Assembly (NCBI GenBank): GCA_016183805.1
Contig: JACPDX010000029.1
Span: 5,290-69,289, forward strand
Source of the DNA: Bacteroidota bacterium
GTDB lineage: Bacteria; Bacteroidota; Bacteroidia; Flavobacteriales_E; Vicingaceae
Length of the DNA: 64,000 nucleotides
Reading direction: 5' to 3'
The position numbers were made by a program, and so were the translations under genes. A model generated the notes under the pieces. It was not told where the DNA came from and did no database searches. It saw only the letters and a program-made list of their open reading frames with translations. Shown here in pieces: positions 1 through 64,000 of this stretch. Each line of letters starts with the position of its first letter. Position 1 is the stretch's first letter.

Positions 1-18
1 TAGCTAAAATTTACAATC

Positions 19-1839
19 ATGAAAAAGAAATTTTATTTAGGAATTGTTTTAACAGCTTTACTTTTTAGTTGTGCTAACGAAACAGAAAAAGCACCTGACA
101 ATGAAAAAGTGCAATCAGAAGCTCAGGCTTTTTTAGACAATTACACCAAGGAATTCCAAACTTTGTATGCTAACTCTAGCGAAGCAGAATGGAAATCGAA
201 TACCTATATCAAGGAAGGAGATACCCTTACAGCCTATGAAACAGGAGTAGCAAATGAAGCTTTGGCCGGTTTTACAGGTAGTGAGTTGAACATTAATGAA
301 GCTAAAAAATTTCTGGCTCAAAAGGAATTCCTTAGCACCATTCAAATCAAACAATTTGAAGGTATTTTGTACGCTGCAGCAAACAACCCAGCCATTGTAA
401 AAGACTTGGTAAAAGAGCGTATTAAAGCCGAAACAGCTCAAAACGATAAAATGTTTGGTTTTACTTTTCATATTGATAATAAAGAGGTTACTCCAAACGA
501 TATTGACAAAATAATGGGAGAGGAGACAAATGTTGTAAAACGTCAAAAAGCATGGGAAGCCAGTAAAGAAGTGGGTAAAGAATTAAAAGCAGGATTGAAC
601 AATTTACAACAGTTGAGAAACAAAACTGTTCAGGCGTTGGGGTATGATGATTACTTTGCTTACCAAGTATCTGAATATGGAATGACCGTGGATGAAATGC
701 GAAAAACCACTCAACAGATGATTAAAGATGTTTGGCCGTTGTACAGGGAATTACACACTTATGCACGATATACTCTAGCCAAAAAATACAATGTGCCGAT
801 TCCGGAAATGTTACCTGCACACTGGTTGCCAAACAAATGGGGTCAAGATTGGAGTGGATTGGTAAATGTCGAAGGTATTGACTTAGACGGAGTTATTAAA
901 GAAAAAGGACCTGAATGGATTGTTAAAACAGGAGAAGAATTTTACATGAGTTTAGGGTTTAATAAATTACCTCAAACATTTTATGAAAAATCCAGTTTAT
1001 ATCCGGTTTTAGCAACCGATGATTTTAAGAAAAACACACATGCCTCGGCTTGGCACATGGATTTGAACAACGATGTTCGTTCATTAATGAGTATTATTCC
1101 TAATACCGAATGGTACGAAACTACTTTACATGAGTTGGGCCATATTTATTATTACATGACTTACACCAACAAAGATGTTCCGCCATTGTTGAGAGCCGGT
1201 GCAAACCGTGGCTTTCATGAGGCAATGGGTTCGTTAATGGGATTAGCTGCTATGCAAAAACCATTTTTACAAGGTCTAGATTTGTTGGGTAAAGATGTTA
1301 AAACTGACGAAACACAAGTTTTATTAAAAGAAGCCTTAAATTATGTAGTGTTTTTGCCATTTTCTGCAGGTGTAATGACCGAGTTTGAACACGAATTGTA
1401 TAGTAACAACCTGTCGCCTGAGCAATACAATGCCAAATGGTGGGAATTATCTAAACAATATCAAGGCATTGTGCCACCAACCGAACGAGGAGCTGAATAT
1501 TGTGATGCTGCTTCGAAAACACACATCAACAACGATGCTGCACAATATTATGATTATGCTATTTCGTATGTATTGTTGTTCCAATTTCACGACCACATTG
1601 CTAAACAAATTTTAAAACAAAACCCTCATGCCACCAATTACTATGGAAGCAAAGAAACGGGTGAGTTTTTGCAATCGTTGATGTATTCTGGAAGTTCAAA
1701 AGATTGGAGAGCGTTGATGAAGGAAAAATTAGGTTCAGAAATGAGTGCTAAACCGATGTTGGAATATTTTGAGCCTTTAATGCAATACCTCAAAAAAGAA
1801 AACGAAGGAAGAGTGCATACACTTCCTGAAAGTTTGTGA
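19..1839 (+). CDS. Zinc peptidase of family M2 (ACE-like), lipoprotein
   Basis: A 606-residue peptidase predicted to remove dipeptides from peptide C-termini outside the cytoplasm. The N-terminus is a lipoprotein signal with lipobox LLFSC, so Cys18 would be lipidated. HELGH at 371-375 supplies two zinc histidines and the catalytic Glu. The segment RAGANRGFHEAMG follows, with Glu401 as third zinc ligand; this closely matches angiotensin-converting enzyme, with a linker two residues longer. Length fits a single M2 domain. The gene converges on the glycan operon, with stops 12 nt apart, so it is probably not part of that pathway. Family assignment is strong; the natural substrate is unknown. Confidence 0.88.
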   Translation: MKKKFYLGIVLTALLFSCANETEKAPDNEKVQSEAQAFLDNYTKEFQTLYANSSEAEWKSNTYIKEGDTLTAYETGVANEALAGFTGSELNINEAKKFLAQKEFLSTIQIKQFEGILYAAANNPAIVKDLVKERIKAETAQNDKMFGFTFHIDNKEVTPNDIDKIMGEETNVVKRQKAWEASKEVGKELKAGLNNLQQLRNKTVQALGYDDYFAYQVSEYGMTVDEMRKTTQQMIKDVWPLYRELHTYARYTLAKKYNVPIPEMLPAHWLPNKWGQDWSGLVNVEGIDLDGVIKEKGPEWIVKTGEEFYMSLGFNKLPQTFYEKSSLYPVLATDDFKKNTHASAWHMDLNNDVRSLMSIIPNTEWYETTLHELGHIYYYMTYTNKDVPPLLRAGANRGFHEAMGSLMGLAAMQKPFLQGLDLLGKDVKTDETQVLLKEALNYVVFLPFSAGVMTEFEHELYSNNLSPEQYNAKWWELSKQYQGIVPPTERGAEYCDAASKTHINNDAAQYYDYAISYVLLFQFHDHIAKQILKQNPHATNYYGSKETGEFLQSLMYSGSSKDWRALMKEKLGSEMSAKPMLEYFEPLMQYLKKENEGRVHTLPESL

Positions 1840-1851
1840 TTTTTTAAGTGT

Positions 1852-2943
1852 TTATACTTGATGAAACACCTTTGTCAAGTTTTCCACCATTTTTTCTTCG
1901 GTAAAGTATTCATAGTAATACTGTTTAGAGTTGGCAGAGAATTGGTTTCTCAGTTCAGCATCGTTGATCAATACTTCCAATTTTTCAGCAATAATTTCAG
2001 GGCTTTCGGAAGGTACAATAAATCCATTTTTACCATCTAGTACCGATTCTATAATGGCTCCCTGGTCGGTAGCAATTATCGGTAAACCGTTAGCCATAGC
2101 CTCTACCATTACCCAAGGGTGACCTTCGGGCATTTTAGGGCAAAAAACAAAAACGGAAGCATTGGCAAACAATTGCATTTTTGCTGCTCCGCTTTGTGGT
2201 GGAAACAATTCTACGTTGGTGAGTTGATTTTCTTCTATAATAGCCAAACATTGTTGTTTAAAGGTTTCGTTATCCCAAGCTCCAGCCGCCTGAAAATTGA
2301 AATGAGTGATTCCTTTTTGTTTTAAAATAGCCAACGCTTTTAGCACATCGTCGAAACTTTTGGAAGGTAAAAAATTAGCTAAATACAACACGTTTAATGC
2401 GGTGGTGTTTTTGGTTGGCAATTCGTAATTTGCTCCGTTCGGTACTACAAAAATGTGTTCATCTGCAAAATAATCCTTGAACAAAGGTTTTAAATTATTG
2501 CCCAACACTATAACTCCCACACATTTTTTTAGGGTGGTTTTCACCAAACTTCTGGTGATGCCCGAAGCAGATTTTATCCAGTTGTTAAAATTGCTTCCCC
2601 GCAATTGAATCAGCACTTTTTTACCCATCAGTTTACCCACCCAAATAAATGGGGCATCTTTAAAAAAGCCCATGGTGGTTTGGCTAATCGGTACCAAAAT
2701 AAGTTGTGGTTGGTGTTGTTTTATTTTTTGAATAAATTCCACATAAATCCCCACGCTTCTTAACATTTTCGAAAAACTCCACCTACCCATGGTGGCCACA
2801 TCGGTGTTCATACGGGTATCTAAATGTATCAAGTTAAACTCGTTTTTAAGACCTGAGTTTAAGATAATTTGTGTGGCAATTGCCGGTCCGATTAATGGCG
2901 GAGGTAATTTCCCTAAAATTAATATGGTTGGTTTTTCGCTCAT
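1852..2943 (-). CDS. Glycosyltransferase, GT4 family (GT-B fold)
   Basis: A 363-residue transferase that would add a sugar from an activated donor during surface-glycan assembly at the inner face of the membrane. The N-terminal GKLPPPLIGPA loop and the C-terminal EGHPWVMVE motif (Glu273 and Glu281, the EX7E pair) are typical of GT4 retaining enzymes. It is the last gene of the minus-strand unit 9123->1852. Its ATG shares one base with the stop of the polymerase gene upstream, which suggests translational coupling. Donor and acceptor cannot be told from sequence. Confidence 0.88.
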   Translation of the reverse strand: MSEKPTILILGKLPPPLIGPAIATQIILNSGLKNEFNLIHLDTRMNTDVATMGRWSFSKMLRSVGIYVEFIQKIKQHQPQLILVPISQTTMGFFKDAPFIWVGKLMGKKVLIQLRGSNFNNWIKSASGITRSLVKTTLKKCVGVIVLGNNLKPLFKDYFADEHIFVVPNGANYELPTKNTTALNVLYLANFLPSKSFDDVLKALAILKQKGITHFNFQAAGAWDNETFKQQCLAIIEENQLTNVELFPPQSGAAKMQLFANASVFVFCPKMPEGHPWVMVEAMANGLPIIATDQGAIIESVLDGKNGFIVPSESPEIIAEKLEVLINDAELRNQFSANSKQYYYEYFTEEKMVENLTKVFHQV

Positions 2944-4190
2944 TATTGCTGCAATTGTTTTGGGAGTGCTACAAAGGCAAAAACAACCATTACGATATAC
3001 ATAAACGGAGGATAGTATGTTGGAGTGATGCTAATAGAATACAAGATTAATATACCTAAAGTTCCGTATGTCAAATACTTGGTAGAGCCTATTAATTTTT
3101 TTAATCGTTGGTAGAAAATAACCAATACTACTAAGTAATAAAACAAGCCAAAATAGCCCGATAAAAACAGGATACGGATAAAATCGTTGTGCGAACCCAC
3201 ACCAACAAAGCTATACGAATATTTTAGGGTACTAGGGTAACCAAAGAATTGAGCAAAAATGTTTTCGTTAGAAAAAATATCTACCATATGCGACCACCTA
3301 CCAACTCTACCATGCATTAAACGATCGGAATCTTGTTCTCCTTCGTAAACCTCAATATCGGTAGCTAACAAAGGAGCAACTTTTTCTTCAATAATGGGTT
3401 GAGCAAAAAAGTAAAAAATTAAAAATATCATGAACGACAACACCAATGCAGCTCCTTTATTTGACTTAAAATTGAATACCAAGAACAGCAACAACAACCC
3501 AAAAAATATGGTGTACGATGCAACGTGATGAATATTGATTAAGGTTAGTACACACAAAAAACCAATAATTAAAACGGTTCGTAATCGTTTGAACTGAGGC
3601 ACTTCTCTCTTTCTAGAAAAATAGAAATACGTTGCTATTAAGAAACAAAACGTAAGGTAAATTCCGTAACTCACTACATCACCAAAACTTCCCTGAATTC
3701 TATCCATTCCTCTACTTTCAACTAGTCTAATAGGATTTATTACCAGCTCATACAACAAGATAACTGCTACAAAAACCCCTGAATACAGAAAAGTAGTTAA
3801 AAAGCCATCTAAATCTTGTTTGTTTTGAATAAAGATTCGTGCAAAAAAGTAGAGGTAAATGGGAATGGAAAGCTTTAACAAGAACTCTAACGACTCCATG
3901 GTTAGCGGATCGCCCAAAATGACAAAAAAGATGCCTATAAAAATAAATACCGACCATATTTTAAAATACTTATCTAAATTGGTTTGTATAGGTTTTGGGT
4001 TTTTTATTAGGCTAATTATTACCAATACTGGAGTTAGTATTCCAACCCAATACAACGGCGATAGAAATGGAGAGATATTTTTAAGGAAAAATAAATTGTC
4101 GATTATCGGGCGCAACAAAACCAGAATAATGAACCATTTTAAGGTCCAATGTTTTGATTTAAGCCATATTTTCCAATCTCTAAATTTCAC
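2943..4190 (-). CDS. O-antigen polymerase/ligase-like membrane protein (Wzy/WaaL type)
   Basis: A 415-residue protein consisting mainly of hydrophobic segments (about 10-12 predicted membrane spans), with a hydrophilic loop around residues 275-330 that contains the motif HGRVGRWSHMVD and then GSHNDF. This layout is typical of the Wzy/WaaL superfamily, where the large periplasmic loop near the C-terminus joins glycan repeats or ligates them to a carrier. It overlaps the next glycosyltransferase gene by 11 nt on the upstream side and by 1 nt downstream. Polymerase is more likely than ligase because a flippase and a Wzc-like chain-length protein lie in the same locus; this is inference. Confidence 0.8.
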   Translation of the reverse strand: MKFRDWKIWLKSKHWTLKWFIILVLLRPIIDNLFFLKNISPFLSPLYWVGILTPVLVIISLIKNPKPIQTNLDKYFKIWSVFIFIGIFFVILGDPLTMESLEFLLKLSIPIYLYFFARIFIQNKQDLDGFLTTFLYSGVFVAVILLYELVINPIRLVESRGMDRIQGSFGDVVSYGIYLTFCFLIATYFYFSRKREVPQFKRLRTVLIIGFLCVLTLINIHHVASYTIFFGLLLLFLVFNFKSNKGAALVLSFMIFLIFYFFAQPIIEEKVAPLLATDIEVYEGEQDSDRLMHGRVGRWSHMVDIFSNENIFAQFFGYPSTLKYSYSFVGVGSHNDFIRILFLSGYFGLFYYLVVLVIFYQRLKKLIGSTKYLTYGTLGILILYSISITPTYYPPFMYIVMVVFAFVALPKQLQQ

Positions 4191-5319
4191 AAAAACTGAT
4201 AATTTGTTCGGCTATTTTGTTGTACGAAAATGTTTTGGCCAACTCCACTCTTTTTAATCTGTCGTTCTTCATTTTCTGCATACTTTCCAATAAAATATTT
4301 TCTGACAGATGTTTAAAATAAGATCCATTTTCGTTGTTCAAAATATGAATAATATTTTGTTGTTCAGGTAAAAGTAAAAATAAACCTGTTGCCAACGCTT
4401 CAAAAATGGAAATGGCAGCACGATTAAAAATAGCAGCATCGGCAGCATTGTAATATTTTCGGGTTTGTGCTGATGCTGAAAACGGTTTACAGATGATGTT
4501 ATTTTTACATTCCTTTTGAGCAATGTATGCTTTTAACGAGTCGCCATAAGCATCGTTTTGGAAACCAACAATCAGGTAATGGAATTGAGCTCCTTTTTTG
4601 TTCAACTCATCAACTAAATCAATCACTTTTTCCAACCCTTTTTCGGGAGCAACACGGGTGGCAGTAATCAATAAATTATCATTGTCAGACAATCCTAGTT
4701 CCTCTCGTTGTTGGTTTCGTTCCTGCTCGTCATAATAAAAAACCGACTCGTCAAAGCCCAAGGTTATTTCTCGACTTTTTGCTTTTAAAACAGCTAAATC
4801 TTTATTATTGACAAATTGAGCAATCACCTCAACCGTGGATGGAGTATAAGGTAACAACACATCGTTTGCCTGAATGGCTTTGTGATAAACCTGTTTCTTT
4901 AACGTGTGCAAAAGAATCACATCCTTCACTTTTTTGGCAAGACCTTTTGAAGTGTACGTTTCTTCATTATCGCCCATGGTGGTCATCAACTTAAATTTTC
5001 GATTTTTTAGTCGATACAGCGGCTCTGGAAACAATTTACTTGGACCAGTGCAAACCACCAAATCGGGATTAAATTTTTCTACTTCAGCAACCAAACCGTT
5101 TGATTTTACCATTTGACCCATGGAAAAACTCGCTTTTAAACGCACCATTTCATAAGGTGTATTTTCCGACAATTCACTGATTTTTTTAACGTAAGATGGA
5201 ACTACATCGGAGGTAATAACTTTTACTTCGTTACCCAATTTATGGAACGCATTGGCCAAATGGACTTCGATGTAGCCCATGGTTGGAAGAAAATGTCCGC
5301 ATACAATTGCAATTTTCAT
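4180..5319 (-). CDS. Glycosyltransferase, GT4-like
   Basis: A 379-residue GT-B type protein. The N-terminus (CGHFLPTMGYIEVHLANAF) has the acceptor-domain start typical of group 1 transferases. The middle has LLITATRVAPEKGLEKVIDLV, the common start of the donor domain. Only the second Glu of the usual EX7E motif is evident (IFEALATG); the first position lies in an AIFNRAAIS segment, so catalysis may differ from standard GT4 enzymes. It overlaps the asparagine-synthase gene by one base and the polymerase gene by 11 nt. Specificity is unknown. Confidence 0.82.
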   Translation of the reverse strand: MKIAIVCGHFLPTMGYIEVHLANAFHKLGNEVKVITSDVVPSYVKKISELSENTPYEMVRLKASFSMGQMVKSNGLVAEVEKFNPDLVVCTGPSKLFPEPLYRLKNRKFKLMTTMGDNEETYTSKGLAKKVKDVILLHTLKKQVYHKAIQANDVLLPYTPSTVEVIAQFVNNKDLAVLKAKSREITLGFDESVFYYDEQERNQQREELGLSDNDNLLITATRVAPEKGLEKVIDLVDELNKKGAQFHYLIVGFQNDAYGDSLKAYIAQKECKNNIICKPFSASAQTRKYYNAADAAIFNRAAISIFEALATGLFLLLPEQQNIIHILNNENGSYFKHLSENILLESMQKMKNDRLKRVELAKTFSYNKIAEQIISFCEI

Positions 5320-7244
5320 CAGGCCCTCAAATTAAAAGTGTTGTACCATTTTATTACCGAATACGCTCTCCAAAATTCACTTAAATGTGTGGCGTTGGAT
5401 AAGTCTTTGTCGCACAATTGTAACACGTAATTTTTGTTCATTATCGAAGGTAAATTACTTTGTTTCAACTCGGTGGTTAATGTTTTTATCAATTCGTTTT
5501 TCCAGTCTTGTTGAGGCGTTACAAATCCCTTTTTATCTTTTCGCCAAACCACCTTATCGTTAAGTTTGTCGTTGAGCATTTTTCGCAAGATGTACTTTGT
5601 CCAGCCACCGTGTATTTTTTGGTTGGTTGGCAAAGCTCTGATAAATTCCACCAAACGATGGTCTAAAAACGGAACGCGAGATTCGATTGAAAAAGCCATC
5701 GAATTTCGGTCTTCGTACCTCAACAACTCATACATTCCAAATTTAACGCTTAAGTTAACGTGTTCATCAAAGGTTTTTCCACCACGTTTAGGCACTAATA
5801 AATCGAGTTCCTTGATGTTTCCCGGATTGATAAAATTGTAGCTCAAACGCTCTTTGGCTCTTAATTGCTGCTGCAAACTTTCGGGCAAATAATAATACGC
5901 AGCTCGCAATACGGCATTTTTTATTTGTGGTGTAAAGTTTTGTTTGAGTTGGTAGTATTCTTTAAAAAATCGGTTGAATTTGAACGATTTCAACAATTCA
6001 ATCAGATGAATTCCTGCAAAGTTGTAATAACCACCTAAAATTTCATCGGCTCCTTGGCCGTCGAGCAATACTTTGATGTTGTTTTCTCCTACACATTTCA
6101 TCACCTCCCATTGTCCAAAAATGGAGGTTGAACCGATAGGTAAATCCTGAGCATAAATGAGTTTATCCATATCCGCCACCAAGGTTTTTGCTTCGGGATA
6201 GGTATAAATATCGGTAACGTTGGGTAAATCTTTTGCCACCAATTTAGCGTAATCCGATTCATCAATGGTTTTATTTTGGTAAGCCGCTGTAAACGTTTTT
6301 AATGAGGTATCGTTCAATTGTTTGCTGGCAGAATAAACTATAGCACTCGAATCTAAACCACCGCTTAAACAGGAACCAATTTCAACATCTGAACGCAAAT
6401 GCAATCCAATGGAATCGGTAAACAATTCTTCAAATTTTTGGGTGTTTGTTTTTATGTCATTGTTATTTACCTCCAACTTATCATCAATTGAAAAATAATT
6501 GGTTTTGGTCAATTGGTTGGTGTTTAAATCCAATTGATAATTGCAGCCCGGCTCAACATCTACAATGTGTTGAAACAAATTTTGATAAGGATTTGCAGTT
6601 GTTCCAAAAGCCAAATAGCTTCCTAAGTTTTTATTGGAAATGGATTTATCAACATCCTTTAATTTTAATAATGCTTTAATTTCGGAAGCAAAGGCAAAAT
6701 ACGTTTGGTTTTTAAAATAATACAACGGTTTTATTCCAAATCGGTCTCGCGAAAGCGTTAACGTATTTTCTTGTTTATCGAAAACCACAAAAGCCCACAT
6801 ACCCACAAAACGATTGACACAAATTGCCCCCCATACGGCAAAAGCTGTTAACACCACTTCAGTATCAGAATCCGATTTAAACGAATGTCCTTTTTGTTTT
6901 AATTCCTGACGGATTTCTTTAAAATTATACACTTCTCCATTAAAAACAATGGTATATCGTTGGTCGGGAGTTAACAAGGGCTGATGTCCTAATGCAGAAA
7001 CATCAATAATAGAAAGTCTGCGGTGAACCAAAGCTAAAGATGGAGTAAAATTTACTTCAGAAAGGTGTTTTAGGGATTTTAATTCTGCGATAGTATCATT
7101 TCCGCTACAATTTTCGAAATGCTCGTTATTCGACAGCATAAATCCTTCATCGTCTGGTCCACGATGTTTTAAGGTTTGAGACAAAGCAACTACTTCTGCT
7201 ACCTCAACTCCTTTTAGGTTATATATTCCTGCTATTCCGCACAT
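5319..7244 (-). CDS. asnB: Asparagine synthase (glutamine-hydrolysing) family amidotransferase
   Basis: A 641-residue two-domain enzyme. MCGIAGIYN at the N-terminus gives the Cys2 nucleophile of the class II glutaminase domain. SGGLDSS at 294-300 is the ATP-pyrophosphatase loop of the synthetase domain. Both active sites look intact and length matches AsnB. The gene sits inside a glycan operon between glycosyltransferases. AsnB paralogues in such loci are often thought to amidate sugar carboxylates such as uronic acids. Whether this copy makes free asparagine or modifies the glycan cannot be decided here. Confidence 0.9.
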   Translation of the reverse strand: MCGIAGIYNLKGVEVAEVVALSQTLKHRGPDDEGFMLSNNEHFENCSGNDTIAELKSLKHLSEVNFTPSLALVHRRLSIIDVSALGHQPLLTPDQRYTIVFNGEVYNFKEIRQELKQKGHSFKSDSDTEVVLTAFAVWGAICVNRFVGMWAFVVFDKQENTLTLSRDRFGIKPLYYFKNQTYFAFASEIKALLKLKDVDKSISNKNLGSYLAFGTTANPYQNLFQHIVDVEPGCNYQLDLNTNQLTKTNYFSIDDKLEVNNNDIKTNTQKFEELFTDSIGLHLRSDVEIGSCLSGGLDSSAIVYSASKQLNDTSLKTFTAAYQNKTIDESDYAKLVAKDLPNVTDIYTYPEAKTLVADMDKLIYAQDLPIGSTSIFGQWEVMKCVGENNIKVLLDGQGADEILGGYYNFAGIHLIELLKSFKFNRFFKEYYQLKQNFTPQIKNAVLRAAYYYLPESLQQQLRAKERLSYNFINPGNIKELDLLVPKRGGKTFDEHVNLSVKFGMYELLRYEDRNSMAFSIESRVPFLDHRLVEFIRALPTNQKIHGGWTKYILRKMLNDKLNDKVVWRKDKKGFVTPQQDWKNELIKTLTTELKQSNLPSIMNKNYVLQLCDKDLSNATHLSEFWRAYSVIKWYNTFNLRA

Positions 7245-7257
7245 TTCTTTACCTTTT

Positions 7258-7289
7258 AAACCTAACAGGTTTAAAAACCTGATAGATTT
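7258..7289. repeat. Short palindrome AAACCTAACAGGTTT, copy 1, with partial extension
   Basis: The 15-mer at 7258-7272 is identical to 9136-9150 and continues into a partial inverted copy (AAAAACCTGATAG). It occupies the 26-nt spacer between the asparagine-synthase gene and the GT4 gene and supplies the GT4 stop codon. Confidence 0.65.
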
Positions 7290-8404
7290 GAATAAATCGT
7301 TGTCAAATACTTTCCAAAACTATCCAATCCGAATCGTTTTTCTATCTGGTTATGAATCAATTCTCCATTATAATTACTTCTATTTTCAATCATATTCTCC
7401 ATGGCTTTTGCAATTTCATCAACACTATCGGGATTAACTAAAATACCATTTTTATCGTTGACAAACTCTTTGGGCGCGGTTTGATTGGTACAAATAACCG
7501 GCAAACCACAACTCAACGCCTCTGCGGCAACCAATCCAAAAGTTTCGTGCCGACTAGGAAAAACCATAAAACTGCTTTTGCCAAAAACTACTGCAATTTG
7601 AGCTTTGGTTAATGTTCCTTTTAAAATTACTTTATTGGTTAAATTGTTGGCTTTTACGTATTCTGTAATTGCATGGTATTCTTCCCCTGCTCCAATTATT
7701 GTTAAGGTATAATCGGGATGTTCATCAGCAATTTTATGAAATGCTTTAAGCGTCCTCAGTCCACCTTTAAATTCGTCTAACCGACTTACAAACACCATGT
7801 TTTTTGAATGAGTCGTATCAACGAGTTTATAAATGTTTGTATTTACAGGATTGTACGAAACTTCCACTTTTTCTTCGGGAATGCCCAGCTTTAATACCTC
7901 GTTTCTTTGGTGTTCGCTCACCACCAACACTTTTGCAGCACGGTTCAACACAAGTTTTGAAATACGGCTTTTAAACCAACTGTTTAAAATGCTCGAATAT
8001 GGTCCGGTATGCTCGGTAACCACAAAAGGCACCTTCAATTTTTTGCCAATTAAATATGCTAATGTTCCGTTTAAGATGGCCCCATGAGCGTGAATAACGG
8101 TTGTATCGGTATAATTTTTACCAAGTTCAACGCCTTTGATAAACCATTTGATGTACAAAAAAGGTTTTTGCCAACTGCTTACTTTTTTATCGGTTACGTT
8201 ATAACGTTTTACTTTAAATTGATTTCTGAAAACTTCGTCGGTAATGTCTTTTTTCTTGCCAACCAACCGCACATAGAGGGTTTGTGGATGTATTGATTCT
8301 ACACTTTTTAAATAATCTTCGATAAAAACCCCTTTCCAGTCGCCCTCAAATTCCGGAAAAAGTTCGGGTAAAACTAAAAGTCTGATATGTTTTTTGTCGT
8401 TCAA
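7271..8404 (-). CDS. Glycosyltransferase, GT4 family
   Basis: A 377-residue GT4 enzyme. HAHGAILNGTLAYLIGKKL is the acceptor-side motif, VSRLDEFKGGLRTLKAF begins the donor domain, and RHETFGLVAAEALSCGLP holds the EX7E pair (Glu287 and Glu295). It overlaps the upstream methyltransferase gene by 4 nt. Its last codons (LSGF and stop) lie in a short palindromic repeat also found upstream of the operon start at 9136-9150, so the C-terminus may have been altered by repeat insertion. Sugar specificity is unknown. Confidence 0.88.
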   Translation of the reverse strand: MNDKKHIRLLVLPELFPEFEGDWKGVFIEDYLKSVESIHPQTLYVRLVGKKKDITDEVFRNQFKVKRYNVTDKKVSSWQKPFLYIKWFIKGVELGKNYTDTTVIHAHGAILNGTLAYLIGKKLKVPFVVTEHTGPYSSILNSWFKSRISKLVLNRAAKVLVVSEHQRNEVLKLGIPEEKVEVSYNPVNTNIYKLVDTTHSKNMVFVSRLDEFKGGLRTLKAFHKIADEHPDYTLTIIGAGEEYHAITEYVKANNLTNKVILKGTLTKAQIAVVFGKSSFMVFPSRHETFGLVAAEALSCGLPVICTNQTAPKEFVNDKNGILVNPDSVDEIAKAMENMIENRSNYNGELIHNQIEKRFGLDSFGKYLTTIYSNLSGF

Positions 8405-9123
8405 TCTTTTTTAAAGAGATAAAGGTAATCACTTCCGAGCGAAGCATTTTTATTGTGAGCAACATTTCCAAACCATTTTCTGGTCAATTCATATTTTTTG
8501 TCGTTCGAAAACAACTTAGAGAACCCAATAAACGATTGGTTGTAACGAAACGTTTTTTGCAAGGTAAATCCTGCTTTTTTAAAGCTGTTTTCTACCTGGC
8601 TCGCAGGTACTTTGTTGAGTTTGTATTTGTCCTTTCCCATAAGTTGACGAACCCCCAAATACAAACGAATTAGTTTGCTGTAGAAATGACTGCTGTTGGT
8701 GTTTTGAATTACAATAACTCCACCTTTTTTTACTTTACTTTGAATAAAAGTTAAGAATTTATCCACATCATCAACATGAGCCAAAATACCCAAAGAAATG
8801 ATGATATCGAATGCTTCATCGTTAAAATTGGTATCGAAAATATCGCCACAAAAAAAAGAAACATTGTTTATCTTTTCTTGTGCTGCATAACCTTTTGCCA
8901 ATGCAATCATGTTTTCAGAAAAATCGACCAAGGTTATTTGGTTAAAGTTTTTTATATTTTTTAGGGAAATCATGCCATTCCCACAAGGCATATCTAGGGC
9001 GTTGTTGTAGTGGTTATCACCTATCAATTCGGCAACAATTTCCGTTCTTAATTTGATGTTGTAATCAAAGTGAAAATAGATTTCTGTTTTCTCAAAAAAT
9101 ATTTTTACTTCCTCTTTCTTCAT
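8401..9123 (-). CDS. Class I SAM-dependent methyltransferase
   Basis: A 240-residue methyltransferase. ALDMPCGNGMISL is SAM-binding motif I, TLVDFSENMI is motif II, and DIIISLGILAHVDD is the post-motif acidic segment. It is the first gene of the six-gene glycan unit 9123->1852, and a well-formed promoter lies 46-76 nt upstream of its start. A role in methylating a sugar or a glycan end is inferred from context. The C-terminal third, with several aromatic residues, resembles lipid or glycan methyltransferases but is not diagnostic. Confidence 0.82.
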   Translation of the reverse strand: MKKEEVKIFFEKTEIYFHFDYNIKLRTEIVAELIGDNHYNNALDMPCGNGMISLKNIKNFNQITLVDFSENMIALAKGYAAQEKINNVSFFCGDIFDTNFNDEAFDIIISLGILAHVDDVDKFLTFIQSKVKKGGVIVIQNTNSSHFYSKLIRLYLGVRQLMGKDKYKLNKVPASQVENSFKKAGFTLQKTFRYNQSFIGFSKLFSNDKKYELTRKWFGNVAHNKNASLGSDYLYLFKKD

Positions 9124-9135
9124 GTCTATCTTTAT

Positions 9136-9150
9136 AAACCTAACAGGTTT
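9136..9150. repeat. Short palindrome AAACCTAACAGGTTT, copy 2
   Basis: Arms AAACCT and AGGTTT are separated by AAC. An identical 15-mer lies at 7258-7272. The two copies bracket the GT4 and methyltransferase genes. This copy falls in the 5' leader of the glycan operon. Confidence 0.7.
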
Positions 9151-9168
9151 TGGTCGTTTTCAATCCTT

Positions 9169-9199
9169 CAAAGATAAAGTTCTTCCTGATTTTTACAAT
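9169..9199 (-). promoter_or_regulatory. Promoter of glycan operon 9123->1852
   Basis: On the minus strand TTG (9197-9199) is followed after exactly 19 nt by TATCTTTG (9169-9176), matching the Bacteroidota -33/-7 consensus TTG-N19-TAnnTTTG. The first gene starts 46 nt downstream. A 15-bp repeat (9136-9150) lies in the leader. Confidence 0.75.
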
Positions 9200-9236
9200 G
9201 TTTCAGCAAAGCATTTATCAACGAGTTGTTTTTAGT

Positions 9237-9244
9237 ACATTTGA
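9237..9244 (+). promoter_or_regulatory. Candidate -7 box for the 9306 gene
   Basis: TACATTTG matches TAnnTTTG, 61 nt before the ATG at 9306. No TTG at the expected spacing, so support is moderate. Confidence 0.4.
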
Positions 9245-9305
9245 GATAGATAATATGAATAAATGCAATGGTGTTTGTTTGGATATTGGCATTAAATAGA
9301 TATAT

Positions 9306-10010
9306 ATGTCTGAATTTAATAATCTTGATAAATTTTTATTTTATACAAATCAAATTCTTGAAAAATTTGAAGGCAAAAATTCGTATACAATATCCACTAA
9401 TTATTTAATTGAAAATTGTTTTAGAACTTATGATATATTAGTAACAATTGATACAATAAACAAGAGTTCTTTAAAACTCCAAGAACTTGAGCATCCAGTC
9501 GGAATTCTGCTAAGATCTGGATTGTATGATTTTATTTATTCACAATATATTATGAATACCAGTCTCGTGAAAAATCAACTTAATATTGAAAAACTCGAAA
9601 TTGAAGTTAGAAAATATATGAATGGACATTTCAATAATATCAATCCAGATTTAGAGTTAAATGACCAAGTAAAACATCTTGATAAGTTTAAAGATTTTGG
9701 CAGTAAAAAAGAATTTAAGCAACTTGGTATTTTAAAGCAAGGTAAAAGTTTTGCAATAGAGAAAAAACTAAACTACTTAGAATGTGCAATAAACAATTGG
9801 GAATGGTATTCTAAATACGAGCACTATGGTGTTTTCACAAATCATATGTATAATAAAAAGGATGATAATCGTCTTAGAATGAAAGAGTCAATACAATTAT
9901 TGTACTGCAATATTTACTTTTCCTTAATTTCAATTTGTGAATTAAATTCTGACTTACTTGCACTAAATGACATTGAAATATTAGGTGAAATATCGATAAA
10001 TAAAAACTAA
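9306..10010 (+). CDS. Uncharacterised protein, AT-rich, inside the glycan locus
   Basis: I do not recognise this 234-residue protein. It is soluble and mostly helical in character, without signal peptide or membrane span. Its C-terminal half contains WEWYSKYEHYG, vaguely like helical DUF5677-type proteins, but I cannot confirm this. It is the only plus-strand gene between two minus-strand glycan units. By eye it is richer in A/T (many aat, ata, aaa codons) than its neighbours, which suggests separate acquisition. It converges with the fusion gene, with 7 nt between stops. No partner gene is adjacent. Confidence 0.65.
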   Translation: MSEFNNLDKFLFYTNQILEKFEGKNSYTISTNYLIENCFRTYDILVTIDTINKSSLKLQELEHPVGILLRSGLYDFIYSQYIMNTSLVKNQLNIEKLEIEVRKYMNGHFNNINPDLELNDQVKHLDKFKDFGSKKEFKQLGILKQGKSFAIEKKLNYLECAINNWEWYSKYEHYGVFTNHMYNKKDDNRLRMKESIQLLYCNIYFSLISICELNSDLLALNDIEILGEISINKN

Positions 10011-10017
10011 TACATCT

Positions 10018-11694
10018 TTAAGACACAAACTCATCCTTAACATAATCAAAAACCGTGTATTCTCCATTGGAATGGAGGTGATGTGTTCCTTTGATGTTTT
10101 GGAAAAAATCAGGGGAAATTTCTTGAATAATTTCTTCCTCATAAACATCAGGAGTTAATTTCTTGACGTTTGAGATGACGGTAGATTTTCCATACATACA
10201 AAATCCGTGTTTTTGAGAAATTCTTGTTAGCTGGTTATCTTTGGCAGGAAGAGAACCTCCGTTTCTTGCTGAGTTTTTAAAAACGACTGGATTTTGAGCG
10301 TGTGCTTTCCATTCACCAGTTAAGGGATTATCGGTATAATAAATATCGAGTTTATTAAAATTGCTTTTGGTATCGGCATTTTTATTGGTAAACAACCACC
10401 AACGCTTATCGTATTCAAACACATTGGTATCGGTACAAGCAACATCAGCAATCAAATCCTTTTGATATTCCCATTTTAACGGAAAATCGACACATTTATA
10501 CAATCGGATGGAATTGGAATGGTACGATTCGGGGATCATGTACAATTGATTTTCGTACTTAAAAACAAACGGATAGGAAAGGTGGAAATCTTCTTCGACA
10601 ACCGTTCCTAAAATTCTATAAGCATTGTCGGCTAGTTCAATGGCTGTAATTACTCCTTTTTTGGTGTTGTAGTAATAATCCTCAACAAAAACGACTGTTT
10701 TATCGTTGAAATTAACCACAAACGGATCGGCAAAAAACCTGGATTTTGGGTTCGTAATTTTTATGGCGTCTCTAAATGGTTTTGTTCCAAATTCTCCTTT
10801 AAAAAATGCCACCGACCACCGACCAGTTCGATGAAAAATGCGTCTAGTTATTTTTTTTGAAATATCACCAACCAAGTAAGTTTGATAATTTACCAATTGC
10901 CAAAAATTGGGAATTTTAAATAATCTATCTGAAACAGGTATAGCGGTTTCGACATCAAAACTTCCTTGTTTTATTAGTCGCTGAATAACCAGCACCATCG
11001 AGGGATAACTCTCTTTAAACAAATGAAATTTATTTAGTTCGTAGAAAAACAACGTTGGAACTTCTCCACGGTAAACCACCTTTCCGGCATCCAACACCTC
11101 GCTTAAAATCTGAATAATAAATCCGGTTGCGGGCTTTTTGTGATAAACTTCCCAAAATCCCGGTGGTCCACCCCTATTCCAGCAGTTATCGCCATGATGG
11201 AAAGATAGCAAACCATGTTTTGCCACATTCAAAATTTCTCCTTTAAAAATTCCGGGGGTATTTATTCGTATCAGTAAATCAAGGTCTAAAGCCTTGATTT
11301 TTTCCAAATCATCAGCTTGGTATCGAACCACAAAACCCGATTTAGAATAATGTGCTTTTACCGAAAGTTTTTTGGTGATAAAGTCAAAAGCATTTACATC
11401 GAATGTCGCTGAATATTTTGCAAAATTCTTTTCCGTTTTTTTTAATAGAAAATTTTCAACTTTTGATTGCAGTTTAAACAACACCACTGAAATTGTTCGA
11501 AATAACCCGTTTTGCTTTATAAAGTGTAGTGTTTTAGCGCCAGTAGAATTGTTGTGCGAATAAATTCCTTCACTTAAAATTATCGAGAATTCAACATCGC
11601 ACGTATTATGCAACTCACGAATCAATTCATTGTTCAAATAATCCAACGAATTGTTGCTTATCAATAACCCTATTTTAAATTTCTCGCTTTGCAT
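10018..11694 (-). CDS. Formyltransferase-like / GIPC-transferase-like fusion protein
   Basis: A 558-residue two-part protein. Residues about 130-250 resemble the formyl-transferase N domain: LLSFHHGDNCWNRGGPPGFW corresponds to the catalytic His and RG-loop region of Fmt/ArnA-type enzymes. Residues about 290-540 resemble the N-terminal domain of glucosamine inositolphosphorylceramide transferase (KSRFFADPFVV, FVEDYYY, YPFVFKYENQLYMIPES), a five-bladed beta-propeller-like fold. It is the last gene of unit 13082->10018. It probably modifies or transfers an amino sugar in glycan synthesis; the reaction is not known. Confidence 0.7.
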   Translation of the reverse strand: MQSEKFKIGLLISNNSLDYLNNELIRELHNTCDVEFSIILSEGIYSHNNSTGAKTLHFIKQNGLFRTISVVLFKLQSKVENFLLKKTEKNFAKYSATFDVNAFDFITKKLSVKAHYSKSGFVVRYQADDLEKIKALDLDLLIRINTPGIFKGEILNVAKHGLLSFHHGDNCWNRGGPPGFWEVYHKKPATGFIIQILSEVLDAGKVVYRGEVPTLFFYELNKFHLFKESYPSMVLVIQRLIKQGSFDVETAIPVSDRLFKIPNFWQLVNYQTYLVGDISKKITRRIFHRTGRWSVAFFKGEFGTKPFRDAIKITNPKSRFFADPFVVNFNDKTVVFVEDYYYNTKKGVITAIELADNAYRILGTVVEEDFHLSYPFVFKYENQLYMIPESYHSNSIRLYKCVDFPLKWEYQKDLIADVACTDTNVFEYDKRWWLFTNKNADTKSNFNKLDIYYTDNPLTGEWKAHAQNPVVFKNSARNGGSLPAKDNQLTRISQKHGFCMYGKSTVISNVKKLTPDVYEEEIIQEISPDFFQNIKGTHHLHSNGEYTVFDYVKDEFVS

Positions 11695-11703
11695 CTCAAC
11701 CGG

Positions 11704-12510
11704 TTATCCATTCCATTTTTTCATCAACCTTTTTTCGTTCCATTTCGACAAGCCAAAAATACTTATCATGCTTTCAAACAGATTGCCTACAAGTTTTTTA
11801 ATTCTGCATTTAGCAATTAACTTTTCCATATCAGCACTATAAGGCGAGTTATGCGATTTTAAAATGGCAAATCCCTCTTCGTACGATTTACAACTTAAAT
11901 TGCTGGCACCTCCAATACGAAATACAGCCAACGTTTTTGGCAAATAACTGAACTTAAATCCGGCTTTATAAACACGATAAATAAAATCGTAATCGGATGA
12001 CAATTTGTAGACTTCATTAAAACCTCCAACCGCATCGTAAACATGCTTTTTTATGAATGTTGAAGGATGAAAAATCGGCATCGTTTTTTCCATTAAACTG
12101 ATGTCAGGTTTTATATCTTTGTAAAACTCCTTACCATTGATGGTTCTGAGTTTGGTTAAATCGCCATAAACCACATCAGTATTTGTTTCATTAAAATGAC
12201 TTACAACTTGTTGTATGGTTTCGGGATAATAATAATCGTCGGCATTTAAAATGGCTATGATTTCGCCCGTTGCAAGTGCCAAACCTTTGTTCATGGCATT
12301 GTATATACCGGCATCTTTTTCAGAAATCAACCTGGCAATCTGCGATTGGTATCTTTTTACAATATCCAAAGTACCATCGGAAGAAGCTCCATCAATAATG
12401 AGGTATTCGATGTTGGAATACGTTTGATTTAAAACGCTTTTGATCGTTTGTTCAATAAACATTTCGCCATTATAAACTACTGTAATTATGGAAACGAGAG
12501 GATTACTCAT
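11704..12510 (-). CDS. Glycosyltransferase, GT2 family (GT-A fold)
   Basis: A 268-residue inverting-type transferase. VSIITVVYNGEMFIEQTIKS is the nucleotide-binding start, followed by QTYSNIEYLIIDGASSDGT. LNADDYYYP carries the DXD-type metal site. The later acidic region SSDYDFIYRVYKAG follows the WecA/WbbL-like layout. It overlaps the acyltransferase gene upstream by 4 nt and lies 9 nt before the fusion gene, forming a three-gene unit. Confidence 0.9.
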   Translation of the reverse strand: MSNPLVSIITVVYNGEMFIEQTIKSVLNQTYSNIEYLIIDGASSDGTLDIVKRYQSQIARLISEKDAGIYNAMNKGLALATGEIIAILNADDYYYPETIQQVVSHFNETNTDVVYGDLTKLRTINGKEFYKDIKPDISLMEKTMPIFHPSTFIKKHVYDAVGGFNEVYKLSSDYDFIYRVYKAGFKFSYLPKTLAVFRIGGASNLSCKSYEEGFAILKSHNSPYSADMEKLIAKCRIKKLVGNLFESMISIFGLSKWNEKRLMKKWNG

Positions 12511-13082
12511 TTGTTTCTAAACTTTAATAATCTCAATGGATTTCCTCCATAAATACCATAAGGTTCAATAATCGATTTTTTTAATACTAAGGAGTTTGCT
12601 CCAATAACTACTCCATTTGGTATGTTGCTGCCTTTCAAAACAACACTGTTAGCTCCTATCCATACATCTTCACCAATAAATACCGGCTCCGAATCTGATG
12701 CTTGTTGAGAAATAAGTTGGTGTTTTGTGGTTTTATGGTTAGTATCTCTAATACTTACGTTCTCGGCAATTAAACAATTTGAACCAATTTCAATTTTGGA
12801 ATTGGCTGCAATAGTAACATTACGAGTTAAATTAACGTGATTTCCAATTTTAAGAACAGCACCGTTAACAATTTCAAACGTAATGTATTCACCAATAGTG
12901 ACGTTATCCCCAAAAACTATATTTTTATTTGGAACAAGTCGAAAGCTAGGATATTTTATACACTTTAAACCTCTCCCAACTTCACAACCGTGAAGTAATA
13001 AATACAATTTAAGCCAACTACCTTTACACCGATAGATGAAGTTTCGACAAGCTTGTTCGATATAGACTATTAATTTTAGCAT
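12507..13082 (-). CDS. Hexapeptide-repeat acyltransferase (left-handed beta-helix)
   Basis: A 191-residue O-acetyltransferase-type protein. Hexapeptide repeats run through residues about 55-175 (VTIGEYITFEIVNGAVLKIG, then GEDVWIGANSVVLKG and NGVVIGANSLVL). NHKT at the loop carries a His expected to act as catalytic base. It probably acetylates a sugar hydroxyl or amine using acetyl-CoA. It is the first gene of a three-gene unit, with a -7 box TATCTTTG only 8 nt ahead of the ATG. Confidence 0.87.
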   Translation of the reverse strand: MLKLIVYIEQACRNFIYRCKGSWLKLYLLLHGCEVGRGLKCIKYPSFRLVPNKNIVFGDNVTIGEYITFEIVNGAVLKIGNHVNLTRNVTIAANSKIEIGSNCLIAENVSIRDTNHKTTKHQLISQQASDSEPVFIGEDVWIGANSVVLKGSNIPNGVVIGANSLVLKKSIIEPYGIYGGNPLRLLKFRNK

Positions 13083-13090
13083 TGTAGTTA

Positions 13091-13098
13091 CAAAGATA
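13091..13098 (-). promoter_or_regulatory. -7 box for the acyltransferase-GT2-fusion unit
   Basis: On the minus strand TATCTTTG ends 8 nt before the ATG at 13082. A -33 TTG at ideal spacing is not evident. The transcript would have almost no leader. Confidence 0.5.
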
Positions 13099-13122
13099 AT
13101 GGAATAAGGTACAAGACCTCAT

Positions 13123-13143
13123 ATTTTATGAAATTCATAAAAT
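13123..13143 (-). terminator. AT-rich hairpin after the 13153 gene
   Basis: Perfect 10-bp arms ATTTTATGAA/TTCATAAAAT with a 1-nt loop, just past the minus-strand stop at 13153. There is no clear T run, so it is a weak terminator candidate. Confidence 0.35.
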
Positions 13144-13152
13144 TGAATTTTC

Positions 13153-14310
13153 TTATTTATTGAGTAAGTGATTAAGTTTACTCACAATTGCCGACCACAT
13201 AAAATGTTGATTTGTATACGTTTTTATCTCTTCACACTTATCCTGCAATATATTTTGATGGTCAATTAATTTCTGAATTTCAGCAGCATAGGCCTTAATA
13301 TCATTGACTTCTGTCCAAAAGCCAAAGTTAAAATTGTTGGATAAATCAGTAAATGCCGACATGCCGATTGTTCCGAGTATGTAGTTACCAAAGTACATGG
13401 CTTCAACAAAGGCAATCCCGAACGATTCAAACGGAGATGTTAAACAAAAAATCTTTGATCGGTCATAATACGAGTACAGTTCCTTTCTGTCGTTAACTTC
13501 TCCAACAAATTGAACTTGCTCTTTTAATGATGGATTATCCTGATAAAACTGGTCAATTTTAACCTGAAATGGTTGGTGAATTGGTCCAACAAACAACACC
13601 TTCCAATCTTTTAAATCCAATTTTTCAATTACTTTCAACAACATTTCATTGTTTTTTACATCTAATCCAATTCTGCCCACAGTCAACAAAACATTTTCTT
13701 TTTCGGTGTAATGTTTGATGTTCGGAAAATGTTTTTTGAGAAATACATCGTTCACTCCATTTGGCAAATAATGTATCTTATTTTTTAATTCAGGGTAATG
13801 TTGTTTAACTAGCTCTAATCCTATTTTGTTTTCTATACTTAACAGGTCAACATTTTTTAAAAATTTCTTTTCAAGATTTTTAAAGTAGATTTTTTTCAAT
13901 GACTTCGTAGTATGTTCAACTTTCCCTGATTTAAAATGTTCGTTATAAGCATCCATTTTAACATACAACTTACCTTTTGGATTTAGTTGTTTGTAAAGAT
14001 TCCCATACACAAAGGTGTCTTTTTTGAAATGGTATAAATTTAATACGTCTATTTCCAACGCATGTTCTTTGAGATAATTTATTACCGCCTTTTCCCAAAA
14101 ATGTTTGGTGCCAATATTTTCAATAAATACCATTTCAAGGCCACTAACTTCGCCTTGGGTATGGAAATAATCCGCGCTATTTTTATACGTTACAATTTCA
14201 GTTTGATAACCGTGTTGTTCGTTTAAAAAATGAGGAATTTGCCCTAAATCCTTAATCAAATGAGCGTTTTCTGTAATGGGAAATATGGTGGTGAATTTTT
14301 TAGTCATCAA
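13153..14310 (-). CDS. Glycosyltransferase, GT4 family
   Basis: A 385-residue GT-B enzyme. LPNGVNDVFL and LLTVGRIGLDVKNNEMLLKV are typical donor-domain motifs, and SPFESFGIAFVEAMYFGNY carries the EX7E pair. The N-terminus FPITENAHLIKDLGQIPHFL is like group 1 transferases. It overlaps the frameshifted gene upstream by 4 nt and is the last gene of unit 15739->13153. Specificity is unknown. Confidence 0.86.
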   Translation of the reverse strand: MMTKKFTTIFPITENAHLIKDLGQIPHFLNEQHGYQTEIVTYKNSADYFHTQGEVSGLEMVFIENIGTKHFWEKAVINYLKEHALEIDVLNLYHFKKDTFVYGNLYKQLNPKGKLYVKMDAYNEHFKSGKVEHTTKSLKKIYFKNLEKKFLKNVDLLSIENKIGLELVKQHYPELKNKIHYLPNGVNDVFLKKHFPNIKHYTEKENVLLTVGRIGLDVKNNEMLLKVIEKLDLKDWKVLFVGPIHQPFQVKIDQFYQDNPSLKEQVQFVGEVNDRKELYSYYDRSKIFCLTSPFESFGIAFVEAMYFGNYILGTIGMSAFTDLSNNFNFGFWTEVNDIKAYAAEIQKLIDHQNILQDKCEEIKTYTNQHFMWSAIVSKLNHLLNK

Positions 14311-14980
14311 TACTCAAATATCAATTCTTTTTTACCTGTTAATCTTAACCATTTCCGTTCAATATTAATCAGTTTCATCTTTATTGGGTGTCGATTTAAA
14401 TCCCCTCCGTGAGAACCGGATACGCCTTCAAAAATTGGATTTTTTTGAAACAAATCAACATTTTTCACATCTACTTTTTGTAATCGTTGATAAACAACAT
14501 GTTCTATAAAAACACCTTCTGCGTCATTTACTTCTTTGTAACCACCGGCTATATAGGTTGAATATTCTTTACATCCGCATACAAAAAAAGAAGTTATTGC
14601 TATTTTCTTTTTTTGATGTCTATCAATTATAAAACCTCTACTTTTCTGCTGTTTTAGTTCATCGAAATTTGTTACAATGTAACGACCGGAAACTTTAATA
14701 AATTCATCAAATTCATTGGCTAATTTACTCACCGTTTGGTCTAAAATTTCAAATTCCTGAAACCCTTTTCCTTTACTAAACTCATTGGACACGGGATATT
14801 GAATGAGTTTTACCTTCCCGGTTTGAAAAATAGCTTGAAAATCTTAATCGGCAAATGATAATGTTGTAAATAAAAATGGAGTGCTTTTAAATACTCTCCT
14901 TTCCTGATTTCCATATCATTTTGAGAAACCATAACACTGTTAGGCTTAATGGTAGCAGTTATGATTAAACATTGTTTCAT
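14307..14980 (-). pseudogene. Glycan-locus protein of unknown function, frameshifted
   Basis: An upstream frame starts with ATG at 14980 (MKQCLIITATIKPNS...) and stops at 14810 after 56 codons. A second frame, open from about 14843 to 14307, continues with DFQAIFQTGKVKLIQYP and then the long downstream part. The two halves join if one base is restored near 14844, so the gene is broken by a net one-base loss, perhaps within a larger deletion. An ATG at 14792 could start a 161-residue C-terminal remnant. The gene follows the methyltransferase stop by 3 nt and overlaps the GT4 by 4 nt, so it belongs to the glycan unit. I do not know its function. Confidence 0.72.
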
Positions 14981-14983
14981 TTG

Positions 14984-15739
14984 CTATTTTTTAGCCATTA
15001 GAACAATATTACTTGCTTCAGGTATGCTCATTTTTAGAATAGTGAATCCAGCCTTTTCAACGGTATCTTTTAATAAGGTTGGTGTGAGCTGATTCAAGTG
15101 TTCATTTTCTATATTTCCTGTATACGCGAAAAACCAATGATAAAGTGCCCACAAATCCTGATAATACCAGCCATCGTCTTTATTATAAAAATCTTCTTCT
15201 TTGGGAAAGCCTAATTTCAAAAACTCCTCATGGTCTCTTTCTGCAACCTGACCAAAGAAAAAACCATAAGATACCCCTAATGCATTTGGTACCCGAATTG
15301 AAATAAGACCATCTTGAGAAAGAATTCGTTGGTATTGTTCTAATTGTTGTTCTAATTGTTGTTGTGTTAGATGTTCCATAACATGGTTGCTATGCACCTG
15401 ATTAATGGATGCATCAGGAATAAATGACAAATCCAGAATATTTGCCAGCACCTCCCTACTTACGTTTTCGTGTTTTACAAAATCGAGATTAACAAAACCT
15501 TCAAACTCTTTGGTTCCACCACCAATGTTTATTTTATTAAACCCTTCATCTAAATACTGTTGGAAATCTTTTTTGGTTTGCTCCGTATTCTCCAATTGAA
15601 ATACTTTACTGTTGTTTTTGTATTTTCTAATCAGTTGTTTTCTTCTATAACCTAAACTCCAAAAAATAAGCTTACTAATTGCCATATTCACATATGGGTA
15701 GTTTCCAAAATAGCTGTCCGTTTTCTTTTTTATTATCAC
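14984..15739 (-). CDS. Class I SAM-dependent methyltransferase (glycan locus type)
   Basis: A 251-residue protein. INIGGGTKEFEGFVNLDF is motif I with the following acidic strand, and VHSNHVMEHLTQQQ is the usual post-motif segment of predicted SAM-dependent methyltransferases in polysaccharide loci. The start is GTG at 15739, preceded by a purine-rich AAGAGG on the minus strand; no upstream in-frame ATG is evident. It is the first gene of unit 15739->13153. A sugar or lipid-carrier substrate is inferred from context only. Confidence 0.8.
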   Translation of the reverse strand: MIIKKKTDSYFGNYPYVNMAISKLIFWSLGYRRKQLIRKYKNNSKVFQLENTEQTKKDFQQYLDEGFNKINIGGGTKEFEGFVNLDFVKHENVSREVLANILDLSFIPDASINQVHSNHVMEHLTQQQLEQQLEQYQRILSQDGLISIRVPNALGVSYGFFFGQVAERDHEEFLKLGFPKEEDFYNKDDGWYYQDLWALYHWFFAYTGNIENEHLNQLTPTLLKDTVEKAGFTILKMSIPEASNIVLMAKK

Positions 15740-15934
15740 CTCTTATCGTATTAACTTTATTCTTACCAACCAAAGCCCGGTCAAGCAAAAATAGCTAATT
15801 ATACCATAATTACCTATAAAGCTATAGGCTTCTGACAAAGTAAGTTAAAATTCAATTAAATCGCATCAAAATTTATTTATATAGCTATCTTTGATTTTTG
15901 CTAGAACATCAACAATTTCGAATAGATTTAAAAT
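15740..15934. other. Divergent intergenic region with small hairpin
   Basis: This is the shared upstream region of the GTG-started methyltransferase (minus) and the sulfotransferase (plus). CCTATA-AAGC-TATAGG at 15813-15828 can form a hairpin and could be an operator. TATCTTTG at 15885-15892 is a plus-strand -7 box 42 nt before the sulfotransferase start. Confidence 0.4.
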
Positions 15935-16897
15935 TTGAAAAACTATTTTATCCATATCGGTATGCCCCGAACAGGGACAACTTTTTTACAAAGAAAAGTG
16001 TTTCCGAATATCGATGGATATAGTTATTACGGTATTCCTTACACCAATTACAATCAGGCATTTCAAAAAATGATGTTCATGGATGATTCTTTATTTGATA
16101 AGGATGAATTCATTAATGAGATTAATAAATTGGAAGGTGACAATATTATTCTGTCTAATGAAAATTTTATCGGGCAATCGTTATTTTACCATCATTCCAA
16201 CCGAACTAAAATTGCACAACGATTACATCAGGCCATGCCTAATGCAACCATTATTTTATATTTAAGAAATCAGGTTGACCTTTTAAAATCGTTGTATTTA
16301 ATATCTGTTGGCTGGAAAGAGCATAAAACTATTGATGATTTTGTTTGGAAAAAAAGAACTAATTACACTGTTGAGAATTACCAAAAAGGTCGTTTGGATT
16401 ACGGAGAAAATGAGGCTTATTACAGCACCTTCAATTCGTATGAACATCTTGATGGATATATATACAATGCTTTGATAACATTGTATAAAAATCTATTTCC
16501 AAAGGTCGAAATTATCCTTTATGAAGATTTTATAGCTCATCCTGAAAAAGTACAACAACGATTAGAAGGAATTTTTAATACCGCCTTTAACTCCACTGTA
16601 ACAACTTCATTTACCAATAAAGAAGTGCTGAATCAAGGTTACAACAAAAACCAAGCGAATTGGTTAAGAAGGCTTAACAAGTGGCATAATGTAGCTGAAG
16701 ACAGCAATTTCAAATCCAGAGTATTAACCAAACTAAAACGACTCGTAATTAACCATATAAAATCAGATAAAAAACTTGATTTTAGTGATGAAACGCTTAA
16801 ATTTCTAAAAGATTTTTATAAACCATACAACCAACAATTAGCCAAGGATTTCCCTGAATTGGGGCTAAATGAGTTCGCGAAAGATTACTTGTTGTAA
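15935..16897 (+). CDS. Sulfotransferase family protein
   Basis: A 320-residue sulfotransferase that would move sulfate from PAPS to a glycan hydroxyl. FIHIGMPRTGTTFLQ at residues 5-19 is the PAPS 5'-phosphosulfate loop, and ILYLRNQVDLLKSLY holds the Arg and Ser of the 3'-phosphate loop. The start is TTG; the first ATG is Met10 and would cut the PAPS loop, which decides for TTG. The gene is divergent from unit 15739->13153 and converges on the flippase with 1 nt between stops. It implies a sulfated surface polymer. Confidence 0.82.
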   Translation: MKNYFIHIGMPRTGTTFLQRKVFPNIDGYSYYGIPYTNYNQAFQKMMFMDDSLFDKDEFINEINKLEGDNIILSNENFIGQSLFYHHSNRTKIAQRLHQAMPNATIILYLRNQVDLLKSLYLISVGWKEHKTIDDFVWKKRTNYTVENYQKGRLDYGENEAYYSTFNSYEHLDGYIYNALITLYKNLFPKVEIILYEDFIAHPEKVQQRLEGIFNTAFNSTVTTSFTNKEVLNQGYNKNQANWLRRLNKWHNVAEDSNFKSRVLTKLKRLVINHIKSDKKLDFSDETLKFLKDFYKPYNQQLAKDFPELGLNEFAKDYLL

Positions 16898-16898
16898 A

Positions 16899-18251
16899 TT
16901 ACTTATCCCAAATACCTTTGGCAGTTCCGTTAATTATTTTTAAATATTGAATTGGCTGAAAGATAGCACGTGGAAATACGCATATTACTGAAGCCAGAAT
17001 AACCCCTGCACTTCCCATTCCAAGATTTTTTCCGAAATAGATTGATAAAGGGATATTAACAATACTTACTAAAACCGAATGCCAAAGGCTCAATTTGATT
17101 TTGGAAATTCCGCTCAAAAAATTAGAAAAAACCATGGTGCTTGTACTCAATAATACCCAAAGGGCCATAATTGTCGACAATAAAAACGGTACCTGCACTT
17201 TATCGCCAACCCATAATGAATACGCGTAATTCGAAAAAGCCAGCATACCTACTAACCCTATAAAAATAAACCCCCATAACCTAAAAGTTTTCTTAGTTGC
17301 TTGTTTAATCCATGTAATATCTTTTTTTACATAGGCATCGGTATAAGCCGACCATAATGGAGTTGTGATGATTGTAAATACCATGGTAACAATACCAAAA
17401 TATTTGTATGCAATGTTGTATGGTGTCACATCCTCAGGCCCTGAAACCTGAGTGATGATAATGTTGTCTGTCATGAAAACCACTAAAGCCGCACCTTGCA
17501 TAATAAAGAACCTAATTCCCAGACCTGTTAAATCTTTCAAATACGAAAAATCAACAAATTTTAACGATGGTTTATATTTTTTGTACGATGTATTGTAATA
17601 CCAGACTCCTGAAATTAAAGGAACTAATAAATTGATTATGCTAAATGTAGCTCCCAAATACAACAGTGATCCATCAGTTGTTTTCATCAATAAAACTACT
17701 GCAATTAACGAAAGTAAACTGCTAAAGGTATTAATAACATTACTCATTGCCGGACGCTGATCGGCAATAAAAACAACATTTATTAATTTAAAAATGAACT
17801 GAAAACAGAATACCGTAAAAACGATAAATACCAACTTTTCCAACTCATTAATATCGATGGATGTATTTAATATTTTACCCCAATTTAAGAAGTGATTCAC
17901 CACAAAAAAAATTGCAAAAAGTGCTATTGAAATTATCGTGATGACGGCATAAGTAGTACTTATGTATGTTCTCGCTAAATCATATTTACCTTCAGCTTTG
18001 GCAATAGCAAATTTGTTTCGCAAACCATTACCTAATCCAATGTCAAAAAAATTAAACCAAGCAATAACTGACATCAATGTTATCCATACACCATACTTGG
18101 TTGGATTTAAATAATCAATGGTTAAAGGCACTAGTAAAAGACTTATTACCAAACTTATTCCTTTAAGAAAAAAAGAAGCTAAAATGTTTTTTTTTGCTTT
18201 TATTGAACGTTCGTGACCAGAAAGAAATTTATTAGCAAATCCGGTTATCAA
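16899..18251 (-). CDS. Oligosaccharide flippase (Wzx/MATE-like)
   Basis: A 450-residue membrane protein with about 12-14 predicted spans. The N-terminal LVPLTIDYLNPTKYGVWITL and IGLGNGLRNKFA are typical of the polysaccharide-transporter branch that flips undecaprenyl-linked repeats. The gene overlaps the stop of the Wzc-type gene by 4 nt, so the two are co-translated. With the polymerase at 2943-4190 and the Wzc-like protein upstream this supports a Wzx/Wzy-dependent pathway. Confidence 0.88.
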   Translation of the reverse strand: MITGFANKFLSGHERSIKAKKNILASFFLKGISLVISLLLVPLTIDYLNPTKYGVWITLMSVIAWFNFFDIGLGNGLRNKFAIAKAEGKYDLARTYISTTYAVITIISIALFAIFFVVNHFLNWGKILNTSIDINELEKLVFIVFTVFCFQFIFKLINVVFIADQRPAMSNVINTFSSLLSLIAVVLLMKTTDGSLLYLGATFSIINLLVPLISGVWYYNTSYKKYKPSLKFVDFSYLKDLTGLGIRFFIMQGAALVVFMTDNIIITQVSGPEDVTPYNIAYKYFGIVTMVFTIITTPLWSAYTDAYVKKDITWIKQATKKTFRLWGFIFIGLVGMLAFSNYAYSLWVGDKVQVPFLLSTIMALWVLLSTSTMVFSNFLSGISKIKLSLWHSVLVSIVNIPLSIYFGKNLGMGSAGVILASVICVFPRAIFQPIQYLKIINGTAKGIWDK

Positions 18252-20638
18252 GACTTTTTGTTTTTTCGTTTTAACAAACCTGTTTTTTGTTCTTCTTCAT
18301 AATAGCCGTAACCATATCCGTAGCCATAACCATAGCCATACGAAGAGCCTTTGGTGTTTACAGCATTAAACAATACGGATGCATTTCTTAGTTTTCCTTC
18401 CCTATACAGTTCGCCAACATGAGAAAGATGGTCTTTTTTTGTTACGTTTTGACGAACCACAAAGATTAAAGCATCACTATATTTTTCTAAAAGTAAGGCA
18501 TCGGTAACCAGTCCAATAGGTGGTGAATCGATAACAACAGTATCATATTTACTTTTTAATAACTCAATTAATTCATCCATTTTTGAATTCATTATTAGTT
18601 CAGAAGGATTTGGGGGTATTGGTCCGGACGGAATGATATCTAGATTTTCAACACCCGATTTCTGAATAATAGCATCAATATCTTCAGCACCAATTAGGAA
18701 CGAACTGATACCTTTGTCATTAGAAATATTAAAGTCTCCAACGATTTTTGGTTTTCTTAAATCCATTCCTAAAAGAACGGTTTTATTTCCGGAAGCAGCA
18801 ATTATAGAAGATAAATTCATAGCAGTATAGGTTTTCCCTTCCGACCCTACTGAAGAAGTAATTAAAATTACTTTTTGTTCTTTACCTGCGGCGAAATATT
18901 TTAAATTGGTTCTTACCGACCTGAACGATTCTGCAATTAATGATTTTGGTTTTTCTGATACGATGAGTGCATAACCTTCTTTACTTAACCCAACTATGCC
19001 TAAAATAGGCATTTTAGTTAATTTTTCGATGGTTTTTTTATCTCTAACAGTATCATTTAATTGATCTTTGATAAATATTAACCCTGTTGGAAGTAAAAGG
19101 GATAAAAGCAAGGCTAATGAATAGCTTTTGTTTGGTAAAGGTCTGATAGGATAAGGAGTTGATCGAGCTTCTTCGATAATTCGATTATCGGATACCGAAG
19201 CTGCTAATGCTAATGATGTTTCAGCTTCTTTTTGCAACAGATACAAATACAAACTTTCTTTTACCCTATATTCCCGTTCTATACCAACTAATTCCCGTTC
19301 AGTTTTTGGTATTGTACTTAGTTCTCTCTCTAATAATCCTAAAGTTCTTGTAGATTCTCTTTTCGATGAAATTAAACCATCTTTAATACTGTTGATATTT
19401 TGAAGTAATTTTTTTCTGGTATATTCTATTTGTTGGTTAATCAAATTTAAAGATGGATTTTCGCCCTTTGTTTCATTACCAATTTTTTGCTTTTTTATTT
19501 CTAAATCTGTTATCTGTCCAATCAAATTTATTAGTAAAGGGTCGTTTATACCTAATGACGATGGTGCAATATCTGCAAGACTTTTATTGTCGTTTACATA
19601 ACCATTTAAGTAGTCGATAAAACTTAATTGCAAGTTGATATTTGACAAGTCGTGGTCGGCAGATTGAACATTTTCTAAAACCATTTGTGATTTTGCACTA
19701 ACATCAGTAATGCCTTTTTTTACTTTAAAATCTTGTCTTGCTGTTTCAATCTGTTTTAATTCTGTTGAAATAGATTGCAATTGATTGTTAATGAATAAGG
19801 CTGTGCTACTGGCTATTTTATTTTTTTCGAGAATATCGTTTTCCAGATAAACTTTAACAAGTGTATTCAAAAAATCTATTCCTCTTTGTGGTATTTCATC
19901 TTCAATACTTAGTACAATTATCGATGAACTTTTCCCAGGCAGCTCTATAGTAAGTTTTGCCCTATAAAATTCTACCGTATTAGTAAGGTTATTAAATTTT
20001 ACTCTAAATTTTCTTTTTTCGTAAGATTGGTTATTAAATGAGGTGGCATCAAAATGAGTTCTTTTGTTTACAGTAAAAACACCAACCGGGAGATAAACTT
20101 TTTCTCCAAACAAATGTTTATTCCGATAACTGTCATTGGTTTGTTCTATTTGATAATCTAACTCATACGAGTTTTCATCTAATATATTGATGTTAAAGAA
20201 ATTGCTATAAGCATAAAAGTTAAGTGAATCATAATTAATGATAAATGGCGATTCGGTGTACAATTGGCTCTTTTTTACATTACCAACCAAATAATATAAA
20301 ACATCTAACTCTAAATGTTGAAGTGCCTTTTTTAGGAGGTTACGCGATTTTAATATTTCAATCTCATTTTCAATATTTTTCTTGGCATTGTAAACATCTA
20401 AATCTCTCAACAGTTCTTGAGTACCAATACTTGAGCTATTATCATCTTTAATTAAAATTTTAGCAGAAACATTATAAATAGGTTTCACATACCAATTGTA
20501 AAAATATGCACAACTAAACCCAATAATCAATGCTATCACATAGATGTACCAATAACGTAAATAACTAAAAAGAAACTCTTTTAGATTAAAATTATCGTGT
20601 TCATTTTCAATATTATCTGTTGGCGTATTCTCTTGCAT
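18248..20638 (-). CDS. Wzc-type polysaccharide co-polymerase with BY-kinase domain
   Basis: A 796-residue protein. Membrane spans near residues 32-55 and 510-530 flank a large periplasmic part with coiled-coil character (Wzz domain first, GNVR-like region later). The cytoplasmic kinase has Walker A SSVGSEGKT (Lys602), Walker A' LLGMDLRKP and Walker B TVVIDSPPIG. The tail is an alternating Gly-Tyr run followed by YYEEE, a tyrosine cluster for autophosphorylation. It controls chain length and export of the surface glycan. A Wza partner is not in the window. Confidence 0.92.
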   Translation of the reverse strand: MQENTPTDNIENEHDNFNLKEFLFSYLRYWYIYVIALIIGFSCAYFYNWYVKPIYNVSAKILIKDDNSSSIGTQELLRDLDVYNAKKNIENEIEILKSRNLLKKALQHLELDVLYYLVGNVKKSQLYTESPFIINYDSLNFYAYSNFFNINILDENSYELDYQIEQTNDSYRNKHLFGEKVYLPVGVFTVNKRTHFDATSFNNQSYEKRKFRVKFNNLTNTVEFYRAKLTIELPGKSSSIIVLSIEDEIPQRGIDFLNTLVKVYLENDILEKNKIASSTALFINNQLQSISTELKQIETARQDFKVKKGITDVSAKSQMVLENVQSADHDLSNINLQLSFIDYLNGYVNDNKSLADIAPSSLGINDPLLINLIGQITDLEIKKQKIGNETKGENPSLNLINQQIEYTRKKLLQNINSIKDGLISSKRESTRTLGLLERELSTIPKTERELVGIEREYRVKESLYLYLLQKEAETSLALAASVSDNRIIEEARSTPYPIRPLPNKSYSLALLLSLLLPTGLIFIKDQLNDTVRDKKTIEKLTKMPILGIVGLSKEGYALIVSEKPKSLIAESFRSVRTNLKYFAAGKEQKVILITSSVGSEGKTYTAMNLSSIIAASGNKTVLLGMDLRKPKIVGDFNISNDKGISSFLIGAEDIDAIIQKSGVENLDIIPSGPIPPNPSELIMNSKMDELIELLKSKYDTVVIDSPPIGLVTDALLLEKYSDALIFVVRQNVTKKDHLSHVGELYREGKLRNASVLFNAVNTKGSSYGYGYGYGYGYGYYEEEQKTGLLKRKNKKS

Positions 20639-20655
20639 TTTATTATTTTACCCTA

Positions 20656-20663
20656 CAAAAATA
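20656..20663 (-). promoter_or_regulatory. -7 box for the Wzc-Wzx unit
   Basis: TATTTTTG on the minus strand, 17 nt before the ATG at 20638. No TTG at ideal spacing. Confidence 0.4.
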
Positions 20664-20731
20664 CATGTTTTATGTTAAATGTTTACGAAGTTGAAAGACC
20701 GAAGTATCTCCTTACTTCATACTTGGTTTTT

Positions 20732-21982
20732 TTATTTTACCACTATTATTTCTACCCGTATATTTTGCATGGCTTGTTTCATGTTTTTTGGTTTTTCAAC
20801 AATCATGCGGTCGCCACCATAACCAATGGTTTGTATTTGAGTTTCTTTAACACCGTTTTTTACCAAATAATCTTTAATTTTTTCGGCTCTTAATTTTGAT
20901 AGTTTTTTTGCTGACCCGCTAAAATTCCATTCTTCTCCCAGATGGGCATTTTTAGCGATTTTCTTTACCGTTTTATTCCCGTTGGTATGCCCTTGTATTT
21001 CAAATAAATACTCACTATTTTCAAGCATAAACTTGTTTAATTTTAACAGCTCCTGAGTAGATTCATCTTTTAAAGCGTATGAATTGGGGTGAAAATAAAT
21101 TTTATGCATTACAATTTTTTCGCCCACTTTTATGGGAGTTAATTCAATTTTGATAGGAGTTAAAATATTTTCGATGGTATCAACAAATGGTTCATAACCC
21201 AATTTATTAATCGAAATAATAATTTTATCACCGATAATATCTGATGTCATAAATCCACTCGAAACTTCAGCTTTTAATTGTTGTTTTATGTTGCCTGTAA
21301 AATTCTTTAGTACAACATCGGCTTCAATTTCTTTTTGAGTGTTTTTATTTATTACCACTCCTTTAATTATAGGGTTATTTATTATGGTATCAATTGCCGT
21401 ATCAAGAACTGTATCAATTATCTGTTCAGTTGTTGTCATTGGAATTTCAACAATTTCTTCAACGGTATCTTTTTCAATAATGGTTGCTATAATTTCTTCT
21501 ATACAATCGTGTTGGATGGCTTTTATTAATTTTTTATCTGCTCCCGATTCTAGACTCAGGTAGTGCCCACAACCACTACCATTGAGGTGTAAAATAGAAA
21601 AATAATAAATTTCGCCTTTTTTTACGTTGATGTTACCACTGGTTTTATTTAATATCGGTGTTTCTTTTTTCCGTACAATATCATTACACAATTCCTTTCC
21701 TTTGTACCTGTAAATCAGCATATCGTAACTATCTTCTTTGTTTATTGAAGCTAATTCGAACAATAACTTACCATCTGACTTAACTACTATTTTATACCAA
21801 AAAGTATATACATCGTCGGGTTGGTAATAAATTTCGTTTGAATTGTCATCGTTAACCTTATCATCAAAAGGGAAAGAAATTGTTTCAGGATGTATGCAAG
21901 TTGGGTATTCATCTTGCGAAAATACAAGAGGTAAATTAATAAAAGAAACGAACAACAAAAAGGTAAGTTTTGCTAAATTCAT
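20732..21982 (-). CDS. OmpA-family outer-membrane protein
   Basis: About 416 residues from the ATG at 21982 (a TTG lies one codon upstream). A signal peptide ends near LPLVFSQ. The N-terminal half (about 25-160) looks like a beta-rich binding domain, followed by an acidic/threonine linker (170-205). A carboxypeptidase-like regulatory segment is at about 207-275. The C-terminal OmpA/MotB domain (about 290-416) has IQGHTNGNKT and LSKLRAEKIKDYLVKNGV, which bind peptidoglycan. It probably anchors the outer membrane to the wall. It lies 93 nt upstream of the Wzc-type gene, in the same direction. Confidence 0.85.
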   Translation of the reverse strand: MNLAKLTFLLFVSFINLPLVFSQDEYPTCIHPETISFPFDDKVNDDNSNEIYYQPDDVYTFWYKIVVKSDGKLLFELASINKEDSYDMLIYRYKGKELCNDIVRKKETPILNKTSGNINVKKGEIYYFSILHLNGSGCGHYLSLESGADKKLIKAIQHDCIEEIIATIIEKDTVEEIVEIPMTTTEQIIDTVLDTAIDTIINNPIIKGVVINKNTQKEIEADVVLKNFTGNIKQQLKAEVSSGFMTSDIIGDKIIISINKLGYEPFVDTIENILTPIKIELTPIKVGEKIVMHKIYFHPNSYALKDESTQELLKLNKFMLENSEYLFEIQGHTNGNKTVKKIAKNAHLGEEWNFSGSAKKLSKLRAEKIKDYLVKNGVKETQIQTIGYGGDRMIVEKPKNMKQAMQNIRVEIIVVK

Positions 21983-22089
21983 CAAAGTATCGTCTAAATT
22001 TTTATTTAAAAGTAAGCCCCAAATAGCAGGTGTTTTTTAAATAAAAAAAATAGTTGTTAACGCTTTGTATTTAATATTGATGAGGAAAA

Positions 22090-22812
22090 TTACTTCCCAA
22101 ACACTTTTTTCAATAAATCGGTAACTCGTGCAGCAGGATTTTCTCTTATTTGGAGTTCTTCTTTTGCTACTTGAATAAATAAACCCTGTATGGCTTTTTC
22201 TGTAACATACTCTTCTAAATTGGGGTTAACTTTTTCCACGAAAGGAATTTTATTATAGGTCGAAAAAACGGTTTCCCAATGCTTGGTTGCTCCAACCTTA
22301 TCGAGCGAAATTTTAATAATAGGTTTAAATTTTTCGGTTAAAGCATTGCCGGTTGATTTTTGCAAATACTGAGTTGCAGCATTTTTTTCGCCTTTTAAAA
22401 TGTTCATGGCATCGGTTATGGTCATTTCTTTAATGGCAGCAACAAAAAGTGGTTTTGCTGCATTGGCAGCATCTTCAGCAGCTCTGTTCATCGATAAAAT
22501 GGCTTCATCCACTTTTTTTCCTTGTCCCATTTTTCGTAGTTTTTCTTCTACATTTTTGGCTTTTTCGGGCATGGGTATTTTAATTTCAGCATCTTTAAAA
22601 TATCCATCGGGTTTCGATAGTTGGGCAACTCCTTTTTCAACACCTTTGTTTAAGGCTTCTTTTAAACCTTTTCCAACTTCTTCTTCAGTTAAAACAGTCG
22701 ATGATGGTGTTAAACTTGTTGGAATATTCTTTTTTATTTTGTTTAAAAACTGTGCATTTGATATTGCACACGAGAAGGTTAACATGAAGATTAAGGTTAT
22801 TTTTTTATTCAT
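22090..22812 (-). CDS. DUF4197 domain-containing protein
   Basis: A 240-residue secreted or periplasmic protein. The signal peptide ends near SCAISNAQ. The body is helical with EEVGKGLKEALNKGVEKGVAQL near residue 40 (the DUF4197 start), then ITDAMNILKG and a C-terminal half ending LLKKVFGK. Length and layout match DUF4197. No function is established for the family. It stands alone, with long spacers before and short ones after. Confidence 0.82.
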   Translation of the reverse strand: MNKKITLIFMLTFSCAISNAQFLNKIKKNIPTSLTPSSTVLTEEEVGKGLKEALNKGVEKGVAQLSKPDGYFKDAEIKIPMPEKAKNVEEKLRKMGQGKKVDEAILSMNRAAEDAANAAKPLFVAAIKEMTITDAMNILKGEKNAATQYLQKSTGNALTEKFKPIIKISLDKVGATKHWETVFSTYNKIPFVEKVNPNLEEYVTEKAIQGLFIQVAKEELQIRENPAARVTDLLKKVFGK

Positions 22813-23301
22813 TATTTTTTATTTTTGGTTAACGTAAAGTATTACTCATTAATGCTTGTTTTCATAAAGTATTCGTGAGTTCGCCTCGTTCAGTTCATGA
22901 GTATTTCACAGGTCATCTTCTTAAAGAATTAATTTAGCTTTATTTTTTGATACTATAACAGTGTTCTGTATTTTGTCATAATTATCATATTGAGTGAATT
23001 TTCGAAGAAATTTGTATCGAAACAAGCTATTTACTTTGTTTTTGATACAAAAATCTGAATGATTTTCAAACTGACAAAATTTATTGCCAAAAACTAATTT
23101 CACCCAACAGGTTATTTATACGTAAATTATGCAACGCTTTTAAGTATTACTACTGATTTAAAATCGTTGACAAGAATGTATTTTTGTGATAAATGTTAGG
23201 TGATAATATGCGAAATATCAATTCGTTTTATGATTATTATCATTATTTAAACATGATAGTTGTCGCAAATTTGTAGTGTTTATTGGAATATTATAAAAAT
23301 T

Positions 23302-23379
23302 ATGTTTAGTAAACAAGGATTATTAAAAGGATTATTAAAAGGATTATTAATAAGTATTGAACAATTAAAAATATTATAA
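23302..23379 (+). CDS. Possible small ORF or leader peptide (25 residues)
   Basis: ATG at 23302 opens a 25-codon frame ending TAA at 23377-23379, 18 nt before the next gene. The peptide repeats GLLK and ends in an amphipathic helix-like stretch (LLISIEQLKIL). The coding DNA contains the triple 12-mer at 23315-23350, so the repeated peptide could be only a by-product. No Shine-Dalgarno site. Expression is uncertain. Confidence 0.3.
   Translation: MFSKQGLLKGLLKGLLISIEQLKIL
23315..23350 (+). repeat. Triple tandem 12-bp repeat
   Basis: AAGGATTATTAA occurs three times without gaps or mismatches (23315-23326, 23327-23338, 23339-23350), inside the small ORF upstream of the T9SS protein. Confidence 0.85.
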
Positions 23380-23397
23380 ACTTTAAAAACTAAAACC

Positions 23398-24255
23398 ATG
23401 AAAAAAACTTTACTATCTATCACTGCTGTTATTGCTTTTGGAGCAGCAATCATTCTTTTAACCTCAGGTCAAGACGATGGGCAACTAGAGGCGTGTTCAA
23501 ATTACGATCCGATATCGAAGCTTAGTGGTGGTGCTGCCGGTGGTTATTCCGGAGACCCTGCTAACAGCAATAAAAATTGTACCAACTGTCATGCAGGCAC
23601 TGTTATTCCAACGTCTGGATTAACTACTACCAACATTCCCCCAACAGGTTATGTTCCTGGTAATACTTATATCATTACTACAGGAAAAAGTTTTACGGGG
23701 TTTGTTCGTGGTTTTCAAACCGCTGCACAGGGTGGTGGTTTGCAAAAAGGTATATTCACTGACATCAATCCAACCGAAACACTAATTAAAACAAAGACAA
23801 TAACAGGTAATGTTTTTAATTATATTGGCCATACAGATGTTAGTGCTTATGGTACTGGATTTTGGTCGTTTAACTGGACTGCACCTGCTGCAGGTTCTGG
23901 TCCTGTTACTTTTTACAGTGCATTTTTAGATGGTGATGATAGTGGTGGTACTAGTGGTGATGTAACTTATATCTCAACTACAGTCGTACAAGAAAATCTT
24001 AATGTTGGTATTGAACAAGTTTCCACTAAATCAAACATTAGTGTTTATCCTACGGTATCTAAAGGAAACTTCACCATTGAAGTTAACGAAGGTGATTACA
24101 GTATAGAAATTTACAATTTAACCGGAGAAAAAGTTTTTGAAAAAACTACCAATGCTTCTGTAGAACATGTAAGTTTAAATGTAAATAGTGGTTTGTATTT
24201 TGTAAACATTAAAAAAGACAACAAAAACACCATCAAAAAAATTGTTATTCAATAA
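23398..24255 (+). CDS. Secreted CxxCH protein with Reeler-like region and T9SS sorting domain
   Basis: A 285-residue exported protein. A signal peptide (MKKTLLSITAVIAFGAAII) is followed by CTNCH at 61-65, a c-type haem attachment motif. Residues about 75-205 are Gly/Thr-rich and resemble the Reeler-like domain of T9SS cargo (GNTYIITTG, GFWSFNWTAPAAGSGPVTFY). The C-terminus (about 215-285) is a type A T9SS sorting domain: VYPTVSKGNFTIEV, IYNLTGEKV, SGLYFVNIKK. It is expected on the cell surface or outside. Haem binding is predicted from the motif only. Confidence 0.8.
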   Translation: MKKTLLSITAVIAFGAAIILLTSGQDDGQLEACSNYDPISKLSGGAAGGYSGDPANSNKNCTNCHAGTVIPTSGLTTTNIPPTGYVPGNTYIITTGKSFTGFVRGFQTAAQGGGLQKGIFTDINPTETLIKTKTITGNVFNYIGHTDVSAYGTGFWSFNWTAPAAGSGPVTFYSAFLDGDDSGGTSGDVTYISTTVVQENLNVGIEQVSTKSNISVYPTVSKGNFTIEVNEGDYSIEIYNLTGEKVFEKTTNASVEHVSLNVNSGLYFVNIKKDNKNTIKKIVIQ

Positions 24256-24291
24256 TTGAACATTAACCAACAGTAAGTTGGGAAAAATTTT

Positions 24292-24327
24292 AAATCCGTC
24301 ATGCTTTTAGCTTGACGGATTTTTATT
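24292..24327 (+). terminator. Terminator after the T9SS protein gene
   Basis: AAATCCGTCA pairs with TGACGGATTT around an 11-nt loop and is followed by a T-rich run. Confidence 0.8.
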
Positions 24328-24400
24328 TTATCAAAAACAGAATAGGTTATTAATATCGTTTTTATTTCTTTTAATTGGTATTAATTCTACTTCGTGGTCT

Positions 24401-24408
24401 TACCTTTG
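24401..24408 (+). promoter_or_regulatory. -7 box for rnpA
   Basis: TACCTTTG lies 9 nt before the ATG at 24418. It argues against the upstream in-frame GTG at 24394 as start, because that would lie upstream of the box. Confidence 0.6.
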
Positions 24409-24417
24409 ACCTTAGTT

Positions 24418-24816
24418 ATGCAGACAAGCAATAAGTTTCCTAAAATAGAAAAATTAAAAAGCACCAAAGATATTGATGGATTGTTTAATGGTGGCAAATC
24501 AATTCATGAATCTCCTATACGAGCTATTTACAAAAAAAAAGAAGAACCTTCTAAAACATGTTTAAGCGTAGGTGTAAGTGTTCCTAAAAAATTTCATAAA
24601 CATGCTGTTGATCGAAATCTTCTAAAACGTAGAATACGAGAAGCTTATCGTTTAAACAATTATCAACTTAAACAAGCACTATTAACATCAGAAATGCAAC
24701 TGAACCTTATGTTTGTTTACGGTTCGAAACAAATATTAAGCTATAACGAAATTGAAGAAAAAATAAAAGTAATTTTAAATCGTTTAAATTCAATGTTTGG
24801 GAAAAGTGTTGAGTAA
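24418..24816 (+). CDS. rnpA: Ribonuclease P protein component
   Basis: A 132-residue protein that helps the RNase P RNA mature tRNA 5' ends. The conserved basic RNR block is [18 protein letters not shown], preceded by [15 protein letters not shown] 24418 is preferred over GTG 24394 because of the promoter box at 24401. It overlaps yidD, as is common in bacteria. Usual neighbours rpmH and yidC are not next to it here. Confidence 0.92.
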
Positions 24817-25018
24817 GTTGTTTATCTTGATAATTCGTTTTTATCAGTTGAGTATTTCGCCTATGTTGGGGCAAAATTGCCGGTACGACCCTACTTGCTC
24901 CCAATACAGCATTGAAGCGTTAAAAAAATATGGAACATTTAAAGGTGGCTGGTTAAGTTTAAAAAGAATAGGTTCTTGTCATCCTTGGGGCGGACACGGA
25001 CATGATCCAGTTCCTTAA
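24806..25018 (+). CDS. yidD: Membrane protein insertion efficiency factor YidD
   Basis: About 70 residues. [23 protein letters not shown] and the following SIEALKKYG, plus the C-terminal [17 protein letters not shown], are the YidD signature, including conserved cysteines. YidD is membrane-bound by an amphipathic helix and assists YidC-dependent insertion. No ATG is available; GTG at 24806 (giving [14 protein letters not shown]) is preferred, with TTG at 24797 or 24809 as alternatives. It overlaps the rnpA end. Confidence 0.9.
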
Positions 25019-25029
25019 CTTAAAAAAAT

Positions 25030-25597
25030 TTAACACATAGGCACATAGTTTTGAAATTGACACAAAAATATTTAGATGAATTAACTTATGAAGTAGTTGG
25101 TGCAGCTATAGAAGTTCATAAAAATTTAGGTAAAGGTTTGTTGGAAAGTGTTTATCATGAATGTCTAAAACATGAGTTAGAATTAAGGAAAATAAAATTT
25201 ATTACTGAACACAAAGTACCATTGATATACAAGGGGAAAGTTTTAGAAGTAGATTTTAGGTGCGATTTGGTTGTAGAAAGTTGTTTGGTTGTGGAGTTAA
25301 AAGCAGTTCAAGAAATGCATGGTTCTTATGAGTCGCAAGTGCTTACATACATGAAACTTTTAAACGCTCCAAAAGGGATTTTAATAAATTTTAACTGTAA
25401 TAATATTTTTAAAGAAGGACAAAAAACATACGTGAATGAGCATTTTAGTAAATTGCCAAAGAATTAATAATAACAAATAACATAGTTTCTGTCGTTGACA
25501 GAACACATAGTAAAAAAGCTATGTTTTAGAGCAAAGCGACTAAAACTTGCTTTGGAGATTTTAAAGAAAAGATGAAAACTATGTATCTATGTGTTAA
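25030..25597. mobile_element. GxxExxY element bounded by terminal inverted repeats
   Basis: The left end 25030-25052 and the right end 25575-25597 are 23-bp inverted repeats matching at 21 positions (core AACACATAGnnACATAGTTTT). They enclose the GxxExxY gene and a 107-bp tail with an internal hairpin TTCTGTC-GTT-GACAGAA (25487-25503) and further CATAG motifs. The 568-bp unit sits between yidD and ctpA. No target duplication is obvious. A non-coding relative lies at 42045-42194. Confidence 0.65.
25051..25467 (+). CDS. GxxExxY protein (PD-(D/E)XK nuclease-like family)
   Basis: A 138-residue protein. GLLESVY at about 31-37 is the naming motif. VDFRCDLVVESCLVVELKA at about 67-85 fits the D...(E)xK core of PD-(D/E)XK nucleases. 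The last part, MKLLNAPKGILINFN, is typical. The start must be TTG (25051 or 25057), as no upstream ATG exists, and it overlaps the left inverted repeat. Such genes are scattered in Bacteroidota genomes, and function is not established. Here the gene is the only one between inverted repeats, so the nuclease may act on them (inference). Confidence 0.85.
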   Translation: MKLTQKYLDELTYEVVGAAIEVHKNLGKGLLESVYHECLKHELELRKIKFITEHKVPLIYKGKVLEVDFRCDLVVESCLVVELKAVQEMHGSYESQVLTYMKLLNAPKGILINFNCNNIFKEGQKTYVNEHFSKLPKN

Positions 25598-25609
25598 AAA
25601 AATTAGAAA

Positions 25610-27268
25610 ATGAAAAAAAGAATTACAAAAATTACCCTGATAATAGCATTGGCATTATCCTCGGTGTTTTCTGTCGGATATGTTGACAGTTATTTCGAAA
25701 TATCTAAAAATCTAGACATTTTTGCTACCCTTTTTCGTGAATTAAATATCTATTATGTTGATGATGCCGATCCCGGAAAGTTAATGAAAACAGGTATTGA
25801 TGCTATGTTAGAGTCGTTAGACCCATACACCAATTACATTCCTGAATCGAATATGGAAGATTACAAACTAATGACTACCGGGCAATACGGTGGTATAGGG
25901 GCGTTGATTCAAAAACAAGGCGAATACGTGGTAATTTCAGAACCTTATGAAGGTTATGGGGCTTTTAAAGCAGGATTACGTGCGGGTGATAAAATTTTGG
26001 AAGTAGATGGTAAATCGGTAATAAATAAAACTACCACCGATATTAGAGAGGTGCTGATGGGTCAACCAGGCTCCTCCATTATGTTAAAAATTGAACGACC
26101 TGGAACAACAGAACCTTTTGTAACAAAAGTAACCAGAGAAGAAGTTAAAATTAAAGATGTTCCATACTACGCAATGCTAAAAGATTCTGTGGGTTATATT
26201 AAATTAACCGGGTTTACCGAATCGGCAAGTAAAGAAGTCAAAACTGCGTTGGTTAGTTTAAAAGAACAAAATGCCAAGTCTATGATACTTGATTTGAGAG
26301 GAAACGGAGGAGGTTTATTAAATGAAGCTGTTAACATTGTTAACTTTTTTGTTCCGAAAGGCTCGGAAGTAGTTTTTACCAAAGGAAAAATTAAAGAATG
26401 GGACAAAACCTACAAAGCATTAAACGAGCCTATTGACACTAAAATACCATTAGTGGTTTTAATTGATGAAGGTTCTGCATCAGCCTCAGAAATTGTTTCA
26501 GGATCGTTACAAGACCATGATAGGGCTTTAATTGTTGGTAATCAATCGTACGGTAAAGGTTTGGTTCAATCTGTTCGACCATTAAGTTACAACTCAAAAC
26601 TTAAAGTTACAGTGGCTAAATACTACACTCCAAGTGGAAGGTGTATACAAAAATTAGATTATTCGCACCGTGAAGACGATGGTAAAGTAAATGCCATTGC
26701 CGATTCATTAATAAAAGAGTTTAAAACTTTGCATAATAAACGACCTGTTTTTGATGGCAAAGGCGTTGCTCCCGATGTTGAAGTTGAAAAGAAAATGTTG
26801 AGCAACATTTCTGCTTCATTGATCACTAAAAATTTATTTTTTGAATACGCTACCAACTACCGAATTAAAAACGAATCCATTAAACCAGTGGCAGAATTTA
26901 CTTTTTCTGATTCAGATTATGCTGATTTTGTGAAGTTTTTAGAGGGTAAAGATTATTCATACACCACAGACAGTGAAGATTTGTTGGCTAAATTGGAAGA
27001 AACCACCAAAGAAGAAAAATATTTTGAAGATGTAAAAACGGAATATGAACAACTAAAAGAAAAATTAAAAACACATAAAAACGATGATTTAAACAAGTTT
27101 AAAGAAGAAATAATTACCATTTTAGAAACTGAAATTGTTGGCAGATACTATTATCAAAATGGGTTAATTCAAAACTCGTTAAAGCGTGATCCAACACTTG
27201 AAGAAGCTACCAACACCATTAAAAACGAAACATTGTACAAATCGATTTTAGCAGGAACTAAAAAATAA
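25610..27268 (+). CDS. C-terminal processing peptidase (S41 family, CtpA-like)
   Basis: A 552-residue periplasmic protease. The N-terminal signal or anchor (about 5-25) is followed by the SLDPYTNYIPE segment, a PDZ domain (about 85-170, GGIGALIQKQG, GLRAGDKILEVDG), then the catalytic core. GSASASE with Ser291 and YGKG with Lys316 form the Ser-Lys dyad at the usual 25-residue spacing. A C-terminal helical extension of about 150 residues follows. It is first in a probable unit with the ligase-like gene (10 nt) and the amidohydrolase. Confidence 0.9.
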   Translation: MKKRITKITLIIALALSSVFSVGYVDSYFEISKNLDIFATLFRELNIYYVDDADPGKLMKTGIDAMLESLDPYTNYIPESNMEDYKLMTTGQYGGIGALIQKQGEYVVISEPYEGYGAFKAGLRAGDKILEVDGKSVINKTTTDIREVLMGQPGSSIMLKIERPGTTEPFVTKVTREEVKIKDVPYYAMLKDSVGYIKLTGFTESASKEVKTALVSLKEQNAKSMILDLRGNGGGLLNEAVNIVNFFVPKGSEVVFTKGKIKEWDKTYKALNEPIDTKIPLVVLIDEGSASASEIVSGSLQDHDRALIVGNQSYGKGLVQSVRPLSYNSKLKVTVAKYYTPSGRCIQKLDYSHREDDGKVNAIADSLIKEFKTLHNKRPVFDGKGVAPDVEVEKKMLSNISASLITKNLFFEYATNYRIKNESIKPVAEFTFSDSDYADFVKFLEGKDYSYTTDSEDLLAKLEETTKEEKYFEDVKTEYEQLKEKLKTHKNDDLNKFKEEIITILETEIVGRYYYQNGLIQNSLKRDPTLEEATNTIKNETLYKSILAGTKK

Positions 27269-27278
27269 CATCCATTAG

Positions 27279-28835
27279 ATGTTACAGATAAAATCTTTTT
27301 TTTCAGATACCCAACGTCTTTACGTTATTGGTCTTTCATCAATTGCCATTGGCTTGTCGTTGTCGAAACCATTGATTGGTTTAGGGCAATTAATTATTGG
27401 TTTAGCATGGTTTTTAGAAGGAAACTATAAACAACGAATTCAGGCTTTTTTCTCCAATAAAATTGCACTTGTGTTAATTTTATTTTTCATCATTTCAGTG
27501 ATAGGATTAATTAACACTTTAAACTATAGCTATGCTTTTGCTGACATCAAAAGAAAGCTGCCTCTGTTTGTTATTCCTTTTGTGCTGTTTAGTGTTCGTT
27601 TTAACCAACAGCAGCTTAAACTTGTTTTTAAACTCTATGTTGCAGGTGTAATTGCGGCATCGTTGTGGAGTATTTTTGTAAAACTAGGAGGTTTAGGTAT
27701 TACTATTGTTGATGACAGGTATCTTTCCAGATTTAATTCTCACATCCGTTTTGGTTTGGAAATTTGTTTGGCAATTTTTGGATTAGGGTATTATTTGTTT
27801 AAAGAAACAAGCTTAAAAACTAAAATTTATCTTGCTTTAGCACTTTTGTGGTTGTTGGTATTTTTGATTATTCTTCATTTGTACACAGGCACTTTAGTTT
27901 TAGGAATTACATCATTATTTTTAATGCTGTTTTATGGGTTTAAAACAAACAGTTTAAAACTAAAAATTATATTATTACTTTTCCCACTACTTATTGTTGG
28001 GGCTTCGACTTGGTACATCAATAAAAATATTAATACATTTTATAGGCAACACAATACCCTTGAAGAAAAAAAATATTCTCCTTATGGAGAGTTCTACTGG
28101 CATGATATGCAGAATGACGACAAAGAAAATGGAAATTATGTTTACCGAAACATTGCTAAAGAGGAGTTAGAATATGCATGGAATAAAGTAAGCAAAATTC
28201 ATTATCGGGGAAAAGACTTAAAAGGTCAACGGATTGAAACAACCTTAATTCGATTTTTAACCTCAAAAGGAGTATACAAAAACCAAAAAGCGGTAATGAA
28301 TTTAACCCCTCAAGAAATTAAGGCAATAGAGAACGGGATATCAAATTGCAATAGTCTAAAAATGAATGCTTTTGACCGACGAATACAAAGCACCATATGG
28401 GAATTCGACAACTACAGAAGAGGCAGAGATTATAACGGGCATTCCACTATAATGCGTTGGGTGTATTGGAAAACTGCTTTTACAATTTTTAAAGAACATA
28501 TTGTGTTTGGCGTTGGAACCGGAGATATTCAAGATGCTTTTAATAATCAATACGAAAAAGAAAACTCTCTTTTAACAGAAAAATTCAGGCATAGAGCTCA
28601 CAACCAATTTATTACCGCTTTTGTAACATTCGGAGTTATTGGCGGAGTATTGTTTTTTATTTTTTTATTTTACCCTTTTATAAGCCTAAATTTAACCAAC
28701 TACTTTTTGTATTTGGCATTTTTTATGGTGATGGTGTTGTCTATGTTTACCGAAGACACCCTTGATACACAAGTTGGTATTACACTTTTTGTGTTTTTTA
28801 ACTCTATTTTAATTTTCAATAAAGACGCTATTTAA
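27279..28835 (+). CDS. O-antigen ligase-like membrane protein
   Basis: A 518-residue polytopic membrane protein. About ten spans are interrupted by a large hydrophilic region (about residues 250-395) with RWVYWKTAFTIFKEHIVFGV and RHRAHNQFITAFVTFGVIGG, the typical WaaL/Wzy loop and His-containing motif. It follows ctpA by 10 nt and its stop overlaps the next ATG (TAATG). It is the second such protein in the window and lies outside the glycan locus, so a ligase role is possible. Confidence 0.82.
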   Translation: MLQIKSFFSDTQRLYVIGLSSIAIGLSLSKPLIGLGQLIIGLAWFLEGNYKQRIQAFFSNKIALVLILFFIISVIGLINTLNYSYAFADIKRKLPLFVIPFVLFSVRFNQQQLKLVFKLYVAGVIAASLWSIFVKLGGLGITIVDDRYLSRFNSHIRFGLEICLAIFGLGYYLFKETSLKTKIYLALALLWLLVFLIILHLYTGTLVLGITSLFLMLFYGFKTNSLKLKIILLLFPLLIVGASTWYINKNINTFYRQHNTLEEKKYSPYGEFYWHDMQNDDKENGNYVYRNIAKEELEYAWNKVSKIHYRGKDLKGQRIETTLIRFLTSKGVYKNQKAVMNLTPQEIKAIENGISNCNSLKMNAFDRRIQSTIWEFDNYRRGRDYNGHSTIMRWVYWKTAFTIFKEHIVFGVGTGDIQDAFNNQYEKENSLLTEKFRHRAHNQFITAFVTFGVIGGVLFFIFLFYPFISLNLTNYFLYLAFFMVMVLSMFTEDTLDTQVGITLFVFFNSILIFNKDAI

Positions 28836-30037
28836 TGCAACAGTTTTCTGCCGATTATATCTTTACCGGAAACACAGCCCCAATTAAAAATGGGGTGGTT
28901 GTGATGGATGATAATGGTGTTATTATAGATGTGTTAAATCCTGCTGTTAATGAAATAAATTGGCAAAATGTAAAAAAATACGAAGGCATCATTTGCCCGG
29001 GATTTATAAATACGCATTGTCATTTAGAGTTATCTCATCTTAAAGGGAAAATAAGCCAATATACCCAATTGCATGGTTTTATTCAGGAAATTATTTCGCT
29101 ACGAGAACAATTTTCGGAGCAAGAAAGATTAGAAGCCCTAGAAAAAGCCGAACAAGAAATGAAAACAAACGGTATTGTAGCTGTTGGTGATATTTCGAAC
29201 GGAAACACTACTTTTAAGTTAAAACAACAAAACAATTTGTATTACCACACGTTTATTGAGGTTTTTGGCTCTGACCCGGCTATTGCCGAAACTGCTTTTG
29301 CTCATGCCGAATTACTCTATAATGGATATTTCGACAAAACCAAGGTGTCGATGACCCCACATGCAACGTACTCAGTTTCGGATAAATTAACCGAACTAAT
29401 TAAGTTACATGGTATCGAAAACAAAAGTTTAGTAAGTATTCACAACCAAGAAACCGAAAGCGAAAATCAATTTTTTAAGGAAGGCAAAGGCAAATTATTT
29501 GAGTTTTTAAATATTGCTGAAAAAACAAAACAAACATTTAAGCCTACCCAACAAAATGCGTTGCCTTCATTTTTAGTTAAGTACGATGGTTTAGGAAAAA
29601 TATTGTTGGTTCACAATACGTTCACAACAAAGGAAGATATTGCTTGGGCAAACCGATTTTCGGAATACATTTATTGGGCTTTTTGCCCCAATGCAAACCA
29701 ATACATTGAAGGCAAACAACCCAACTACAGTTTGTTTTTAAACGAAAAATGTACCATAGGAACGGATAGTTTAGCCAGCAATTGGAGTTTATCTGTTTTA
29801 GACGAACTAAAAACCATTACCAAAAACTCACCACAAATACCACTAGAAACTTTGATAAAATGGGCAACTTTTAATGGTGCCGAATTTTTGGGAATAACTC
29901 ATCAGTTTGGTTCAATTGAAAAAGGGAAACAACCCGGAATTAATTTGATTAGCTGTATTGACTTAAAAAACCTATGTTTAACAAAACAGTCAAATGTTAG
30001 TGTTTTATTAAAATCTCAGCCAAAGCAATATCGATAG
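28835..30037 (+). CDS. Amidohydrolase family protein (cytosine deaminase/chlorohydrolase-like)
   Basis: A 400-residue metal-dependent hydrolase. FINTHCHLELSH at about 57-68 carries the HxH metal motif, MTPHATYSV and SIHNQETESE supply later His residues, and CTIGTDSLASNWSL has the Asp of the active site. This arrangement matches the MtaD/SsnA-like deaminase group. Substrate is unknown. The start overlaps the upstream stop by one base. Its 3' end overlaps ispD by 41 bp in antisense. Confidence 0.85.
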   Translation: MQQFSADYIFTGNTAPIKNGVVVMDDNGVIIDVLNPAVNEINWQNVKKYEGIICPGFINTHCHLELSHLKGKISQYTQLHGFIQEIISLREQFSEQERLEALEKAEQEMKTNGIVAVGDISNGNTTFKLKQQNNLYYHTFIEVFGSDPAIAETAFAHAELLYNGYFDKTKVSMTPHATYSVSDKLTELIKLHGIENKSLVSIHNQETESENQFFKEGKGKLFEFLNIAEKTKQTFKPTQQNALPSFLVKYDGLGKILLVHNTFTTKEDIAWANRFSEYIYWAFCPNANQYIEGKQPNYSLFLNEKCTIGTDSLASNWSLSVLDELKTITKNSPQIPLETLIKWATFNGAEFLGITHQFGSIEKGKQPGINLISCIDLKNLCLTKQSNVSVLLKSQPKQYR

Positions 30038-30671
30038 GAGAAGTGATTTTAATGTTTTCGACGTTGCCTTCCACCAAATTAATTTTATAGCCTAGTTTTT
30101 CAACCACAGAAGCATCATCGGTAAACGATTCATCAAAAGCTTGTTGGTAAGCTTTTAAAATAATTTCGGAGGTAAAACATTGAGGAGTTTGCACACTTTT
30201 GTAACAATTACGTGCAACTGCTTTATTGGTATTATCTTGTTTGGAAACAAATCGTAACGAATCTACTACATCCACCACAGGAACAGCAGTTCCACTTTGT
30301 TCGGCTTGTTTAAAACAGTTTGTAATAGTTGTTGTACTCACCAACGGACGAACACCATCGTGAATGGCAACAATGCCTCTTTCTTTAACTAAAGCAAGCG
30401 ATTTTTTAACAGAATCGAATCGTGTTTTACCTCCTCCTAAAATTTGATGAGGTATTTTGGTAAATCCGTATTTATAACAAAGCTCCTCCCAAAAGTTGAA
30501 TTGATTTTCGGGAAGAGCCAGTATAATTTTTATTTCAGGAAAGGTGTTGTAGAATTTTTCAATGGTATGCATTAATATAGGTTTACCGGCAAGTTCGAGA
30601 AATTGTTTGGGAATGTGTTGTCCCATTCGTTCTCCTTTACCACCAGCAACTATTATTGCATAATTAGGCAT
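29997..30671 (-). CDS. ispD: 2-C-methyl-D-erythritol 4-phosphate cytidylyltransferase
   Basis: A 224-residue enzyme of the MEP isoprenoid pathway that couples CTP to MEP. VAGGKGERMG at 8-17 is the nucleotide-binding loop, VAIHDGVRPLVS is the conserved Asp-Arg segment, and TDDASVVEKLG is the metal-side motif. Length is standard. It overlaps the four-helix-bundle gene upstream by 8 nt, and its 3' end overlaps the convergent amidohydrolase gene. Confidence 0.95.
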   Translation of the reverse strand: MPNYAIIVAGGKGERMGQHIPKQFLELAGKPILMHTIEKFYNTFPEIKIILALPENQFNFWEELCYKYGFTKIPHQILGGGKTRFDSVKKSLALVKERGIVAIHDGVRPLVSTTTITNCFKQAEQSGTAVPVVDVVDSLRFVSKQDNTNKAVARNCYKSVQTPQCFTSEIILKAYQQAFDESFTDDASVVEKLGYKINLVEGNVENIKITSPIDIALAEILIKH

Positions 30672-31152
30672 TGGTTGTTAGTTCTTCTTCACTAAAAAAT
30701 TCATCTGCATCAGCAGTGTAGGCATTGCCATTTGGTTCATCATCTTCATGCTCATTGTTGTATGATGATTCTCTTTTTTCATACGTTCCACCTTCTGTTT
30801 TTAATCTACCAATAGAACGAATGTAGGCATTCAACATACGGTGAATTTTTTCTACAAATTCTAATAATTCATCAGCTTGAGGAGCTTGAATTAATTCACG
30901 TTCTTTCGCTTTTAATAACCAGCCTTTAGTTTTTAAAAGGTAACCTCTTGAAATGTAACAGTAATGTTTTTTGTCTTTAAAATTGTAACGACCATAACCT
31001 GCTGCAATGTTTGCCGAAATAGCATCAGAATCTTTAACAAAAGATTCACCTACAGTATCTTTGTTAAATCCTTCCCACAAGGTTACAATGTTCCAAATTT
31101 TAGCTTCAAAATCGAGGCATTCTTGGTATAATTTTAAGTCTTCTAGTTTCAT
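30664..31152 (-). CDS. Four-helix-bundle protein (23S rRNA IVS-type family)
   Basis: About 162 residues from ATG 31152 (MKLEDLKLYQECLDFEAKIW); an upstream in-frame ATG at 31194 gives a basic, unlikely extension. The N-terminal 120 residues contain AISANIAAGYGRYNFKDKKH and YISRGYLLKTKGWLLKA, typical of the small four-helix-bundle family often encoded in rRNA intervening sequences. An acidic tail of about 40 residues (EDDEPNGNAYTADADEFF) is unusual for the family. It lies between queA and ispD with short gaps. Function is unknown. Confidence 0.85.
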   Translation of the reverse strand: MKLEDLKLYQECLDFEAKIWNIVTLWEGFNKDTVGESFVKDSDAISANIAAGYGRYNFKDKKHYCYISRGYLLKTKGWLLKAKERELIQAPQADELLEFVEKIHRMLNAYIRSIGRLKTEGGTYEKRESSYNNEHEDDEPNGNAYTADADEFFSEEELTTNA

Positions 31153-31186
31153 TCGTTTGTTCTTTTTATGTATGAATTTATGTTGT

Positions 31187-32236
31187 TTAATCAATAATTA
31201 ACATGGCATCGCCATAGGTATAAAAACGATATTTTTCTTTGATAGCTTCTTTATATGCTTTCATTACCAAATCGTAACCACCAAATGCACATGTCATCAT
31301 TAATAATGTTGAAAGTGGTGTATGAAAATTAGTAATCATAGCAGTTGCTAAACTAAAATCGTAGGGAGGAAAAATAAACTTATTGGTCCAACCATCATAA
31401 GGCTTTAAAAAACCATCGTTAGATATTGATGATTCCATTGCTCTCATTGAAGTAGTTCCAACAGCACAAATTCTCGCTTTACGCAATTTCGTAGCATTTA
31501 CTTTGTCAACACAAAGTTGAGGAATATGAATTTCTTCAGAATCCATTTTGTGTTTGGTTAAATCTTCTACTTCAACGGTTCTAAAAGTACCTAACCCCAC
31601 ATGAAGAGTAAGTTTAGCGAAGTCAACACCTTTAATTTCTAACCTTTTTAATAGATGTTTACTAAAGTGTAATCCTGCTGTAGGAGCTGCAACAGCTCCT
31701 TCATTTTCGGCATAAACTGTTTGGTAACGTTCTGCATCAGCAGGTTCTACAGCTCTTTTTATGTATTTTGGAATAGGAGTTTCACCTAATTTTTCCACAA
31801 TAGCTTTAAATTCTTCGTGTGTTCCGTCAAACAAAAAACGTAATGTTCTTCCTCTTGATGTGGTATTGTCGATAACCTCAGCAACTAAATCATCGTCGCC
31901 AAAATAAAGTTTATTACCAATTCTAATTTTACGAGCTGGATCCACTAAAACATCCCAAAGATAATTTTCTCTGTTCAATTCTCTTAACAAAAACACTTCG
32001 ATACGAGCACCTGTTTTTTCTTTATTTCCATACATACGTGCCGGAAAAACTTTGGTGTCGTTCATTACCATTAAATCGCCATCATCAAAATAGTTGATTA
32101 AATCTTTAAACAGTTTATGCTCTATTTCTCCTGTACTTCTGTGAAGCACCATTAATCTAGCCTCGTCTCGTTCTGGTGATGGATGTTCAGCAAGTAATTC
32201 TTCGGGTAGGTCAAATTTGAATTTTGATAACTTCAT
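31187..32236 (-). CDS. queA: tRNA preQ1(34) S-adenosylmethionine ribosyltransferase-isomerase
   Basis: A 349-residue enzyme that moves the ribosyl part of SAM to preQ1 at tRNA wobble position 34, in queuosine synthesis. [18 protein letters not shown] is the conserved start, followed by [44 protein letters not shown] and the late [11 protein letters not shown]. Length is normal. A consensus promoter is 33-62 nt upstream. Confidence 0.96.
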
Positions 32237-32268
32237 AATTAGGGTTATAACTTAAAAAATTAAGGCTG

Positions 32269-32298
32269 CAAATGTAATAATAACTACATAATTAACAA
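32269..32298 (-). promoter_or_regulatory. Promoter of queA
   Basis: On the minus strand TTG (32296-32298), a 19-nt spacer, then TACATTTG (32269-32276): a full Bacteroidota consensus. The leader is about 30 nt. Confidence 0.75.
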
Positions 32299-32397
32299 GT
32301 GATAATTGTTATTTTATACCGCGGTTGTTTTTATTTGTTATAGAGATGGTGGCACAACTGATTCTAATCAAATTTGCTTTTGCAAATCCATTAAGGT

Positions 32398-33504
32398 TTA
32401 GTTTAAATAGCTAATCATTAAATCGGCAGTTCGAGCTGATGCTCCAACTCCTCCAAGCTTTTGCTGAAGCTCGTAATAATCGGACAACAACTGATTACGA
32501 TGTGTCGGCTCAAGCAACTTACGGAGTTCAGTTTTTAATTCCTTGGTGTTTAATTCTTTTTGTATCAGTTCTTTAACTAATTCTTTATCGGCAATTAAGT
32601 TTACTAAAGAAATATATGGCACTTTAATTACTGCTTTTGCAATTTGAAACGATATAAAATTTGCTTTATAACAAACAATTTGAGGTATTTTAAACAAAGC
32701 CGTTTCTAAGGTAGCTGTTCCTGAAGTTACCAATGCAGCTGTGGAGTGTTCAAGTAACTGATAAGTTTTGTTTTCTATCAAAGCACATTGCTCTGATAAA
32801 TATTTTTTATAAAATTCGGTGTCTTGTGAAGGAGCTCCTGCTACCACAAATTGATAATCAGGGAAGCTTTTAATTACAGAAAGCATAATAGGTAATATGG
32901 TATGAATTTCCTGTTTTCGGCTACCAGGTAACAGAGCTATGATTGGTTTTTGTTGTAAATTATTTTGTTTGCAAAATTCTTCCAAGGGAGTTACTTTTCT
33001 ACTTTCAATAGCATCGAGTAAAGGATGCCCAACAAAATCGACCTCCACATCGAATCTGGCATAAAAGTCTTTTTCGAAGGGTAAAATCACAAACATCCTA
33101 TCAACATATCGTTTAATTTTATATACTCGATTTTGTTTCCATGCCCAAATTTGGGGGGAGATGTAATAAAATACTTTTATACCCATTTTTTTTGCCCAAA
33201 CAGCAATTTTGAGGTTAAACCCCGGATAATCGACCAATATCAATACATCTGGTTTATATTCCAACACATCTTTTTTACAAAAAGAAAGATTTTGTAAAAT
33301 GGTTTTAATGTTCAATAAAACTTCTACAAAACCCATAAAAGCTAAATCTCGATAATGTTTTGCTAAGGTTACACCTTGTTGCTGCATTAAATCACCACCC
33401 CAACACCTGAAATCAGATTTTTGGTCACGTTTTTTCAATTCCTTTATCAGGTTTGATGCGTGTAAATCGCCCGATGCTTCTCCTGTTATTATGTAGTATT
33501 TCAT
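32398..33504 (-). CDS. lpxB: Lipid-A-disaccharide synthase
   Basis: A 368-residue inner-membrane-associated glycosyltransferase that joins UDP-2,3-diacylglucosamine and lipid X. ITGEASGDLHAS at 6-17 is the classic start; DYPGFNLKIAVWAK, YYISPQIWAWKQNR and LLPGSRKQEI are further LpxB motifs. Length is standard. It lies downstream of surE and a small membrane protein on the same strand, a common flavobacterial order, with a 138-bp repeat-bearing spacer before it. Confidence 0.96.
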   Translation of the reverse strand: MKYYIITGEASGDLHASNLIKELKKRDQKSDFRCWGGDLMQQQGVTLAKHYRDLAFMGFVEVLLNIKTILQNLSFCKKDVLEYKPDVLILVDYPGFNLKIAVWAKKMGIKVFYYISPQIWAWKQNRVYKIKRYVDRMFVILPFEKDFYARFDVEVDFVGHPLLDAIESRKVTPLEEFCKQNNLQQKPIIALLPGSRKQEIHTILPIMLSVIKSFPDYQFVVAGAPSQDTEFYKKYLSEQCALIENKTYQLLEHSTAALVTSGTATLETALFKIPQIVCYKANFISFQIAKAVIKVPYISLVNLIADKELVKELIQKELNTKELKTELRKLLEPTHRNQLLSDYYELQQKLGGVGASARTADLMISYLN

Positions 33505-33642
33505 TGATGAGTTTAAGGTTTGGGGGTTAATGTTTTAGGCTTGCTGTTGCTTGTTTTTGGTTAGTGGTTGCTTGTTTTTTTGTTGGCTGCCATCCCGTAC
33601 CGAAAAGGTACGTTCGGGCGGGTGAACTGAAGACTGCTTCTC
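33505..33642. repeat. Spacer with interspersed repeat-like sequence
   Basis: Between lpxB and the small membrane protein gene. It contains GTACC-GAAAA-GGTAC (a small hairpin at about 33596-33610), a GC-rich segment unusual for this genome, and GTGAACTGAAGACTG, which resembles parts of the 56038-56112 repeat. Confidence 0.45.
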
Positions 33643-33939
33643 TTACATAAAAAACATATACCATATATAAAAAATTCCATAAAGTAATGTTGCCCAAATT
33701 ACACCTTTTGCCGATTGGTCTTTTTTAAGCCAAAAAAACAAGAAGAAAATTCCCAAATTAAAAAATAACGCTCCTTTTAAATTATCAACAACAGGACTAA
33801 AAAATGGGTTTTTTATGATATAGAAAAGATCCATGTTAGTAGTAATTTTTAGTATCACATACATTGCTGTAAGGGGCACAATTAATCCTAAAACAATTCC
33901 AATGATAACGTGGTTAAATTCTTTTAAGGTGTTAAGCAT
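33643..33939 (-). CDS. Small integral membrane protein, unknown
   Basis: A 98-residue protein with three predicted membrane helices (about 9-30, 48-68, 78-96). The layout is known from many Bacteroidota next to surE and lpxB, but no function is assigned. It overlaps the surE stop by 8 nt, so co-expression is likely. Confidence 0.75.
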   Translation of the reverse strand: MLNTLKEFNHVIIGIVLGLIVPLTAMYVILKITTNMDLFYIIKNPFFSPVVDNLKGALFFNLGIFFLFFWLKKDQSAKGVIWATLLYGIFYIWYMFFM

Positions 33940-34693
33940 GTTCTAAATGTTTAATATTATCAGTTATCGAATAATTCGTAAAATCATGTTGCACAGGAAC
34001 AACAGAAACATAATTGTTTTTCAATGCCCACTCATCGGTATCTTCACTTTTATCATATACTACAAATTTACCGGTAAGCCAATAATAACTTTTTCCGTTT
34101 GGGTCAATTCGTTCGTCAAATTCTTCTTCCCAATTACCGTTGGCTTGTTTACAAACTTTTATTCCTTTTATTAAATCCACACTTAAGTTGGGAATGTTTA
34201 CGTTTAAACAAATGCCCTCGTATTTTTGAGTAAGTACATCTTTAATTATTTTCTCCACATAAATTTTAGCTGTAGTAAAATCGGCTTCAATAGAATGGTT
34301 ACAAAGTGAAAATCCGATAGAGGAAATTCCTTCCATAGCTCCTTCGATGGCTGCCGACATGGTACCGGAATAAATGATGTTGATGGATGAATTTGAGCCG
34401 TGATTTATTCCTGAAACAATTAAATCTGGCTTACGTTTCAGCAATTTGCTTACACCCATTTTTACACAATCTACTGGAGTACCACTACAAGCATAATAGT
34501 TTGTACCATCTTTTTTCCAATGATTTAAACGCAATGCCGTGTTTAACGAAACAGCATGCCCCATTCCACTTTGAGGTTTGTCAGGGGCAACAACCACTAC
34601 TTCACCAAATTTTTTAACTACTTCAATAAGTGCCAAAATTCCAGGAGCGGTAATACCATCATCGTTTACTACTAATATTAAAGGTGTTTTCAA
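33932..34693 (-). CDS. surE: 5'/3'-nucleotidase SurE
   Basis: A 253-residue metal-dependent phosphatase of nucleoside monophosphates. VVNDDGITAPG with Asp11 and Asp12, SGTPVDCVKMG, and SGINHGSNSSINIIYSGT are the SurE motifs. The start is TTG at 34693; the nearby ATG at 34700 is out of frame and terminates at once. A -7 box TAAATTTG lies at 34710-34717. Confidence 0.94.
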   Translation of the reverse strand: MKTPLILVVNDDGITAPGILALIEVVKKFGEVVVVAPDKPQSGMGHAVSLNTALRLNHWKKDGTNYYACSGTPVDCVKMGVSKLLKRKPDLIVSGINHGSNSSINIIYSGTMSAAIEGAMEGISSIGFSLCNHSIEADFTTAKIYVEKIIKDVLTQKYEGICLNVNIPNLSVDLIKGIKVCKQANGNWEEEFDERIDPNGKSYYWLTGKFVVYDKSEDTDEWALKNNYVSVVPVQHDFTNYSITDNIKHLEHA

Positions 34694-34709
34694 AGCTTCA
34701 TTTTTTTAG

Positions 34710-34717
34710 CAAATTTA
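34710..34717 (-). promoter_or_regulatory. -7 box for surE
   Basis: TAAATTTG on the minus strand, 16 nt before the TTG start. Confidence 0.5.
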
Positions 34718-34791
34718 GGGTTTATCAAATTGTTTTTTTTAATTTTTAAAAGGAATAGAGAATTATCCTTTTTTAAATTGAAATTGGTCGT

Positions 34792-34799
34792 TAATTTTG
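34792..34799 (+). promoter_or_regulatory. -7 box for the universal stress protein gene
   Basis: TAATTTTG, 16 nt before the ATG at 34816. Confidence 0.5.
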
Positions 34800-34815
34800 A
34801 TGTAAATAATTTATT

Positions 34816-35619
34816 ATGAAAAACTTATTAGTGCCTACCGATTTTTCGGAATATTCAAATGCAGCATTAGAATATGCCATTTATATTGCTGCTGTCAGAA
34901 AAAGTAAAATCCATATTGTTTCAGTAGTTACATCAGACAATAAAGAAGACTTTGAAGAAACTGAAGCACAAATGGAGGAACTTAAAAACCATCCCAAATT
35001 ACAAGGTTTAAAAGTTGAAACTTACGTAAAATTTGACGGTGTTGTTTGTAATAAAATTTTAGAATGTGCCGAAGAAATTAAAGCTGATTTAATTTTAATG
35101 GGTTCGCACGGTTCTTCAACCATTACCGAAATATTGTTGGGAAGCAATACCGAAAAAGTGGTAAGAAAATCAACCTTTAATGTACTTACCATTAAACATA
35201 GCATGATTAGAGAAGGTATTAAATCTGTTGCTTTTGCTTCCGATTTTTCAAAGGAATCCAACCAAATTTTTGGAGCTGTGCAAGATTTTGCCGATAAATT
35301 TAATGCTTGTATCCATTTATTAAAAATCAATACCCCAACTCATTTTGAGCCTACAAGAGTGTCGATGGAGAAAATAAATAAGTTTATAAAACATGAAAAA
35401 CTTTCGCCATTAAATGGGGATAAATTTAAAATATCGCTTTATTCTGATAGTACTGAAGAATTGGGCGTATTGAATTATAGTATTGAAAATGAAATTGATA
35501 TTATAGCTTTAGGTATCCACAACAAAATCAGCATTTGGCAATTGTTTCACGAAAGTACTTCACAAAATTTGGTTAACCATTCGTTTAGACCTGTACTGAC
35601 TATTCCAATAATGGAATAA
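34816..35619 (+). CDS. Universal stress protein, tandem UspA domains
   Basis: A 267-residue cytoplasmic protein with two Usp folds (about 1-140 and 145-267). The first begins LLVPTDFSEYSNAALEYA and ends with GSHGSSTITEILLGSNTEKV, an ATP-binding type GxxG-x9-G(S/T) motif. The second begins VAFASDFSKESNQIF and ends IALGIHNKISIW, where the nucleotide motif is degraded. The gene stands alone under its own promoter. A stress or starvation role is family knowledge. Confidence 0.88.
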   Translation: MKNLLVPTDFSEYSNAALEYAIYIAAVRKSKIHIVSVVTSDNKEDFEETEAQMEELKNHPKLQGLKVETYVKFDGVVCNKILECAEEIKADLILMGSHGSSTITEILLGSNTEKVVRKSTFNVLTIKHSMIREGIKSVAFASDFSKESNQIFGAVQDFADKFNACIHLLKINTPTHFEPTRVSMEKINKFIKHEKLSPLNGDKFKISLYSDSTEELGVLNYSIENEIDIIALGIHNKISIWQLFHESTSQNLVNHSFRPVLTIPIME

Positions 35620-35931
35620 TATATATTACGTAAAAAAAATATTTTTTGACTAAACAATGTTATTTAACGTGAGTTCGATATAATTTTAACCGATTCTTTG
35701 GAGTTTATCAATATTAATGTTTGGTTTAGTAGGATAAAAAGGGTAATGTACTGAAAAATAATTGGTGGGATTTTCAAAATTTATGTTTATAATTAATGCT
35801 ATCAAACCAACGAAGAAAAAGACCGTTTTGAAGGTGCTCTCCGCCGCCGACAACTAGGCTTAATTTTAGTCGGTAAAATGAAACCTGCTGAGGCTACTGA
35901 GTTAAAAAAATTGTTTGCTTAATTTTAAAAA
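35620..35931. other. Spacer with gene remnant
   Basis: A 312-bp stretch between the stress protein and the TfoX-like gene. The first 175 bp show nothing I can name. The last part carries an open frame without a start codon (listed separately). Confidence 0.5.
35797..35922 (+). pseudogene. Possible 3' remnant of a degraded gene
   Basis: An open stretch from just after a stop to TAA at 35920-35922 encodes about 41 residues that look protein-like (DRFEGALRRRQLGLILVG, then KPAEATELKKLF), in GC-richer sequence than its surroundings, without a plausible start. It may be the tail of a lost gene. I do not recognise the family. Confidence 0.35.
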
Positions 35932-36288
35932 ATGGCTTTCGACCTTTATTTAGTAGAAAGAGTTCAACAAGCATTTCAATCCAAAAACATTGCTTTTGTA
36001 GAAAAGAAAATGATGGGAGGATTGATTTTTATGGTAAACGATAAAATGTGTGTTGGGGTTGATTCGGATAAAAAAACAAAAGAAGATCGATTAATGGTTC
36101 GGGTTGGTGCAAATGAATATCCATTAGCATTAAAATTAAAAGGTTGTAAAGAAATGCAATTTACCGGCAGACCCATGAAAGGGTTAGTTTTTGTTTATCC
36201 GGAGGGCTTTGACACAGACGAAGATTTGATGTTTTGGATAGAAAAAGCAATGGCTTTTAATAAAGAGGCAAAAAGTTCAAAAAAATAA
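35932..36288 (+). CDS. TfoX/Sxy family N-terminal domain protein
   Basis: A 118-residue soluble protein. KKMMGGLIFMVNDKMCVGVD and LMVRVGANEYPLAL with PMKGLVFVYPEGF match the stand-alone TfoX N-domain family. In gammaproteobacteria TfoX/Sxy regulates competence; single-domain versions in Bacteroidota have no proven role. It starts 9 nt after the remnant frame. Confidence 0.82.
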   Translation: MAFDLYLVERVQQAFQSKNIAFVEKKMMGGLIFMVNDKMCVGVDSDKKTKEDRLMVRVGANEYPLALKLKGCKEMQFTGRPMKGLVFVYPEGFDTDEDLMFWIEKAMAFNKEAKSSKK

Positions 36289-36343
36289 TTCCTATCTCAC
36301 TTTTGTTTTTTAGTTATATTTGGATAACTCAAACCCCAAAAAC

Positions 36344-36556
36344 ATGACTAAAATTACTTCCACCGACAAGAAAAAGTTTTCTCAAAAATTATTGGAATGC
36401 CAAAAGAAAGGTTTGTTACAATATGGCAAGTATTTAAACGACCAACTAAAAGCATCGGCAAACAAAAAATTGAAAAAACAATACCATAGCTATATTGTAG
36501 ACCAAATTGCTTTGAATGATAAAAGAATTGCTGCCATTGATGTTAAGATAAAATAA
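36344..36556 (+). CDS. Small basic helical protein, unknown
   Basis: About 70 residues from ATG 36344; a TTG at 36320 would add eight residues. It is rich in Lys and Gln with a helical pattern (FSQKLLECQKKGLLQYGKYL) and no signal peptide. It lies 55 nt after the TfoX-like gene, in the same direction. I do not recognise the family. Coding potential is supported by normal codon use. Confidence 0.5.
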   Translation: MTKITSTDKKKFSQKLLECQKKGLLQYGKYLNDQLKASANKKLKKQYHSYIVDQIALNDKRIAAIDVKIK

Positions 36557-36649
36557 AATTGCCCCACATAAAAATATAACTAACCAATGACATACCTATC
36601 TACCCAAATTTAGGTGTATATGTATGGTTTTATCATACATATAAACAAG

Positions 36650-37465
36650 TCAATCCCTCTCCACCAAAAACCACGTGTTTAACAAGTTTTCTTTGTTGTA
36701 AAGCATGCGTTTTTTTGTTTCCCAGTTAATTACATCGGCACCAGAAGCTATGGCAATGGCTTGTCCTGCGGCGGTGTCCCATTCCATGGTTGGAGCAAAA
36801 CGTGGGTAGCTGTCGGCACTGCCTTCGGCAACCATACACAGTTTTAACGAGCTGCCTTTCGAAAGCATGTCCACCTCAGTATGTTTTGTTTTTAGTTCGT
36901 TCATGTAAGCTTCGGTTTCGGCACTCATGTGCGAACGGCTTCCTACTACGATGAAGTTTTTTCGGTTTTGTTTTAAAGGTAATTTTTCTGATTTTTCGAT
37001 AAGAGTGGTGAGTGATGAGTCGTGAGTGATGGGTGATGAGTGTTGAGAACAAGTAACCTTAAACGCTCCTATATTGGTGTCAGAAAAATAGAGTTCTTCG
37101 GTTACAGGCACATAAATGATACCCATGGTTGCTTCGCCGTTTTCAATAAGGGCAATGTTCACCGTAAATTCGCCGTTGCGTTTTACAAACTCACGTGTGC
37201 CATCCAATGGATCAACCATCCAAAATTGTTTCCACGTTTTTCGGGTTTCGTAAGGGGTTTGTTTACCTTCTTCGCTTAATACGGGTAAATTGGTTTTATC
37301 CAACAGTTTAGCTATAGCTAAATGTGCGTTGGTATCAGCTAGTGTTAAAGGGGTTTTATCTTCTTTTCGCTCTACTGCAAAATCCGATTCGTAAATAGCA
37401 AGAATTTCTTCTCCGCCTTTTAATGCTGCGTTTATAGCTGTAATCAATAATTCTTCTCTTGTCAT
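36650..37465 (-). CDS. cysQ: 3'(2'),5'-bisphosphate nucleotidase CysQ
   Basis: A 271-residue inositol-monophosphatase-fold enzyme that clears PAP, the by-product of PAPS use. LSEEGKQTPYE, MVDPLDGTREFVKRNGEFTV and EWDTAAGQAIA are the metal-binding motifs. Residues about 139-155 (TCSQHSSPITHDSSLTTLIE) are encoded by a repetitive stretch at 37004-37048 that looks like an in-frame insertion of intergenic repeat DNA. cysC lies 3.6 kb away. It may support the sulfotransferase at 15935. Confidence 0.92.
   Translation of the reverse strand: MTREELLITAINAALKGGEEILAIYESDFAVERKEDKTPLTLADTNAHLAIAKLLDKTNLPVLSEEGKQTPYETRKTWKQFWMVDPLDGTREFVKRNGEFTVNIALIENGEATMGIIYVPVTEELYFSDTNIGAFKVTCSQHSSPITHDSSLTTLIEKSEKLPLKQNRKNFIVVGSRSHMSAETEAYMNELKTKHTEVDMLSKGSSLKLCMVAEGSADSYPRFAPTMEWDTAAGQAIAIASGADVINWETKKRMLYNKENLLNTWFLVERD
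37004..37048. repeat. Low-complexity repeat inside cysQ
   Basis: Imperfect copies of GTGATGAGT/GTGAGTGAT run for about 45 bp, keeping the cysQ frame. The composition differs from the rest of the gene. Confidence 0.6.
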
Positions 37466-37509
37466 TTTTATTTTTTCACTTCACTCCGTCTTCCAAAAAC
37501 ACACCCCTG

Positions 37510-37576
37510 CCCCTCTCAAGAGGGGAAGCCAACGCACAATGCCAACTTCCGACTTCGGTCTTCGGTCTTCCGACTT
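37510..37576. repeat. Palindrome plus GAAGACCGAAG-type repeat downstream of the short ALDH gene
   Basis: CCCCTCT-CA-AGAGGGG (37510-37525) is a perfect hairpin of the kind scattered in this genome (compare 50791-50830). It is followed by 37543-37576, whose reverse strand contains GAAGACCGAAGACCGAAG, matching the repeat at 56041-56067. Confidence 0.6.
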
Positions 37577-37577
37577 T

Positions 37578-38459
37578 TTAATATCCACTTCCTGCTGCAC
37601 CAATTTTTTCAATGGGATGCCACGTTGTTTTCATTTCAACAAAATCTTCGATGTAATATGGGCTGTCGTGTTCTGCAGAATAAATTGTTACAAAATCTTT
37701 AACTACCACACGCTTTAAATTGTCCACTGCCAGTTTTTTTATTTCAAGAATTTCTTTTTTGTCGTTTCCAGTATAAAACAATGCATTTACATCCATGTGT
37801 GAAGCCATGTGCGAGTGCAACTCTTTTCTTGTTCCTGTCAATATGTTAATTACTCCTCCAGGCACATCCGATGAATTAATGACCTCAGCAAACGTAATGG
37901 CACACAATGGTTTATTTTCAGAGGCTAACACCACGCACGTATTTCCGGAAGCAATAACTGGAATTATCGTGGAGATTAAACCGATTAAGCTATTTTCTTC
38001 GGGTGCAAAAACAGAAACCACACCTGTAGGTTCTGGAACCGTAAAGTTAAAATGTGAAGTAGCCACAGGATTTACCGCACTGAACAATTGCGTGTATTTA
38101 TCGCACCATCCAGCATAATAAATAATTCGATCAATAGAAGCATGTACTTCTTTTTCAGCTGCCCCTTTTGTTGAACCTTGTTGCATCAATTCATCCATAA
38201 ATTGTGCTTTTCTACCTTCCAACATTTCTGCTATTCTGTACAAAACCTGACTTCGGTTATAAGCTGTCGCTCCCGACCAACCATCAAAAGCTCCTCGAGC
38301 TGCAACTACGGCATTCCTAAAATCTTTTCGCGATGAAAGACAAATGTTTCCTAATGGAGTTGTTCCATTTTTAGGCGTGTAAAACCTCCCCGATTCTGTT
38401 CTTGGAAATTTACCGCCTATATATATTTTGTACGTTTTCAATATTTCTAATCTTGACAT
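37578..38459 (-). CDS. Short aldehyde-dehydrogenase-fold protein lacking the catalytic cysteine
   Basis: A 293-residue protein. The first 245 residues follow the ALDH NAD-binding fold (KIYIGGKFPRTESGRFY, TGVVSVFAPEENSL, PGGVINILTG), but the catalytic-domain Cys segment is missing and the protein ends in a short C-terminal part. It lies 3 nt after the full-length ALDH gene. A similar pairing occurs fused in ALDH16 enzymes, whose second domain is non-catalytic. So this may be a structural partner of the neighbour rather than an enzyme (inference). Confidence 0.75.
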   Translation of the reverse strand: MSRLEILKTYKIYIGGKFPRTESGRFYTPKNGTTPLGNICLSSRKDFRNAVVAARGAFDGWSGATAYNRSQVLYRIAEMLEGRKAQFMDELMQQGSTKGAAEKEVHASIDRIIYYAGWCDKYTQLFSAVNPVATSHFNFTVPEPTGVVSVFAPEENSLIGLISTIIPVIASGNTCVVLASENKPLCAITFAEVINSSDVPGGVINILTGTRKELHSHMASHMDVNALFYTGNDKKEILEIKKLAVDNLKRVVVKDFVTIYSAEHDSPYYIEDFVEMKTTWHPIEKIGAAGSGY

Positions 38460-38462
38460 AAG

Positions 38463-39929
38463 TTAAAATTTTAAATACGGTTTTAAACCATGTAATCCAC
38501 CTTCTCTACCAAAACCACTTTCTTTGTATCCACCAAAAGGTGAAGTCGGGTCAAATTTATTAAAAGTGTTTCCCCAAATAATTCCCGCTTTTAATTGTGA
38601 TGAAAGATTAAATAATTTGGAGCCTTTATCCGTCCAAACTCCAGCCGACAATCCAAAAGGAGTGTTATTGGCTTTTTCAATTACTTCGGCAACAGTTCTA
38701 AAGGTTTGAATAGCCAATACAGGTCCAAAAATTTCTTCTTGTACAATTCTGTTCGACTGAGAAACATTAGTAAACAAGGTTGGTTTACACCAATATCCTT
38801 TTTTTGGAACAACGCAGTTCGATTGGTACATTTCTGCCCCTTCACTTTTACCAATTTTTAAATAATTGTTGATGGTGGTTAATTGTTCTTTTGAGTTGAT
38901 GGCTCCAATATCAGTGTTCTTATCTAATGGATTTCCAACAATCAACGATTCCATTCGGTCTTTTAATTTTCGCAAAACAATGTCGTAAACCGATTCCTCG
39001 ACAAATAACCTTGAACCAGCACAACAAACGTGTCCTTGATTAAAGTAAATTCCGTTAATAATTCCTTCAACAGCTTGGTCTAAAACAGCATCTTCAAAAA
39101 TAATGTTAGCTGCTTTTCCGCCTAATTCCAAGGTAACTTTTTTATTGGTTCCTGCAACAGCATTTTGGATAATTTTCCCCACACCAGTTGAACCTGTAAA
39201 TGCAATTTTATCGATATCGTTATGATTTACAATGGCTGCACCGGTTTCTCCAGCACCTGTAATAATATTTACTACACCATCAGGCAAACCAGCTTCCTGA
39301 ATAATTTCTGCTAATTTAAGGGCGGTTAATGACGTGGTTTCTGCAGGTTTTAAAACTACCGTATTTCCTGTGGCCAAAGCCGGGGCAATTTTCCAGGCAG
39401 CCATCAACAATGGAAAATTCCAAGGAGTAATTTGTCCTGCAACACCTAACGATTGAGGTTTTCTGTTTGGAAAAGCATAATCCAACTTATCAGCCCAACC
39501 AGCATAATAAAAAAAGTGTGCAGCAGCCAAAGGCACATCCACATCACGCGATTCCCTGATTGGTTTTCCACCATCCATAGATTCAATTACAGCAAATTCC
39601 CTCGCTTTTTCCTGAATTAAACGTGCAATACGATAAATGTATTTTGCTCTTTCGCTGGCTGGCATTTTACTCCAAACTTCCGTGTAGGCTTTTCTTGCAG
39701 CTTTTACCGCTTTGTCCACATCCTTTTCGTTGGCTTCAGCAACCATCGCTATTTTTTCTTCCGTTGCAGGATTAATGGTTGGAAAATATTTGCCAGAACT
39801 TGGTTTTACCCATTTTCCACCAATAAACAATTCGTATTGTTCGTTTAACTGAATGTGGCTAGTACTTTCTGGTGCAGGGGCTAAATCCCACCCTGTATCA
39901 AAATTAATTTTTATCGTTTTTTTTGTCAT
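38463..39929 (-). CDS. Aldehyde dehydrogenase family protein
   Basis: A 488-residue NAD(P)-dependent ALDH. NPATEEKIAMVAEANEKDVD starts the fold, TPWNFPLLMAAWKIAPALA and TGSTGVGKII form the cofactor site, LELGGKAANIIFEDA has the general-base Glu, and QGHVCCAGSRL has the catalytic Cys. EIFGPVLAIQTF is near the end. It is followed at 3 nt by the Cys-less partner and preceded by deoC, so acetaldehyde from deoxyribose breakdown is a plausible substrate. Confidence 0.9.
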   Translation of the reverse strand: MTKKTIKINFDTGWDLAPAPESTSHIQLNEQYELFIGGKWVKPSSGKYFPTINPATEEKIAMVAEANEKDVDKAVKAARKAYTEVWSKMPASERAKYIYRIARLIQEKAREFAVIESMDGGKPIRESRDVDVPLAAAHFFYYAGWADKLDYAFPNRKPQSLGVAGQITPWNFPLLMAAWKIAPALATGNTVVLKPAETTSLTALKLAEIIQEAGLPDGVVNIITGAGETGAAIVNHNDIDKIAFTGSTGVGKIIQNAVAGTNKKVTLELGGKAANIIFEDAVLDQAVEGIINGIYFNQGHVCCAGSRLFVEESVYDIVLRKLKDRMESLIVGNPLDKNTDIGAINSKEQLTTINNYLKIGKSEGAEMYQSNCVVPKKGYWCKPTLFTNVSQSNRIVQEEIFGPVLAIQTFRTVAEVIEKANNTPFGLSAGVWTDKGSKLFNLSSQLKAGIIWGNTFNKFDPTSPFGGYKESGFGREGGLHGLKPYLKF

Positions 39930-39941
39930 ATATTAAGTTTT

Positions 39942-39985
39942 AACCGCAGAGGTCGCTGAGTTTTACGCAGAGAACCGCAGAGTTT
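39942..39985. repeat. CGCAGAG-type repeat between ALDH and deoC
   Basis: Four spaced versions of CGCAGAG/CGCTGAG occur within about 42 bp (AACCGCAGAGGTCGCTGAG, then TTTTACGCAGAGAACCGCAGAG). The word TTACGCAGA recurs in the inverted repeat at 60844-60904. Only one arm is present here. Confidence 0.6.
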
Positions 39986-40017
39986 ATTTTTCTATTCTTC
40001 GGCCTTCCATCTTTGAA

Positions 40018-40929
40018 TTAATCTTTTGAAAAGTAATCTTTTGATTGATAAACTCCTGTTTGTTGTTTTACAATTTGCATTAGTAGGTCGTTGGCAAGGC
40101 TACTTGCTCCAAATCTAAACCATTGATTGGTCAACCAGTCTTTGCCTAAGGTTTCTTTTACTAATAGTAGATATTGCAAAGCCAATTTTGAGTTCGAGAT
40201 TCCTCCAGCGGGTTTCATTCCTACTTGAATTCCTGTTCTATAATAATGGTCTTTTATGGCTTCCAACATCACCAACGTAACCGGCAACGTAGCCGCAGGA
40301 CTAATTTTTCCCGTTGAAGTCTTTATAAAATCTGCACCCGCTTCAATGGCAATATCGCTTGCTTTTCGAACTTTATCAAACGAGCCTAATTCTCCTGTTT
40401 CTAAAATCACTTTTAATCGAGATTTTCCGCAAGCTTCTTTAATGGTAGCAATTTCATCAAACACAAAATTGTATTCACCCTCATGAAATTTACCTCTACT
40501 AATTACCATATCAATTTCTTCGGCACCGGCATCAGTAGCAATTTTTACATCTAACAATTTTACTTCTAAACTCGATTGCCCACTTGGGAAAGCTGTTGCA
40601 ACCGAAGCCACATTGATACCAGAACCTTGTAAACATTGTTTGGCTGTTTTTACAAAATTTGGATATACACAAACTGCTGCCACGGTTGGTAATCCGGGAT
40701 AAGCATCGTGTAAATGTTGTGCTTTATTGCACAATTGTCGCACCTTATTTTCGGTATCTGCACCTTCTAATGTGGTCAAATCAACCATGTTAAGGGCAAG
40801 CTTTAACCCTTGTAGTTTAGTTTCATCTTTTATGCTTCTGCTGGTAATTCTGTCAATCCGATCAATAATACCAACTTGATCTACACTTGGTGAGGGATTG
40901 TTTAGATAAACGGTTGTTTTTTTAATCAT
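40018..40929 (-). CDS. deoC: Deoxyribose-phosphate aldolase
   Basis: About 303 residues from ATG 40929; an upstream in-frame ATG at 40980 overlaps the promoter and is rejected. The enzyme splits 2-deoxyribose 5-phosphate to glyceraldehyde 3-phosphate and acetaldehyde. ALNMVDLTTLEGADT is the substrate-side start, VILETGELGSFDKVRKASDI and GADFIKTSTGK hold the Schiff-base Lys, and GMKPAGGIS closes the site. It is first in a unit with the two ALDH-fold genes. Length is slightly longer than short DeoCs. Confidence 0.93.
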   Translation of the reverse strand: MIKKTTVYLNNPSPSVDQVGIIDRIDRITSRSIKDETKLQGLKLALNMVDLTTLEGADTENKVRQLCNKAQHLHDAYPGLPTVAAVCVYPNFVKTAKQCLQGSGINVASVATAFPSGQSSLEVKLLDVKIATDAGAEEIDMVISRGKFHEGEYNFVFDEIATIKEACGKSRLKVILETGELGSFDKVRKASDIAIEAGADFIKTSTGKISPAATLPVTLVMLEAIKDHYYRTGIQVGMKPAGGISNSKLALQYLLLVKETLGKDWLTNQWFRFGASSLANDLLMQIVKQQTGVYQSKDYFSKD

Positions 40930-40947
40930 TCGAAAAAAATTGAACTC

Positions 40948-40977
40948 CAAATTTAAGGAAAACAAAAGTGTGGGCAA
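40948..40977 (-). promoter_or_regulatory. Promoter of the deoC-ALDH unit
   Basis: On the minus strand TTG (40975-40977), 19 nt, then TAAATTTG (40948-40955), 18 nt before the ATG at 40929. This supports the shorter deoC. Confidence 0.75.
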
Positions 40978-41024
40978 CATATTTATTTGCAGAAGAAAAA
41001 ATAATTTATGTTTAACTAAAAGGG

Positions 41025-41032
41025 TAATTTTG
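41025..41032 (+). promoter_or_regulatory. -7 box for cysC
   Basis: TAATTTTG ends 8 nt before the ATG at 41041, so the mRNA would be nearly leaderless. Confidence 0.5.
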
Positions 41033-41040
41033 AATTTGAG

Positions 41041-41649
41041 ATGAGCAAAACTCCTGAAAATATTTTTCCTGTTTTCGATTCTATTTTAGGAAGAGGAGCA
41101 AAAGAAACTTTACTTCACCAAAAAGCAGTGGTTATTTGGTTTACCGGACTATCTGGTTCTGGTAAAACCACTATTGCTATTGGTTTAGAAAAAGCTTTAA
41201 ACAACAAAGGAATTTTAACACAAGTTTTAGATGGCGACAACATTAGAGCAGGAATAAACAACAATTTAGGGTTTAGTGACGAAGATAGAAAAGAAAACAT
41301 CAGACGAATTGCTGAGGTTTCGAAATTGTTTTTGAATTGTGGTGTAGTTACCATCAATTGTTTTGTGAGTCCTACCAACGAAATCAGGCAACAAGCCAAA
41401 ACAATTATTGGCGAAAACGATTTTTTAGAAGTGTTTATCAATACTCCGCTTGAAGTTTGCGAACAACGTGATGTAAAAGGATTGTATAAAAAAGCCAGAG
41501 CAGGCGAAATAAAAGATTTTACAGGAATTAACGCTCCTTTTGAAGCCCCAACAAATCCTTTTTTGGATGTAAAAACCGAAAATAAAACGGTTGAGCAATC
41601 AGTAAATGAAATTCTAAGTAAAGTGTTGCCGTTAATTCAATCTCGCTAA
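41041..41649 (+). CDS. cysC: Adenylylsulfate (APS) kinase
   Basis: A 202-residue kinase that phosphorylates APS to PAPS. GLSGSGKT at 36-43 is the P-loop, LDGDNIRAGINNNLGFSDED is the APS-binding segment, and VKGLYKKARAGEIKDFTGI is the lid. Length is standard. CysH in this window looks like the APS-reducing type, so PAPS made here may serve sulfotransferases rather than assimilation. The stop overlaps the next ATG (TAATG). Confidence 0.95.
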   Translation: MSKTPENIFPVFDSILGRGAKETLLHQKAVVIWFTGLSGSGKTTIAIGLEKALNNKGILTQVLDGDNIRAGINNNLGFSDEDRKENIRRIAEVSKLFLNCGVVTINCFVSPTNEIRQQAKTIIGENDFLEVFINTPLEVCEQRDVKGLYKKARAGEIKDFTGINAPFEAPTNPFLDVKTENKTVEQSVNEILSKVLPLIQSR

Positions 41650-42011
41650 TGTTTAAAGAAGTTGGTTTTTCCATACTACTGTTTTTATTTTTTACACCGA
41701 ACTTAAAAGCCAACCATGAAGAGCTTCCCTTGTCGGATTCATTAGCTACAGACTCTACACAACAGACTGAACTCCCTAAAAGAAAACACGTGAGAGCAAA
41801 AGCGATTGTTTTTACCTTACTAACAGGTCCTTTAGGCGGACATCGGGTATATTTGGGAACTCGCCCCGGAGCTCCAATAATTTATGCGATTACGTTGGGT
41901 GGTTTTGGTATTTTACCCGTGATAGATTTATTTCATCTAATTTTTACCAAAGACCTTTCAAAATTTGAGCAAAACCAAAAAATAATCATGTGGGGAGGAG
42001 AGGGTAAGTAG
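41649..42011 (+). CDS. TM2-domain-like membrane protein with signal peptide
   Basis: A 120-residue protein. An N-terminal signal (about 1-20, ending near LKANHEE) is followed by a Ser/Thr-rich stretch and, from residue 50, LLTGPLGGHRVYLGTRPG, the TM2 motif, and a second hydrophobic segment. Such proteins sit in the membrane with unknown role. It is translationally coupled to cysC. A small hairpin AGGGTAA/TTACCCT at 42001-42019 spans the stop codon and may end transcription. Confidence 0.75.
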   Translation: MFKEVGFSILLFLFFTPNLKANHEELPLSDSLATDSTQQTELPKRKHVRAKAIVFTLLTGPLGGHRVYLGTRPGAPIIYAITLGGFGILPVIDLFHLIFTKDLSKFEQNQKIIMWGGEGK

Positions 42012-42044
42012 GTTACCCTATTAAAAACTAACCTTTCTGTTAAA

Positions 42045-42194
42045 AAACCACATAGACACATAGAAAAACCTTCTCCAAGCCAAATACTATGAAACAGGCT
42101 CACAATAGTTACTTCTCCGACTTGTCGGAGAATACTAATACTATGTTTGCCTTATTTTTATTCAACAGAAAGAAACTATGTACCTATGTGGTTT
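42045..42194. mobile_element. 150-bp non-coding inverted-repeat element (MITE-like), related to the GxxExxY element
   Basis: The ends 42045-42063 and 42176-42194 are inverted repeats (AAACCACATAGnnACATAG, differing at two positions). Their CACATAGnnACATAG core is shared with the ends of 25030-25597. Inside is the perfect hairpin TTCTCCGAC-TT-GTCGGAGAA (42113-42132), then CTATGTTT, again parallel to the right part of the GxxExxY element. It has no ORF. Confidence 0.65.
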
Positions 42195-42216
42195 AATTTC
42201 TTGCCAATTAAAACCT

Positions 42217-42224
42217 TAATTTTG
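42217..42224 (+). promoter_or_regulatory. -7 box for the dusB-like gene
   Basis: TAATTTTG ends 7 nt before the ATG at 42232. The box lies just outside the MITE-like element. Confidence 0.5.
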
Positions 42225-42231
42225 TAGCCAA

Positions 42232-43215
42232 ATGGTAAAAATAGGCGACATAGAATTGGGCAATTTTCCGTTGCTTTTAGCACCGATGGAAGACGTGAGT
42301 GACCCGCCTTTTCGTGCATTGTGCAAAAAACATGGAGCCGATTTGATGTTTACTGAATTTATTTCATCAGAAGGGTTAATCAGGGATGCTGCAAAGAGTT
42401 TGAAAAAACTCGACATTTTTGAATATGAAAGACCGATTGGTATTCAAATTTATGGTAACGACATCGAATCCATGCGTATTGCAACTGATGTAACTACTCA
42501 AGCCAACCCTGATATTATTGATATTAATTACGGTTGTCCCGTAAAAAAAGTGGCTTGTAAAGGTTCTGGTGCCGGAATTTTACAAGATGTTCCAAAAATG
42601 GTTCGTTTAACTGCCGAAATTGTAAAATCTACGCATCTTCCGGTTACTGTAAAAACACGTTTGGGCTGGGACGAAAAAACAAAATACATCGTTGAGGTCG
42701 CCGAACGTTTGCAGGATGTAGGCATTAAAGCCATCTCCATACATGGCAGAACCCGTTCGCAGATGTATAAAGGTGATGCTGATTGGAGTTGAATTGCCGA
42801 GGTAAAAAACAAGCCGAGAATGTTTATTCCTGTGTTTGGCAATGGAGACATCAAAACACCAGAAAAGGCGAAACTTTATAAGGAAACTTATGGTGTTGAT
42901 GGAATTATGATTGGCAGGGCAAGTATTGGTTATCCTTGGATTTTTAATGAAATAAAACACTATTTAAAAACTGGCGAACATTTACCTGCCCCAACCATGC
43001 AAGAACGATTAGATGCTGTTAAACAACACATTGATTTTGCAGTAAAATGGAAAGGAGAACTGGTTGGGTTATTAGAAATGCGTTCGCATTATGGCAATTA
43101 TTTTAAAGGAACCGCTAACTTTAGAGATTACAGAAGTCAGTTAGTACGAAAAGGAACTTTAGAAGAAATCAACGAAGTACTTTACAACATCGAACAAGAA
43201 TTTCTAGTTCAATAA
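42232..43215 (+). pseudogene. dusB: tRNA-dihydrouridine synthase (DusB type), interrupted by in-frame TGA
   Basis: The full frame encodes about 327 residues with one TGA at 42790-42792, after GDADWS and before IAEVKNKPRM. Both halves are well conserved: LGNFPLLLAPMEDVSDPPFR, INYGCPVKKVACKGSGAG (catalytic Cys), VTVKTRLGWD, SIHGRTRSQMYKG, then VFGNGDIKTPEKA and MIGRASIGYPWIF. Only one base need differ (TGG or TTA to TGA), with no frameshift. TGA is a normal stop elsewhere here. It may be a recent nonsense mutation, a sequence error or readthrough. The enzyme would reduce uridine in the tRNA D-loop with FMN. Confidence 0.88.
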
Positions 43216-43219
43216 ACTA

Positions 43220-43981
43220 TTACTTACCATTTGTGGCTTTGTTTGCCTTTTTGATGTAAAGTTCTAACGCTTTAGTCATAGAAGGGGCTTCGGGTTGTGG
43301 AGCAGAAATATCTACTCTTAGACCGGCTTGTTGGGCTGCTTCGGCAGTAGTAGGTCCAAAAACGGCAATTCTAGTATTGTTTTGTTTAAACTTTGGAAAG
43401 TTTTGAAACAACGATTTAATACCTGAAGGGCTAAAAAATGCCAACACATCATAGTTTACATCCGATAAATCCGATAAATCGCTACAAACAGTTCTGTACA
43501 ATGTTGCTACCGAATATTTGATGTGGTTTTCATTAAGTAATTCGGGAATATTTTTACTTAAAATATCTGCACTAGGCAATAAAAAATTACCGTCTTTGTG
43601 TTTTTTAATTACTGTAATTAAATCGGCAAAAGTTTGTTGTCCGTAGAAAATTTTTCTTTTTCTAAATACAATATATTTTTGTAAATACAATGCAGTAGAT
43701 TCAGAGATGCAGAAATATTTCATTTCCTCGGAAACCTTAAACCTCATTTCTTCAGCTATTCTAAAGTAATGATCGACAGCATTTCTACTGGTAAAAATTA
43801 CTGAATCGAAATCAATTAAGTTAAGTTTTTGTAACCTAAACTCTTTTGCAGGAACACCTTCAACATGAATAAACGGTCTAAAGTCAACTTTAACCTTACA
43901 ATATTCTGCTAAATCAAAATATGGTGATTTCTCTGTTTCCGGTTTTGGCTGAGAAACTAAAATAGTTTTTACTTTCAACAT
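43220..43981 (-). CDS. hemD: Uroporphyrinogen-III synthase
   Basis: A 253-residue two-domain enzyme that cyclises hydroxymethylbilane in haem synthesis. The family is weakly conserved. Visible signs are VIFTSRNAVDHYFRIAEE, FLLPSADILSKNIPELL, VLAFFSPSGIKSLFQNFP and RIAVFGPTTAEAAQQAGL. It is the last gene of a unit with the DUF4271, pheS and peptidyl-prolyl isomerase genes. Its stop is 4 nt from the dusB-like stop. Confidence 0.87.
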   Translation of the reverse strand: MLKVKTILVSQPKPETEKSPYFDLAEYCKVKVDFRPFIHVEGVPAKEFRLQKLNLIDFDSVIFTSRNAVDHYFRIAEEMRFKVSEEMKYFCISESTALYLQKYIVFRKRKIFYGQQTFADLITVIKKHKDGNFLLPSADILSKNIPELLNENHIKYSVATLYRTVCSDLSDLSDVNYDVLAFFSPSGIKSLFQNFPKFKQNNTRIAVFGPTTAEAAQQAGLRVDISAPQPEAPSMTKALELYIKKANKATNGK

Positions 43982-44015
43982 CTTCCTAACGTTTTGTTTT
44001 TTAGTCGAATGGGGG

Positions 44016-44969
44016 TTATTTAAAGATAAAAAACTTCCCTAAAACGACCAATGGTAAAATTTCGAGCGTGCAAATGTACAAAATTATATACAAATACGAA
44101 ACGTTGTTAGAAATTCCAATGGCAAAAAAACGAATAAACCTGATTAATAAAACAAAAGCAATCAGAGGTAAAATAACAAAATTTAAAATAGCAAAATTCT
44201 GAAAATCAGAAAAATAGATTAAAGCTAAGCCGGGTATTAACATAATTCCTAATGAATAATTATATAATAATACATTATAGATGTAGGTAGGAACAAGTTG
44301 ACTAAAATCAAACAAGTATCCTAGTATAAAATTGAATACAAACTTAATTAAGTATGCTGCTGTTACCATTCCTAAGATAAAAGGGTAAAGTAATGGGTAA
44401 TTGTTATTTGGATGGACGTATGTTGAAACAAAGTACAAAAGCAACGAAATAGTAAATAAATAAAGTAAAAATAAACTAAAGTTTACTTGGTGAAAAAACA
44501 CTTTTTCTTCACGAACCACCTCATTGGCTGAATAATATGAAAACATTGATTTATAAATTTGACGAATTCTATTTGACCCAAATGCTTTTGTAAAAGCCAA
44601 CAACAATAAGGCGGAAGTTAAAACAATTGATGGCCAAGTTTTGTTGTTTGTATTTTTTAAAGTAGGCTCAAAAACTATTTTTGGTTGTTCTGTGATGGTT
44701 TTTTTTTCTGATGTTACCGTTTTTCTTATGGGTATTTTATTGGTATTACTAAGCTCAAAAGCAACCGAATCTTGAACAATGGTATCTGCTATAAGGTTTG
44801 GAATTGGATGAGGCACCACTGGTACTGCAACAATGTTTTTCTTTTTTTTTTGAACAACAATACTTGAGCTATCTTCAGTTTTTATCAATTCCAAAAAAGG
44901 CACATTACTATCCTTTGCGGTGGTATTAAGGCTATCCTGATCTTGAATTATAATGGTTGATTTACTCAT
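44016..44969 (-). CDS. DUF4271 domain-containing membrane protein
   Basis: A 317-residue protein. The N-terminal 110 residues are hydrophilic with many Val/Thr/Lys, then one span near 112-130, then five or six spans forming the DUF4271 domain from about 150 to the end (VHPNNNYPLLYPFILG, LGIMLIPGLALIYF). This family nearly always lies beside hemD in Bacteroidota, as here (34 nt before it). Function is unknown. Confidence 0.85.
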   Translation of the reverse strand: MSKSTIIIQDQDSLNTTAKDSNVPFLELIKTEDSSSIVVQKKKKNIVAVPVVPHPIPNLIADTIVQDSVAFELSNTNKIPIRKTVTSEKKTITEQPKIVFEPTLKNTNNKTWPSIVLTSALLLLAFTKAFGSNRIRQIYKSMFSYYSANEVVREEKVFFHQVNFSLFLLYLFTISLLLYFVSTYVHPNNNYPLLYPFILGMVTAAYLIKFVFNFILGYLFDFSQLVPTYIYNVLLYNYSLGIMLIPGLALIYFSDFQNFAILNFVILPLIAFVLLIRFIRFFAIGISNNVSYLYIILYICTLEILPLVVLGKFFIFK

Positions 44970-44983
44970 TCATGTGTAGATAT

Positions 44984-46006
44984 TTATTGTGCCGCTTTAA
45001 ATTGGCTTAAAAAACGAACATCTCCTTCAGAAAAAAGGCGTAAATCATTAATTTTATATTTAAGCATGGCAATACGTTCCACGCCCATTCCAAAAGCAAA
45101 TCCTGAATATTTTTTACTGTCAATTCCGCAATTTTCTAACACATTTGGATCGACCATGCCGCAGCCTAAAATTTCTAAAAACCCCGAATATTTACACACA
45201 TTACAGCCTTTACCACCACAAACAGAACAGGAAACATCTACCTCAGCACTTGGTTCAGTAAACGGAAAATAAGACGGACGAAGGCGAATTTCGGTTTGTT
45301 CGCCAAACATTTCTTTAGCGAAATACAATAAGGTTTGTTTTAAATCGGCAAACGATACATTTTCGGCAATGTACAAGCCTTCAATTTGATGAAAAAAACA
45401 ATGTGCACGAGCAGAAATAGCCTCATTTCGATAAACTCTGCCAGGCGACAACGTTCTGATAGGAGGTTTGGTGTTTTCCATAATTCGAACCTGAACCGAA
45501 GAAGTATGTGTTCTCAACGCCATTTCGCCGCTTTCTGATTCTACAAAAAAAGTATCTTGCATATCTCTTGCCGGATGTTCCGGAGGGAAATTTAGAGCTG
45601 AGAAGTTATGCCAATCGTCTTCAATTTCTGGTCCTTCGGAAACGGTAAATCCAATGCGGGAAAATATTTCGATGATTTCATTTTTAACCAAAGAAATTGG
45701 ATGCCGACTACCAACAGTTGTTGGAAAACCTGGTTTGGTTAAATCAATAGTATTATCAACCGTAATTATATTTTCAAACAAGGCTTTGAATTCATCAATT
45801 TTAAGTTGAGCTTGCTCTTTTACTTGGTTTATTAATTGACCGACCTCTTTTTTATGCTCATTCGGAACATTTTTAAAATCAGCAAACAACTCTTTTAAAA
45901 CACCTTTACTACCAAGCATTTTAATTCTAAACTCTTCAACTTGTTCGGGTTTTTTAGCGGTAAATGATTCTACCTCTACTAATAATTCGTTTAAACGTTC
46001 TCTCAT
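44984..46006 (-). CDS. pheS: Phenylalanine-tRNA ligase alpha subunit
   Basis: A 340-residue class II aminoacyl-tRNA synthetase subunit. An N-terminal coiled coil (about 1-85) is followed by motif 1 (GSRHPISLVKNEIIEIFSRI), motif 2 (LSPGRVYRNEAISARAHCFF) and motif 3 (GFAFGMGVERIAMLKY). CSVCGGKGCNVCKYSG has four cysteines that could bind zinc, seen in part of the family. The beta subunit gene is not in the window. It overlaps the isomerase gene by one base. Confidence 0.96.
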   Translation of the reverse strand: MRERLNELLVEVESFTAKKPEQVEEFRIKMLGSKGVLKELFADFKNVPNEHKKEVGQLINQVKEQAQLKIDEFKALFENIITVDNTIDLTKPGFPTTVGSRHPISLVKNEIIEIFSRIGFTVSEGPEIEDDWHNFSALNFPPEHPARDMQDTFFVESESGEMALRTHTSSVQVRIMENTKPPIRTLSPGRVYRNEAISARAHCFFHQIEGLYIAENVSFADLKQTLLYFAKEMFGEQTEIRLRPSYFPFTEPSAEVDVSCSVCGGKGCNVCKYSGFLEILGCGMVDPNVLENCGIDSKKYSGFAFGMGVERIAMLKYKINDLRLFSEGDVRFLSQFKAAQ

Positions 46007-46701
46007 TATTTTTTTACAATCTTAATGGTCATTTTAATATCTTCCTCAGGCCTATCTCTTTTATCTTTTTTAACTGCAGCAATTTTATCCACTACATCTA
46101 ACCCTTCTATTACTTCTCCAAAAACGGTGTAATCCATATCCAAATGAGGTGTTCCTCCAATAGTTTCGTAAATTTTAAGTTGTTCTTCGCTGTATTCAAT
46201 TTTATCCGTTCGTCTTGCATTTTTTCCTTTCAGCATTTTATCAATTTCGGCTCTAGTAAATAATCTTCCTTGCACAATATAAAACTGACAACTCGATGAT
46301 TCTTTGTTGGGATTTACTGCATCGCTTTCTCTTGCAGCAGCCAACACCCCTTTTTTATGTATCAGCGTCGAATTAAATTCGGCAGGCAACGTATAACCTA
46401 ATCCTCCCTCCCCCAATGTTGCACCAGGTACAGCATTTTTTGAATCAGGATCTCCACCTTGAATCATAAAATCTTTAATAATCCGATGAAACAATGTCCC
46501 GTCTAAAGTTCCATCTTTTATCAGTTTTAAAAAATTATCACGATGTTTAGGTGTTTCGTTGTAGAGTTTAATTTTAATATCTCCCAAACTGGTAGAAATC
46601 ATTATTAATGATTGTTTTTCTGCCTTTTGAGCATAGCCATTAAATACACTGAAAAAAAGAATTAACAAAGAAGAAAAATAAATTTTTTTATACATATTCA
46701 T
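46006..46701 (-). CDS. Peptidyl-prolyl cis-trans isomerase, cyclophilin type, exported
   Basis: A 231-residue protein. The signal peptide ends near FSVFNGYAQ. The cyclophilin core has ISTSLGDIKIKLYNETPKH, LFHRIIKDFMIQGGDPD, SSCQFYIVQG and DYTVFGEVIEGLDVVDKIA. A Lys/Arg-rich insert (MLKGKNARRTDKIEYSEEQ) is typical of Bacteroidota members. It would speed proline isomerisation in periplasmic protein folding. A -7 box TAGCTTTG is at 46725-46732. It leads the unit down to hemD. Confidence 0.92.
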   Translation of the reverse strand: MNMYKKIYFSSLLILFFSVFNGYAQKAEKQSLIMISTSLGDIKIKLYNETPKHRDNFLKLIKDGTLDGTLFHRIIKDFMIQGGDPDSKNAVPGATLGEGGLGYTLPAEFNSTLIHKKGVLAAARESDAVNPNKESSSCQFYIVQGRLFTRAEIDKMLKGKNARRTDKIEYSEEQLKIYETIGGTPHLDMDYTVFGEVIEGLDVVDKIAAVKKDKRDRPEEDIKMTIKIVKK

Positions 46702-46724
46702 ATTATTATTATATTTGTTAGTTA

Positions 46725-46732
46725 CAAAGCTA
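46725..46732 (-). promoter_or_regulatory. -7 box for the ppiase-pheS-DUF4271-hemD unit
   Basis: TAGCTTTG on the minus strand, 23 nt before the ATG at 46701. No clear -33 TTG. Confidence 0.45.
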
Positions 46733-46776
46733 ATGATTTATACGATTTATTACTTTGAAGACTAAAATTAAACAAA

Positions 46777-47241
46777 ATGAAACAAAAAAATAATTTCAAA
46801 TTGGTATTGTTAACACTTGTTGGCGTAGTTGCTTTTTCTTGTGCTAAAGAGCGTTCTCCAAGCTTACACATTACGGTAATCGACGAAAAAGGTGTGCCTG
46901 CATCAGGAGCAACTGTTCATGCCTGGCCGGGAGATAATGCTTTAGGTGGAACCGTAAACGAAGCCGAAATGGACAAAACAGGAACAACAGATGCCTCGGG
47001 CTACATAAAATTCGATTTTAAATTTTCGGCAGTGCTAGATGTTGATGTGGTTTATTATAGAACTACCCAAGTAGTTGGTTACGATTCCATATATGACCCT
47101 ATTACAGGTCTTGCAACAGGTGCTACACAAATCCTCGTGGATGTAACCGATTCATTAAGTGGTCATAAAGTTGTAAAAATAGAAAGCTTAAGACAAAGTA
47201 GTGAAGACAACGATTATCGCGAAACTGTAACTTTAAAATAA
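46777..47241 (+). CDS. Lipoprotein with Ig-like/carboxypeptidase-regulatory-like domain
   Basis: A 154-residue protein. The lipobox VAFSC places the lipid on Cys22. The remainder is one beta-sandwich-like domain (SLHITVIDEKGVPASGATVH and TTDASGYIKFDFKF), as in CarboxypepD_reg-like folds of surface lipoproteins. No catalytic features. Its function is unknown. A strong terminator hairpin follows at 47293-47320, inside the opposite gene. Confidence 0.72.
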   Translation: MKQKNNFKLVLLTLVGVVAFSCAKERSPSLHITVIDEKGVPASGATVHAWPGDNALGGTVNEAEMDKTGTTDASGYIKFDFKFSAVLDVDVVYYRTTQVVGYDSIYDPITGLATGATQILVDVTDSLSGHKVVKIESLRQSSEDNDYRETVTLK

Positions 47242-47243
47242 AG

Positions 47244-47576
47244 TTAAAGGCTTAAATATTCAATTATAGCCTTTTTCATCAAATTTTCTTGTAACTCCCC
47301 AACAAAATTGTTGGGGAGTTTTTTTATGTTTTTAAAATGTGGCCAGCCGTCATCATCTATTCCAATTTTTTGATAATATCCATAAGGTATTAACACCGTA
47401 CATGTACCAATATGGATAATATCAATTTTTTGCTCTTTTTTTAAGGGCTGATGATTTTTACCTAGTTCCTGCAACCCAATAATGTATAAAATGCTTGTCA
47501 CGTCTAAAACTTCATCGAAACGTTTTCTCATCAACAATTGTACTTTTATCCATTCAATATTTATATCCATTTCCAT
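47244..47576 (-). CDS. Conserved protein of unknown function
   Basis: A 110-residue soluble protein with IEWIKVQLLMRKRFDEVLDV and DIIHIGTCTVLIPYGYYQ followed by DDDGWPHF. I know similar small proteins from Bacteroidota but no function. Its C-terminal region (KKLPNNFVGEL) is encoded by a 13-bp perfect hairpin that reads as a terminator for the convergent lipoprotein gene, whose stop is 2 nt away. Confidence 0.7.
   Translation of the reverse strand: MEMDINIEWIKVQLLMRKRFDEVLDVTSILYIIGLQELGKNHQPLKKEQKIDIIHIGTCTVLIPYGYYQKIGIDDDGWPHFKNIKKLPNNFVGELQENLMKKAIIEYLSL
47293..47327 (+). terminator. Terminator of the 46777 lipoprotein gene inside the opposite CDS
   Basis: AACTCCCCAACAA pairs with TTGTTGGGGAGTT around a 2-nt loop (47293-47320), followed on the plus strand by a run of T. 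It lies within codons of the convergent gene. Confidence 0.8.
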
Positions 47577-47668
47577 ACTCCAAAATTAAGTAGATAATTA
47601 TATAGAGTATAAACAATGTGATTTTAATAAAAAAATATTTTACAATTTATCCAATTAAAGAGTGTCCG

Positions 47669-47676
47669 TAAATTTG
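47669..47676 (+). promoter_or_regulatory. -7 box for the CvpA-like gene
   Basis: TAAATTTG ends 6 nt before ATG 47683, which argues against the in-frame GTG at 47662. Confidence 0.55.
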
Positions 47677-47682
47677 TGTGTT

Positions 47683-48219
47683 ATGAATTTTTTCGACATC
47701 ATTTTTGTTATTCCATTACTTTGGGGAGCATACAAAGGTTTTTCCAAAGGTTTTGTATTGGAAATTGCTTCGTTTGTTGCTTTAGGTTTAGGTGTTTGGG
47801 GTGGTTTAAAATTTTCCTACGTATCGGCTGAATACTTGAGCAAAATGTTTGATATTTCAGAAAAATTAATGCCATTAATATCCTTTTCAGTTGTCTTTAT
47901 TATCATTGTTGTTACCGTTTTTTTGCTTGCCAAATTATTGCAAAGTGTATTAAAAAAAGCTGCTTTAGGTTTGGTTAACAGATTGTTGGGATTAGTTTTT
48001 GGTGTTTTAAAATTTGCCTTTATTTTAAGTGTTATTCTTAATTTGTTAAACGTATTTAATAATGAAATAGAATTTATAACTCCTGAAAAAAAGGAAGTTT
48101 CTTTATTATATCAACCCATCGAAAAAGTTGCACAACTATTAATTCCTGGAATAAAAGACCTAAAAATTGATACTTCAAAAATAACTGAACAAGTTATTGA
48201 AAAAGAAATAACTGAATAG
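47683..48219 (+). CDS. CvpA family membrane protein
   Basis: About 178 residues from ATG 47683. Four predicted membrane helices occupy residues 1-125 (FFDIIFVIPLLWGAYKGFSK is the typical start with G-x-YKGF, then LVNRLLGLVFGVLKFAFIL). A charged C-terminal tail follows. In E. coli CvpA is linked to colicin V production and envelope stress; its role in Bacteroidota is unknown. A short lipoprotein gene follows 38 nt later and may be co-transcribed. Confidence 0.88.
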   Translation: MNFFDIIFVIPLLWGAYKGFSKGFVLEIASFVALGLGVWGGLKFSYVSAEYLSKMFDISEKLMPLISFSVVFIIIVVTVFLLAKLLQSVLKKAALGLVNRLLGLVFGVLKFAFILSVILNLLNVFNNEIEFITPEKKEVSLLYQPIEKVAQLLIPGIKDLKIDTSKITEQVIEKEITE

Positions 48220-48257
48220 TAGTTTTTATTTTTCATTTCTTTTTTTACCTTTATCTG

Positions 48258-48581
48258 ATGAAGTTTTTCTATTTCATATTAATAACCTTATTATTTTTTA
48301 GCTGCTCGCCTAAAGGACCCATTACCTATTCAAGTCCTTTGGTTGGAAAAACCAAAGCCCAATTGATTAAAGAAAAAGGGGTAGCTAAAAAAATTAAACT
48401 TTTTGAAAATGCTGAAGCCTATATTTATACTTCCGTTGAAGAATATTTTGGAAAAAAAGAGATTACTCCCGGAACCAAACCTAAAAAAAAGGTTGAAATT
48501 GAACACATTTATTACATCAATGCCAATAATATAGTGTATAAATACCAAGTCTGGAAGAAAAAAATAAAAATAGACAAATAG
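48258..48581 (+). CDS. Small lipoprotein, unknown
   Basis: A 107-residue protein. Signal peptide with lipobox LLFFSC, Cys16. The remainder is basic and beta-prone (YSSPLVGKTKAQLIKEKG, AYIYTSVEEYF), ending in YKYQVWKKK. No domain recognised. It lies downstream of the CvpA-like gene on the same strand. Confidence 0.68.
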   Translation: MKFFYFILITLLFFSCSPKGPITYSSPLVGKTKAQLIKEKGVAKKIKLFENAEAYIYTSVEEYFGKKEITPGTKPKKKVEIEHIYYINANNIVYKYQVWKKKIKIDK

Positions 48582-48671
48582 TTACCGGAAACTAACTTTT
48601 GTTATTCATATTAAATTTTTAATTATTGATTTTTAACCACTTATGTAAGTGTTGTCGTTAATTTTTTGTTA

Positions 48672-48706
48672 AAATGTATAAACATTAAATGTATATACAT
48701 ACATTT
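48672..48706. promoter_or_regulatory. Possible operator overlapping the yceI promoter
   Basis: AAATGTATA occurs at 48672-48680 and 48687-48695, and its inverted core TACATTT at 48700-48706. The last overlaps the -7 box TACATTTG (48700-48707). Spaced direct and inverted copies suggest a regulator binding site. Confidence 0.4.
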
Positions 48707-48775
48707 GCATGGAATTTTAAAACTAAACACATGAACACGAAGTCTCACGAATACAAAAATCAAAAATCTAAAACC

Positions 48776-49363
48776 ATGAGTAAAAAAATTATTTTAAGTA
48801 TAGCTGTTGCCGTGGCTACAGTATTTACCGTGAATGCAGGTAACACTAACGAATTAAAAATTGACACTAAAGTGAGTTCAGTAGAATGGATTGGTAAAAA
48901 AGTTACTGGTCAACACACTGGTGGAATAACCATTAAAGAAGGCACGTTGTATTTGCACGACGGTGTTTTAGAAAAAGGTACAGTGGTTATTGACATGACT
49001 ACTATTACTTGTACTGATTTACAGGGCGAATGGAATCAAAAATTAGTGGGGCACTTAAACTCTCCTGATTTTTTTGATACAAAATCCAACCCAACTGCTA
49101 CCTTAGCTATTTTAAAAGTTACTGCCGGAAAAGATGGTAATTCAATCGTTTTGGGTAATTTAACCATTAAAGGAATTACTAAACCAATTGAATTTACTAC
49201 TAAAATGGAAATTAAAGACGGTAAATTAGCTGCTTTTGCTGAAGTTACTGTTGATAGAACTTTATACGATATTAAATACGGTTCCGGTAAATTTTTTGAA
49301 GGTTTAGGTGATAAAGCAATTCACGACGAATTCACTATTAAATTTAAAATTGCTGCTCAGTAA
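48776..49363 (+). CDS. YceI family periplasmic protein
   Basis: About 195 residues from ATG 48776 (MSKKIILSIAVAVATVFTVNA); two upstream in-frame ATGs would place charged residues before the signal peptide. The lipocalin-like YceI domain shows VEWIGKKVTGQHTGGITIKE, HLNSPDFFDTKSNPTATLAI, LTIKGITKPIEF and FTIKFKIAA. YceI proteins bind isoprenoid-type lipids; they are often acid- or stress-induced. Own promoter with a 69-nt leader and terminator. Confidence 0.9.
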   Translation: MSKKIILSIAVAVATVFTVNAGNTNELKIDTKVSSVEWIGKKVTGQHTGGITIKEGTLYLHDGVLEKGTVVIDMTTITCTDLQGEWNQKLVGHLNSPDFFDTKSNPTATLAILKVTAGKDGNSIVLGNLTIKGITKPIEFTTKMEIKDGKLAAFAEVTVDRTLYDIKYGSGKFFEGLGDKAIHDEFTIKFKIAAQ

Positions 49364-49380
49364 TTTTAATAATTAAGGTT

Positions 49381-49413
49381 AAAAAAGCAGGAAGATTTTC
49401 TCCCTGCTTTTTT
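49381..49413. terminator. Bidirectional terminator between yceI and amidohydrolase
   Basis: AAAAAAGCAGG pairs with CCTGCTTTTTT (49381-49391 with 49403-49413). A/T runs on both sides fit use from either strand. Confidence 0.85.
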
Positions 49414-49431
49414 ATTTGAGGTAGTAACGTT

Positions 49432-50733
49432 TTATTTAGCGTATTTTTCGCTATACTTTTTAAACAATTTCTTTTGGTGGTTGTCTAAATCTATTGCTCT
49501 GCCTTGGATAAAAGCCTGCTCCACATTATTGGTTTTCATGTCTAATGCATCTCCTGTAGAAATAAACAAGGTAGCGTCTTTTCCCGGTTCAAGACTACCA
49601 CAAGTTGCATCAATGCCTAAAATTTTAGCCGTATTTAAAGTGATTAGTTGTAAGGCTTGTTCTTTGGTTAAACCATAAGCCACAGTAGTTCCAGCTAAAA
49701 AAGGCAAATTTCGTGTATTCATGGCTTCCATATCACCTGCATTTTCTAAACAAAACAACACTCCAGTATCCATTAATTTTTTTGGAAGTTTGTAGGGCAA
49801 ATACACATCATCATCTTGGTTTATAGGCAAATCGTGAACTCTTTTTAACATTACTGAAACATTGTTATCTTTTAGCATATCAGCCACCATCCAAGCATCA
49901 TAACCACCAACAAGAACTACTTTTTTAATGTCGTAAGCCTTTGCAAAATAAACGGCATCGGTTATTTCTTTTACATAATTGGTATGGATATACAAGGTTT
50001 GAGCACCATTAAACAATCCTCTCATGGATTCGAAACGTAGGTTTTTTTCAGGATATTCAGCTACCTTCGAGTAAGCCAAAGCATCGGCAAAAAAAGTTTT
50101 AAGTTCATTTACATTTTCACTATATTTTTCGTTGGCTTTTCCAGTCCAAGGATTATACATTCGGTGCCAGTTTACATGTATTCCGTCGTCTTTTTTATAC
50201 GCTGCATCTTCCCAGTTCCATGCATCAAATTGTACAATCGAAGAAGTACCAGAAACGGTATTTCCTCTTGGTGTTATTTGTGCCATCAACACACCATTAC
50301 TTCTAACAGTAGTGGTGATTTTCGATTCGGCATTATAGGCAATTAAAGAACGAACATGAGGAGTAAAATTTCCTGTTTCATTCATGTCTTCGGTAGCTCT
50401 AACCGCATCAATTTCTACTAAACCTAAGGTAGAGTTTGGAGCAATAAACCCGGGATAAACATGTTTCCCTTGAATATTTATAATAGTGTCGAATGCCTTT
50501 GGGTCAATTTTTACCACACGAGCATCGGCAACCATGGTCAGTTTTCCTTCTTTAAAAGCAATTACTGAATTTTCGATTAGATTTCCGTTACCTAAATGAG
50601 CAACGCCGTTCATCAATAAAATGGATTTGGTTTGAGCCGGAGCTGGAGTTTCAACTTGAGCAAAGGAATTGGAAATTAGAAATTGGAAGTTTATAATTAA
50701 AGCTAGAAGTATAATATGTTTTGTTTTATTCAT
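49432..50733 (-). CDS. Exported amidohydrolase family protein
   Basis: About 433 residues from ATG 50733, whose signal peptide ends LISNSFAQ; ATG 50757 would add eight charged residues. The fold starts with the beta-sandwich and VYPGFIAPNSTLGLVEIDA, where the usual HxH metal motif is replaced (PNSTLG). The C-terminus has AKILGIDATCGSLEPGKDAT. Absence of the metal His pair suggests a non-catalytic or partner role. It follows the 1013-residue amidohydrolase gene in the same direction, 86 nt apart. Confidence 0.83.
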   Translation of the reverse strand: MNKTKHIILLALIINFQFLISNSFAQVETPAPAQTKSILLMNGVAHLGNGNLIENSVIAFKEGKLTMVADARVVKIDPKAFDTIINIQGKHVYPGFIAPNSTLGLVEIDAVRATEDMNETGNFTPHVRSLIAYNAESKITTTVRSNGVLMAQITPRGNTVSGTSSIVQFDAWNWEDAAYKKDDGIHVNWHRMYNPWTGKANEKYSENVNELKTFFADALAYSKVAEYPEKNLRFESMRGLFNGAQTLYIHTNYVKEITDAVYFAKAYDIKKVVLVGGYDAWMVADMLKDNNVSVMLKRVHDLPINQDDDVYLPYKLPKKLMDTGVLFCLENAGDMEAMNTRNLPFLAGTTVAYGLTKEQALQLITLNTAKILGIDATCGSLEPGKDATLFISTGDALDMKTNNVEQAFIQGRAIDLDNHQKKLFKKYSEKYAK

Positions 50734-50790
50734 GGTTTTTATTTTTTGTTCTTGCAAATTTTTTTATCTTTTTTCGCCCCTCTACATAAG

Positions 50791-50830
50791 CCCCTCCTTC
50801 AGGAGGGGTTGGGGAGCTTCTATTCCCCAA
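50791..50830. repeat. Tandem palindromes between the two amidohydrolase genes
   Basis: CCCCTCC-TTCA-GGAGGGG (50791-50808) is followed by TTGGGGA...TCCCCAA (50809-50830). The second overlaps the last codons of the upstream gene. Similar to the CCCCTCT palindrome at 37510-37525. Confidence 0.65.
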
Positions 50831-53800
50831 CCGTATCGCAATGGTACAATTGTTTTGGTTTTGCCTGAGGTTTTTGAGTTTTTCCTCCATTTTTTTTCAC
50901 ATCAAGCATTTTTTCAATTAAAACATTTTTTTCGGCTGCAAATTTCTTTTGCAACAGTTCGTCGTTTGCTCTATCAAAATAGATTACTCCTTCAATAATA
51001 GTTTTATCTACGGTTGCATAAATCGACAATGGATTGGCTGTCCATAATACCACATCGGCACTTTTACCCACCTTAATACTTCCCATTTGATTATCTAAAT
51101 GCAGCAATTTAGCAGGATTTAAGGTTACCATCTTTAACGCATCTTCTTCACTCATTTCGCCATATTTAACCGATTTTGCTGCCTCCTGATTTAACCGACG
51201 CCCCATTTCTGCATCATCAGAATTGATAGCGGTAACAATTCCTTGTTTATTCATGATGGCTGCATTGTATGGAATGGCATCGTTTACTTCAAATTTATAA
51301 GCCCACCAATCGGAAAATGTTGAACCCCCGGCACCATGTGCTTTCATTTTGTCAGCTACTTTATACCCTTCTAAAATGTGGGTAAAGGTATTTACTCTGA
51401 AATCCATAGAATCGGCAACGTGCATTAACATGTTAATTTCAGATTGTACATAAGAGTGACAAGAAATGAAACGTTCTTTGTTTAAGATTTCGTTTAACGT
51501 TTCCATCTCTAAATCGATACGTGGAGCATAACTCGTTTCTTTCACTTTAGGGGGAAGTGTTGCAAAGGCATTCCAAGCATTTTGGTATTCTTTTGCACGA
51601 ATAAAAGCATCGTAATAAACTTGCTCAACACCCATTCGGGTTTGAGGAAAACGTGAACGGTTAAATGCCCCCCAATTGGATTGTTTAACATTTTCGCCTA
51701 AAGCAAATTTAATAAAACCGTCAGTATCTTTTATTTTCATTTCTTCCGGGCTACTTCCCCATTTTAGTTTTATTAATGCCGATTGTCCGCCAATAGGGTT
51801 ACATGAGCCATGAAGAAGTTGAGAAGCCACGACACCACCAGCCAATTGACGGTAAATGTTAATGTCGTCGCAATCTACCACATCAGCAATGCTTACTTCG
51901 GCAGTAACAGCCTGTGTACATTCGTTAACACCCCTACTTATGGCAATGTGCGAGTGTTCGTCGATAATTCCTGCTGTTAAGTGTTTGTTTGTTCCATCCA
52001 CAACCAAAGCACTATCAGCAACCAAATCTTTTCCTATTTGAACTATTTTTCCATCTTTCAACAATACATCGGTATTTTTTAAAATTCCTTCTGCTTCGTT
52101 AGTCCAAACGGTGGTGTTTTTGATTAAAATAGTTTCTGCTTTTGGAATAGAGTCAAAACCAAAGCTCATGTTGGGGTAATACATTTTTGGGACTATAATG
52201 GTGTCCGTTTTAGTTGTATCGGTTTTAGTTTTGTCTTCTTTTAACTTTTCTCCTTTTATTGCCGACCAATTCAACCATTCGCCACTGGCAAGTTGCCCTT
52301 TCCCTTCCCAAATTACAGTGTTGTAATTTACATAACCACTCAAACGGATGGTATTTTTTGAAAAATCATCGTTTGGATTAAAGTTTAGTGAAATGTTGTT
52401 AGTTTGAAGTTTAATATTTACAGAAATGTTGGTGGTATCTACTTTTCCACTATCATTTTTGTTGATGAATTGAATTTCTCCTGAAGGACTTTCTAATTCG
52501 CCTTTTACTTTTAGAGCATATACTTTTTCGGCGATTTTCAAATTGTAATTTCCACGAATATCAAGAATATTGTAGTCGTTAATAATGTATTTTGTTCCTT
52601 TTATCCAATTTTCATAAACAATATTTTTTTCGTCGAATAAGTTGCTTGATGTAATGATAAAATTCGCCAACTTGTCTTTTTCCAAACTACCCACTTTGTC
52701 GTATGCTTTAACAAAATTTGCCGGAGAATAGGTAAGAGCTTTAAGAGCATCTTGTTCTGACAAACTATTTTTTATGGCTTTTCTCAAATTTTCAAAAAAT
52801 ATTTTGGTTTCTTTTAAACCAGCAGTTGTTATAGCAAAATCTACTTGATTTTTAGCAATAATCCCTAAGTTGTAAGGAGCCATTTCCCATTTTTTTAAAT
52901 CACTAAACGGAACCAACATGGCAGCATAAGGGTCGGCAACATCATAAGCTTCAGGGTAATTTACAGGCACAATTAATTTTCCGCCAGTTGCTTTTATTTC
53001 AGAGATTCTTTCATATTCATCACCAACACCTTTAAAAATGTACTGCATTTCAAATTCATCACCAATTTTATCGGCACGTAAAATGTCTAATTTATCCTGA
53101 ACTTCAAAAATGGAAGGTAATTCCCAATTCTCCATCATTTTTGCTAACGAAATGTTGTATTCCGGTAAATTTTTGTTGTTAAAATACCAATCTACATCGT
53201 AATACGTTTGGCGAATTAAGGCAATAGAACCCATTAACGAACCTGGATAATCTTGTGTAGAAGAGCCTTTGTTAAACGATAAATGTGAAGCCACTTTATC
53301 GTTAATCATTACTTGATTGGCTTGGTCATTAGCAAGCGTTACCAATGCTGAAGTACCTCTGACAATTCCGTCTTGCTGATGCGTCAAAACAGTTCCAAAA
53401 CCTAATTTTCTTAATTCTTCCGCTTTTTTATCTTCAACCGTAAACAGTTGCCCTGATTCTACTTCCGGATGCACTGCTTGATTCCAATTGTACGCACCTT
53501 TTTTTTCTGTTTCAAATTGTTGGCTAAATCGTGATTTACCATCTTTTTCAACTTTTGGCATACCATAATCGGTATAAATATCTATTAACGAAGGGTAAAT
53601 AAATTTGCCTTTTAAATCGTAAACAACAGCATTTGCAGGAATTTTTACCGCACTTGTAGTCCCAACTTCAACAACTTTTCTTTCTTTAATAATTAAAACA
53701 CCGTTTTCAATTTTGGTTTGATAATCAACAAAAATGGTTGCATTTTTAAAAGCATAATAGTTTTGAATTTTATTCTTTGTGCCGTTAGTAATAAAGGTTT

Positions 53801-53861
53801 CTTGAGCTTTGGCAAAAATAAAACTTCCCAAAAGGAAACTCACTAAAATAAATCTTATCAT
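50820..53861 (-). CDS. Large exported amidohydrolase, two amidohydrolase-fold halves
   Basis: A 1013-residue protein. The signal peptide ends near FIFAKAQ. The first half (about 25-430) has an amidohydrolase beta-sandwich with YPSLIDIYTDYG in place of HxH, like the downstream neighbour. A linker region (about 440-570) has a beta-sandwich-like stretch. The second half (about 580-990) has the intact metal motif in TAGIIDEHSHIAIS, then FISCHSYVQSE, FTHILEGYKVADK and INSDDAEMGRR. Only the second half is likely catalytic. The last residues (LYHCDTVGE) run into a repeat. Substrate is unknown; peptides or dipeptides are possible. Confidence 0.86.
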   Translation of the reverse strand: MIRFILVSFLLGSFIFAKAQETFITNGTKNKIQNYYAFKNATIFVDYQTKIENGVLIIKERKVVEVGTTSAVKIPANAVVYDLKGKFIYPSLIDIYTDYGMPKVEKDGKSRFSQQFETEKKGAYNWNQAVHPEVESGQLFTVEDKKAEELRKLGFGTVLTHQQDGIVRGTSALVTLANDQANQVMINDKVASHLSFNKGSSTQDYPGSLMGSIALIRQTYYDVDWYFNNKNLPEYNISLAKMMENWELPSIFEVQDKLDILRADKIGDEFEMQYIFKGVGDEYERISEIKATGGKLIVPVNYPEAYDVADPYAAMLVPFSDLKKWEMAPYNLGIIAKNQVDFAITTAGLKETKIFFENLRKAIKNSLSEQDALKALTYSPANFVKAYDKVGSLEKDKLANFIITSSNLFDEKNIVYENWIKGTKYIINDYNILDIRGNYNLKIAEKVYALKVKGELESPSGEIQFINKNDSGKVDTTNISVNIKLQTNNISLNFNPNDDFSKNTIRLSGYVNYNTVIWEGKGQLASGEWLNWSAIKGEKLKEDKTKTDTTKTDTIIVPKMYYPNMSFGFDSIPKAETILIKNTTVWTNEAEGILKNTDVLLKDGKIVQIGKDLVADSALVVDGTNKHLTAGIIDEHSHIAISRGVNECTQAVTAEVSIADVVDCDDINIYRQLAGGVVASQLLHGSCNPIGGQSALIKLKWGSSPEEMKIKDTDGFIKFALGENVKQSNWGAFNRSRFPQTRMGVEQVYYDAFIRAKEYQNAWNAFATLPPKVKETSYAPRIDLEMETLNEILNKERFISCHSYVQSEINMLMHVADSMDFRVNTFTHILEGYKVADKMKAHGAGGSTFSDWWAYKFEVNDAIPYNAAIMNKQGIVTAINSDDAEMGRRLNQEAAKSVKYGEMSEEDALKMVTLNPAKLLHLDNQMGSIKVGKSADVVLWTANPLSIYATVDKTIIEGVIYFDRANDELLQKKFAAEKNVLIEKMLDVKKNGGKTQKPQAKPKQLYHCDTVGE

Positions 53862-53884
53862 AAATTTTTGACTATTAATTATCC

Positions 53885-53892
53885 CAAAAATA
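53885..53892 (-). promoter_or_regulatory. -7 box for the amidohydrolase pair
   Basis: TATTTTTG on the minus strand, 23 nt before the ATG at 53861. A TTG lies at 15 nt instead of 19. Confidence 0.4.
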
Positions 53893-53968
53893 ACTTTTTA
53901 TGTTATACAATTGAAGATATTGGTTTTGTATTAATTTTTAGGAGTGCTATAATCAACTGCTTTTTAAT

Positions 53969-53976
53969 TAAATTTG
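53969..53976 (+). promoter_or_regulatory. -7 box for the 54002 gene
   Basis: TAAATTTG, 25 nt before the ATG at 54002. Confidence 0.5.
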
Positions 53977-54001
53977 CCTACCTAACTTAAAAATATAAAA
54001 T

Positions 54002-54442
54002 ATGTACAACGGAATGTTACATGCTCACTCAGGGTTTAGATGGTTGGTTATCATCTTTCTTGTTCTTGCTATTATAAAATCTTTTGCCGGTTGGTTTGGA
54101 AAAAAAGAATATGATAAAAGCGACAATTTGGTTGCTTTAATACTTTTAAGTGTTACACATTTACAATTAATTTTTGGCGTTATCATGTATTTTGTCAGCC
54201 CTAAAATAGTTGGTATGGCTGAAGCGATGAAAAATGGTGCTTCAAGATTTTGGGTCGTAGAACATGGTTCTATCATGTTAATTGCAATTGTAGCAATTAC
54301 TCTAGGTAGAGTTTTATCTAAAAAAGCTGCAACTAGTGAACTAAAATTTAAAAAAGGAGCCATTTTTTACACCATTGCTTTTGTATTTATTTTATGGGCT
54401 GGTTTAATTAAACCAACCTTATTAGGTGCGGGAATGTATTAG
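54002..54442 (+). CDS. Four-helix membrane protein, cytochrome b-like
   Basis: A 146-residue protein with four predicted membrane helices. Histidines in or near helices (MLHAHSGFRW, SVTHLQLIFG, VVEHGSIML) resemble those of b-type cytochrome families, and homologues are sometimes labelled cytochrome B. Haem binding is not proven. It lies 10 nt upstream of hflX and probably shares its transcript. Confidence 0.68.
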   Translation: MYNGMLHAHSGFRWLVIIFLVLAIIKSFAGWFGKKEYDKSDNLVALILLSVTHLQLIFGVIMYFVSPKIVGMAEAMKNGASRFWVVEHGSIMLIAIVAITLGRVLSKKAATSELKFKKGAIFYTIAFVFILWAGLIKPTLLGAGMY

Positions 54443-54452
54443 TAAATAAAAA

Positions 54453-55649
54453 ATGAAAGATAAACTTCATATTACTAACGAAGCAATTCAAGAAAAAGCT
54501 ATTTTGGTTGGTGTTATTACACAAAACCAAGACGAAGCTCAACTAAAAGAATATTTAGATGAACTTTCTTTTTTAGCAGAAACAGCCGGAGCGATTGAGG
54601 TAAAACGTTTTACTCAAAAATTACCACATCCCGACCCAAAAACCTTTGTTGGAAAAGGAAAATTAGAGGAGATTTTAAAATTTACTCAAGAACATGAGGT
54701 TCATGTGATTATTTTTGATGATGAATTATCTCCATCACAAGCCAGAAATATTGAACGAGTACTTGAAATAAAAGTATTGGATAGAAGCAGCTTAATCTTA
54801 GATATTTTTGCGAGTAGAGCACAAACATCAAATGCCCGAACTCAGGTAGAATTGGCCCAATGCCAATATTTGTTACCTCGATTAACCAGAATGTGGACTC
54901 ACTTGGAGCGACAAAAAGGTGGTATTGGTTTGCGTGGCCCGGGTGAAACCCAAATTGAAACGGATAGACGAATTATTTTAACCAAAATAGCCTTACTTAA
55001 AGAACGTCTAAAAGACATCGACCGACAAAAAGCTACCCAACGAAAACAACGTACACAAATGGTTCGTGTGGCATTGGTGGGTTATACCAACGTGGGCAAA
55101 TCAACCTTAATGAACATGTTGAGCAAATCGGATGTGTTTGCTGAAAACAAATTGTTCGCCACCCTTGATACCACCATCAGAAAAGTAGTAATTGATAATT
55201 TGCCTTTTTTACTAACAGATACCGTGGGTTTTATCAGAAAATTACCACATCATTTGGTCGAATCGTTTAAATCTACGTTGGATGAAGTACGTGAAGCGGA
55301 TATTTTGGTGCATGTGGTAGATATTTCACATTCTGATTTTGAAGACCAAATAAACGTGGTTAACGAAACCTTGGGTGATTTACAGGCGTTAGACAAACCC
55401 ATGATAATGGTGTTTAACAAAATTGATGCGTTTACTTACGACAAAAAAGATGCAGATGATTTAACTCCTGCCACAAAAGAAAATTATTCGTTAGAAGATT
55501 TGAAAAAAATGTGGATGAGCAAAAACACTTATCCAACAGTTTATATTTCTGCATCTAAGAAAATAAATACTGATGAATTAAAAGAGGTGTTGTACAAAAC
55601 CATCAAAAAAACACATTTAGAGATTTATCCGAATCAGTTGCTTTACTAA
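54453..55649 (+). CDS. hflX: GTPase HflX, ribosome-associated
   Basis: A 398-residue GTPase that splits stalled ribosomes. The N-terminal HflX domain has KTFVGKGKLEEI and FDDELSPSQARNIE; then a coiled linker with QVELAQCQYLLPRLTRMW and GGIGLRGPGETQIETDRR. The G domain has GYTNVGKST (210-218), DTVGFIRKLPHHLVESFKST and FNKID. Length is typical. Follows the cytochrome-like gene by 10 nt. Confidence 0.95.
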   Translation: MKDKLHITNEAIQEKAILVGVITQNQDEAQLKEYLDELSFLAETAGAIEVKRFTQKLPHPDPKTFVGKGKLEEILKFTQEHEVHVIIFDDELSPSQARNIERVLEIKVLDRSSLILDIFASRAQTSNARTQVELAQCQYLLPRLTRMWTHLERQKGGIGLRGPGETQIETDRRIILTKIALLKERLKDIDRQKATQRKQRTQMVRVALVGYTNVGKSTLMNMLSKSDVFAENKLFATLDTTIRKVVIDNLPFLLTDTVGFIRKLPHHLVESFKSTLDEVREADILVHVVDISHSDFEDQINVVNETLGDLQALDKPMIMVFNKIDAFTYDKKDADDLTPATKENYSLEDLKKMWMSKNTYPTVYISASKKINTDELKEVLYKTIKKTHLEIYPNQLLY

Positions 55650-55683
55650 CCATTTAATCAAACAAACCACTCTTATTTTTTAC

Positions 55684-55691
55684 TATCTTTG
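55684..55691 (+). promoter_or_regulatory. -7 box for rbfA
   Basis: TATCTTTG ends 4 nt before the rbfA ATG, so the transcript would be leaderless. Confidence 0.55.
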
Positions 55692-55695
55692 CCGC

Positions 55696-56037
55696 ATGAG
55701 TACAGTAAGACAAAATAAGGTTGCCAGATTGTTGCAAAAAGAGTTGAGCACTATTTTTCAACAAAACAGCACCAATTGGTTTCCGGGCACTATGGTAAGT
55801 GTAACAGTAGTAAGGGTGTCGCCAGATTTTAGTTTTGCTAAAGTGTATTTAAGTGTTTTTGGAGCATTAGACCCTGTTGAATGTATTAAATCAGCTAATG
55901 CACAATCAAAATTGGTTCGTGGTGCATTGGGCAACAGAATAAAAAACCAATTGCGAATTACCCCTGAAGTTGCTTTCTATTTAGACGATTCTTTAGATTA
56001 TGCTGAAGCTTTAGATGAAGCAATGAAAGATTTGTGA
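55696..56037 (+). CDS. rbfA: Ribosome-binding factor A
   Basis: A 113-residue KH-like protein that helps mature the 16S rRNA 5' end in the 30S subunit. RQNKVARLLQKELSTIF is the conserved first helix, VTVVRVSPDFSFAKVYLSVF the central strand and LRITPEVAFYLDDSLDYA the late motif. Length is standard. The following spacer to the permease is filled with repeat sequence. Confidence 0.94.
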   Translation: MSTVRQNKVARLLQKELSTIFQQNSTNWFPGTMVSVTVVRVSPDFSFAKVYLSVFGALDPVECIKSANAQSKLVRGALGNRIKNQLRITPEVAFYLDDSLDYAEALDEAMKDL

Positions 56038-56112
56038 AGTAGAAGACCGAAGTCCGAAGACCGAAGTTGGAAGACTGAAAATTGTGAACTGAAAACTGTG
56101 AACTAATTTATT
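56038..56112. repeat. GAAGACCGAAG-type interspersed repeat between rbfA and the permease
   Basis: The spacer is made almost wholly of short related words (AGAAGACCGAAGTCCGAAGA, then CTGAAAATTGTGAACTGAAA). The first part matches the reverse strand of 37543-37576. It leads straight into the GTG start of the next gene. Confidence 0.65.
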
Positions 56113-57321
56113 GTGAACCTTCCATTTTACATAGCCAAACGTTACTTGATTTCAAAAAAATCGCACCACGTTATTAATATTATTTCGTGGATTTCGGTGA
56201 GCGGAATTGGTATTGCCACCATGGCGTTGGTTATTGTTTTGTCGGCATTTAATGGGTTGCAAACTTTGGTGGAACAGCTTTACGCTTCGTTCGACCCGGA
56301 CCTTAAAATTACTGCCGTTGTAGGAAAAACTTTTGATGTTACCACCTTTCCAAAAGACAAACTTTTAGCGTTAAACGAAGTTGATTTTTTAACCGAAAAT
56401 CTGGAAGATGTTGCTTTGTTTAAGTACAGCGACAAACAAACTGTGGCTACTTTAAAAGGAGTAGAAACTACCTTTTACAAGATGACTGGATTAGATTCGT
56501 TAATGTACGAAGGTAGATATATTGATGACACAGAAAACATCCATTACCTCAACTTTGGATATGGAATTGCCAGCAACTTATCGTTATACATCAATACTGG
56601 AATTACCGAAGAAGTAAGCGTAATCATTCCAAAAAAAGGTCAAAAAAAGAGTTTAATTCCAGGCGAAGAATTTCATAGAAAATTTGCAACTCCTTCAGGC
56701 TTGTTTTCAATTAGTCCGGATTTCGACAACAAATATGTATTGGCATCCTTGCCCTTTGTTAGGAGTTTATTGGATAAACCCAACCAAGTTTCATCCATAG
56801 AAATTAAATTAGCAAAAAACGCTCATTGGGCAACAACCAAAGCTGCCATTCAACAATTGGTGGGAGAAAAGTATAAAGTACAAACCCGTTATGAGTTAAA
56901 TGAATTGGTGTTTAAAACCAATGAAACCGAAAAATGGATTACCTTTTTAATTTTATCATTTATCTTAGTAATCGCTTCTTTTAACATTATTGGCTCGTTA
57001 ACCATGCTTATTATTGACAAAAAAGAAGATGTTTGGATTTTAAAAACCATGGGAGCAAATAACAAGCTTGTGCAACAATTGTTTTTTGCCGAAGGCATGC
57101 TCATTAACTTATTAGGTGCGGTTTCTGGAATGGTTTTTGGTGCGTTGTTGTGCTGGATTCAAATGAAATTTGGTTTGTTACGTTTAAATGGTGGTATCGT
57201 AGATTTTTACCCCATGGAATTAAAATGGATGGATTTTGTAAGTATTTCGGCTATTGTATTGAGTATAGGAATTATTGCTTCTTGGTTTCCTGTAAAAGTT
57301 TTAACCAAAAAGTATTTATAA
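56113..57321 (+). CDS. ABC transporter permease, LolC/E-like (FtsX superfamily)
   Basis: A 402-residue inner-membrane protein. One N-terminal span (about 25-45, MALVIVLSAFNGLQTLVEQL), a large periplasmic domain (50-265), then three spans with SFNIIGSLTMLIIDKKEDVW and MGANNKLVQQLFFAEGMLIN, the FtsX/MacB permease motif. This is the LolCE layout, so it may pull lipoproteins from the inner membrane. The start is GTG at 56113. No ATPase gene is adjacent. Confidence 0.88.
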   Translation: MNLPFYIAKRYLISKKSHHVINIISWISVSGIGIATMALVIVLSAFNGLQTLVEQLYASFDPDLKITAVVGKTFDVTTFPKDKLLALNEVDFLTENLEDVALFKYSDKQTVATLKGVETTFYKMTGLDSLMYEGRYIDDTENIHYLNFGYGIASNLSLYINTGITEEVSVIIPKKGQKKSLIPGEEFHRKFATPSGLFSISPDFDNKYVLASLPFVRSLLDKPNQVSSIEIKLAKNAHWATTKAAIQQLVGEKYKVQTRYELNELVFKTNETEKWITFLILSFILVIASFNIIGSLTMLIIDKKEDVWILKTMGANNKLVQQLFFAEGMLINLLGAVSGMVFGALLCWIQMKFGLLRLNGGIVDFYPMELKWMDFVSISAIVLSIGIIASWFPVKVLTKKYL

Positions 57322-57350
57322 ATAAGTGTAATTTTACAAAAAATAAAGTC

Positions 57351-57569
57351 ATGATAAAAAAAATTCTATCCCTGTCCATCCTGATAGCTATCGGGACAGT
57401 TACTTTGGTAAGTTGTAAATCAGCTTCAACAACTGCTTCAAGCTCTAGCAGCTCAAACACTTCTACCGAAAAAACAACTACTGAAGAGAAAAAACCTCAG
57501 CCTAATGTGCCAATTCAAGGAGTAAATAAAAAAATAAATAAAATTCAAATTCAACATGCAGTTGAATAA
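57351..57569 (+). CDS. Small Ser/Thr-rich lipoprotein
   Basis: A 72-residue protein from ATG 57351. Signal peptide MIKKILSLSILIAIGTVTL and lipobox LVSC with Cys22, then a low-complexity Ser/Thr/Lys tail. Part of the signal peptide is encoded by a 28-bp palindromic repeat (57372-57399). No function can be named. It is 29 nt downstream of the permease gene and ends before a strong terminator. Confidence 0.68.
   Translation: MIKKILSLSILIAIGTVTLVSCKSASTTASSSSSSNTSTEKTTTEEKKPQPNVPIQGVNKKINKIQIQHAVE
57372..57399. repeat. Palindromic repeat within a lipoprotein signal peptide
   Basis: CTGTCC (57372-57377) pairs with GGACAG (57394-57399), and GATAG with CTATC inside, giving a near-perfect stem. It encodes LSILIAIGT. 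Confidence 0.6.
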
Positions 57570-57587
57570 ACAATAAAATTTTTCATT

Positions 57588-57625
57588 AAAAAAGCCATCG
57601 CAAATAAATTACGATGGCTTTTTTA
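57588..57625. terminator. Bidirectional terminator between lipoprotein and LVIVD gene
   Basis: AAAAAAGCCATCG pairs with CGATGGCTTTTTT around an 11-nt loop, with A and T runs outside on both strands. Confidence 0.88.
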
Positions 57626-57638
57626 ATGGTCTAAGTTT

Positions 57639-59081
57639 TTAGTCAGTAATGATTAACTTATCTGTGGTTATTGTTTTGCCGTCTTGTATCAAACGAACCA
57701 AATAAATTCCGTTCTGTAATTTGTTCGTTTGAATTTCTGATTTTTTACTTTTTATTTCCTCTTTTAAAACCATCCTACCAAAAATATCCATTATTTCAAG
57801 GGTATAATCAGTTTTTTCTATAGTTGGAAGCTCCAAAGTAAATTTTTCAGCAGCAGGATTCGGAAAAATATTCATCGTCATCTCTTTTTGGTCATTATCT
57901 TCAACACCAAGTACAAGGTTCCAGTTTAACAGTTGCAATCCTCCAACCGTTGAAACAAATGGAAAACCAAATGTGCGAATATTTGCCAGTGCCACCAAAT
58001 TACCGAAAACATCAACTCCCCATGTTCCGACACTATCATTTGCAACTCCCCATGAGCCCATAATTCGAGGCTGTAAAGGATTCGACGGGTCTAAGGCAAG
58101 TACTTCCGAATCGCCACCGGAAAAAAACAACACATTTTGAGACGAAGAATACGCAATTTCATTGGTATGTCCATCGCTTCCATTCCACGAACCAAAAGGA
58201 GGTGGTAATTTGGTACAGTTCCATGGGTCTAGCCACGAAACTTCAGCCATTAAAGAAGGGATAGCAACATCCACTACTTCAAAGCCACAATAATCCATTG
58301 CACAATAAGCATAATTTCCAATTCGATACACATGATTGTAAAAAGGGTCTGCAACTGCCGACATCGTATTGTTGATGTATTTTCCAATTTCAACAGGACT
58401 TTGTTTGGTGGTAACATCAATGGCACGAAGTCCGCCATTATCGTTAGCCACAAGCAAAGTATCTCCGTTTAAAAAAAGTCCGCGAGCGTGATATACATGA
58501 GTTTGATTTCCAAAGGTAGTATCAGGGATAATTTGTGAAACAAATTGGATATCCTGTTTGTTGGCAATATTAAGTATTACCACACCTGCCGACATTGCAC
58601 CGAGATAAGCATAATTTCCTTGTTGTATTACCGTGGCTACACCTGTATTAAAAGCGGTGGTATCCCATCTGTCAAGTAATACAGGCACAACAGGGTTAGA
58701 AACATCAAAAATGGCAAGCCCGGCATTCTGACCTGAGCCTTGAAAATCGCCAAGCGAAACAAAAAGATAAATACTGTCTTGTGCAAGCCCGGTTACTTTA
58801 AGGTTTCCGAGCGAAACAACCGTTTGCGAATCAACCGGTACAGGGTTCATGGTATTGGAAACATCAAAAGTTACCAAACCAAGTTCTTTTGTAGCAAGGT
58901 AAACATAAGGTCGCCCAAGCCTGTCAATCAATGGCGTGTAGCCCGAATAAGTGAAATTAAAATTAAATTTTCCAAGTGTATTAAAAATTACGGTATCGTT
59001 TGCCGATTGTGCACACGTGTTGTTAACTCCACTCCAAAAAAAGAGCAGAAAAAGTATTACTAAAGAGGTTATTGTTTTCAT
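57639..59081 (-). CDS. LVIVD-repeat protein with T9SS sorting domain
   Basis: A 480-residue secreted protein. The signal peptide ends near NNTCAQS. Repeats such as LGLVTFDVSNTMNPVPVD, GLAIFDVSNPVVPVLLDRWD and GLRAIDVTTKQSPVEIGKY form LVIVD-type beta-propeller blades (about 50-390). The C-terminus (about 400-480) is a type A sorting domain: NIFPNPAAEKFTLEL, IMDIFGRMV, NGIYLVRLIQ. Expected at the cell surface or released. Function is unknown. Confidence 0.85.
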   Translation of the reverse strand: MKTITSLVILFLLFFWSGVNNTCAQSANDTVIFNTLGKFNFNFTYSGYTPLIDRLGRPYVYLATKELGLVTFDVSNTMNPVPVDSQTVVSLGNLKVTGLAQDSIYLFVSLGDFQGSGQNAGLAIFDVSNPVVPVLLDRWDTTAFNTGVATVIQQGNYAYLGAMSAGVVILNIANKQDIQFVSQIIPDTTFGNQTHVYHARGLFLNGDTLLVANDNGGLRAIDVTTKQSPVEIGKYINNTMSAVADPFYNHVYRIGNYAYCAMDYCGFEVVDVAIPSLMAEVSWLDPWNCTKLPPPFGSWNGSDGHTNEIAYSSSQNVLFFSGGDSEVLALDPSNPLQPRIMGSWGVANDSVGTWGVDVFGNLVALANIRTFGFPFVSTVGGLQLLNWNLVLGVEDNDQKEMTMNIFPNPAAEKFTLELPTIEKTDYTLEIMDIFGRMVLKEEIKSKKSEIQTNKLQNGIYLVRLIQDGKTITTDKLIITD

Positions 59082-59105
59082 TTTTTTAATAGTTAAACAC
59101 CCAGT

Positions 59106-59948
59106 TTATTTGTCCCACATAATAATGTCACCGTTTATATGTCCTATTTTACGAAAGGGGTTGATTGTCGTTAGGTCTTTATTTGAAACGAGCCACTTCT
59201 CCATGTATACGTCTTTTTTTGGAAGAATCATTTTATTGCCAATGGTGTGTGGTCGTAATACAAAATTGTAACCTGTATTGCCTTGAACGGTTGGATAAAT
59301 AAGTCCGTCGATAGTTGGAAATCGTATAGTAAAAAAGTTTGCGATAGCACTGCAAACAACGTAAACGCTATAGTCTGTCTTAGCATTTTTCAAAAGGAAA
59401 TTTGATGTTAAGTCAAATAAATTAAAATAAGATTGTTGAGTATCTGTCGGCTGTGATTTAATAAAATTAAAGCAGTCGTCACGAATTGTGAAACGATTAC
59501 TAATTTCACGGTTGCTTGGAGCAACGGCAAGTACCAAGAAGTTAAGTTCTTTATTTATTTCCCATTGGGAATATGTAAAGTATCTTTCATGTCCAACGTC
59601 ATTCTTTAGCAAATAGTCATGAAGCAATTCTAATCTACAAATCTGATTGGATTCAGCACAATAAAACATTGATTGTCCTGGTTTATTTACCCGCCCATAA
59701 GTAGTAACGAATTCGGGGTCGGCATAATGCAAATCTTTTGTTTTGTGAAAGAACTCATTGTCTGCCTCATTACGTCGAACTCGATGTAAAGGAATGTCTT
59801 TAAGCTTAGCAGTTACGACTCTAAAGTTTCCATCAGATAACTCTTGTGTTGTCTTGTCATATAAAAGGCCATGATTGTCGTGATGGGATTTCATGAAACC
59901 TTCAATTTTCTTGCATAGCTCTGTTGTGTCAACTGTCATTTTTGTCAC
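59106..59948 (-). CDS. RES-domain-like protein
   Basis: A 280-residue protein. HRVRRNEADNEFF, TYGRVNKPGQSMFYCAESN, CRLELLHDY and DGLIYPTVQGNTGYNFVLRP follow the order of RES-domain motifs (RVR, GRxNxxG, FY, E, and the late YP). RES toxins degrade NAD+; an MbcA/Xre antitoxin would normally lie next to them, but none is visible here. It may be an orphan or a divergent family member. No signal peptide. Confidence 0.62.
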   Translation of the reverse strand: MTKMTVDTTELCKKIEGFMKSHHDNHGLLYDKTTQELSDGNFRVVTAKLKDIPLHRVRRNEADNEFFHKTKDLHYADPEFVTTYGRVNKPGQSMFYCAESNQICRLELLHDYLLKNDVGHERYFTYSQWEINKELNFLVLAVAPSNREISNRFTIRDDCFNFIKSQPTDTQQSYFNLFDLTSNFLLKNAKTDYSVYVVCSAIANFFTIRFPTIDGLIYPTVQGNTGYNFVLRPHTIGNKMILPKKDVYMEKWLVSNKDLTTINPFRKIGHINGDIIMWDK

Positions 59949-60047
59949 CTGTATATTTGTCCGACCTTATTGGTTATAATTTGTTTATATGTATGAAAAT
60001 CGTCATACAATACTTATCAAAAATAATAAAAATAGATTACTTATTTT

Positions 60048-60737
60048 TTACAAATGTAAACCACATTCGGTTTTGGGGCTGTTGTTCCATCTGCCCTCTC
60101 TGCCTATTCCAGGAGCGGTACAATGTTTACAACCAATAGAAAAATAGCCTTTAGAAATAAGCGGATGAAAAGGCAATTGGTTTTGTTTGATAAAATCTTC
60201 CCGTTCTTCTCTGGTAATGTCTAACAAGGGATAAAATTTTAATATTCCCCCACGTTCTTCAAAAATATCTAATGTTGAACGGTGATCACTTTGCCATTCC
60301 ATTAAACCTGATACCCAAACCGTAAAATTTTCTTTGATAATTTCCAACGGTTTTACTTTATTTATCGAACAACACAAATCAGGGTCTTTTTTCCATGTTT
60401 CATCTTGGGTGGTAAAATCATGTTCCCATTTTTCGGCGGTTACATCTTCAACATATAGTCCGTATAAGTTTGTTAATGCTTCTTTGTATTGCAACGTTTC
60501 ATCAAAATGATAACCTGTATTGATAAAATATATTTTTTGTTCGGGATTTATTTTCGAAAACACATGTAACAAAAATGCTGAAGTAGCAGCAAAAGAGGAG
60601 GTTAACATAATTTCGTCAGCTGCAAAATCTTTATACAATTGTTCAATTCTTTCAGTAACAGAAAGCTTACGGTATTTGGCGTTTAGGGATTTTATTTCTT
60701 CTGTCGAAAAGGTTCTTTTAACTTGTTCTAAACTCAT
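60048..60737 (-). CDS. cysH: Phosphoadenylyl/adenylyl-sulfate reductase, iron-sulfur type
   Basis: A 229-residue reductase that makes sulfite. TSSFAATSAFLLHVF is the nucleotide (PP-loop-like) segment. Cys122-Cys123 (DLCCSIN) and Cys203/Cys206 (GCKHC) match the four [4Fe-4S] ligands found in APS-reducing enzymes. The C-terminal ECGLHL has the catalytic Cys225. So APS is the likely substrate. It lies 100 nt from the homoserine dehydrogenase end, in the same direction. Confidence 0.92.
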   Translation of the reverse strand: MSLEQVKRTFSTEEIKSLNAKYRKLSVTERIEQLYKDFAADEIMLTSSFAATSAFLLHVFSKINPEQKIYFINTGYHFDETLQYKEALTNLYGLYVEDVTAEKWEHDFTTQDETWKKDPDLCCSINKVKPLEIIKENFTVWVSGLMEWQSDHRSTLDIFEERGGILKFYPLLDITREEREDFIKQNQLPFHPLISKGYFSIGCKHCTAPGIGREGRWNNSPKTECGLHL

Positions 60738-60837
60738 GGAATTAGTTACTGTTTATTTCTGCAAAAATGAGTTTTTATTTTTAAAGTAGCGGTAACGTGG
60801 GTCATTTAATGTTTGTTTTTTTATACTGATGTTAAAT

Positions 60838-62058
60838 TTATTTTCTCGCAGATTTTGCAGATTTACGCAGATAGTTTCTGCGTAAATCTGCAAAATCTGC
60901 GAGACTTAATGCAATAATTGAAACATGATGAATGTTTATCAACTCTTTTGCTTTAATTAAATAGGCTATTTTTAACCTTCCATAACCTTGTGACCCATTA
61001 ATTAATACCACTTCTTCCAAGTATTTTTCCAACAAAGTAATTTTATCGGAATACACCCAAATATTTTGGTTGGGTTCGTATTTTATTCTTTTTCCTGAGG
61101 CAATGTTTCGGTAGGTATATTTTGCCTCTTTTAGCGATTTATAATCGGTAAAAACCACATGTCCCGTAGGAAGTTTTCCTGCACCTTTTCCTTTGTAAAA
61201 CTGCGAACCAATGTTGTTCGAAACTACTTCAATAGCGTTGTATTCGTTTTTTACATGAAACAAATTATCGTTTTCATCAACAAAAGTGGGCAAAACACTT
61301 AACGTGAGTTTGTGGTTGTGGTTTTTTATCGAAGCCACCAATTTTATTTTTAGGTGGTTCGCTTTTGCAAAAGCTAGGTCGCTTTTTTTAAGGTTGTTGA
61401 TACCAATGTGAAGTGCCTTTTCGGGCAAAATAAATTTTCCAAAAGCATGTGCGGTGAGGATAAGTGATTTATACAATGCATCATATCCTTCCACATCTGC
61501 TGATGGTTCGGCTTCGGCAAAACCAGCTTCTTGTGCTTGTTGTAGAGCTTCATCGTAACCAATTTCTTTATCAAAAAGTTGAGTTAAAATGTAGTTTGAT
61601 GTACCGTTTAAAATGCCACGTATTTCGGTAATTTCATCAAAAGCATAATGTTCGTTAATGATTTTAATGATGGGAATACTTCCGGCTACAGCTCCTTCGT
61701 ACAAAAATTTACCGCCGAATTGTTTCTCCAATTCCACTAACTCTTCCAAATGGTGAGCAATCATTTTTTTATTTGCCGAGACTACACTCTTACCTTGTTG
61801 CAAGGCTTTTTTTACGATGTTAAAAGCTTCTTTATCATCGCTGATTAACTCTACAACGGTATTTATTTCTTTGTTTTGGTAAACTTCACTTACATCGGTT
61901 GTAAAATTCAACGTGTCGGGAATTCTGCTTTTCGAGGCATTTTTAATCACGACGGTTGCCAATTTTTTATCCTCATTGTTGGCTGTCAAATAGTGGTAAA
62001 AACCCTGACCAACTGTTCCAAAACCGATTAATGCAGTAATTTTAGTTTGCGTACTCAT
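60838..62058 (-). CDS. Homoserine dehydrogenase
   Basis: A 406-residue enzyme that reduces aspartate semialdehyde to homoserine. IGFGTVGQGFYHYL (GxGxxG at 12-17) binds NAD(P)H; VVSANKKMIAHH and EGAVAGSIPIIKIINEHY, GILNGTSNYILTQL and GFAEAEPSADVEGYDA are catalytic-domain motifs. There is no N-terminal aspartokinase. The last 22 residues (from SLADFADLR) come mainly from an inverted repeat at 60844-60904, so the natural end was probably near HHVSIIAL. It overlaps metX by 17 nt. Confidence 0.93.
   Translation of the reverse strand: MSTQTKITALIGFGTVGQGFYHYLTANNEDKKLATVVIKNASKSRIPDTLNFTTDVSEVYQNKEINTVVELISDDKEAFNIVKKALQQGKSVVSANKKMIAHHLEELVELEKQFGGKFLYEGAVAGSIPIIKIINEHYAFDEITEIRGILNGTSNYILTQLFDKEIGYDEALQQAQEAGFAEAEPSADVEGYDALYKSLILTAHAFGKFILPEKALHIGINNLKKSDLAFAKANHLKIKLVASIKNHNHKLTLSVLPTFVDENDNLFHVKNEYNAIEVVSNNIGSQFYKGKGAGKLPTGHVVFTDYKSLKEAKYTYRNIASGKRIKYEPNQNIWVYSDKITLLEKYLEEVVLINGSQGYGRLKIAYLIKAKELINIHHVSIIALSLADFADLRRNYLRKSAKSARK
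60844..60904. repeat. CGCAGA-type inverted repeat in the 3' end of homoserine dehydrogenase
   Basis: Perfect 28-bp arms (60844-60871 and 60877-60904) around TAGTT. It includes TTACGCAGA, shared with 39942-39985. It encodes most of the final 22 residues of the dehydrogenase and forms a strong hairpin before cysH. Confidence 0.85.
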
Positions 62059-63088
62059 AAAGTTCTTTTTTTAATTTTTTGGTGATATAAAAATTCTCGA
62101 AAATGTTTTTTAACTGTTCGGTTTCTATTAAGAAACCATCGTGTCCGTAAAGCGAATCAATGATTTCGAAGGCACTGTTTTTAATATTTTGATGTAATGT
62201 TTCGGATTCTGAAACAGGAAATAACACATCCGAACTGATAGCCACGACCAAGGTTTTTGCTTTTATTAAATTTAATGCTTGAACAATTCCGCCTCTGTTT
62301 CGCCATTCATTGTGGCTATCCATAGCTTTTGACAACTGCCAATACGAATAAGCGTTAAAACGGTTTACTAATTTATCTCCTTGATAATTTTGGTAAGAAG
62401 CAGCATTGAAACCGTCTGTTTTTTCTTCCAAATCTTCTTGTGAAATTTGATAGGTTTGGTAGTTTCTATAACTCAACAAGGCAATTGCCCGGGCAGCCTT
62501 TAAACCTTTTATTCCGGCATCATCGCTATATGAAAACCAGGTTCTGTCGGCTTTTATCGCCAAACGCTGGCTTTCGTTAAAGGCAATTCCCCATGGCGAA
62601 TGTTGAGCATTGGTAGCAATTAAAAACAAGGTTTCTATTAAATCGGGTTGTTGAATTGCCCACTCTAAAGCTTGTTGTCCGCCCAACGAACCACCTACCA
62701 ACGTATTGATTTTGATAATTCCCAAATGTTGACGCAATAACTCAAAGGCATTTACAATATCTCGAATGGTGAGTGTCGGAAAATTATGATAATACTTATT
62801 TCCTGTTTGCGGGTTTACCGATAAAGGGTTGGTCGATCCATAAGGCGACCCCAAAACATTGGCACAAACAATAAAATGTTGTTCAGGATTAAAAAACTTG
62901 TCCTTGCCCACTAAACCATTCCACCATTCTTCGGGATTGGAGTTTGCCGTCAATGCATGTGTAACCCAAATTACATTGTCTTTTGCATCATTAAGTTTGC
63001 CCAACGTGGTAAACCCCAATTGGAATTCAGGAAGTGTTCTTCCCGATTCCAATTGAAATTCGTTGTTGTATTTAAAGTAATGAAACAT
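62042..63088 (-). CDS. metX: Homoserine O-acetyltransferase
   Basis: A 348-residue alpha/beta-hydrolase enzyme of methionine synthesis using acetyl-CoA. GFTTLGKLNDAKDNVIWVTH is the start, VLGSPYGSTNPLS the conserved loop, and VGGSLGGQQALEW gives nucleophile Ser134. SIYGHDGFLIE carries the catalytic His. The ATG shares a base with the OsmC stop (TAATG), and its end overlaps homoserine dehydrogenase, so the block acts as one operon. Confidence 0.94.
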   Translation of the reverse strand: MFHYFKYNNEFQLESGRTLPEFQLGFTTLGKLNDAKDNVIWVTHALTANSNPEEWWNGLVGKDKFFNPEQHFIVCANVLGSPYGSTNPLSVNPQTGNKYYHNFPTLTIRDIVNAFELLRQHLGIIKINTLVGGSLGGQQALEWAIQQPDLIETLFLIATNAQHSPWGIAFNESQRLAIKADRTWFSYSDDAGIKGLKAARAIALLSYRNYQTYQISQEDLEEKTDGFNAASYQNYQGDKLVNRFNAYSYWQLSKAMDSHNEWRNRGGIVQALNLIKAKTLVVAISSDVLFPVSESETLHQNIKNSAFEIIDSLYGHDGFLIETEQLKNIFENFYITKKLKKELYEYAN

Positions 63089-63540
63089 TAATTTTTACTG
63101 ATTGGTTGAGTAATGAGATATTGAATTGGTGTTGGATTGGCTAAATTGTCATTTACCGGACACCTGTTTTTAGCCTTTGTAATCAACTCTTGTTCTTGCT
63201 TCGGTGTTCCGTTGGTATCTAATTCAATAAATACATTTAGCGATTGGAATCCTGATCTTTCTTTATCAGATATGCCTAAAAATTTTTCGGGATTAATATC
63301 TCCATTGATGGAAATGTTTAAATAATTTATTTTTATGCCAATTTCTTTGGCAACCACATTATACACCACATTTAAACATCCGGCATATCCTGCCAATAGA
63401 TATTCTACCGGATTTGCAGCCGAATCTTCTCCGCCTAACGCTTCCGGTTCGTCAATTACGTGATTAAACTGACGTGTCTTTCCTTCAAACTTTGTTGCTG
63501 AAGCACTTTTTCCTGTAATTGAAAAGTTTAATTTGCTCAT
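63088..63540 (-). CDS. OsmC family protein
   Basis: A 150-residue OsmC/Ohr-fold protein. DSAANPVEYLLAGYAGCLNV has one conserved Cys, and KAKNRCPVNDNLANPTPI has the second, so both peroxide-reactive cysteines are present. In flavobacteria such genes occur with metX and O-acetylhomoserine sulfhydrylase, as here. A role in thiol or peroxide handling during sulfur assimilation is inferred. Confidence 0.88.
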   Translation of the reverse strand: MSKLNFSITGKSASATKFEGKTRQFNHVIDEPEALGGEDSAANPVEYLLAGYAGCLNVVYNVVAKEIGIKINYLNISINGDINPEKFLGISDKERSGFQSLNVFIELDTNGTPKQEQELITKAKNRCPVNDNLANPTPIQYLITQPISKN

Positions 63541-63576
63541 TTTTTTAATTTTTTGAGGTTAATATTTTTGGGTTAC

Positions 63577-63609
63577 ATTTCTCTCTCAGAAATTTTCTGA
63601 GAGAGAAAT
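63577..63609. terminator. Long hairpin between OsmC and sulfhydrylase genes
   Basis: ATTTCTCTCTCAGAA pairs perfectly with TTCTGAGAGAGAAAT around ATT (15-bp stem). It follows the sulfhydrylase stop. There is no clean T run on the minus strand, so it may partly end or protect the transcript instead of stopping it fully. Confidence 0.6.
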
Positions 63610-63613
63610 TATT

Positions 63614-64000
<387 letters not shown>

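Follow-up and report, generated by a model that had tools for sequence, protein, structure and literature searches.

Within a flippase/Wzc-type polysaccharide (glycan assembly) locus, the window (the whole stretch of DNA analysed, 64,000 nucleotides) encodes a fusion protein in which a domain with the formyltransferase fold, carrying Ser at the place of the canonical active-site Asn, is joined to a five-bladed propeller of the GINT1_N family. Our leading explanation, still a tentative one, is that this is a cytosolic enzyme of surface-polysaccharide assembly, in which the propeller would hold a sugar for modification by the variant formyl-THF-type domain.

The fusion gene and its locus

A fusion of two domains had been proposed here by a sequence-only reading, and it is real: one ORF of 558 aa fills positions 10018 to 11694 of the minus strand exactly. 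A genome-wide scan with an Algoriphagus query returned 351 stretches, 319 of them encoding a relative, and in all of the best 80 of these 319, which were kept, both halves lie in a single open frame (80/80). This rules out a sequencing fusion, a frameshift or an assembly artefact. No signal peptide was visible by eye in the protein. The fusion is the sole GINT1_N match in its source genome, where two Formyl_trans_N matches were also found, neither of them the fusion.

The neighbouring genes are listed in Table 1. The protein of 415 aa encoded between two GT4 genes is guessed to be a polymerase. A BLAST search of all 64 kb with three DegT seeds detected no DegT aminotransferase. An ORF of 234 aa (9306-10010), flanked by the methyltransferase and the fusion, lies on the plus strand of a mostly minus-strand locus; it falls in a low-GC stretch (8001-10000, GC 0.306), and neither Pfam (E ≤ 1) nor NCBIfam (E ≤ 0.01) gave a match for it. 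Another ORF of the locus (161 aa, 14307-14792, minus strand) could not be given a convincing family.

Table 1 Features of the fusion gene and of the surrounding locus (positions in the window)
Feature	Position	Strand	Basis or remark
Fusion protein, formyltransferase-like N-half and GINT1_N five-bladed propeller C-half	10018..11694	-	558 aa; ORF, Pfam, structure model, fold searches
N-domain, residues 1-263, formyltransferase fold	10906..11694	-	Separate model, pLDDT 87; VIA-align
N-domain signature, residues 164-182, S164-F-H166-H167-G-D-N...R-G-G-P-P-G-F-W-E182	11149..11205	-	Alignments; Ser164 at the canonical Asn position
Asp202 of the LDAG motif, conserved formyltransferase Asp	11089..11091	-	Alignments; 81/81
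Linker helix, residues 264-286	10837..10905	-	DSSP on model
C-domain, residues 287-558, GINT1_N / five-bladed propeller	10021..10836	-	PF24793 at residues 316-521; VIA-align
Asp323, in the propeller's conserved ADP(F) motif	10726..10728	-	81/81; 20/20 motif-free fusions
Asp422, conserved propeller residue	10429..10431	-	81/81; 19/19 readable motif-free fusions
Arg477, conserved propeller residue	10264..10266	-	81/81; 19/19 readable motif-free fusions
Two GT4 genes	1852-2943 and 4180-5319	-	
Protein of 415 aa between two GT4 genes	2943-4190	-	Without Pfam match
AsnB-type glutamine amidotransferase	5319..7244	-	
GT4-type glycosyltransferase	7271..8404	-	Pfam
SAM methyltransferase	8401..9123	-	Pfam
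GT2 glycosyltransferase, next gene upstream, ending 9 bases before the fusion start codon	11704..12510	-	Pfam, ORF, sequence
Hexapeptide acyltransferase of the polysaccharide locus	12507..13082	-	Pfam
GT4-type glycosyltransferase	13153..14310	-	Pfam
Flippase	16899-18251	-	
Wzz/Wzc-type chain-length protein	18248-20638	-	

Folds of the two halves

The whole-protein model, built from the 81-row alignment of the window protein with its 80 relatives, reached a pLDDT of 90.7 and a pTM of 0.89, and this high pTM suggests that the two predicted domains pack against each other in a defined way. Among the Foldseek matches of the whole model were methionyl-tRNA formyltransferase, ArnA and the hydrolase domain of 10-formyl-THF dehydrogenase, together with propellers of GH117, GH159, GH43 and mannoside phosphorylases. 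The matches in a viral fold library were kelch and GH32-like propellers as well as formyltransferases of giant viruses, a likeness at the level of fold and nothing more. Structure prediction and fold search had been named in the sequence-only reading as its check, and both halves found their match.

The N-domain, modelled alone, was aligned by VIA-align to the structure 3q0i over 191 residues (Z 18.5, rmsd 2.6), and it has the formyltransferase fold by this match. In sequence searches the window protein had no match to Pfam Formyl_trans_N (PF00551) at E ≤ 1, a family that was matched at E ≤ 0.01 by 27 of the 81 family members (best E 1e-7). The NCBIfam formyltransferase model scored the N-half at E 7e-4, far below the cut-off of the model, and the window protein stayed below the cut-off of every NCBIfam model, while residues 126-213 matched the PDB chain 4iqf (methionyl-tRNA formyltransferase) at E 2.4e-6. 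The relation of the N-half to formyltransferases is thus weak by sequence and clear by the fold of the model.

The resemblance of the C-half to the N-terminal domain of plant GINT1 (glucosamine inositolphosphorylceramide transferase 1) had been attributed to short motifs. The resemblance holds, and it is actually a full-strength match, since Pfam GINT1_N (PF24793) is found at residues 316-521 with E 5.1e-43 and a score of 147.7 bits, the cut-off being 27. Residues 303-552 were aligned to the beta-1,2-mannobiose phosphorylase 5b0q, which we take to be a GH130 enzyme, with Z 21.5 and rmsd 2.9 over 240 residues (VIA-align), and 33 of the 81 fusions also match Pfam Glyco_hydro_43 (PF04616). The transferase implied by the GINT1 label did not survive. 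In plant GINT1 the transferase is a separate C-terminal GT64 glycosyltransferase domain, and within the 558 aa of the fusion we found no GT64 domain and no other Pfam family at E ≤ 1, which excludes a true GINT1.

GINT1_N scored over its cut-off in 62 of 395 genomes of the phylum, mostly in ORFs of about 300-390 aa (the lack of an N-half was judged by ORF length). At 11 loci with such stand-alone propellers, one of them an ORF of 435 aa (L238), 21 of the 65 same-strand neighbours were Glycos_transf_1 and four were Glycos_transf_2; the 65 include one further GINT1_N copy.

A serine at the asparagine position

The sequence-only reading had recognised a formyltransferase active-site segment in the N-half and had pointed to the Asn-His-Asp triad. 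His166 and Asp202 are present and the Asn is not, its position being taken by Ser164, so that the assignment stands for the fold and fails for this member of the triad. In the 80 loci plus the window, Ser164, His167, Trp181, Glu182 and Asp202 were found in 81/81 and His166 in 80/81, counts that are biased toward the motif because the scan patterns contained SFHHG or RGGP. As judged from the alignments, Ser-x-His...Asp is the signature of the fusion family. The strict N-motif of the 81 rows looks like a predicted working site and not like decay, and this conservation rules out that the N-domain is decayed throughout the family.

More weight is therefore given to a second sample, collected free of the motif filter, of 20 fusions from whole-protein searches, the fragments L010, L019 and L020 having been dropped. 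The set Ser-His-Asp was complete in 13/20 and Asn was seen in 0/20. In the other seven (L021, L023, L025, L051, L052, L053 and L055) at least one of Ser, His and Asp was gone or the site was unrecognisable, the latter in L025 and L055, whose N-part is at most a putative homologue. The propeller residues D323, E338, H371 and E389 were kept in 20/20 of these fusions, and D422, R477 and Q494 in the 19/19 that were readable, including those without a complete N-site. D323 and D422 may correspond to the catalytic acids of the GH43/GH130 clan, and R477, placed by eye, presumably lies near the GH43 general acid.

The Asn was present in 32/32 Fmt/PurN-type control loci from the same taxonomic family, which are the fetched portion of a listing that also includes four fusions; the regular expression used needs H..LLP. 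It was also present in 19/19 further control loci (L211-L229, with the eight genes L011-L018 among them), six of which (L213-L218) carry one closely similar gene and are not independent. Formyltransferase-like proteins without the Asn do exist, with Val in Cupriavidus HypX and Gly in L146 from Sulfitobacter, two counter-examples that make the Asn less than decisive. The loop after the His, G-x-N-x-x-N-R-G, is shared with L219 and L220, which are of the Asn type and whose loci contain a DegT gene.

Genomic neighbourhood of the relatives

Neighbours were counted at 79 of the 80 loci with a simple longest-ORF caller, which missed the fusion in L094. Relatives of the window genes occurred near the fusions at 26/79 (GT2), 25/79 (GT4) and 15/79 (AsnB) loci, taken without a background control; genes of these three types are common in such loci. 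On these figures a universal partner gene is rejected. In the Pfam tallies, restricted to same-strand genes and made after dropping 13 Cyclobacteriaceae loci (L058-L061, L063-L066 and L068-L072), the adjacent neighbours (n=89) comprised 29 Glycos_transf_1, five Asn_synthase and five UDP-glucose/GDP-mannose dehydrogenase genes, and the second neighbours (n=81) 18 Glycos_transf_1 and 10 Glycos_transf_2. On two Halorussus plasmids the fusion also lies among glycosyltransferases.

DegT was detected, with the same three seeds, in 3/80 fusion loci vs 6/19 of the Asn-type control loci (Fisher p 0.0014, computed as if the loci were independent, although they are only partly so). The control loci were shorter (median 15.0 vs 17.5 kb), a bias against this difference. 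The six loci L213-L218, with their one closely similar gene, had no DegT, so that DegT cannot be taken as a reliable sign that an enzyme is active.

Distribution and phylogeny

Record titles and the tree place fusions in Bacteroidota, Planctomycetota, Gemmatimonadota, Chloroflexota, Acidobacteriota, Verrucomicrobia, Actinomycetota, Campylobacterota, Myxococcota, Thermodesulfobacteriota, Pseudomonadota and candidate phyla, many of the records being metagenome bins in which single phylum assignments may be wrong. In the archaea the fusion was found on the two Halorussus plasmids; for the plasmid relatives, 7 of 79 plasmid records were fetched. Single-protein pattern scans of genome and viral contigs, with patterns specific to the window sequence, gave no relative, and a scan of viral contigs with the family alignment gave none either. 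One match, propeller only, was obtained in a phage collection.

The tree was made from 56 propellers (41 rows with Ser-His-Asp, six with degenerate N-domains and nine stand-alone), using 33 of the 80 loci. L024 and L051 were left out; in both the fusion is read in two frames with the break within the propeller half, either an assembly error or a broken gene. All nine stand-alone rows, L054 included, form one group (100/100). The window copy falls in a clade of five rows (98/97), the other four having degenerate N-domains, and this clade is sister to L021 plus L023 (100/98). The Ser-His-Asp motif of the window copy is intact despite this grouping. It deviates at 5 of the 29 N-domain positions that are conserved in at least 90% of the other 80, the most of the 81 rows, and at 7 of 40 conserved C-domain positions, second to L134 (eight). 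Since the C-domain deviates too, part of the deviation of the N-domain is plain distance. The N-domain of the window copy and its nearest relatives may be losing its function.

Stand-alone relatives on haloarchaeal plasmids (L137-L145), mostly annotated as "formyltransferase family protein", have Ser for Asn in 9/9 loci. L144 adjoins a polysaccharide deacetylase, L137 is near AsnB and an oxidoreductase, and the others are in unrelated surroundings, with L138, L139, L140 and L143 outside glycan genes. In Haladaptatus (L054) the two halves, of the Ser type, are adjacent separate genes (8809-9891 and 9911-10765). The Sulfitobacter protein L146 (3812-4789), annotated as methionyl-tRNA formyltransferase, has a DegT aminotransferase on one side and a PIG-L deacetylase on the other, and an enzyme acting on sugars is the likelier identity. 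In the rhizobial fusions L052 and L053 the formyltransferase motif is ruined and the propeller residues are intact; L053, on a Rhizobium plasmid, directly follows NRPS/PKS genes and adjoins a phosphopantetheinyl transferase gene.

Possible function of the fusion

In the explanation that we tentatively prefer, the GINT1_N propeller would recognise a sugar, either as nucleotide-sugar or as lipid-linked repeat unit. The N-domain would be a formyl-THF-type one-carbon transferase with the variant site Ser164/His166/Asp202, beside which His167 and Asp169 are conserved, and it would modify the propeller-bound sugar; the simplest such change would be formylation at an amino or hydroxyl group. In this scheme the binding of folate, formyl as the group transferred, the acceptor and a single substrate shared by both domains are inferred. 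Coupling of a one-carbon-transfer domain to a sugar-binding domain is reasonable because both folds hold and the gene lies among glycosyltransferases, and N-formylation by the fusion would be plausible. The sequence-only reading had gone further in coupling amino-sugar N-formylation to recognition or transfer of the sugar. What remains of it is the one-carbon-type domain with a sugar-binding domain in a glycosyltransferase locus; against the N-formylation are the Asn (0/20), the absence of DegT from 77/80 loci and the window, and the N-site lost or unrecognisable in 7/20. These same three points also count against our preferred explanation, together with the non-glycan settings of some stand-alone proteins, the grouping of the window copy with degenerate rows and its deviations at conserved positions. 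In favour of that explanation are the two folds, the conserved Ser-type motif (complete in 13/20 motif-free fusions), the Ser of the stand-alone haloarchaeal relatives, the two adjacent genes of Haladaptatus, the His loop shared with L219 and L220, the HypX precedent and the many glycosyltransferase neighbours.

Close behind comes the possibility that the propeller is the real enzyme, glycan-trimming, phosphorylase-like or sugar-transferring and of the GH43/GH130 kind, with an N-domain that is binding or regulatory and catalytic in some lineages or never. The propeller residues kept in all motif-free fusions, also in the seven without a proper N-site, point in this direction, as do the frequency of the propeller without an N-half and the presence of such copies in glycan loci, and the best solved folds are mannoside phosphorylases, to which the Glyco_hydro_43 matches can be added. 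This is opposed by the N-motif, which is as strictly kept as that of the propeller in the 81-member set, something that a scaffold would not need.

It seems unlikely that the fusion is an ordinary N-formyltransferase of amino sugars to which a sugar-binding domain has been added, with Ser replacing Asn and an amine supplied by another part of the genome or by de-N-acetylation. The N-domain does share its fold with ArnA, WbkC and the methionyl-tRNA enzyme, the Gly-type L146 and the Ser-type L144 adjoin a DegT aminotransferase and a polysaccharide deacetylase, respectively, and 13/19 Asn-type control loci likewise have no DegT within reach; however, both the shortage of DegT relative to the controls and the Asn present in every control locus speak against it. 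Transfer of formyl by the N-domain to a hydroxyl, phosphate or thiol instead of an amine, of the sort proposed for HypX on CoA, would fit the few aminotransferases near the fusions and a HypX that also has no Asn and appears in the fold list, but it is less likely again, as the extra Asp of HypX, six residues past its His, has no counterpart (Asn173 is aligned there by eye) and O-formylated polysaccharides are, to our knowledge, rare.

A wider and doubtful proposition is that of an unnamed family, ancient or widely exchanged among bacteria and haloarchaea, in which the Ser-His-Asp folate-type domain and the GINT1_N propeller would perform an undescribed glycan modification, with a formyl or other one-carbon group at a non-amino position or with trimming and formylation coupled, and from whose propeller half the N-domain of plant GINT1 would descend.

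Comparison with known systems

With Fmt, the ArnA N-domain, WbkC and the enzymes of the VioF/QdtF type the fusion shares the N-domain fold, the catalytic His and Asp and the R-G after the His loop. Unlike them it has Ser for Asn and the conserved His167, Asp169 and W181-E182, it is joined to a propeller and it rarely has an aminotransferase nearby. With plant GINT1 it has the PF24793 family in common, but it belongs to prokaryotic glycan loci and not to sphingolipid glycosylation. We know of no test of the role of the GINT1_N domain in plants, and the fusion provides a prokaryotic handle on it, being a single polypeptide that allows mutation of the propeller independently of the N-half. The fold of the five-bladed propellers of GH130, GH43, GH62 and GH117 is also shared, with Z of about 19-21.5 over about 230-245 residues in the best rows, whereas identity is about 10%, the fusion has its own set of conserved residues (D323, E338, H371, E389, D422, R477 and Q494) and, without visible signal peptide, it is found in biosynthetic loci.

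HypX likewise has a formyl-THF-type N-domain that has no canonical Asn and is fused to a second domain; its structure 6j1e was aligned to our N-domain over 169 residues with Z 16.5 and rmsd 2.4 (VIA-align). A modified His/Asp/Asp triad has been proposed for HypX (PMC6802093), which makes it a precedent: a two-domain fusion for which formyl transfer is proposed although its triad is altered. The second domain of HypX is of the enoyl-CoA hydratase type and its function is hydrogenase maturation, while the C-domain of the fusion is a propeller. If the Ser-type domain is active, the scope of formyl-THF enzymes without the canonical Asn would be wider.

In the literature searched, which fell short of most subscription journals, no publication was found that mentions PF24793, or that ties GINT1 to a formyltransferase or a beta-propeller, or a formyltransferase to five-bladed propellers and polysaccharide, and none was found there on the active sites of sugar N-formyltransferases. 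Four plasmid annotations label the fusion proteins as "hypothetical protein", and two folds can now be assigned to proteins annotated in this way.

Follow-up and report, generated by a model that had tools for sequence, protein, structure and literature searches.

The GxxExxY nuclease gene at positions 25051-25467 of the window (the whole stretch of 64,000 nucleotides analyzed here, corresponding to positions 5290-69289 of contig 33 in a genome of 3.47 Mb and 109 contigs) lies between two inverted arrays of a short repeated core, and most of its relatives in many phyla lie between arrays of the same architecture, the type of repeat matching the lineage of the protein. The arrays form the boundaries of a unit that has been inserted between yidD and a protease gene, this genome also holds gene-free copies with those ends, and purifying selection acts on the gene. 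We consider it probable that this unit is a minimal mobile element, similar to REP/REPIN elements but with a Cas4-like PD-(D/E)XK nuclease as its enzyme in place of an HUH transposase.

The element in the window

The features on which the analysis is based are the following:

24797-25018, plus strand: yidD (PF01809), left neighbor, used as flank for the empty-site comparison
25029-25052, plus strand: left terminal inverted array, TTTAAC-ACATAG-GC-ACATAG-TTTT, with two 6-nt cores and an 8-nt period (TTTAACACATAGGCACATAGTTTT)
25051-25467, plus strand: GxxExxY nuclease gene (TIGR04256 / PF13366 PDDEXK_3), TTG start, 138 aa
25480-25485, plus strand: internal ACATAG core, left of the tail hairpin
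25487-25503, plus strand: tail hairpin, placed between ACATAG cores as is the central palindrome of gene-free elements
25504-25510, plus strand: internal CACATAG core, right of the tail hairpin
25575-25598, minus strand: right terminal inverted array, reverse complement TTTAAC-ACATAG-AT-ACATAG-TTTT (TTTAACACATAGATACATAGTTTT)
25610-27268, plus strand: S41-type ctpA-like carboxy-terminal processing protease gene, named from its translation, right neighbor and second flank for the empty-site comparison
42046-42193, plus strand: gene-free short element of the same family, AACC-ACATAG-AC-ACATAG ... CTATGT-AC-CTATGT-GGTT, with a fold z of -5.7 as single-stranded DNA
42113-42132, no strand assigned: central palindrome of the 42046-42193 element, TTCTCCGAC-TT-GTCGGAGAA

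The two arms of the gene-bearing element are identical at 22 of 24 positions in inverted orientation, and an inverted-repeat search could extend them to 41 nt at 76% identity. An earlier examination of the letters alone (the sequence-only reading) had described near-matching inverted ends that enclose a single gene, with the left repeat overlapping its TTG start; both points were confirmed, the gene at 25051-25467 being the only one between the arms and the overlap amounting to 2 nt. The structured tail with a hairpin, also described there, corresponds to TTCTGTC-GTT-GACAGAA, located between two further copies of ACATAG. Allowing one mismatch, the ACATAG pattern appears 4 times in the window versus 0.18 expected (0/100 shuffles), and these matches are the ends of the gene-bearing element and those of the gene-free element at 42046-42193. 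A chance origin of the pattern is excluded by these figures, along with the count in the whole genome (49 versus 0, see below). The gene neighborhood is formed by rnpA, yidD and the protease gene, and no match to Rfam was found in the window.

The GxxExxY protein

The 138-aa product matched TIGR04256 with 135 bits (cut-off 35) and PF13366 with 128 bits (cut-off 22). It contains the motifs H23, E32, D72, E82-x-K84 and Q96-xxx-Y100, the sequence that gives the family its name being G29-L-L-E32-S-V-Y35. In an alignment of 24 diverse members (A1), G27, G29, E32, Y35, D72, K84 and Y100 are invariant, H23 and E82 nearly so, and there is no invariant cysteine; this alignment was too divergent for the pattern search, which was done with a narrower one. 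The structural model (pLDDT 96) is that of a single-domain PD-(D/E)XK nuclease. Together with D72, E82-x-K84 and the two family matches above cut-off, it bears out the PD-(D/E)XK-like core previously attributed to the protein. Motif conservation is consistent with an active nuclease, cleavage itself being inferred. The sole Foldseek match under 0.001 was Cas4 SSO0001 (E 4e-4; structure entry 4ic1, titled SSO0001, which we take to be a Cas4 protein), and VIA-align gave a Z of 9.2 to SSO0001 and of 7.6 and lower to CinB, type I restriction HsdR, Cas4 Pcal_0546, Hjc, MGME1 and AddAB. Profile matches were weak, both for Cas4 (E 0.0012) and for phrog_1706, 'CRISPR/Cas system associated' (E 5e-5), and PADLOC returned only weak Cas4 matches and no defense system.

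Between diverged gene copies pN/pS is 0.14-0.31, which indicates that the protein has been kept functional by purifying selection. The gene copies are old, the three ACATAG-type proteins of this genome being 66-72% identical to each other.

Inverted arrays around other GxxExxY genes

Arrays were defined by the best ungapped inverted match between both flanks of a gene, with a score of at least 14, and flanks farther out were used as control. By this test, 55 of the 74 GxxExxY genes of this genome and relatives of its class were array-flanked, and none of the 74 outer-flank controls was; among the in-class genes added only after the initial inspection the proportion was 34/40. An independent set of 80 loci in named genomes covered Bacteroidota, Ignavibacteria, Chloroflexota, Planctomycetota, Verrucomicrobiota, several proteobacterial classes, Acidobacteriota and others, and here arrays were detected at 54 of 77 testable loci versus 0/62 outer-flank controls. 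Many of these records are metagenome bins, and single taxon names are therefore uncertain. The association would have been refuted if other GxxExxY genes lacked matching flanking repeats, as the sequence-only reading had pointed out, and both sets show that this is not the case; around a quarter of the genes have no array by the ungapped test. Gapped inverted-repeat scoring, done on 148 loci, produced long chance alignments in the controls and was far less discriminating than the ungapped procedure.

Whatever their sequence, the arrays have a common style, with two to four cores (for example CRCNNAG or CRCAGAT) a few bases apart. In a Bacteroides finegoldii record, ACCACAGAG-GACGCAGAG-GACACGGAG and the inverse array are found directly around the gene. 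Strong direct similarity between flanks, besides the inverted arrays, was observed at L217, L228, L098 and about 24 further GxxExxY loci; at L217 two array ends are back to back, which suggests neighboring or composite elements.

The type of repeat follows the protein tree

Protein similarity and array similarity were correlated across genomes (Spearman 0.16, with 0/1000 permutations as high), while the value obtained with the reverse complement of the array as control was -0.004. Mapped onto a tree of 100 proteins, the array classes require 20 changes versus 49.4 when shuffled (0/200 shuffles as low). The clade of the window protein gathers ACATAG arrays from Flavobacterium and from records titled Pyrinomonadaceae, Ignavibacteriaceae and Cyclobacteriaceae, and ACATAG ends are present in its closest relatives, which range from Flavobacterium to records titled Pyrinomonadaceae and Ignavibacteriaceae. 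The proposal of a nuclease tied to its cognate repeats finds support in the flanking arrays at most relatives and in the way array class tracks the protein tree. Since the shuffles leave relatedness in, what they establish is that gene and repeat travel and change together, and binding is not shown by that alone.

The link would equally have failed if the repeat were just as common without relation to the gene; repeat type does follow the protein tree, with the refinement that in a few genomes ACATAG pairs are present and no gene of that type was detected. One of them, G045, has such pairs and no GxxExxY gene at all, from which it follows that gene-free elements can outlast the gene or arrive without it, and in at least one more, G056, which also has ACATAG pairs, none of the GxxExxY genes examined is of ACATAG type. 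Inverted ACATAG pairs of about 126-137 bp were observed in other genera, in genomes G045 (C30:4209-4337), G051 (C202:4799-4931 and C220:7448-7573) and G036 (C79:11260-11396).

Copies with and without the gene in the same genome

The exact sequence ACATAGnnACATAG is present 49 times in the genome, versus none for the reversed control, and these ends form around 27 elements of the structure AACC-ACATAG-nn-ACATAG ... CTATGT-nn-CTATGT-GGTT. Only three of them, in contigs C33 (the one in the window), C43 and C15, carry a GxxExxY gene and have a length of 452-558 bp; the paralogs in C43 and C15 have a TTG start as well, located immediately within the array. The other 24 or so are gene-free and measure 108-143 bp, a few of them being cut by contig ends or having one degenerate end, and this gene-free majority fits non-autonomous derivatives. 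The spacer between ACATAG cores was 2 nt in 37/37 matches of a pattern permitting 1-4 nt. All the 25 complete elements examined are intergenic, none within a long ORF. Among the 24 with both neighbors called, these were oriented ++ in 9 cases and -- in 8, and were divergent in 5 and convergent in 2. A role as terminator was also considered for the short elements and ruled out as their main role, with only 2/24 between convergent genes.

The middle of most gene-free elements is occupied by a palindromic sequence, its stem of 8-10 base pairs varying in sequence between elements (TTCTCCGA, TTATCCCA, TGTCCCGA, TTCTCCCGA and others), so that pairing is kept while the sequence changes. As single-stranded DNA, the short elements fold with z values of -4.4 to -7.7, in part by construction, given their inverted ends.

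The remaining two GxxExxY genes of this genome are flanked by inverted arrays of other sequence, GCCACAGATTCACAGATT in C42 and CTCGCAGATTCCGCAGATTAACGCAGAT in C85, where the gene is frameshifted; every GxxExxY gene in the genome is thus enclosed, and three array classes are represented. The frameshifted copy (L043, G000:C85:13482-13825) is found within intact CGCAGATT arrays, as a decaying autonomous element. A gene-free inverted pair of 51 bp, of the CACAGATT class that flanks the C42 gene, is located at G000:C86:11819-11869.

Insertion sites and evidence of mobility

Each of the 46 genomes searched in the family had matches to the flanks of the window element. The interval between yidD and the protease gene, 591 bp here, is mostly 6-168 bp in relatives in which both genes were placed adjacent, and the three congeners lack the element. 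No gene-free ACATAG element was seen at the yidD site of the relatives. When related loci were compared, homology began and ended at the arrays, with unrelated flanks beyond, in three pairs (L049/L113, L052/L291 and L104/L307), and its edges were within around 20 nt of the arrays, again with unrelated flanks, in L090/L097; L060/L286 have only the coding region in common and the ends are offset in L084/L092. Cognate linkage between repeat and gene is shown, and so is past mobility. Current activity is inferred and not shown, as near-identical copies in separate places were not observed; the closest pair within a genome is 90% identical over 483 bp. Genome G031 has 20 GxxExxY matches, belonging to several array classes; pairs in it with 83-90% DNA identity at different sites (L049/L113, L084/L092, L090/L097) are promising for recent movement.

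When 25 elements were analyzed for target-site duplications, no offset or length stood out, and the same set gave no target consensus beyond A+T-rich DNA, their flanks being unrelated and without one conserved site common to the copies. An 11-bp sequence, TTAAAAAAATT, is present near both ends of the window element, possibly by chance. No integrase and no DDE, serine or tyrosine recombinase gene is present in this element, which carries a single ORF. The gene-free element at 42046-42193 was also considered for an empty-site comparison and discarded: the orthologous region of the sister species G001 (L312:950-1500) shows an apparent degenerate array end, AACCACTCAACAACATAG, followed by an unrelated ORF of around 160 codons, so the site is not clean, and G002 and G003 are not collinear there.

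The GxxExxY gene was detected on only 8 of 72,556 plasmids and had no match in 50,697 phage records. A phage origin was ruled out on the latter basis (0/50,697, with one IMG/VR contig). This near-absence from phage and plasmids is unusual for a horizontally mobile element; a similar scarcity has been reported for RAYT genes (PMC8049555).

Possible mechanism and alternative explanations

As we envisage it, the nuclease would recognize the array that belongs to its lineage on either side of an element, be it its own or a gene-free one, and would cut or process DNA at these arrays; the unit they delimit, and others that have such ends but no gene, could then be copied or moved to new intergenic sites. 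The strands would probably be rejoined by host repair or recombination, a step left to the host because the element encodes no integrase. Array binding and cutting by the protein, its substrate (double- or single-stranded DNA), strand rejoining, strand transfer and mobilization in trans are all inferences. We know of no strand-transfer activity in a lone PD-(D/E)XK nuclease, and this counts against the mobile-element reading.

One may ask whether new insertions are needed at all. If the nuclease cut gene-free copies and host recombination copied the gene-bearing element into the break, in a homing process by repair, existing repeats would simply be colonized. PD-(D/E)XK homing enzymes exist, gene-bearing and gene-free copies have common ends, and the ACATAG-hairpin-ACATAG tail of the window element resembles a short element, as if the gene had entered one; we nevertheless regard this explanation as unlikely, given that it does not account for the arrival of the gene-free copies at their sites (25 elements, all of them intergenic), that the yidD site of relatives shows no gene-free ACATAG element and that the gene-bearing copies in C43 and C15 lack the tail hairpin. 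The abundance of gene-free copies, the existence of ACATAG pairs in a genome without GxxExxY (G045) and the location of S23/IVP genes also between inverted arrays (14/30 versus 0/30) would be compatible with arrays that belong to another mobile system, with its enzyme encoded elsewhere and GxxExxY as cargo or helper. This seems improbable to us, however, as the array class follows the GxxExxY tree across phyla, which is expected of a partner and not of cargo, and the S23 repeats differ in sequence from those of GxxExxY.

The arrays could also be binding sites through which the protein regulates its own and neighboring genes, after an ancient dispersal that has left a host regulatory network. 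The gene-free copies are indeed intergenic and mostly between co-directional genes, the copies are old (proteins 66-72% identical) and the gene is nearly confined to chromosomes, but operators need not be inverted at both ends or delimit the transferred unit, as the arrays do in several pairs, and the nuclease active site is kept in a gene under purifying selection, so that we give little credit to this possibility. It is very doubtful that the elements act as RNA, with transcripts that would fold via their inverted ends and be excised or processed like 23S rRNA intervening sequences. Inverted ends fold by construction, the genes on both sides of the elements occur in every orientation, DNA nucleases make up most of the nearest folds, with Cas4 first, and the window has no Rfam match; all this has to be set against the strong single-stranded folding of the short elements (z -4.4 to -7.7), the central palindrome kept in most of them with differing stem sequences, and the complementary ends found also in intervening sequences that carry S23 genes (PMC4990558).

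Returning to the minimal mobile element, array pairing around most relatives across many phyla points to a class that has not been recognized so far, and there is a fair chance that a repeat family with its cognate nuclease constitutes a distinct one. A broader proposal gives GxxExxY proteins the role of mobility enzymes for a class of minimal elements that would be widespread and so far undescribed. In each of them a lone Cas4-like PD-(D/E)XK nuclease, with neither an integrase nor an HUH domain, would recognize lineage-specific inverted arrays by reading the sequence of their cores, and would spread its own gene along with gene-free elements; we put this forward tentatively, as a serious possibility that we would not yet call probable. 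No description of repeats around GxxExxY genes was found in the open literature, subscription papers and preprints being outside its scope, so that a prior description is possible; the one paper examined that names GxxExxY does so only briefly, next to a reverse transcriptase. Genes of the GxxExxY family are common and often present in several copies, and no function is known for them; the matching terminal repeats provide a probable role for the family, and the tie between both explains why inverted repeats are scattered in the genomes examined. Should these units be moved by the nuclease alone, this would be a transposition route based on a fold not known to do so alone, and one with structural kinship to a CRISPR adaptation nuclease. 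The natural protein-repeat pairs make the recognition code directly testable, with cultured hosts in Bacteroides, Flavobacterium and Pedobacter.

Comparison with known systems

In REP/RAYT systems enzyme and repeat have co-evolved (PMC8266576). The GxxExxY elements share with REP/REPIN-RAYT (TnpA-REP, 'REPtrons') a nuclease-type gene flanked by matched repeats, enzyme-repeat co-evolution and scarcity on plasmids (PMC8266576, PMC8049555), and also the presence in intergenic DNA of many gene-free, hairpin-forming elements made of inverted pairs (around 24 here). They differ in the enzyme, which is PD-(D/E)XK and Cas4-like and not an HUH/Y1 transposase, in the ends, which are inverted tandem cores of 6-8 nt instead of single GTAG/CGTC-tagged palindromes, and in that several gene copies per genome are common. 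In the absence of an HUH enzyme and tagged palindromes, we consider them a functional analog of REP/RAYT and not a member; the resemblance to REP/TnpA-REP with a different protein fold, already perceived from the sequence, holds up with a model nearest to Cas4 and no HUH/Y1 transposase.

As in insertion sequences and MITEs, terminal inverted repeats delimit the unit and short gene-free elements share their ends with gene-bearing ones, but unlike a MITE and its parent insertion sequence there is no DDE transposase, no target duplication was detected, and the gene-free copies do not derive from gene-bearing ones by simple internal deletion. With Cas4/RecB-type PD-(D/E)XK exonucleases the protein shares fold and motifs (H, D, ExK, QxxxY); in contrast to Cas4, it has 138 aa versus around 200 and no conserved set of iron-sulfur cysteines in A1, and its gene lies within its own repeats without adjacent cas genes. 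Unlike homing endonuclease elements, there is no one conserved insertion site (25 elements, unrelated flanks).

Heptamer repeats of similar style (TAACTGA) exist in Beggiatoaceae, with no link made to the GxxExxY arrays. The 23S rRNA intervening sequences and free-standing S23/IVP genes (PF05635) also consist of a small single gene between inverted ends, although S23 is an unrelated protein, a four-helix bundle, the repeat sequences are other ones and classical intervening sequences are located in rRNA, whereas the window element is between yidD and the protease gene. At the S23/IVP loci of this genome and its relatives (L114-L143), inverted periodic arrays were detected at 14/30 versus 0/30 outer flanks, with units such as TTAGGTA, TATTGAG, GTTTCAG and CTAGAAC. 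A second protein family is therefore enclosed in the same architecture, which is not tied to one protein fold.
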